From a virus: a stretch of DNA of 22,746 nucleotides. This document shows, piece after piece, positions 1 to 22,746 of the stretch (position 1 is its first letter; the number at the start of each line of letters is the position of its first letter). Made by a program: the position numbers and the translations under genes. The stretch is taken from positions 1-22,746 of the IMG/VR virus record IMGVR_UViG_3300046520_000307; one strand, written 5' to 3'. A model generated the notes under the pieces. It saw nothing but the letters and a program-made list of their open reading frames with translations, did no database searches and was not told where the DNA came from.

Positions 1-451
1 GCAGCTTGTCACCCAGTGCCACCAGCTCGGTGGCCACCGCCAGCGCCGACGAGTACCCCGGAGTCACCAACAACCGTGGCTGGGCGTTGAATTGGCTTTT
101 ACCGTTGAGCAATGCCTGCATGCCGGTACGGCTGCCGTCGGCCCAGACGCCGCCGATGATTGCGGACAGTTGCTCGGCTGGGTCCTCCAGCAGCGGTACA
201 CCGACGGCGACAATCACCGCCTTGGCCCGTTTGAAAATGGCCTTGCAGTCCTGGGTGATCGCCGCGTCCGGACCCCAGGCCGCCACTGCTTCGCTTTCGC
301 GGGTGATCAGCAGCAGTTCGTTGGCTGCGGCAGTGGCCGGCGGGCCCACGGTGAAGGTGTTGCACAAACCGATAATCGAGGCGGACGGAGTGGCGATTTT
401 CCGTGCCCCGCTTTCCACCAGGGTCACGGTGACGCCGTGAAAGAAACTCAT
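1..451 (-). CDS. Phage tail sheath protein, P2 gpFI-like (partial, C-terminus beyond window)
   Basis: This is the N-terminal 150 residues of a contractile tail sheath subunit. The sheath polymerises around the tail tube and contracts to drive the tube into the host envelope. The start MSFFHGVTVTLVESG, the early segment SIIGLCNTF and the later NAQPRLLVTPGYS are typical of the P2 gpFI family, which is usually about 390-400 aa, so more than half the gene lies outside the window. The ATG at 451 has a good Shine-Dalgarno (GGAGA, 8 nt upstream). Two terminator-like hairpins lie between it and the preceding fibre-assembly gene, unlike the overlapping junctions elsewhere in the operon. Family assignment is secure; nothing can be said of the C-terminal half. 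Confidence 0.93.
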   Translation of the reverse strand, partial: MSFFHGVTVTLVESGARKIATPSASIIGLCNTFTVGPPATAAANELLLITRESEAVAAWGPDAAITQDCKAIFKRAKAVIVAVGVPLLEDPAEQLSAIIGGVWADGSRTGMQALLNGKSQFNAQPRLLVTPGYSSALAVATELVALGDKL

Positions 452-466
452 AAAGTGATCTCCAGA

Positions 467-494
467 AACGAAAAGACCTCGCAGAGGCGAGGTC
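467..494 (-). terminator. Intrinsic terminator just upstream of tail sheath
   Basis: On the minus strand an 8-bp perfect stem (GACCTCGC / GCGAGGTC) with a 4-nt loop is followed by TTTTCG. It ends about 16 nt before the sheath ribosome binding site. It may act as a partial terminator or as a 5'-end stabiliser for the sheath message. Confidence 0.7.
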
Positions 495-522
495 GTGGGG
501 ATGTGCGCTGAAGTGCTACCGG

Positions 523-554
523 AAAATGAAAACGCCCCATCAGTGTGGGGCGTT
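523..554 (-). terminator. Intrinsic terminator after tail fibre assembly gene
   Basis: On the minus strand an 8-bp perfect stem (AACGCCCC / GGGGCGTT, 8-nt loop) is followed by a T-rich tract (TTTTCATTTT). It starts at the stop codon of the fibre-assembly gene, the classic place for an operon-end terminator. Confidence 0.8.
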
Positions 555-976
555 TAGGGAAGCTGCTCCGCCAGCCACAATGGCGGCGGCGGGCGGTGAT
601 CGATCAGAGGGAACTCGGCCGTCTGTGGCCAGTTGCGCAGCGCCTGACGGTATTGCTGCAATTCACTGTACTGCTCAGGCGTTAACGTATTCGGGGCGCT
701 ACCTTCCTGCTCGTCGCGGTGACGCGAAACAACGCCGTCAGTCGCGGTAAGCTGCTCATCACGCCATGCACGCTCTACCCTGGCGATAGCTTCAGGAGAG
801 CGCGGCGGCGGGGCAACCAACACCGGATAGCCGTCTGAATTAGGCACAATGAATTGGGTTGCTTGCTCATCTAACAAAAACTGATATTCATCCATTGGAA
901 TGGACAGGGCATCGAGCGGAATATCGGTAGAACCATCATAAAATCCGCCAGTCGTTGCCGAGTAAAACCTTTCCAT
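554..976 (-). CDS. Phage tail fibre assembly protein
   Basis: This 140-aa protein is of the tail fibre assembly (chaperone) type. These proteins help trimerise or attach the fibre encoded next door and are usually encoded directly after it, as here. The N-terminus (MERFYSATTGGFYDG) and the residues after about 60 (APPPRSPEAIARVERAWRDE) are typical, followed by an acidic helical segment and a Pro-rich tail (DHRPPPPLWLAEQLP). It begins 3 nt after the fibre stop codon. The first third looks less GC-rich than the rest, like the adjoining end of the fibre gene, which suggests the two were exchanged as a module. The family call rests on sequence style and position. Confidence 0.82.
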   Translation of the reverse strand: MERFYSATTGGFYDGSTDIPLDALSIPMDEYQFLLDEQATQFIVPNSDGYPVLVAPPPRSPEAIARVERAWRDEQLTATDGVVSRHRDEQEGSAPNTLTPEQYSELQQYRQALRNWPQTAEFPLIDHRPPPPLWLAEQLP

Positions 977-979
977 ATC

Positions 980-2539
980 TCAATACCCCATCGCTATGTA
1001 TCTGACTGTCTGCGCCCCAATGGGGTCTGGCGTTTCTGCGGTAAACCGCTCTTTAGAAAGGTTGCGAGTAATCACTGACAGATTTGCCTTATGGCCAAAA
1101 TGCGTGGCAACCACAACTGCGCAGGCATTGGGGAAAACAAGCGGGAACGTGATGTAAGTATCAACCCCGGCACTTGTCCCATCATTGAGGTCATCCGGCA
1201 TCGCAAGCCCTGCCCCCCACTGAATCACCAAACCACTCGACAACTTCTGATAACCGGAGGGGGCAAGCAATGCGGCAAAGTCACTTCCATGTTTTAAAGA
1301 TGCCGAACCATCCAAATAATAGTTGGCCCCTTGTGCGGTCACCATCAGCGAGGCGCCGGGGTTAACGATAACGTTCGGGATGCTTATGGTGGCAATGACC
1401 GACATACTGCCGCCAGCAGGCGGCACTACGGTTAACGGTGCGCCACCGACATTTCGGATATAAATTGTTGATCCAGTCCGCACATCACCACCAATGGGCG
1501 GAAGAGTTAGCGTGATCGGATTTCCGGTGTTTGACAGAACAATGCGACCAAAATCCGTTACCGCCATGTTTGCGTTATCGTTATAAATCGTCATGGCGCC
1601 GATATTACCTAGCGCCCGCTGCACAAACTCAGTGCTCGCCAGCAACTGCGTGTTATTGAAATGCTCCGGCGTGTTCGCCGTGGGATCGATCAATGCCGGC
1701 GCGTTGATCGGCGCAAAGCCTTGGGTGACATTTTGAAACGTCAGGGCCGTGGCACCCACGACAATCACCCCATCGGTGACCAGTTGCCAGCGGGTGTTGG
1801 CCAAGGTCCCGCCCTGCTCCACCGACGTCAGCAGTGCCGATGTCACCTCGGTATCAGTGTCGGCATCCGGCGCCCGCAACCAGACCGCTGCACCCGCTAG
1901 GTAAATGCCATTGTCCTCGGCCACCGTCTGGTTCTTTACCAGCACCCGCGCACCTGCGGGCACCGCCACGCCATCAATTGTCTGAAGGCCGGCCAACGAG
2001 ATGTCCGTCAGGGTCGCCACCAATACCGACTGTTTTTGATCCAACTGGGCTAACGCTTCGCTGATCGCGGTGTCGACGTACTCACGGGTCGCCAGCACCA
2101 CCGCTGGATCGATCTTCAGCACGATGTTCGCCGAGCTGCTGACGATGAAATTCATCCGCACCACTTGGGTCTTGCCGGTGCCTTGGGCCAACAGCGGCTT
2201 GTAGCTCGGCGCGCAGTTGGCCACTGCCACCAGGTCACCGTCGACATCGTACAGACCGATCTCACGAATCCATTCCCCACCCACTTCGGGCGGAATGATC
2301 TGCTCGGTGATCACCACATTGGGATTGGCGGCATCGACGCGGATCTGATTGATCGGGGCACGGCGCCATTCGCGTATCAACTGGGTTTGCAGGCGATCGG
2401 GAATCGGGTCGGTGCCGTTGGCATCACCCAGACCCATCTCGGTAAACATCCAGTCCAGGCCCATGGCGATGGCATTGGCATGTTTGGCTTCGCCGACTGC
2501 GGTGAGAATGGCGAAAAACTGACTGTTCTTATCAATCAT
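980..2539 (-). CDS. Phage tail fibre protein (P2 gpH-like N-terminus, gp53-like C-terminus)
   Basis: This 519-aa tail fibre binds the host surface. The ATG at 2539 was chosen over 17 extra upstream codons because the protein then begins MIDKNSQFFAILTAVGEAK, aligning with P2-type fibre N-termini; it also overlaps the end of gene I by 8 nt. Residues about 1-160 form the baseplate-attachment region (IPPEVGGEWIREIGLYDVDG is diagnostic). About 170-280 is a beta-rich repeat-like region, followed by a shaft. The last about 80 residues (QKLSSGLVIQWGAG ... VRYIAMGY) resemble gp53-like receptor-binding tips. The distal half is visibly lower in GC than the proximal half, suggesting recombinational swapping of the tip. 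Confidence 0.9.
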   Translation of the reverse strand: MIDKNSQFFAILTAVGEAKHANAIAMGLDWMFTEMGLGDANGTDPIPDRLQTQLIREWRRAPINQIRVDAANPNVVITEQIIPPEVGGEWIREIGLYDVDGDLVAVANCAPSYKPLLAQGTGKTQVVRMNFIVSSSANIVLKIDPAVVLATREYVDTAISEALAQLDQKQSVLVATLTDISLAGLQTIDGVAVPAGARVLVKNQTVAEDNGIYLAGAAVWLRAPDADTDTEVTSALLTSVEQGGTLANTRWQLVTDGVIVVGATALTFQNVTQGFAPINAPALIDPTANTPEHFNNTQLLASTEFVQRALGNIGAMTIYNDNANMAVTDFGRIVLSNTGNPITLTLPPIGGDVRTGSTIYIRNVGGAPLTVVPPAGGSMSVIATISIPNVIVNPGASLMVTAQGANYYLDGSASLKHGSDFAALLAPSGYQKLSSGLVIQWGAGLAMPDDLNDGTSAGVDTYITFPLVFPNACAVVVATHFGHKANLSVITRNLSKERFTAETPDPIGAQTVRYIAMGY

Positions 2540-3143
2540 AGGGATAAACGTCCAAAGTATCGGTTTCATCAACGCAGAGTGCCGGACCAAACGTGCCGGT
2601 CACGTCGATGTCTTGCGGGGCTGGCGGGTACACGTCGATCTCTTCACCCTCTTCCACGCACACGGCAATGCCCAGCACCCCTTCGGTTTGCAGACTGAGC
2701 GCCAGGTTGGTCATGTGCCGGCTGACCGGGCGGGCGTCGTCGATCAACCACACCAGTTCCTCGTACAATTCCTCGGTGATGCCCGAGTCATTCAGCCCGA
2801 CCTCGAGGGCGAAGGTGCCGGGCACGCCTTCCGGCACGGTGTTGAACCACTCGACGACATCGATCAGGTAGCCCAAGGGCTCGACCACCCGCCGCAGCGA
2901 CCCGATGGTGCCTTTGCGCGCATGCACGTCGTACGCCGAACGAATCGCCGTGCGCTTGGCCTCCTGGGTCCAGTTGTTGTTCCAGCGGTCCACCGACCAG
3001 GCCGAGGCCAGGTACGGCAACAAGTGTTCGGGGCAGGTGTCGGCGTTGTACAAACTGCGCAGCGGAATCAGCGTGTTTTCGTAGTTGGCTGCTTCCACGG
3101 CCAGTTCCAGCGGCGTGCTGTTGAGCGGTAACTGACGGCTCAT
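2532..3143 (-). CDS. Phage tail protein I (baseplate, P2 gpI family)
   Basis: This 203-aa protein is homologous to P2 gpI (Tail_P2_I family), a baseplate component linking gpJ to the fibre. The N-terminal part (LPYLASAWSVDRWNNNWTQ followed by AKRTAIRSAYDVHARKGT) carries the family signature. The last about 50 residues form an acidic tail with two partly repeated segments ending DVYPPAP and DVYPYD. It is longer than P2 gpI (about 176 aa), mostly because of that tail. It starts 1 nt after the gpJ stop and its end overlaps the fibre start, which suggests translational coupling. Confidence 0.92.
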   Translation of the reverse strand: MSRQLPLNSTPLELAVEAANYENTLIPLRSLYNADTCPEHLLPYLASAWSVDRWNNNWTQEAKRTAIRSAYDVHARKGTIGSLRRVVEPLGYLIDVVEWFNTVPEGVPGTFALEVGLNDSGITEELYEELVWLIDDARPVSRHMTNLALSLQTEGVLGIAVCVEEGEEIDVYPPAPQDIDVTGTFGPALCVDETDTLDVYPYD

Positions 3144-3144
3144 G

Positions 3145-4023
3145 TCAGGCCCCCAGCGTCACGCTGTAACCGGTGCAATACGCCGCCTCGGCCTTGCTCG
3201 GTTTGATGTCGGTCCAGCCCAGCAGCTCAACCCGGGCGATGCCGGGAATGTGCAGTTGCGCATCGACGCCCGAACGCGCCACTTCCAGTCCCAGACGCCG
3301 ACGCGGGTTGATCCACTCACTCAGGCGTTTCTGGCTTTCGGCCAGGTAGGCTTCGTTCTCCGGACCGGGGGCCTGCGGGTACAGCACCGCTTCAATGTGG
3401 TAGTCGATGACCACGGCGCTCTGCACCGTGAGGCGGTCGGCCACCGGCCGCACGTCCTCGTCATTCAGATGCAGGCGGACCTCCTCCAGCAGCTCGGGCG
3501 AAGCCGCGCCGCTGCCTTCCAGACTGAGCACAGTGCACACCACCACGGCCGGTGACGGACTCTCTGCCGTGGCATCGGCCACCAAACCCGAGGCGTTGCG
3601 CGCATGCAGGATGTAGCTGTTACGCGGCCCCGCCGTGGTCAGTCCCTCATACGACATCTGCACCCGCTCGCGCAGGGCGTCGTCTTCCTCGAGCACCTGC
3701 GGTGTTGGCGGTACCGTGCTCGGATCTCCAGCCTGAATCACCAGACGTTGCAGGTTGACGTTCGCGGCCAGGTGATCGAGGTCGGCACGCACAGAATGGG
3801 CTAACAGCAAGGCCTTGCCCGCATCATTGACCCGGGCCCGGTTCTGCACGGCACCGTACGCGGCCTGCTCGATAAGTTTGAGCACCGGGTCACTTTCCAG
3901 CTCCGCGCTCCAGTTGTCGCCCATGCTCAGGCGAAAGGCCTCGAGCCTTTCCTGATAGACCGTTTCAAAGTCGAGGTCTTCCAGCACTTGCGGTGGCGGC
4001 AATGCCGCCAGTTCCATGGTCAT
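3145..4023 (-). CDS. Baseplate assembly protein J (P2 gpJ family)
   Basis: This 292-aa protein belongs to the Baseplate_J family and forms the wedges at the edge of the baseplate. The N-terminus (LPPPQVLEDLDFETVYQERL) and the central segment GLTTAGPRNSYILHARNAS followed by VADATAESPSPAVV match P2 gpJ, which is about 302 aa. The ATG at 4023 overlaps the stop of the gp25/W-type gene (ATGA) and has GGAGG 7 nt upstream. The order V, W, J, I, fibre is the P2 order, which supports all five calls. Confidence 0.94.
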   Translation of the reverse strand: MTMELAALPPPQVLEDLDFETVYQERLEAFRLSMGDNWSAELESDPVLKLIEQAAYGAVQNRARVNDAGKALLLAHSVRADLDHLAANVNLQRLVIQAGDPSTVPPTPQVLEEDDALRERVQMSYEGLTTAGPRNSYILHARNASGLVADATAESPSPAVVVCTVLSLEGSGAASPELLEEVRLHLNDEDVRPVADRLTVQSAVVIDYHIEAVLYPQAPGPENEAYLAESQKRLSEWINPRRRLGLEVARSGVDAQLHIPGIARVELLGWTDIKPSKAEAAYCTGYSVTLGA

Positions 4024-4355
4024 GCGGACACCTCCAAAGTCACGTCGCTGCCCAGGTACTGCCCGGTCAGCTCAAAGGTGATACGCCCGTCGAGGATCGC
4101 CACGGCGCGCACCCTCCCCAGTTTCAGACGGGGTTCCCATCGCCCGAGGGTGCTGGCCACTTCCGCCTGCACCGCACTCTTCCAGCCGTCATTCACCGGC
4201 AGATCGACAAAGCGCCGCAGCTTGCTGCCGTACTCCGGGCGCATGCGCCGGCTGCCCAAGGGCGTCGACAGGATGTCCTCGATGGACTGACGCAGGTGAT
4301 CGAGGCCGGAAATAAGCTGCCCGGTGCGGCGGTCCAGTCCGATCATCCCGATCAT
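4020..4355 (-). CDS. Baseplate wedge protein W / gp25-like
   Basis: This 111-aa baseplate protein is of the P2 gpW / T4 gp25 family, which joins wedge and central hub. The family core is visible: LRQSIEDILSTPLGSRRMRP followed by EYGSKL, and a C-terminal beta region ending TGQYLGSDVTLEVSA. The ATG at 4355 was chosen because GAGGG lies about 9 nt upstream and the resulting length matches P2 gpW (115 aa). A longer reading frame to 4421 runs into the coding region of the preceding gene and adds no family-like sequence. Confidence 0.92.
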   Translation of the reverse strand: MIGMIGLDRRTGQLISGLDHLRQSIEDILSTPLGSRRMRPEYGSKLRRFVDLPVNDGWKSAVQAEVASTLGRWEPRLKLGRVRAVAILDGRITFELTGQYLGSDVTLEVSA

Positions 4356-4359
4356 TGGA

Positions 4360-4581
4360 TCAACCCTCGACCGCGACAAAATCCTTACGACCGCGCAAAT
4401 ACTCGAGCGCGACCGTGTCATCCGACGCCACCGCGACCTGCCCTTTTTCCACTTTCAAGGTGCGCCCCGCCTCCAGCAGAACCAGCACCCGCGAGGTAAA
4501 CAGCGTGTCGCGAAAAAGGCTCAGCGTGGTCGGCGCGGGTGCCTCACTGGCCGCTGATACGCCCTTAGTTTTACTCGTCAT
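4360..4581 (-). CDS. Small conserved phage protein of unknown function (V-W interval)
   Basis: This 73-aa protein has a Ser/Ala/Pro-rich, probably flexible N-terminal third and then a compact predicted alpha/beta part (SRVLVLLEAGRTLKVEKGQV, ending YLRGRKDFVAVEG). Small proteins of this shape often sit between the spike gene V and gene W in Pseudomonas myovirus-type prophages; their role is not known to me. The ATG at 4581 has GGAG 9 nt upstream. A strong terminator hairpin lies immediately before that ribosome binding site. It ends 4 nt before the W start, so it is co-translated with the baseplate genes. Confidence 0.75.
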   Translation of the reverse strand: MTSKTKGVSAASEAPAPTTLSLFRDTLFTSRVLVLLEAGRTLKVEKGQVAVASDDTVALEYLRGRKDFVAVEG

Positions 4582-4599
4582 GCTTTTTCTCCAGACATG

Positions 4600-4621
4600 A
4601 AAAAGCCCGCACGCGGCGGGC
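4600..4621 (-). terminator. Intrinsic terminator between two small genes in the V-W interval
   Basis: On the minus strand a 6-bp all-GC stem (GCCCGC / GCGGGC, 5-nt loop) is followed by TTTTT. It lies after the 100-aa ORF and before the 73-aa gene, in the middle of an otherwise continuous baseplate operon. Confidence 0.78.
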
Positions 4622-4641
4622 TGTATTGATAGAGGTGAATC

Positions 4642-4944
4642 TCAACAAGAGGCAGAGCGAATGGCTTCAACCAGCTCGGTCGCCAACTCGGTCGAATTGC
4701 CAGAACCGGACAGATAAACGTTCACGACCGACGCCACAGGCTTCACTCGTCGCTCATAGTCGCCACTGCTCAACACCCTGCCCAACGCGCGAGCAATAAC
4801 CTTCGGTGACGTGGGACCAGCCAGAATTTTCTCCCAGGCCGTCTGCATTCGTGCGGCATCGTACTTCCGGTCAATTTGACCCTCGATCAGCTGAACGATC
4901 CCGCACTCTGACAATTCTCCAACAGCTTCGCTCTTCTCGGTCAT
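4642..4944 (-). CDS. Hypothetical protein inserted between gpV and the V-W small gene
   Basis: This is a 100-aa predicted soluble, mostly helical protein. I do not recognise a family. It begins MTEKSEAVGELSECGIVQ, has a central basic segment (SPKVIARALGRVLSSGDYE) and ends ELVEAIRSASC. The ATG at 4944 is preceded by a GAGAAA stretch; an in-frame TTG at 4956 overlapping the gpV stop is a less likely start. The gene lies just after gpV and ends before a strong terminator, so it looks like a small independent insertion (moron-like) in the baseplate operon. Codon use is only slightly less GC-rich than the neighbours. Confidence 0.65.
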   Translation of the reverse strand: MTEKSEAVGELSECGIVQLIEGQIDRKYDAARMQTAWEKILAGPTSPKVIARALGRVLSSGDYERRVKPVASVVNVYLSGSGNSTELATELVEAIRSASC

Positions 4945-4952
4945 GACTTTTC

Positions 4953-5513
4953 TCAATGTTGATGGTTTGGGGTATTGCCGCCAGCATCAATAATCATCCC
5001 CCCACTATTAATATCGCCGGACACGTTGAGTGGGCCGTCGATACTCACCTCACCCGCCAGCGCAATTTTGATCGCGGCCACGCGGACCTGATCCGGTGTC
5101 ACCTCGAACAGCGACCCGCCGACCGTGATGGTCGCGCTGCTGCCGTCGGGTAACGCGATGCTGTAGCTGCCGGCTTCCCAGTCGTAAACCAGCGAGCCGC
5201 CATCGTCGAAGTACCAGGCCTCGACGTGGTCGCGGTTGTCCGGTGGCGCCCCGGCGTTGCCATACAACCCCGGGATAAAGGTGCCCAAGGCCGGGTTGCC
5301 ACTGGGGCTAAACAGCACGCCTTGTTCATTCAGGCTGGGGACGCGCCAATGACGGGCCTTGCCGGCCGCCAGGCTGTGCCAACGCACCCAGGCACTGGTC
5401 CACTTACCGGATTTAACCCGCACCCGCGCGGCCGGCAGGTCCACACCCACCACCAGGCAGGGCATCAACATCGCCGCAATCATCCGGTCGTGTTCAGCGC
5501 TGGCGTATCCCAT
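4953..5513 (-). CDS. Baseplate assembly / spike protein V (P2 gpV family)
   Basis: This 186-aa protein is homologous to P2 gpV, the membrane-piercing central spike at the tip of the tail tube. An N-terminal OB-fold-like half contains VVGVDLPAARVRVKSGKW and SAWVRWHSLAAG, then GVLFSPSGNPALGTFIPGLY. The C-terminal half is short beta repeats (ALAGEVSIDGPLNVSGDI) ending in His-rich NTPNHQH, the sort of metal-binding apex seen in these spikes. The ATG at 5513 has GGAGG 7 nt upstream and gives a length near P2 gpV (211 aa). It overlaps the preceding gene by 34 nt. Confidence 0.92.
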   Translation of the reverse strand: MGYASAEHDRMIAAMLMPCLVVGVDLPAARVRVKSGKWTSAWVRWHSLAAGKARHWRVPSLNEQGVLFSPSGNPALGTFIPGLYGNAGAPPDNRDHVEAWYFDDGGSLVYDWEAGSYSIALPDGSSATITVGGSLFEVTPDQVRVAAIKIALAGEVSIDGPLNVSGDINSGGMIIDAGGNTPNHQH

Positions 5514-6049
5514 GCCAGATCCTCCGGTTGAAAGTAGTGATCCTCGTTGCCGGTACCGGTACTGCCGTCGACATTCAAGTACAGCGTGCCGGGCGGTTCG
5601 TTGGGCCATAGCCACTCGACTTCGCCGAGGTAGATCTGCTGGGTCCACTCCACCGTCCACACGGTGTAGCCATCCAACTCCGGCTTGGTCCAGTCCTGAC
5701 GCGAAGCCACGAACTGCGCCTGTTCGACGTTATCCAATCCCCAGGTCTGCGCCCTGAGCAGGATCGCGATCTGTGTAGCCAGCTGCGCGCCCAGTTGCTG
5801 ATGCCGCGCCAGTTCGGGCCCGACGATGGCCCGCGCTTCAAAACGCAGCACCAGCACCGTTTCGCCGGTGCCAATGTCTGTCCCGGGTTCAAATTCAACC
5901 GGTTCCAGAAACACGGCGGGCAGCGGCAGTCCGACCCTGCCATCAATTTCTGGACAGGTCGCCACAAAATTCAGCTGCGGCAACGCCTGTCGAATGTGCT
6001 CTTCGATCGCCGCGTACAGGACATCGAGCGTCAGTGATTGATCAGACAC
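5480..6049 (-). CDS. Conserved phage tail-region protein (function unassigned)
   Basis: This 189-aa protein lies between the gpZ-like and gpV genes. Residues about 1-150 look like a compact alpha/beta domain (LPLPAVFLEPVEFEPG, VLRFEARAIVGPELA), followed by a Gly/Thr/Asn-rich tail. The position, after the head-tail connectors and before the spike, is that of tail-completion or terminator proteins. That role is inferred from order only. The start is GTG at 6049 with AAGGA 8 nt upstream, overlapping the gpZ-like stop by 8 nt. Its 3' end overlaps gpV by 34 nt in another frame, so both proteins are encoded there. Confidence 0.82.
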   Translation of the reverse strand: MSDQSLTLDVLYAAIEEHIRQALPQLNFVATCPEIDGRVGLPLPAVFLEPVEFEPGTDIGTGETVLVLRFEARAIVGPELARHQQLGAQLATQIAILLRAQTWGLDNVEQAQFVASRQDWTKPELDGYTVWTVEWTQQIYLGEVEWLWPNEPPGTLYLNVDGSTGTGNEDHYFQPEDLAWDTPALNTTG

Positions 6050-6674
6050 GAGTCGTTCCTTTCAGGTATTTGTGCAGTTCAAAGTTCAGCTCCTGCTTGA
6101 GCACGACCAGCAGACGCTCGTCGGCTTTTTGCGCCCAGGCATTGAACGGCCCTTCGACGTCTTCGAGCGAGACCTTGGCCTTGGCCAGTGGAAAGCGATC
6201 ATCGTTTTCCGCGATCCAGCCCGAACTCGTGCCTCCAGCCGCGGACGCGCCGCCGGGATAGTCATCCGGATTGAAATGTTTGCTGGCTGTACGGATCCAG
6301 ATGTCCGCCTTGTTGCCATACACTTTTTTGTAGAAGGCGCCTTGATACCGCCGCCCCGCCACCGAGACACCGGCCTTGCCCTGCCTGGGCTTCCCTACCC
6401 GGCTGGCGTCCATCGCGTTGACACCGAACCAGAGCTTTCCTGAGTCGGCATTACCTTTGATGGGGTAACTGCGCAGACGCTGACGCACCGCCCGCAATGC
6501 GATGCGCTCCTGCCGGCTGGCATCCCTGGCAATATGCGTGGCCAGCCAGCCCAAGGTCTTGTTGATCGCTCGGCGCTGAGCGGCGGCAACCGCCTTGGGC
6601 ACCACTCTGGCCAAGTCGTTAAACGCCTGCATGTCCTTGGCCGAGAGCTGCAAGGTGATTGGCACGGCGCTCAT
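6042..6674 (-). CDS. Minor tail protein Z-like (lambda gpZ family, tail connection)
   Basis: This 210-aa basic protein resembles lambda gpZ (Minor_tail_Z, 192 aa), which acts at the head-proximal end of the tail during head-tail joining. Diagnostic features are the N-terminal helix region (VVPKAVAAAQRRAINKTLGW), a basic stretch about residues 50-70, and the later segment VAGRRYQGAFYKKVYGNKAD. The ATG at 6674 overlaps the stop of the preceding connector gene (ATGA) and has GAGG 8 nt upstream. Confidence 0.88.
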   Translation of the reverse strand: MSAVPITLQLSAKDMQAFNDLARVVPKAVAAAQRRAINKTLGWLATHIARDASRQERIALRAVRQRLRSYPIKGNADSGKLWFGVNAMDASRVGKPRQGKAGVSVAGRRYQGAFYKKVYGNKADIWIRTASKHFNPDDYPGGASAAGGTSSGWIAENDDRFPLAKAKVSLEDVEGPFNAWAQKADERLLVVLKQELNFELHKYLKGTTRV

Positions 6675-6985
6675 GGATTTAACCTCAGGATCAACGCCAC
6701 CATGCCATCACCACCCGGTTCAATGCCGATCAAGGTGTATTCGCCCCCGCCATCCAAGGCGGGTAGCTCGATCTGCACCGTTTGCGCTTTTTCAACGCCT
6801 GCCGCATCAGCCACACGGACCTCAAAGCAAGGTTCACGCAGCCCCGTTTTCGTTCGCCCAATTTTTGGCTGTAACCAGGGCGCCGAGAACATGCCCAGCA
6901 CCCGCCGACCTTCGATGTAGCCGACGTCGGCCAAAGTGTCGAACACCACGCTGTCGATCTGCGCGACCAGGTCTCGAAAGGCCAT
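6671..6985 (-). CDS. Head-tail joining protein, lambda gpFII-like
   Basis: This 104-aa protein lies directly after the major capsid gene, where lambda carries FII. It has a helical N-terminus (MAFRDLVAQIDSVVFDTLAD) and a beta-rich remainder (LREPCFEVRVADAAG, ALDGGGEYTLIGIEPGGDG) that fits the Phage_attach fold, which joins the completed head to the tail. The length is close to gpFII (117 aa). The ATG at 6985 starts 2 nt after the capsid stop. A 14-codon upstream extension would overlap the capsid gene and is less likely. The assignment depends partly on gene order. Confidence 0.78.
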   Translation of the reverse strand: MAFRDLVAQIDSVVFDTLADVGYIEGRRVLGMFSAPWLQPKIGRTKTGLREPCFEVRVADAAGVEKAQTVQIELPALDGGGEYTLIGIEPGGDGMVALILRLNP

Positions 6986-6987
6986 GC

Positions 6988-7983
6988 TCAGAGCGTCAGC
7001 AGGATCTGCGCCCTTGGCCGCGTGCACAGGTGCAACGGGTTGGATTGGGCTTCACCGGCCATGCCCTTGTTGAACGGCAGGGGCTCCAGCTTGCTGTAAT
7101 ACGGCAGGCCTTGGGTGTTGGCCGTTTCCATGTAGTCCGCCGGAGCAAAGCAGGAGATGTACAACTCCGGTACGCCTTCCGGAATCAACAGCGCTTGATC
7201 GTCATGGATGAATGCCACCCCAGCGATGCGTCCGCGGTAACGCTCCCAAACAATGCCACCCAGTTCGAAACTTTCCCGTGCATCCCCCCGCAGCTCTGCA
7301 GCCTGCTGCGTGTTTTTGTAGGTCTCTTCAACCGATTTGTGCGTCACCAGCTTGTTCCAGAAATTCTTGCCGCAGAACGCCCGTGACCCCGAACTGGTGA
7401 CATTGCCCAGTTCATCTTCCTGCATGTCCAGCGCTTCGGCGCACTTGACCCGGATCTTCGTCGCCGAATCGTCCAGTCCCATGGACAAGACTTGTTGCTC
7501 CACACCGAACGTCTGATAGATGTTCAGCAGGACCGTCGAGCCATCCGCATCGAGGATCAGGCCGTTCAGTGCGCCCATGCGTTGAAACTCATGGGTGGCA
7601 TCGAGCTGACGCTTGGCTTTGCTCAGGCGCGTATTGACCACGCCCTGTACGGCCTGCAATTCGGTCGTCGTACCAAAGGCGCGAATGCCCTGGATCTCGT
7701 CAGCCTTGATGGTGAAACGCTGCGGCAGGTGCACGGTGTTAAACGGAATCATCTGACGCTTGCTGCCACCCACGACCAGACCCGAGGTACCACGCTCACC
7801 CGCCGGCACCAGGGCCAGGGTGTTGCCGTCCTTTTCGATTTGTACGGTCAGGGTGCTGATGCCTTCCTCGCGAAACAGGCCCAGGCTGCTGATGCGACCC
7901 GGCAAGTATTCCTGCTCATTGATTGCCGCGGTGAGCGAAGACACGGAAAAAACATCGTCGGTAAAAATGCCAATGTCGGCCAT
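6988..7983 (-). CDS. Major capsid protein, lambda gpE family
   Basis: This 331-aa HK97-fold major capsid protein (Phage_cap_E) builds the icosahedral head. Visible features are the N-terminus MADIGIFTDDVFSVSSLTAA, the central VPAGERGTSGLVVGGSKRQM, and the C-terminal ELYISCFAPADYMETANTQG with PYYSKLEP, all typical of gpE relatives (lambda gpE is about 341 aa). The ATG at 7983 has a strong ribosome binding site (GGAGAG, 8 nt upstream). A terminator-type hairpin sits just upstream, so this gene is translated from its own strong leader rather than coupled to gpD. Confidence 0.95.
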   Translation of the reverse strand: MADIGIFTDDVFSVSSLTAAINEQEYLPGRISSLGLFREEGISTLTVQIEKDGNTLALVPAGERGTSGLVVGGSKRQMIPFNTVHLPQRFTIKADEIQGIRAFGTTTELQAVQGVVNTRLSKAKRQLDATHEFQRMGALNGLILDADGSTVLLNIYQTFGVEQQVLSMGLDDSATKIRVKCAEALDMQEDELGNVTSSGSRAFCGKNFWNKLVTHKSVEETYKNTQQAAELRGDARESFELGGIVWERYRGRIAGVAFIHDDQALLIPEGVPELYISCFAPADYMETANTQGLPYYSKLEPLPFNKGMAGEAQSNPLHLCTRPRAQILLTL

Positions 7984-7998
7984 GAAGTGACTCTCCAG

Positions 7999-8027
7999 AA
8001 AAACAAAACCCCGCACAGGGCGGGGTT
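7999..8027 (-). terminator. Intrinsic terminator just upstream of major capsid gene
   Basis: On the minus strand an 8-bp perfect stem (AACCCCGC / GCGGGGTT, 5-nt loop) is followed by TTGTTTTT. It lies 18 nt after the gpD stop and about 8 nt before the capsid Shine-Dalgarno, leaving no room for a conventional promoter in between. Confidence 0.82.
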
Positions 8028-8045
8028 GGAAAAAGGGGGACTGAC

Positions 8046-8386
8046 TTAACGAACAATCACGAATTGAGCCGCCAGAGCGATCTCGGCCTCAGCGTCGAGA
8101 CCGGTCAAATGCACCTCGCTGACCTCGGCCAGCCGTACCACCGCACTGGCTCGACGCTCTTCGGTGGATTCACCCAGTGGCCCGTAGAGGATGCACGTCG
8201 CCACTTCCGTACCATCGATGGCGACGGGATCGTAGGGCGCAAACTCATTGGTCGCGGTGACCAGCCCCAGCACCTGGCCGGCATTCAAGGCAGCACCCGC
8301 GGCCACCAGAATGGATTCACGAGAGATCTTCCCGGCCCCTTCGGAGAGCAGAAACTCGCCAGCGTGCAGCGTTTCGTACTTTACGG

Positions 8387-8390
<4 letters not shown>
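8046..8390 (-). CDS. Head decoration protein, lambda gpD-like
   Basis: This 114-aa protein of the HDPD family trimerises on the expanded capsid surface and stabilises it against DNA pressure. The segments YETLHAGEFLLSEG and AAGAALNAGQVLGLVT are typical. The length matches lambda gpD (110 aa) and the location between the protease and major capsid genes is the lambda order. The ATG at 8390 overlaps the protease stop (ATGA) and has AGGAG upstream. Confidence 0.93.
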
Positions 8391-9555
<1,165 letters not shown>

Positions 9556-9559
<4 letters not shown>

Positions 9560-11040
9560 GTTTGATCCTTGTCGTCGAGCGCCTGAAGCAAATCGACGAG
9601 CGTGCTGTAGTTGAGGCCCTTGCCGCGAGCCCGTTCGGCATCGGCGGCGTTTTCTTCGTCCACCGTTTCCGCGTCATACCCGGTGCGCAGGACCATCTCG
9701 CTGCGCGAGGCGAAGCCTGCGTTGACTTCCATCGTGCGTGACTGAACATCCTGAACCGGATGGATGTAGGCCCAGCCTTGCGGTACCCAGCGCGTACGCA
9801 GGTATTCACGGCGGCGCTGGGCGTAGTCCGGCAACAACACGGCGCCACTGAGCACCGCCATGTCCATCCAGGCCGCTCGCACCGGGCGACACAGCTGGTG
9901 CACATACACCCCAAATTGCAGTTGCTCCAGACGACGCCGAAACTCGGTAAGCACCACCCGTAGCGCCCGGTCATTCACATCACGCATGTCGCCGGTGAGA
10001 ATCTCGTACGGCATCCCCGCACCGGCGGCCGCGGCCATCAATTGCTGACGCATGAAATCCGAATAGTTGTTGCCCGCGTCCGGCGGCGTGGAAAACTCGA
10101 CCTCCTCGCCCGGCAACAACTCCTGCATGGTCCCGGGCTCCAGCGCAACCATGGGCGTGAAGCCGTCCGAGGCCAGGTTCAACGGTGCGCCGGTGACGGG
10201 ATCGATCGGGGTTTGAATGTCATCGGGCGATGGCTTTTTGATGAAGCCGGCGAACAGGTTGGCCACTTCCTGGCGGAACAACACCGCATCGTCGTAGTTG
10301 TCCAGGCTGCGCAGGCGCTTGAGCACCGGCGACAAACGCGGCAAGCCACGCAACTGACCCGGCTCGACCGGTTCAAAAATGTGCAGCACCTGGCTGGCCG
10401 GCACGCGCACCAGTTGGTTGTAACCACTGTTCAATGACGAGGAGTCGCCCGGGTGGGAACGGTACATCCAGTACGCGACCCGACGACTGTCCGGACTGAA
10501 CTCGATCCCGGCACGGATCACATTGCCGTTGCGTGCTGCCTCGAACTTGTCGTGCGGCACAAATTCCGGGGCCAGCACCTGAAGTTGCAACGGCACCACC
10601 AGCCCCTCATCGAGACTGCGTGGACGCAAACGGACGAAACATTCGCCAGCCGTTTCCACCGTCCGGGCGATCAGTGCCTGCTGCCCATAGAAGTCGGTCA
10701 GATCATCGGCGTCGGACTCTTCGGCCCAATCGGCCCAGAGCTCCTGCAGCAGGTGCCGGAGTTCATCGTCCTGGGTTTTCGGCCGTGGCGTGATGCCGGT
10801 GCCGATCAGGTTGCTGACCCGTTTGTCGATGACGTTGAAGGCGTACGGGTCGTTGCGCACCGCCGCCCGGGAACGTGAGCGCAGGTTGCGCAATGCCGGA
10901 ATGGCAATGCTGTTGAACCCGGCGTCGGGTGCATCCCAACTGGCGGAGCGACGCCCTTCGGCGGCCCCTTCGTAACTGGCCTTGATGTTCGACGGGAGCA
11001 GGAAACCGCTGCGACCCAAGGTGGGGAACTGACGAGCCAT
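9556..11040 (-). CDS. Portal protein, lambda gpB family
   Basis: This 494-aa portal protein (Phage_portal_2) forms the dodecameric ring at one capsid vertex through which DNA is packaged and ejected. Diagnostic segments are the N-terminal SWDAPDAGFNSIAIPALRNL, RDPYAFN-type RNDPYAFNVIDKRVSNLIGT, and the C-terminal AGAGMPYEILTGDMRDVN with NDRALRVVLTEFRR. Lambda gpB is 533 aa. The ATG at 11040 overlaps the gpW-like stop (TAATG) and is preceded by AAGGGA. The 3' end overlaps the protease gene by 4 nt. Confidence 0.96.
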
Positions 11041-11246
11041 TAGAGTCCCTTGCCTCCATGATAAAGCCGCACGACACGCGACCGAGGCCCCGCCGCCGCG
11101 ATCAGCGAGCTGCGAATTTCGTCGCGCGCCCTGAGCAGTTCGTCGATGTCACGGTACTCAACGTTTCGATCCGCGTAGCGCACGATTTTCTCGCCGCGCG
11201 CGATTGCCGTCTCGACCGCATCGAGTTGCTGTTGGGTAAAGGCCAT
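11040..11246 (-). CDS. Head-to-tail connector gpW-like
   Basis: This 68-residue protein has the same length as lambda gpW, which binds below the portal and is needed before tail attachment. It starts MAFTQQQLDAVETAIARGEK and has a central amphipathic helix (YRDIDELLRARDEIRSS) and a basic C-terminus, matching the gpW shape. The ATG at 11246 was chosen for length. A GTG at 11285 overlapping the terminase stop would add 13 residues without family similarity. Position between terminase and portal is the lambda order. Confidence 0.88.
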   Translation of the reverse strand: MAFTQQQLDAVETAIARGEKIVRYADRNVEYRDIDELLRARDEIRSSLIAAAGPRSRVVRLYHGGKGL

Positions 11247-11285
11247 AAGGGATCGCTCTAAAAGAGAAAAACTGCGTGCTTCCAC

Positions 11286-13292
11286 TCAGCGCCGCTTGAG
11301 GTAGCCGCTGCTGGAGCTTCGACGTTGTGGGGGGCGTGCTACGGGCAGCGGTGCCACGGCCGGCTTGGCCGGTTGCGGTACGGAATCAGCAGGTGGCTGC
11401 CGGGGTGTTACCGGAGCGCTAACACGTTCGACCGTGACGGGTTTCTCGCCCGGTGGCGCCGCTTGAAACAGCGCATTTCTCACCCGCTCCCAGTCGTGTT
11501 CCTTGTAGCGGTTCAGCCCCAGGTAATGCGCCATCGCCAGGCTGTACACCATCAGATCGAGCGCCTCGTTGCGCTCCGCCTTGCCCTTGACCCATTCGAT
11601 TTTTTTGTAGCCTTTGACGTAGCGGGTCACCTTGCGCTCCGCGACACACTGGGCAAAAAAATCGTCAGGCAGGTCGTTGGCAAAATGCAGCGCTCCGGGA
11701 CCGTCTTCCACCGGATAGCGGTTGTAAATCCAGTCCTTGGCGGTGTCGGTGCCGACGAACCACAGCTCCACGCCCTTGCGCTCGGTCTGGCCTTTCCAGG
11801 TGACGTCCATCATCGACGGTCGCTGGGCAATCACCGGGCGACCCGGCCTGCTCGCGCCCTTGATCGCGAAGATGTTGCGCCAACGCCGCAACCGGCAGAA
11901 CCGATACACCTCGTCGGTGTGATTACCGCCGGAGTCGATGCCGGCCGCCCGGATCGTCAGCTCCACACCGCACGGATGTGGGTAACGCACCTTGAGTTTG
12001 TCATCGAGCGCCGACCAAGTGCGTTCGTCGGAGGGATCGCCCCAGATCACCTGGTAGTCGATGATCCAGCGCTCCATACCGACGCCCCAACCGATCACCA
12101 TGAACTCCAGCCGGTTGGCCTGAACATCGACCGAGCCCGTGAGCATCAGCACGGCAAACGGCATCGAACCCAGGCCATAGGTTTCCAGGCGTGCCCGCGC
12201 CATCAGCACATCGGCTTTGGTTTGCTCTTGAGCACTGTCCCAGACCTTGGCCAGTCGGGTGTTATAGAACACCTGCATGGGTTCCAGATCACCGCGGGAC
12301 ATGGCTTTTTTGGCCTTCTCGAACTGCTTGGCCAGTGACGCCCAGCCGGTCCAGCCCGGCGGCGAGTACAACGCATTGAGGTTGAAGCCGACGGTTTCGC
12401 CATCGCCCTGAGCATGCGCGCGCCACTCGCCCTTGGCCAACATCTCGCCCTTGTGATGCTCTTCGATCAGCACGTCACACTCAGGCCCGGCGCACTCGTA
12501 GTGCGCCAGCTGACAATCCGCCGAGTAATGCAGGCGCTCCCATTCGAGGACCTGCATGTGCCCACAGGTCGGACATGGCACGTAGTAAAAACGCTGGTCG
12601 CTGGTTTCGAACAGATCGGCAATGCGCGAGGCGCCCCGGATCGTCGGCGAACTGGAAAAGTAGAACTTGGCGTTACGGCCAAAGGTACTGCCCCGGGTTT
12701 CAGCCAGTTCAATGGGGTCGCCCTCCTCGCCAACGTCCACCACCCAGCGATCCACTTCATCACCATAGATGTAGCGAGCCGACAGCTCGGACAGGTTGGC
12801 CGCTGAGCCGGCGGTGGTGATGTACAACGAACCACCTTCGAACTCCTTGGTGTCCATGGTGTTGCGCGCATCGCGTGCACGGTTCGCCGCCACCCGCTCG
12901 CGCAACACCGGGGTGGCTTTGATGGTCTTGCCGATGCGCGACGAGACCCGCTTGGCCAACCCCAGGCTGGGCAACAGCGTGAGAATGTTCGACGGCGCCA
13001 TGTGGATCAGGCCGCCGATCCAGTTCAAGGCAATCTGGGTTTTCATCAACTGCGAGGCGACCATGGTCACCACGCGCTTGCACGGATGTGCCGGTGACAG
13101 GCAACGCATGGGCTCGCGGGCATACGGGGTGCGCGCGGTGCGGTACTGCCCGGGCTCGGCGGCGCCCGCATCACGCGGGATACGCATGTACTCGTCAGCC
13201 CACAGGTCAATCCAGACATCCGGCTCTGGCTGCAACCCACGGAAATACGCCTCACGGTACACCTGTGCACCGTCGGGCATTTCCGCTGACAT
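11286..13292 (-). CDS. Terminase large subunit, lambda gpA (GpA) family
   Basis: This 668-aa packaging motor and nuclease cuts concatemeric DNA and pumps it into the prohead. The N-terminal ATPase has a deviant Walker A region at about 79-85 (ASQLMKT) and a Walker B at 174-179 (YIYGDE). A zinc-binding knuckle follows (C240, C243, C267, C272). The nuclease half begins near LTGSVDVQANRLEF with likely metal ligand D389, and AAGIDSGGNHTDEVYRFCR follows. The C-terminal about 60 residues are Pro/Arg-rich, probably the portal-binding tail. Lambda gpA is 641 aa. It starts 3 nt after the small-subunit stop. GpA-family enzymes generally cut at cos sites, relevant to the repeats upstream. Confidence 0.96.
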   Translation of the reverse strand: MSAEMPDGAQVYREAYFRGLQPEPDVWIDLWADEYMRIPRDAGAAEPGQYRTARTPYAREPMRCLSPAHPCKRVVTMVASQLMKTQIALNWIGGLIHMAPSNILTLLPSLGLAKRVSSRIGKTIKATPVLRERVAANRARDARNTMDTKEFEGGSLYITTAGSAANLSELSARYIYGDEVDRWVVDVGEEGDPIELAETRGSTFGRNAKFYFSSSPTIRGASRIADLFETSDQRFYYVPCPTCGHMQVLEWERLHYSADCQLAHYECAGPECDVLIEEHHKGEMLAKGEWRAHAQGDGETVGFNLNALYSPPGWTGWASLAKQFEKAKKAMSRGDLEPMQVFYNTRLAKVWDSAQEQTKADVLMARARLETYGLGSMPFAVLMLTGSVDVQANRLEFMVIGWGVGMERWIIDYQVIWGDPSDERTWSALDDKLKVRYPHPCGVELTIRAAGIDSGGNHTDEVYRFCRLRRWRNIFAIKGASRPGRPVIAQRPSMMDVTWKGQTERKGVELWFVGTDTAKDWIYNRYPVEDGPGALHFANDLPDDFFAQCVAERKVTRYVKGYKKIEWVKGKAERNEALDLMVYSLAMAHYLGLNRYKEHDWERVRNALFQAAPPGEKPVTVERVSAPVTPRQPPADSVPQPAKPAVAPLPVARPPQRRSSSSGYLKRR

Positions 13293-13295
13293 GGG

Positions 13296-13886
13296 TTAAC
13301 TCGCTGCAGTCAAAGAATGAATAAGGTCCGCCGAAGACATGCGCTCAGCATCCTCCAACACACGGCGCAGTGCGGCGGTGAGGTGCTTCTCGATTTGCCA
13401 GTGATCGCTCATGGCGGCCAGCTCGGGCGCCAACTGTGGCGGCATGCCCAGCAACAGGTCGCGCAACATCCGCCCCGTGGTGTAAGCGGCCGTTTTCACC
13501 GCCTCCAACTCGACATGAGTGCCTCGATCCTTGTGAAACTCGCTTTCGCTCATGCGCGACTCAAAGAACTCACGGTACGCACGAGATTCTTGGAAGTCCG
13601 GAATGCCTTCGACAGGCAATGGTGCCTGACGCGAAACAGAGGATGGTGGTTCATGCTCAATGGGCGAGGCTGAGTTGTGCCCTTCCGGTCTGCGTTCGCG
13701 CTCATGCCGCGCCGCCATATTGGCTTTGCTCGGGTCCGAGGTGCTGAACAGGAGTCGATCCGTTGCCTCGACATCCACCATGCCGTCCGCCGTGAGCACC
13801 AGTCGACCCGTCTTGGCCAGCTTCGACACATAGGGTTTCGACCAGCCTTGGCGTGTGGCGAACTCCGCTTTGGTTAATACTTTCAT
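13296..13886 (-). CDS. Terminase small subunit, Nu1-like
   Basis: This 196-aa DNA-recognition subunit of the terminase has an N-terminal winged helix-turn-helix (about 4-45: LTKAEFATRQGWSKPYVSKL). A low-complexity linker (about 55-90) follows, then a helical oligomerisation part (TTGRMLRDLLLGMPPQLAPE) resembling the same region of lambda gpNu1 (181 aa). The HTH would bind packaging-site repeats; two repeat arrays lie immediately upstream. The ATG at 13886 has AAGG at proper spacing; the ATG at 13892 two codons earlier is possible but has that AAGG too close. It is followed 3 nt later by the large subunit. Confidence 0.9.
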   Translation of the reverse strand: MKVLTKAEFATRQGWSKPYVSKLAKTGRLVLTADGMVDVEATDRLLFSTSDPSKANMAARHERERRPEGHNSASPIEHEPPSSVSRQAPLPVEGIPDFQESRAYREFFESRMSESEFHKDRGTHVELEAVKTAAYTTGRMLRDLLLGMPPQLAPELAAMSDHWQIEKHLTAALRRVLEDAERMSSADLIHSLTAAS

Positions 13887-13900
13887 GTCCATGCCTTGCG

Positions 13901-14480
13901 GTTAACCCGGTCGAGCCAAGAGTTAACCGGTTGAGTTTTTCTGAAAAACGTTCGAGTTTTCATCCAAAGTGCTCGAGTTTTCATGAAAAACAGCTGAGTT
14001 TTCTCGAAAAAGGCTCGAGTTTTCAGCGCGACGACTGAGTTAACTCCTTGCAAAATCCCCCCTTAAAAACGGCTACAGGCCACGGCATGCGTGGCTTTCA
14101 GCCCGGTTAACCCGCCGAGCCAACCAGTTAACCGAGTAATTTAGTCGGTTAACTCCTTGGTTAACCGGGCTACAAGCCACGCACTACGGGGCTTTCAGCG
14201 GTTTTTTCGGCCAACCGAGTTAACCAGGTTAACTCACTAGTAAATCGGCTATAGGTCACGGCCCGTCTGGCTCTCAGCCCGGTTAACCAGCCAACTCCTT
14301 AGTTAACTTCTAGAATAGCCCCTTGGTTAACCGGGCTACAGGCCACGTACTACGGGGCCTGTAGCGGTTTCTACGGCAAACACTGGTTAACCAGGTTAAC
14401 TCATCGGTTAACCGGGCTGTAGACCACGTCCTGCGCGGCTTGCAGCGATTTTTCCGATGAAATCGAGTTAACCAGTTAAC
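13901..14480. repeat. Cluster of GTTAAC palindromes with five hairpin units (possible packaging or regulatory array)
   Basis: Seventeen GTTAAC hexamers, often extended to GGTTAACC, lie within 580 bp. Five related hairpins sit at about 14071-14103, 14168-14200, 14247-14279, 14334-14366 and 14415-14447. Consensus arms are GGCTACAGGCCACG and CGGGGCTTTCAGC around a 5-nt loop. The fourth is a perfect 10-bp inverted repeat (14335-14344 with 14356-14365). Each unit has GTTAAC on both sides and units recur every 79-97 bp. No ORF explains the region. It lies directly upstream of the terminase genes, the position of cos/pac in lambdoid phages. Function is inferred; an iteron-like binding array or RNA structure in the late transcript are alternatives. 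Confidence 0.88.
13931..14036. repeat. Five tandem 21-bp repeats upstream of terminase small subunit
   Basis: The core GAGTTTT recurs at 13933, 13954, 13975, 13996 and 14017, an exact 21-bp period; a sixth degenerate GAGTT follows about 20 bp later. The fuller unit reads CTCGAGTTTTCATGAAAAAC with drift. Twenty-one bp is two helical turns, placing each copy on the same face of the DNA, as expected for cooperative protein binding. The array ends about 45 bp from the start codon of the Nu1-like gene, resembling the R sites of lambda cosB in place and number. Binding by the terminase is an inference. Confidence 0.88.
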
Positions 14481-14519
14481 CAATGTTTGAAAACTCCCGC
14501 TAACAAACTCTCGCGAGTC

Positions 14520-14765
14520 TTATGCCCCGTGTTCCTTGGAAGTTGCCAGGGTCCCCGCTGGTTTGGGAAACATCGGCAATCCACACAAGCGGATGTCCCG
14601 TGGCGGCTGAAGACCGTGCACGATGGCTGCGGCATACACCGCGGCCGTTGCTGTTGGGACTGGTGGATAGGCTTCCTGCATCTGCCCTTGATCAACGCGT
14701 TTAAAACGGACGCAGTCGTCATAGACCACCACTTCCCACGATGAGATCGCTTGTTTGTGGCTCAT
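14520..14765 (-). CDS. Hypothetical phage protein
   Basis: This 81-aa protein overlaps the end of the head-fibre-like gene (ATGA), strong evidence that it is translated. I do not recognise a family. The sequence begins MSHKQAISSWEVVVYDD, has a central PPVPTATAAVYAAAIVHGLQ that could be one amphipathic helix, and ends in a basic KEHGA tail. It is the last gene before the repeat arrays preceding the terminase. A role in virion decoration together with the fibre-like protein is only a guess from the coupling. Confidence 0.68.
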   Translation of the reverse strand: MSHKQAISSWEVVVYDDCVRFKRVDQGQMQEAYPPVPTATAAVYAAAIVHGLQPPRDIRLCGLPMFPKPAGTLATSKEHGA

Positions 14766-15208
14766 GCTGGTATCGCTGCAATCTGGCGGACAATCTCGTC
14801 ATGAATCATCTTGGCTGACCAGGTATGTGCGACGAGGTCGGTGCCAGCCTGCAGTAGCGCGGCATCGCCTTCCACAGGAATGGCTGGTTGGTCACTCAAG
14901 TCGTTGTAGCTACCCGAGAAGTCCGAAGTCCCGCTGCCTGTAGCAGCACGAGCAGCGGCAGCGTCGACACTTACCAGCACCGCCTTACCGACAACCGAGG
15001 CATCCGTAATGTTGTCCGAGGTGATGTCGCCTGGCGCACCACCGACATTGCTCGATCCCTTCACCACAGCCTGGAGCACTTGAAAGCCTTCAGTGATGGA
15101 CACAGGACTGCCGTAAGGCTGCCAACCATCGGCAATGGCCTGTGTCAGCTTGGCCGTGAGCTCCTTTGGAGTGTTGGCGACGACTGTTTCGTATTGGGTG
15201 TAGGCCAT
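14762..15208 (-). CDS. Head-fibre-like protein with N-terminal DUF1737-type domain
   Basis: This is a 148-aa protein. The first about 50 residues (YETVVANTPKELTAKLTQAI then DGWQPYGSPV) resemble a DUF1737 domain. The remainder has the Phage_fiber_2 / head fibre pattern: ASVVGKAVLVSVDAAAARAA, then SDFSGSYNDLSDQPAIP. Head fibres are optional capsid appendages. The ATG at 15208 has GAGG about 8 nt upstream, and its stop overlaps the next gene. Both domain assignments come from recalled sequence style; a non-capsid role remains possible because the gene sits between holin and terminase. Confidence 0.72.
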   Translation of the reverse strand: MAYTQYETVVANTPKELTAKLTQAIADGWQPYGSPVSITEGFQVLQAVVKGSSNVGGAPGDITSDNITDASVVGKAVLVSVDAAAARAATGSGTSDFSGSYNDLSDQPAIPVEGDAALLQAGTDLVAHTWSAKMIHDEIVRQIAAIPA

Positions 15209-15211
15209 TCT

Positions 15212-15340
15212 CTAATCCTCACGATTGAATGATTGAGCAGTGAGCGGCTGACATGCAGGCGACTCTCCACAATGGATGTGGCCCGTTGCGGCATAGGCCA
15301 CCAGGAGCACCAGAGGCAACACCCAGGGGCAGCGTTTCAT
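15212..15340 (-). CDS. Small hydrophobic/secreted-type protein overlapping the holin stop
   Basis: This 42-residue ORF has its ATG overlapping the holin stop codon (ATGA) and its stop just before the ribosome binding site of the next gene, so it fills the gap exactly. It starts MKRCPWVLPLVLLVAYAAT, a basic start followed by a hydrophobic stretch like a signal peptide or single membrane anchor, then a short Cys-containing tail (HCGESPACQPL). A small lysis accessory is possible from position, but there is no family match. An Rz1-type role would need a lipobox, which I do not see clearly. Confidence 0.62.
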   Translation of the reverse strand: MKRCPWVLPLVLLVAYAATGHIHCGESPACQPLTAQSFNRED

Positions 15341-15672
15341 GGTGCCGAATCCGATTTAGGAAACTGAAAATCAGCGAACCGGTCAGCCAGAGCGGCAATC
15401 TTCTTCACGCCAAGGAAGCCGATGAACACACCCGCCGCCGTGGCGAAGTTCTGGGGTAAGCCGAAGTACTCGAGCAACGGGATCAAACCGATGGTGATCA
15501 GCGTGCAAAGCGACGCTTCAAGCAGCGCCTGTCGTCGCGTTCCGCCGCCATAAATGATCCGTAAAGCACCGACCACGAATGACAATGCTCCGGCGTAGAT
15601 CGTCGGCGCATGCTGTCCCAGCCACGCGAGAACGAGCAGCCAGGTGTCTGGTTTATCGGCCATGTTTGTCAT
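15337..15672 (-). CDS. Phage holin, lambda-family type
   Basis: This 111-aa membrane protein would accumulate in the inner membrane and trigger at a set time to release or activate the endolysin. Three hydrophobic segments are visible: about 8-32 (HAPTIYAGALSFVVGALRII), about 45-62 (LCTLITIGLIPLLEYFG) and about 66-84 (FATAAGVFIGFLGVKKIA). The charged C-terminus is FADFQFPKSDSAP. The ATG at 15672 has GAGGGAG 8 nt upstream; an in-frame extension to 15798 crosses two terminator hairpins and is rejected. It is the first gene after the tandem terminators, where a Q-dependent late operon would begin. No endolysin gene is in the window. Confidence 0.86.
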   Translation of the reverse strand: MTNMADKPDTWLLVLAWLGQHAPTIYAGALSFVVGALRIIYGGGTRRQALLEASLCTLITIGLIPLLEYFGLPQNFATAAGVFIGFLGVKKIAALADRFADFQFPKSDSAP

Positions 15673-15755
15673 CCGGATTTCTCCCTCTCGGGGAGCGCAA
15701 TAGATTGGTTCCAGCTGCACTTCCCAGCTCGGAGCGAAGGGCGTGGCGGAACCAA

Positions 15756-15785
15756 AAACGAAAAGCCCTGCTCGATGGCAGGGCT
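15756..15785 (-). terminator. Second of two tandem intrinsic terminators upstream of holin
   Basis: On the minus strand an 8-bp perfect stem (AGCCCTGC / GCAGGGCT, 6-nt loop) is followed by TTTTCGTTTTT. It precedes the holin start by about 85 nt. Confidence 0.82.
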
Positions 15786-15796
15786 CAAAAATGGGC

Positions 15797-15828
15797 ACAA
15801 AAAACCCGACTCAATGGCCGGGTTCTTG
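15797..15828 (-). terminator. First of two tandem intrinsic terminators upstream of holin
   Basis: On the minus strand a 6-bp stem (AACCCG / CGGGTT, 10-nt loop), extendable through G-T pairs, is followed by TTTT. There is no minus-strand gene immediately upstream for it to end, so it may act on a short leader transcript. Confidence 0.72.
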
Positions 15829-16245
15829 AAAGGCGTCTCGCTGCGTTCACAGCAACACACGCTGCTATAAAAGCAAATCTATTCCGCGCGGAAAAGGCCT
15901 TTTTTAAAACTAAAGCGAAACCTCACCCAACTTCGATGCAGCCCTTCGAGACAAGCATGAACCGGCCATTAACTGCCATTCGTGACCGACAGCATGCGGC
16001 CAAAGACTCCCGCTGATGCCCCAATAAATAGTTATTGCAGGGAGCAACGTTCACCAACAGAGATAAGTCCACGAATCGGTATAACCGCTGCCGTACATGA
16101 TTATGGAAAGAGATCGCTTTTGGACACTGATTGCTTGCCGGTCGAAGAAGCGATAGCGAGCACTGTACAGGTGAGAGGGTTATGGCAATATGACCCCATG
16201 CGTCGTTGAGGAATGCCTCATGCTGGCGTACACAAAGGACGTGAA
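15829..16245. other. Gene-free divergent region between late leader and hamA
   Basis: These 417 bp carry no convincing gene. Two abutting 12-bp palindromes lie at 15882-15893 (TTCCGCGCGGAA) and 15892-15903 (AAAAGGCCTTTT). On the minus strand a TTATAG (15870-15865) about 40 nt before the first terminator is a possible -10 of a late leader promoter, but no good -35 is seen. On the plus strand TATAAC at 16080-16085 could be a -10 for hamAB, again with a poor -35. A small hairpin TGAGG/CCTCA is at 16207-16220, before the hamA ribosome binding site. The GC content falls noticeably from about 15860 rightward, marking the left edge of the cargo island. Confidence 0.5.
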
Positions 16246-17058
16246 ATGACATCGCTGGCAGCCCATCTCACCTGGCTTGAGCCCAATGGCACCTATACCT
16301 CCGCCTGTGGGCGCTCAATCCCAGTTTATCGATTCAACCACAACGTATTAGACATTTCCATAATGTCCAGTTGGGCGAGACATTTTAGAAATCACTACTG
16401 TAGCGACCAAGAATTACGCTACTTAAAAAACCCCACAAAGACTAATTCTGAATATCTGCTCACGGAAAAATTCCCAAGCCAATCGATTGCGCCAGGCCCG
16501 AGTATTCGGGCCGGGGATTTCGCAGAGATTCTAATAGCTGACTACCTTCAATATATTAGAAACTACGCAGTCCCTCGAACGCGCTATGATCGGAAGATCA
16601 TTGCGAATGAATCCAGCAAGGGATCAGACGTAATCGCGTTCAAAAAAAATCCGAACGTAATCAGCGACAAAGATGAATTGTTAATATTTGAAGTAAAAGC
16701 AAAAGCATCTGAAAATACAAAAATTAACGTCCTTCAGAATGCAATTGATGACTCCATTAAAGATGAAATCCGGATTGCAGAATCTTTGAACGCTATGCGT
16801 CAGAGGTTATATGATCGACAAGATTTTGATGGAGTCGACTTGATAGAACGCTTCCAGCGCGAACCTGATTATCCTTGCAAGCGCAAGTATGGCGCGGCTG
16901 CGGTTTACACATCGTCATCGCTACACGAGAGCGTAGTATGTACCTCACATGCTGGCAATCACCCTAGTGCCGACAGCCTAGAATTACTCATAGTGAGCGG
17001 GGTTGAACTGATGACACTGATTCATGAGCTTTATCGGAGAGCGGCAGATGAAGCTTGA
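16246..17058 (+). CDS. hamA: HamA-type effector nuclease of a Hachiman-like defence system (DUF1837)
   Basis: This 270-aa protein resembles HamA/AbpA (DUF1837), the nuclease partner in Hachiman-type anti-phage systems. The putative PD-(D/E)XK-like core is visible: RAGDFAEILIADYL (E94), then KGSDVIAF (D128), then LLIFEVKAKAS (E149-x-K151). Before the core lies an about 85-residue region (WLEPNGTYTSACGRSIPVYR) and after it a helical C-terminus. From published work on the family, HamA cleaves DNA when activated with HamB. The ATG at 16246 has AAAGGA upstream; 11 further codons to 16213 lack a usable site. It overlaps hamB by 11 nt. GC content is clearly lower than in the phage genes, indicating separate origin. 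Confidence 0.87.
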   Translation: MTSLAAHLTWLEPNGTYTSACGRSIPVYRFNHNVLDISIMSSWARHFRNHYCSDQELRYLKNPTKTNSEYLLTEKFPSQSIAPGPSIRAGDFAEILIADYLQYIRNYAVPRTRYDRKIIANESSKGSDVIAFKKNPNVISDKDELLIFEVKAKASENTKINVLQNAIDDSIKDEIRIAESLNAMRQRLYDRQDFDGVDLIERFQREPDYPCKRKYGAAAVYTSSSLHESVVCTSHAGNHPSADSLELLIVSGVELMTLIHELYRRAADEA

Positions 17059-20000
17059 AAACAAGGGTCGTGAAATCCTTGATATTACACGTGCTAAAGC
17101 AAAACAGTATGAGTTTGGAATCGAAGAGAAATATCACGTTGAGCTTCCTCAGGATCCTAAGCGATTGTTAGTGTTCACGATTGGAGTGCTCGGGGAGTTG
17201 GCTGCACTTGAATCCCGCCCCTCAGATGAGCGCGAAGAACACAAGCAAGTACTGAAGCAACAATTAGTGCTGGCTGGACAATTTTTTGAATCCTTAAGTC
17301 TGTCTCGCCTAACGATCGAAATAGATGAATATCTAAAAATCTTGAGCTCGGCTTCCTATTATCTTGCCGACATGCCAGGCAGTTCGCTGGTTCTAGCTAG
17401 AGCGATTTCAAAAACTCCCGCAGAGCTGACAGACAGCAGGATAGAAAGCCTGTTAGTGTGGCTACTAAAATCCGAACTGAATGAAAATTTCGTTCTCGCT
17501 TCATCAGGTGGCTATAACGAACAGATTCGCAAAACAGCAATGGCTTATCGCGCTTTTATGAATATGGAGGCGGATCTATCAGACGTGGAAGACGAAATAC
17601 ATGAGCTCAGAAGTACAGTCTATGCGAGCGGCTCAGATCGTGAGGTGCTGCTTACCGACACTATTAATGCTCTAATTAAAAGAAAAATCAATAATTCGTC
17701 ACTGGTCTGTCTACCTAAATACACCGGCCTGGAACAGAATCGTTGGCACCAAGCGCTTGCAAACGACAAGTTTATGAAGGAGTTCTGGCCTGCACAGCGC
17801 TTGGTGGGAAGCCTGGGTGTGCTGAAGGGTGAGTCAGCAGTTATGCAAATGCCAACTAGTGCGGGTAAGACCAAGTCTATCGAGCTTATAATTCGGAGCG
17901 GATTTCTCTCAGGTCGTGCAAAACTAGCCGTGATTGTCGCCCCCTTCCGAGCATTGTGCCGAGAAATTACTCAGGGCTTCATGGCATCGTTTGAGCATGA
18001 CTCCGTCAATATCAACGAGCTCAGAGATGTTACCAGTGTGGATGAGGATGAGCAGGAATTTTTAAAATTTTTGCTTGGTGAAGATTTCAAAGGTAAACAC
18101 GATCATACTGTAATTGTTTCAACTCCAGAAAAGTTAGTTTACCTGCTTAGGCATGAGCCTTCTCTGGCCAAACAAATTGACTTACTGATATTTGACGAAG
18201 GCCATCAATTTGATGGCGGAAAAAGGGGGGTAACCTACGAACTTTTGATTGCTTCGCTGAAGAAAACAATACCCGAGAAGGCACAAAAGGTGTTGATTTC
18301 AGCGGTTATGTCTAATGCAGAAACAATTGGCGACTGGCTGAATGGGGAGTCCAGCCTAAGCATCCAGGGTAGTAATTGGCTGCCATCTATCAAAAGCGTA
18401 GCTTTTCTCAGCTGGTTTCACGATATGGGCCAACTGAGTTACCTCCGGCCAGACAATATACGCGACAGCGGCTTATATGTTCCCAAGATCATCCAACAGT
18501 CAAGTCTTGAGCTGCGAGGGAGAGAAAGAAAGGCTCGGTTTTTTCCAATAAAAACCGAAGTTCAGTCAATCTCCTGCTATTTGGGACTTCGACTTTGCCA
18601 GCAGGGGCCAACAGCTATATTTTGCGGGGATAAGAGAACAGTCATTAGTCTGTGTTCAACCGTTGTAGATGTGTACAAACGAGGATTATCACTTCCTCCG
18701 CCAAGCTCAGTCTCAGATACCGCTGAGCTTCAGAAAATTGCGTTTCTGTCACATCTACACTTTTCCGATCACCACATTTTTTCTGAAGCTATCCCCCTAG
18801 GAGTCTTGCCTCACAGTTCAGCCATTCCAAATGGTCTCAGAATCGCGGTTGAATGGGCTATGGACAAGGGTGCTGGAAACCTCGTCATATGCACCTCGAC
18901 TCTCGCCCAGGGTGTAAATCTTCCAATCAAATACCTTCTAATCTCAAACTTGATGCAGGGTGGTAGAAGGATTTCCACTAGGGAGTTCCAAAACCTAATT
19001 GGTCGCGCTGGACGGGCAGGCTATCACACTGAAGGTGGAATAATTTTCACCGACCCTAAAATTTACGACAACCGTTTTCACTGGAAAGGACGTGAAAAAT
19101 GGGAAAGAACTCTCAAACTTTTAAACTTTAATAACGCCGAAGAGTGCATGAGTAGCTTAATGGAAATCGCTCAGCCATTCCCTCTGATAAAAGGTGAAAA
19201 TGACGTTCTCAATTTCATCTCCAGCCCGTTTAGGGAAAGAATATTATGGCGTGAATGGTGCGAGAAAAACGGAATCCCTGAGAAAAGCCTTACTGAACTT
19301 ATGCAAGACTTGGATAAAAAAGAGCAAGTCCTTCATTCAATTGAAAGCTATTTCATGTCAACTTTGAAGGATGACAGTTCTTTATTATCAACAGAGTACT
19401 TTCTAGACCTAGCTTACGAAACTCTTGCCTACCATCTAGCGAGCGACGTCACTAAAGATCATTTAGTGGCAATATTTGCTGCCATTCACTCAAGGTTAAG
19501 TGTGATACCCGTAGAAAAATTCTCCTATTATGGACGAACCCTGCTTGGCCTCGATCAACTTACTTACATCGAAGACTGGATAGACTCTCAAATATTCGAG
19601 CTTGAATTTTGTGACTCCCCTCAGGATCTCCTTGAAGTATGCTGGCCCTTAATCACGATATTTTCCACAAAAAAGATCACCTCTAATATCTATCCGCAGG
19701 AGCAAACGGTAAACATCGCCACTCAATGGTGCAATGAAGCAAGTTATGCAGAGATTCTGACCTATGCCAAACTAAAAAATTTTTCCGTCAAAGCAAAAAG
19801 CATTTATTATTCGATTACTCAAGAGCATATTGTAGATTTCTGCTCTGCTCTCTCTTACGATGGAATGTTAATAATTGGAGCTGTCGGCGACATTGTCGAA
19901 GGCAAGGCCTTGAATGAAACATTGCTTAACCATGCCAGATTACTTCAAAATCAGTTAAAACTCGGCCTATCTGACGAATTCAAAATTTGGATTCACGGAC

Positions 20001-20167
20001 AAGGATTCGCTGATAGAGAGGTGTGCAAGTTCATCAGCCAGCAATTAGAAAGCGCTCGAGAAAACAAAAATATTATTGACTACAATTTATTAAAAAACAA
20101 CAAGCAACTACTAAAGGAAGCACTTTCAAGATTACCTAGTGCGTTTTCATTGCCAAAATTTAGTTAA
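17048..20167 (+). CDS. hamB: HamB-type Ski2-like helicase of a Hachiman-like defence system
   Basis: This 1039-aa superfamily 2 helicase partners HamA. It has a helical N-terminal region (1-about 240) and then the motor: Walker A PTSAGKT (269-275), Ia APFRALCRE (298-306), Ib STPEKL (358-363), II DEGH (383-386), III SAVMS (418-422), V TSTLAQGVNLP (616-626) and VI QNLIGRAGRAG (648-658). About 380 C-terminal residues without familiar motifs may bind HamA or DNA. All core motifs look intact. In the family, HamB senses aberrant DNA and licenses HamA. The ATG at 17048 has GGAGAG 7 nt upstream; an ATG-type start at 17024 is possible but poorer. It is AT-richer than the phage genes and convergent with the Q gene. 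Confidence 0.88.
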   Translation: MKLENKGREILDITRAKAKQYEFGIEEKYHVELPQDPKRLLVFTIGVLGELAALESRPSDEREEHKQVLKQQLVLAGQFFESLSLSRLTIEIDEYLKILSSASYYLADMPGSSLVLARAISKTPAELTDSRIESLLVWLLKSELNENFVLASSGGYNEQIRKTAMAYRAFMNMEADLSDVEDEIHELRSTVYASGSDREVLLTDTINALIKRKINNSSLVCLPKYTGLEQNRWHQALANDKFMKEFWPAQRLVGSLGVLKGESAVMQMPTSAGKTKSIELIIRSGFLSGRAKLAVIVAPFRALCREITQGFMASFEHDSVNINELRDVTSVDEDEQEFLKFLLGEDFKGKHDHTVIVSTPEKLVYLLRHEPSLAKQIDLLIFDEGHQFDGGKRGVTYELLIASLKKTIPEKAQKVLISAVMSNAETIGDWLNGESSLSIQGSNWLPSIKSVAFLSWFHDMGQLSYLRPDNIRDSGLYVPKIIQQSSLELRGRERKARFFPIKTEVQSISCYLGLRLCQQGPTAIFCGDKRTVISLCSTVVDVYKRGLSLPPPSSVSDTAELQKIAFLSHLHFSDHHIFSEAIPLGVLPHSSAIPNGLRIAVEWAMDKGAGNLVICTSTLAQGVNLPIKYLLISNLMQGGRRISTREFQNLIGRAGRAGYHTEGGIIFTDPKIYDNRFHWKGREKWERTLKLLNFNNAEECMSSLMEIAQPFPLIKGENDVLNFISSPFRERILWREWCEKNGIPEKSLTELMQDLDKKEQVLHSIESYFMSTLKDDSSLLSTEYFLDLAYETLAYHLASDVTKDHLVAIFAAIHSRLSVIPVEKFSYYGRTLLGLDQLTYIEDWIDSQIFELEFCDSPQDLLEVCWPLITIFSTKKITSNIYPQEQTVNIATQWCNEASYAEILTYAKLKNFSVKAKSIYYSITQEHIVDFCSALSYDGMLIIGAVGDIVEGKALNETLLNHARLLQNQLKLGLSDEFKIWIHGQGFADREVCKFISQQLESARENKNIIDYNLLKNNKQLLKEALSRLPSAFSLPKFS

Positions 20168-20178
20168 CTGAGTTGCCC

Positions 20179-20197
20179 GTGTCTAGTAGGCACTTTT
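20179..20197 (+). terminator. Weak possible terminator after hamB
   Basis: A 5-bp stem with one G-T pair (GTGTC / GGCAC, loop TAGTA) is followed by TTTT, 12 nt after the hamB stop. It is short, so confidence is low; the stronger hairpin at 20241-20272 may share the job. Confidence 0.3.
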
Positions 20198-20240
20198 CTG
20201 CGTCGGCTCTTAAGCACGAAATCGAACGTCCTCTCCTGGC

Positions 20241-20272
20241 CGATTGCTGCCTTTCGCAATAGGCAGCAATCG
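20241..20272. repeat. Perfect 11-bp inverted repeat between hamB and the Q gene
   Basis: CGATTGCTGCC (20241-20251) and GGCAGCAATCG (20262-20272) are exact inverted copies around a 10-nt loop, 10 nt past the stop of the antiterminator gene. Neither strand has a T-tract after it, so a standard intrinsic terminator is unlikely. It could end or stabilise convergent transcripts, or be a protein site at the right border of the defence island. Confidence 0.8.
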
Positions 20273-20281
20273 ACTGATAGA

Positions 20282-20671
20282 TCAGGCCGCTTGCCGCAAT
20301 GAACTGACAGCACAATCGATCCATGCGGCGCCTGCTCTCGCAAGCTCCCGCGCTTTCCCTTCGCTTATACCGTAGTGCTTGCCAACCCGTACCATTGGCC
20401 ATTTAGCACCGTAGTAGAGCCAAATAATGTCTCCCATTTGTCGATCACGGTGTGAGAGGCGCGCAACTGCGTGATCAATAGCACCGGCCCATTCATCTGT
20501 AATGCAATAGCTCTTGCTCGCCGATACCTGCGGCATCGCCTGACGCATTAGCGCAAATGTCGGTGAGATGTAGTGGGAAACGCCCCCCCCATCCATCCGC
20601 CACCATCCCCACTGTTCCAACAGGTATTCGGTATCGCCCAATGGACGGCCGGCTGGTTTTCGAATCATCAT
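20282..20671 (-). CDS. Phage antiterminator Q-like protein
   Basis: This 129-aa protein is of the Phage_antitermQ type. Such proteins load on RNA polymerase at the late promoter so that it reads through terminators into the lysis and head genes. Family features are RPLGDTEYLLEQWGWWRMDG at the N-terminus, a central ARLSHRDRQMGDIIWLYYGA, and a C-terminal HTH-like part (KHYGISEGKARELARAGAAW). The ATG at 20671 has AGGGGA upstream and lies 4 nt after the preceding stop; ATG 20668 is equivalent. A run of eight G (coding strand) near residues 27-29 is a possible slippage point. The late terminators and holin begin 4.5 kb downstream because the defence genes intervene. Confidence 0.83.
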   Translation of the reverse strand: MMIRKPAGRPLGDTEYLLEQWGWWRMDGGGVSHYISPTFALMRQAMPQVSASKSYCITDEWAGAIDHAVARLSHRDRQMGDIIWLYYGAKWPMVRVGKHYGISEGKARELARAGAAWIDCAVSSLRQAA

Positions 20672-20675
20672 GTAC

Positions 20676-20996
20676 TCAATCCCCTGTGTAATTTGATCCG
20701 CCGGCACCGCGACGGTTGTTCTGTTGGTAGCAATCGGCCGGGCCAGATACCGACGCCCCCTGCTGGAGCACTGCAATTTCGTGTTGAGCTTGCTGCAATT
20801 TGAAGCTCAACTGGGTCACCAATTCGTCCGAAGACAACACCAGCCTGCTGCCCAAAACTACCCAACCTGAGCCGTTGCAACCGGTGCAAATCAACTCATA
20901 AGAGACACCCCGGACCACCGCTTTGCCTTTGCAGACCGGACAGGGTTCCAGCTCAATCCGTTCTCTCTTGAAGCAACTCCCCTGCCCTTTATTCAT
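20676..20996 (-). CDS. Zinc-ribbon phage protein of unknown function
   Basis: This 106-aa protein has a DnaJ-like zinc-binding pattern: CPVCKGKAVVRG at about 18-29 and CTGCNGSGWV at about 37-46, i.e. two CxxC pairs with Gly-rich turns. After it comes a helical, possibly coiled-coil stretch (LVTQLSFKLQQAQHEIAVLQ) and a polar tail. Such proteins are common next to Q in Pseudomonas prophages; the function is unknown and a regulatory, nucleic-acid-binding role is only suggested by the fold. Its ATG (20996) overlaps the recombinase stop by 8 nt, and its stop nearly touches the Q start. Confidence 0.75.
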   Translation of the reverse strand: MNKGQGSCFKRERIELEPCPVCKGKAVVRGVSYELICTGCNGSGWVVLGSRLVLSSDELVTQLSFKLQQAQHEIAVLQQGASVSGPADCYQQNNRRGAGGSNYTGD

Positions 20997-22296
20997 GATT
21001 TAAATCCTCGCCTTTAACAAATTGCGGAATCGACTCGCAGGCCGCGCCGTTCAAGGCGTCTACGATGTTTTGCGAATCTTCATATCTAGCGCCTGTCTGC
21101 TCGTGAATCGCACTAAAGCCGCGCTCATCTAACCAGTTGTGCCACTTCACCAGAGCCAGCCGGCGCTGCTCTTTGGCCTGGGTGTTGATGTACGTCGAAG
21201 CAATCTTGCCGAGCGAGTGGTTCAGCAGCATCTCGCCGATGTGCCCGTCGACGCCAAGGTCGGTCCAGGCGGTACGCGCTACCTTGCGCAGGTCGTGGCT
21301 GGTCCATGCCCCCTGCCCCAATCGGGTGAACACCGCGCTGGCCTGGTTATCGCTCAGCGGCAGACCACGGCGTGACGGGAATAGATAGGCTCCCTCGTAG
21401 CCGTTGGCATGCTGGCAGGTGCGGTATCGGCGCAACAGCGCGCAGGCTTGGTCGGTCAGCGGTACCCGAAGCTCGGTCTTGCTTTTGGTGTGTTCGGCCG
21501 GCAGGAACCACTCACGCTCAGCCAGCGCAATATCAGCCCAGCGAGATTGGCGGGTTTCGCCGATGCGGGTACCGTGGCAAAGCATCATCAAGGCCAGCAT
21601 GGCGTCAGACGGCGCACGCTCGAAACGCTCGGTCAGCTCCTCCATCAGCTCAGGCAGCTGGATATCGCGCAGGCGGGCGGGCTTGGGCAAGATGCGCGCC
21701 GTCGTGAAGTGGATGAACTTGAGTTCGGCCATCGGGTTGATAGGGATCAAGTCCAGTTTACGGGCCTGACGAAAGGCCACGGCCAGCAGGCGATACAACT
21801 GCTGGACGTACGACAGCGACAACGTTTCCTGACCTGGCCACATCAACCGCTTGTCCAAAGTTTGGGCATTGACGTCGCGTATCAGCAGATCACCCAGCCG
21901 CGGCTTGAGCTGGCAACTGATGGCGGACTTGCCCGCCGCACGACGCTTGGCAGAGAGCGCGCGCGAACGGGCCATGCGATCGGCAAACCAGTCCAGCAAC
22001 TCGCCGACGGTGACCCACCCCGAAACGCTGGCCGCGCCATCGGCTGCCACCCGCAAGCGCACGGCCGGTAACGCCGCGATCACCTGCTTGGTGGACAGGT
22101 CGGGAAAGGCGCCGATGCGGTGCCACTTCCGTTTGTTCAGCAGGTACCACGACCCGCGCGCGCGACTCTTCGCATAACGGAAGTGCAGTGCGGGGTGACT
22201 GGCATCACGCAGATCGCGCACATGCTCAAGCTTGGCGTTGCGCTGAATTTCGGCGTCCGACAATTTTACGGTCAAGGTCTTGATCAGGGCGCTCAA
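20989..22296 (-). CDS. Tyrosine recombinase / site-specific integrase
   Basis: This 435-aa tyrosine recombinase would integrate or excise phage DNA by strand exchange. Counting from the TTG start, the catalytic set is R244 (GTRIGE), a Lys near 271-273 (HTKSKTELRVPL), H334 and R337 (SHDLRK), H360 (LLNHSLG) and Y369 (ASTYINT), so it looks active. The N-terminal about 100 residues resemble an arm-type DNA-binding domain (KRKWHRIGAFPDLSTKQVI), followed by a core-binding region. TTG at 22296 was chosen because GGAGG lies just upstream and it overlaps the preceding stop; an ATG at 22356 would overlap that gene by 64 nt. It sits inside the early operon, not beside a visible attachment site. Confidence 0.9.
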   Translation of the reverse strand: MSALIKTLTVKLSDAEIQRNAKLEHVRDLRDASHPALHFRYAKSRARGSWYLLNKRKWHRIGAFPDLSTKQVIAALPAVRLRVAADGAASVSGWVTVGELLDWFADRMARSRALSAKRRAAGKSAISCQLKPRLGDLLIRDVNAQTLDKRLMWPGQETLSLSYVQQLYRLLAVAFRQARKLDLIPINPMAELKFIHFTTARILPKPARLRDIQLPELMEELTERFERAPSDAMLALMMLCHGTRIGETRQSRWADIALAEREWFLPAEHTKSKTELRVPLTDQACALLRRYRTCQHANGYEGAYLFPSRRGLPLSDNQASAVFTRLGQGAWTSHDLRKVARTAWTDLGVDGHIGEMLLNHSLGKIASTYINTQAKEQRRLALVKWHNWLDERGFSAIHEQTGARYEDSQNIVDALNGAACESIPQFVKGEDLNHE

Positions 22297-22520
22297 TCGG
22301 TCGCCTCCATTTGGGCGAAACGGTCCACCACCTCGTACGTTGAAGGCCACATCCACGCGCCATACCGCTTGGCCATGGCCTTGTCCGCGAACAGCGCCAA
22401 GGCATGGTCTGGTGTATCACTCAAGTCCAACTTGAAAGAGCAACAGAACACGGCAAACCGATAGTTTTCCGGATCCGGAACAGCCAAGCGGCGATCAGGT
22501 ATTTCCACGCTGATCCCCAT
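22293..22520 (-). CDS. Small hypothetical phage protein (replication region)
   Basis: This 75-aa protein lies between the helicase loader and the recombinase. It begins MGISVEIPDRRLAVPDPEN and has a central FAVFCCSFKLDLSDTPDHAL. I do not recognise a family. The ATG at 22520 overlaps the preceding stop (TGATG) and has AGGAGG 8 nt upstream. The longer frame to 22667 would run antisense-free over the loader gene and is rejected. Confidence 0.78.
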   Translation of the reverse strand: MGISVEIPDRRLAVPDPENYRFAVFCCSFKLDLSDTPDHALALFADKAMAKRYGAWMWPSTYEVVDRFAQMEATD

Positions 22521-22746
22521 CAGAAGTCCTCCTTTCCGCGTTGAGATTCCCACTCGAATGTCACGCCAATACAACCGTTTTCGCGAATGCGGTCGACACA
22601 GCGCGCGCCGATGGCATCGCTCAATTCGGCAGGAGTCAGGTTGCTGACGATGATCGTTGGCCGGCATTGCTCGTAACGACCGTTGATGATGCTGAACAGG
22701 GTGGCCAGCTCGAACTCGCTTTGCTTGGTCGCACCGACTTCATCGA
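22520..22746 (-). CDS. DnaC-like helicase loader / replication ATPase (partial, N-terminus beyond window)
   Basis: These are the last about 75 residues of an AAA+ ATPase of the DnaC/IstB type, which delivers the replicative helicase to the phage origin. The Walker B region is DEVGAT at the window edge. A sensor-1 strand follows (RPTIIVSNLTPAEL), then the arginine-containing GARCVDRI segment characteristic of DnaC, ending WESQRGKEDF. The Walker A half is outside the window. It heads the operon that continues through the recombinase to Q. Confidence 0.87.
   Translation of the reverse strand, partial: DEVGATKQSEFELATLFSIINGRYEQCRPTIIVSNLTPAELSDAIGARCVDRIRENGCIGVTFEWESQRGKEDF

Follow-up and report, generated by a model that had tools for sequence, protein, structure and literature searches.

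The terminase locus and the GTTAAC array

The window, by which we mean the whole 22,746-nt stretch analyzed here, is an IMG/VR virus record (IMGVR_UViG_3300046520_000307) that comprises the late half of a lambda-like temperate phage, for which relatives point to Pseudomonas as the probable host. Its terminase genes lie next to each other on the minus strand: terS, encoding the small subunit (13296..13892; phrog_57, E=1.3e-28), and terL, encoding a 668-aa large subunit of the lambda gpA type (11286..13292; Pfam GpA_ATPase, 1.9e-83, and GpA_nuclease, 6.2e-107). A gpA-family TerL with an adjacent TerS is the combination expected beside a lambda-type cos. In an AlphaFold2 model, TerS has helices at residues 8-15, 19-27 (the predicted recognition helix), and 41-50, and the nearest folds were BldC and phage Xis, both weak (E above 0.1 in the fold search). 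Comparison with solved structures by sequence returned nothing useful, and neither the sequence nor the fold searches made connected TerS to gpNu1. The window also encodes a holin, a Q-type antiterminator, and an integrase. Additionally, a Hachiman defense system (HamA, PADLOC E 6e-104; HamB helicase, E 0) occupies 16213-20167 on the plus strand, opposite to the late genes and between the holin and Q.

Directly upstream of terS in this Pseudomonas-type prophage, the region 13901..14480, to which no strand is assigned, contains exactly 17 copies of GTTAAC in 580 bp, as an earlier note on this DNA had counted. The expectation under dinucleotide shuffling is 3.0 copies for the entire 22.7-kb window and 0.41 when the 580-bp region itself is shuffled (maximum of 3 in 2000 shuffles), so that the number is indeed far above chance. 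The recurrent context that the note described was also recovered, the extended form GGTTAACC being present at 6/17 sites and GGTTAAC at 9/17. Other triple clusters of GTTAAC in Pseudomonas genomes looked mostly unrelated by sequence, apart from known TerS loci and a locus in genome G140 considered below. Five related 33-nt dyads with 5-nt centers are interspersed among the GTTAAC sites, all on the plus strand, at 14071..14103, 14168..14200, 14247..14279, 14334..14366, and 14415..14447, so that the five hairpins of the earlier note were all located. The distances between the GTTAAC sites flanking dyads 2, 4, and 5 measured 59, 60, and 60 bp, as the note had put them.

The array has none of the identical repeats with regular unique spacers of a CRISPR, which the note had already discounted; the repeats are 6 bp, their spacings range from 8 to 117 bp, and the dyads have diverged. 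An Rfam search of the array returned no family above the gathering threshold and a plant miRNA match at chance level only. By DNA similarity, the array had no counterpart in plasmids and only single-hairpin matches in phages, through which the dyad was recognized as a dispersed element.

Two features of the region had been overlooked in the earlier note. Within the array stretch and nearest to terS are five 21-bp direct repeats with phased A/T tracts of the AAAACTCGAGC type (~13930..14040, minus strand; autocorrelation peak at 21). They are also found in one relative, L014 (autocorrelation peak 21), and were not seen in the other relatives displayed. By analogy with lambda, in which I1 and I2 are intrinsically bent (PMC4856287), these repeats could supply an intrinsic bend. 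The second feature, just past the array, is a cosN/cosQ-like core at 14497-14555 on the minus strand. It consists of a putative cosN region (14497..14532) with a GTTAGCGG core and a AAGACTCGCG block, proposed from homology and family-wide conservation upstream of the first site, and of a GGGACCCTGG block (14546..14555) at the putative position of cosQ, kept in nearly all family members shown. The corresponding family block, GGGGACCCTGG ... AAACCCGCG ... TTAGCGG, adjoins the start of nearly all loci shown, and by its position we read it as a putative cosQ/cosN. The record of phage Haddon ends within the stretch homologous to 14497-14532, although this is an assembly end with an inverted artifact. 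Specifically, the linear Haddon record (L087/L092) ends ~100 bp upstream of terS, and between its ends about a dozen bases of Lodos are missing and an inverted 18-nt stretch has been added, a discrepancy that is possibly the trace of a cohesive overhang.

Relatives and the switching of the hexamer

The earlier note proposed looking for the array upstream of the terminase in related phages. Close relatives comprised 13 viral contigs from a TerS scan (TerS 75-87%) and a further one, L104 (TerS 73%), from a scan of IMG/VR for the core pattern. All 14 (TerS 73-88% identical) carry 11-15 GTTAAC, alongside three similar dyads each in a single orientation. Their GTTAAC spacings are quantized, mostly to 8, 9, 11-13, 21, 43, 59-62, and 67-81 bp. 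The distance from a conserved GTTAGYGG core (putative cosN) to the start of the array is 16 bp throughout, and in 14/14 viral contigs with the core pattern the array adjoins the relative's terS. In L014, an inserted ORF parts the array from terS while the array is still joined to the core, which ties the array to the core rather than to the start of terS. This ORF, within ~800 bp upstream of position 2157, resembles a KilA-N protein by eye.

We then considered 164 loci upstream of terS from IMG/VR, phages, and Pseudomonas genomes, counting all 6-mers with none chosen beforehand. Nearly every locus repeats one hexamer, either GTTAAC, GTGAAC, GTCAAC, or TTGAAA, and at the same position the distant relatives have GTGAAC (86 loci), TTGAAA (38), or GTCAAC (13). 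The class hexamer is restricted in position, with a density of 19-30 per kb, compared with 0.26-1.05 per kb for the remainder of the loci, and its sites number 3-8 in the relatives compared with 11-17 in the clade of the window. Across the 164 loci the repeated sites lie between the cosN-like core and terS, and their covariation with TerS, set out below, suggests that TerS binds them.

The recognition helix of TerS differs by class: it reads SKPYVSKLA or SRAYVSKL with GTTAAC, AKSYVSKLA with GTGAAC, SRQYVGKL with GTCAAC, and APSYITWLK with TTGAAA. ITWL is present in 21/21 TTGAAA rows, Q20 in 8/8 GTCAAC rows, and S20 with K19 in 18/18 GTGAAC rows, while 13/14 GTTAAC rows have P20 or A20; this rule for residue 20 was noticed post hoc, and its one exception, L210, combines two GTGAAC with two GTTAAC in its array. 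Mixed GTGAAC and GTTAAC arrays with a GTGAAC-type helix were seen in L210, L207, L184, and L173, which are possible intermediates in a change of specificity. The 12 TerS positions most informative on the hexamer are all within residues 9-48, most of them in 15-28, and coincide with the helix-turn-helix predicted in the AlphaFold2 model. In contrast, a tree of TerS residues 60-198 required 11 changes of hexamer class (minimum 3), indicating that the class does not follow the C-terminal half of TerS; this was a quick tree, and one data set served both to define the classes and to relate them to TerS. Moreover, the combination of GTTAAC with a P/A20 helix recurs in three lineages, namely the window clade, L167, and P. 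aeruginosa phages. In a test controlled for phylogeny, all six independent pairs for TTGAAA agreed with the helix (sign test, p 0.031), this being the only significant class, the others having too few pairs and none opposing. On this comparative evidence, the recognition helix appears to set site specificity, and the pattern of helix and hexamer is the one expected if TerS and cosB formed a specificity pair that is passed on as a cassette. The same logic is followed in lambda by the contacts of the recognition helix with R3 and by the lambda-21 chimera (PMC9026076).

Dyads and alternative readings

The dyads are unevenly paired, with 11/14, 10/14, 7/14, 12/14, and 9/14 Watson-Crick pairs in dyads 1 to 5, so that the third is poorly paired and the fourth, which the earlier note took for perfect, is near-perfect. 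As single-stranded DNA, dyads 4 (z -5.05) and 2 (z -2.6) folded better than shuffles, and dyads 1, 3, and 5 did no better. The note also took the largely kept pairing to suggest selection on structure and proposed a covariation check. Paired cells reached 71.8% compared with 69.6% in shuffles, an excess that lends this idea slight support, while the arms lose pairing in many copies and no strong RNA covariation was found among the hairpin copies. Given such uneven pairing and covariation barely above shuffles, we do not claim an RNA structure.

One copy or a few of the dyad consensus, GCTACAGGCCACGTANTCCGTGGCCTCCAGC, can be found in numerous phages, small plasmids, and genomes of Pseudomonas. 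Related phages have it between cos and the late gene upstream, Autographiviridae have it downstream of terL, and further copies lie next to 22-bp iterons or, on a plasmid, upstream of rep. Immediate neighbors of this kind, either 22-bp iterons or palindromic repeats of another type, were seen in the unrelated replicons L114:1197-1304, L141:1411-1533, L147:1403-1533, and L143:1454-1577, and the plasmid in question is NZ_CP075178.1 (L264). Among Pseudomonas genomes, in L135, L138, L146, L148, L151, L152, L154, L155, L157, L158, and L162 it is 17 bp from a long ORF of 296 aa (354 aa in L154), usually between converging genes, for which a family search returned no identification. An abundant host REP element was rejected as the source of the hairpins, with dyad matches in 27/149 Pseudomonas genomes and at most 4 in each, both strands included. 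phiAH14a, a headful phage with a weak hairpin match, is unrelated by packaging. Window hits of the model R1 are circular, since it was built partly from four window hairpins. In the window clade the dyads set the ~60-bp gaps between GTTAAC clusters, and our preferred view is that they derive from a dispersed Pseudomonas palindrome that the array has taken up as spacers; that they act as a bend or a protein dock, like the IHF site of lambda, is a guess by analogy.

Three readings other than packaging bear on these observations. The first, raised in the earlier note, is an RNA element: in the late message, the hairpins would serve processing, termination, or control of terS translation, with GTTAAC incidental to stem pairing. 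The 653-nt late-strand RNA does fold far better than shuffles (z -6.84), all hairpins share one orientation to the late genes, and several related phages have a nearly identical hairpin in the interval from the upstream late gene to cos. However, the self-complementary GTTAAC inflates folding by itself, the instability of hairpins 1, 3, and 5 as DNA, the weak covariation, and the lack of a notable Rfam match tell against it, and in L014 the array is separated from terS by a gene. Moreover, most of the distant relatives tested retain the hexamers without the hairpins, and the reading does not predict that the hexamer tracks the TerS helix. It may hold for the hairpins and is not needed for GTTAAC, and as an account of the array we regard it as very unlikely.

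We give similarly little credence to an operator cluster through which TerS or another repressor would control the late operon at terS rather than packaging. The location directly upstream of terS and the covariation with the TerS helix-turn-helix would both fit autoregulation, but terS is in mid-operon, the array in L014 remains adjacent to the cosN-like core but has been parted from terS, the G140 locus has an array and core without terS, and packaging is the use to which known lambda-type TerS proteins put such sites (PMC9026076). Finally, an iteron array bound by a phage replication initiator, another option in the earlier note, is exceedingly improbable despite the short repeats, the near-helical 21-bp spacing, and the occurrence of the dyad family next to 22-bp iterons and close to rep on a plasmid, as no replication gene was found among the neighboring proteins searched by profile, the place of the array is fixed relative to the cosN-like core, and the hexamer class covaries with TerS.

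A putative expanded cosB

We consider it highly probable that the array represents cosB, the half of a lambda-type cos to which TerS binds, in a form expanded in the window clade. The hexamer class and the TerS recognition helix switch in concert, which makes GTTAAC very probably the sequence that TerS recognizes. Of the options in the earlier note, a packaging or maturation site is the one strongly supported, by conservation at cos, by this co-switching, and by the abutting cosN/cosQ-like core; very probably that guess was right in kind, the site being an expanded lambda-type cosB with GTTAAC read by TerS. Repeats beside terS are in themselves no proof of binding, as is clear from phage SF6, in which the DNA-binding domain of TerS hardly distinguishes the repeats formerly regarded as its targets (PMC4737164).

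Mechanistically, the winged helix-turn-helix of TerS would read GTTAAC as GGTTAAC or AGTTAAC half-sites, and TerS molecules would load cooperatively on clusters of sites spaced by 8-9, 12-13, and 21 bp. The clusters, ~60 bp apart with dyad spacers between them, would then be gathered into one nucleoprotein complex, perhaps with wrapping of the DNA. This complex would anchor TerL over the putative cosN, where the cohesive ends would be cut and packaging started.

In lambda, cosB is composed of R3-I1-R2-R1, with gpNu1 as TerS and gpA as TerL (PMC9026076, PMC4856287). The order cosQ-cosN-TerS sites-terS-terL and the gpA-type TerL are shared with lambda (PMC9026076, PMC4856287), as are repeated, partly inverted sites and, as predicted here, an N-terminal winged helix-turn-helix in TerS whose helix sets site specificity. 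Unlike lambda, with its three 16-bp R sites, the window has 17 six-bp palindromes over 580 bp, dyad spacers, and a different sequence, and the IHF consensus WATCARNNNNTTR had zero matches in the nine family arrays scanned. An IHF site is not required of all lambda-type cos, since that of N15 is also without one (PMC9026076). The cos of N15 and of PICI is compact, terS starting ~90-105 bp from the end as it does in the P. aeruginosa relatives of this family, but has one site (a single R3) as opposed to 4-17 here (PMC9026076, PMC4669245). In lactococcal 936-type phages, the cos region likewise has short direct repeats, 5-6 in number, together with several sites putatively used by terminase (PMC6105707); they are a different phage family with fewer repeats, and linked TerS-helix switching is not known to be reported for them. 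SPP1 and SF6 also have repeats beside terS, and their TerS ring may wrap bent DNA, but they use pac and headful packaging, and SF6 TerS has little preference for the repeats (PMC4737164).

The G140 locus (L267, G140:C20) has a complete array and cos core at 8256-8760, with 17 GTTAAC between 8256 and 8640 and four dyads by eye, and neither terS nor terL was found within the 18 kb compared. The array lies between a Dsr1 defense gene and a DUF6119 gene (neighboring genes at 5876-7720 and 8876-12703), with an HNH gene close by. No direct repeats of at least 14 bp were found flanking the island, and no integrase was recognized near the array in the part examined. The locus may be a prophage remnant or a packaging-borrowing defense island, in the latter case possibly comparable to PICI, satellites that have a cos without terS (PMC9026076, PMC4669245).

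A further and speculative proposal, to which we give a small chance, is that the long TerS-loading array is a new kind of cos, that the dispersed Pseudomonas dyad, also present at iteron origins, is an architectural module for DNA folding, and that amplification gives an edge in terminase competition against cos-borrowing elements such as the terS-less, defense-linked cos of G140. The expansion to 11-17 sites raises the question of why one clade has so many when its relatives have 3-8.

To our knowledge, lambda is one of few phages in which the genetics of how TerS selects its own genome have been worked out in detail. With ~60 distinct TerS variants, four hexamer classes, and a shuffled C-terminal half, this family would make a recognition code, with residues 15, 19, 20, 23, 24, and 29 of TerS as its candidates, directly testable, and would allow cos sites to be found by sequence alone in prophages and satellites.
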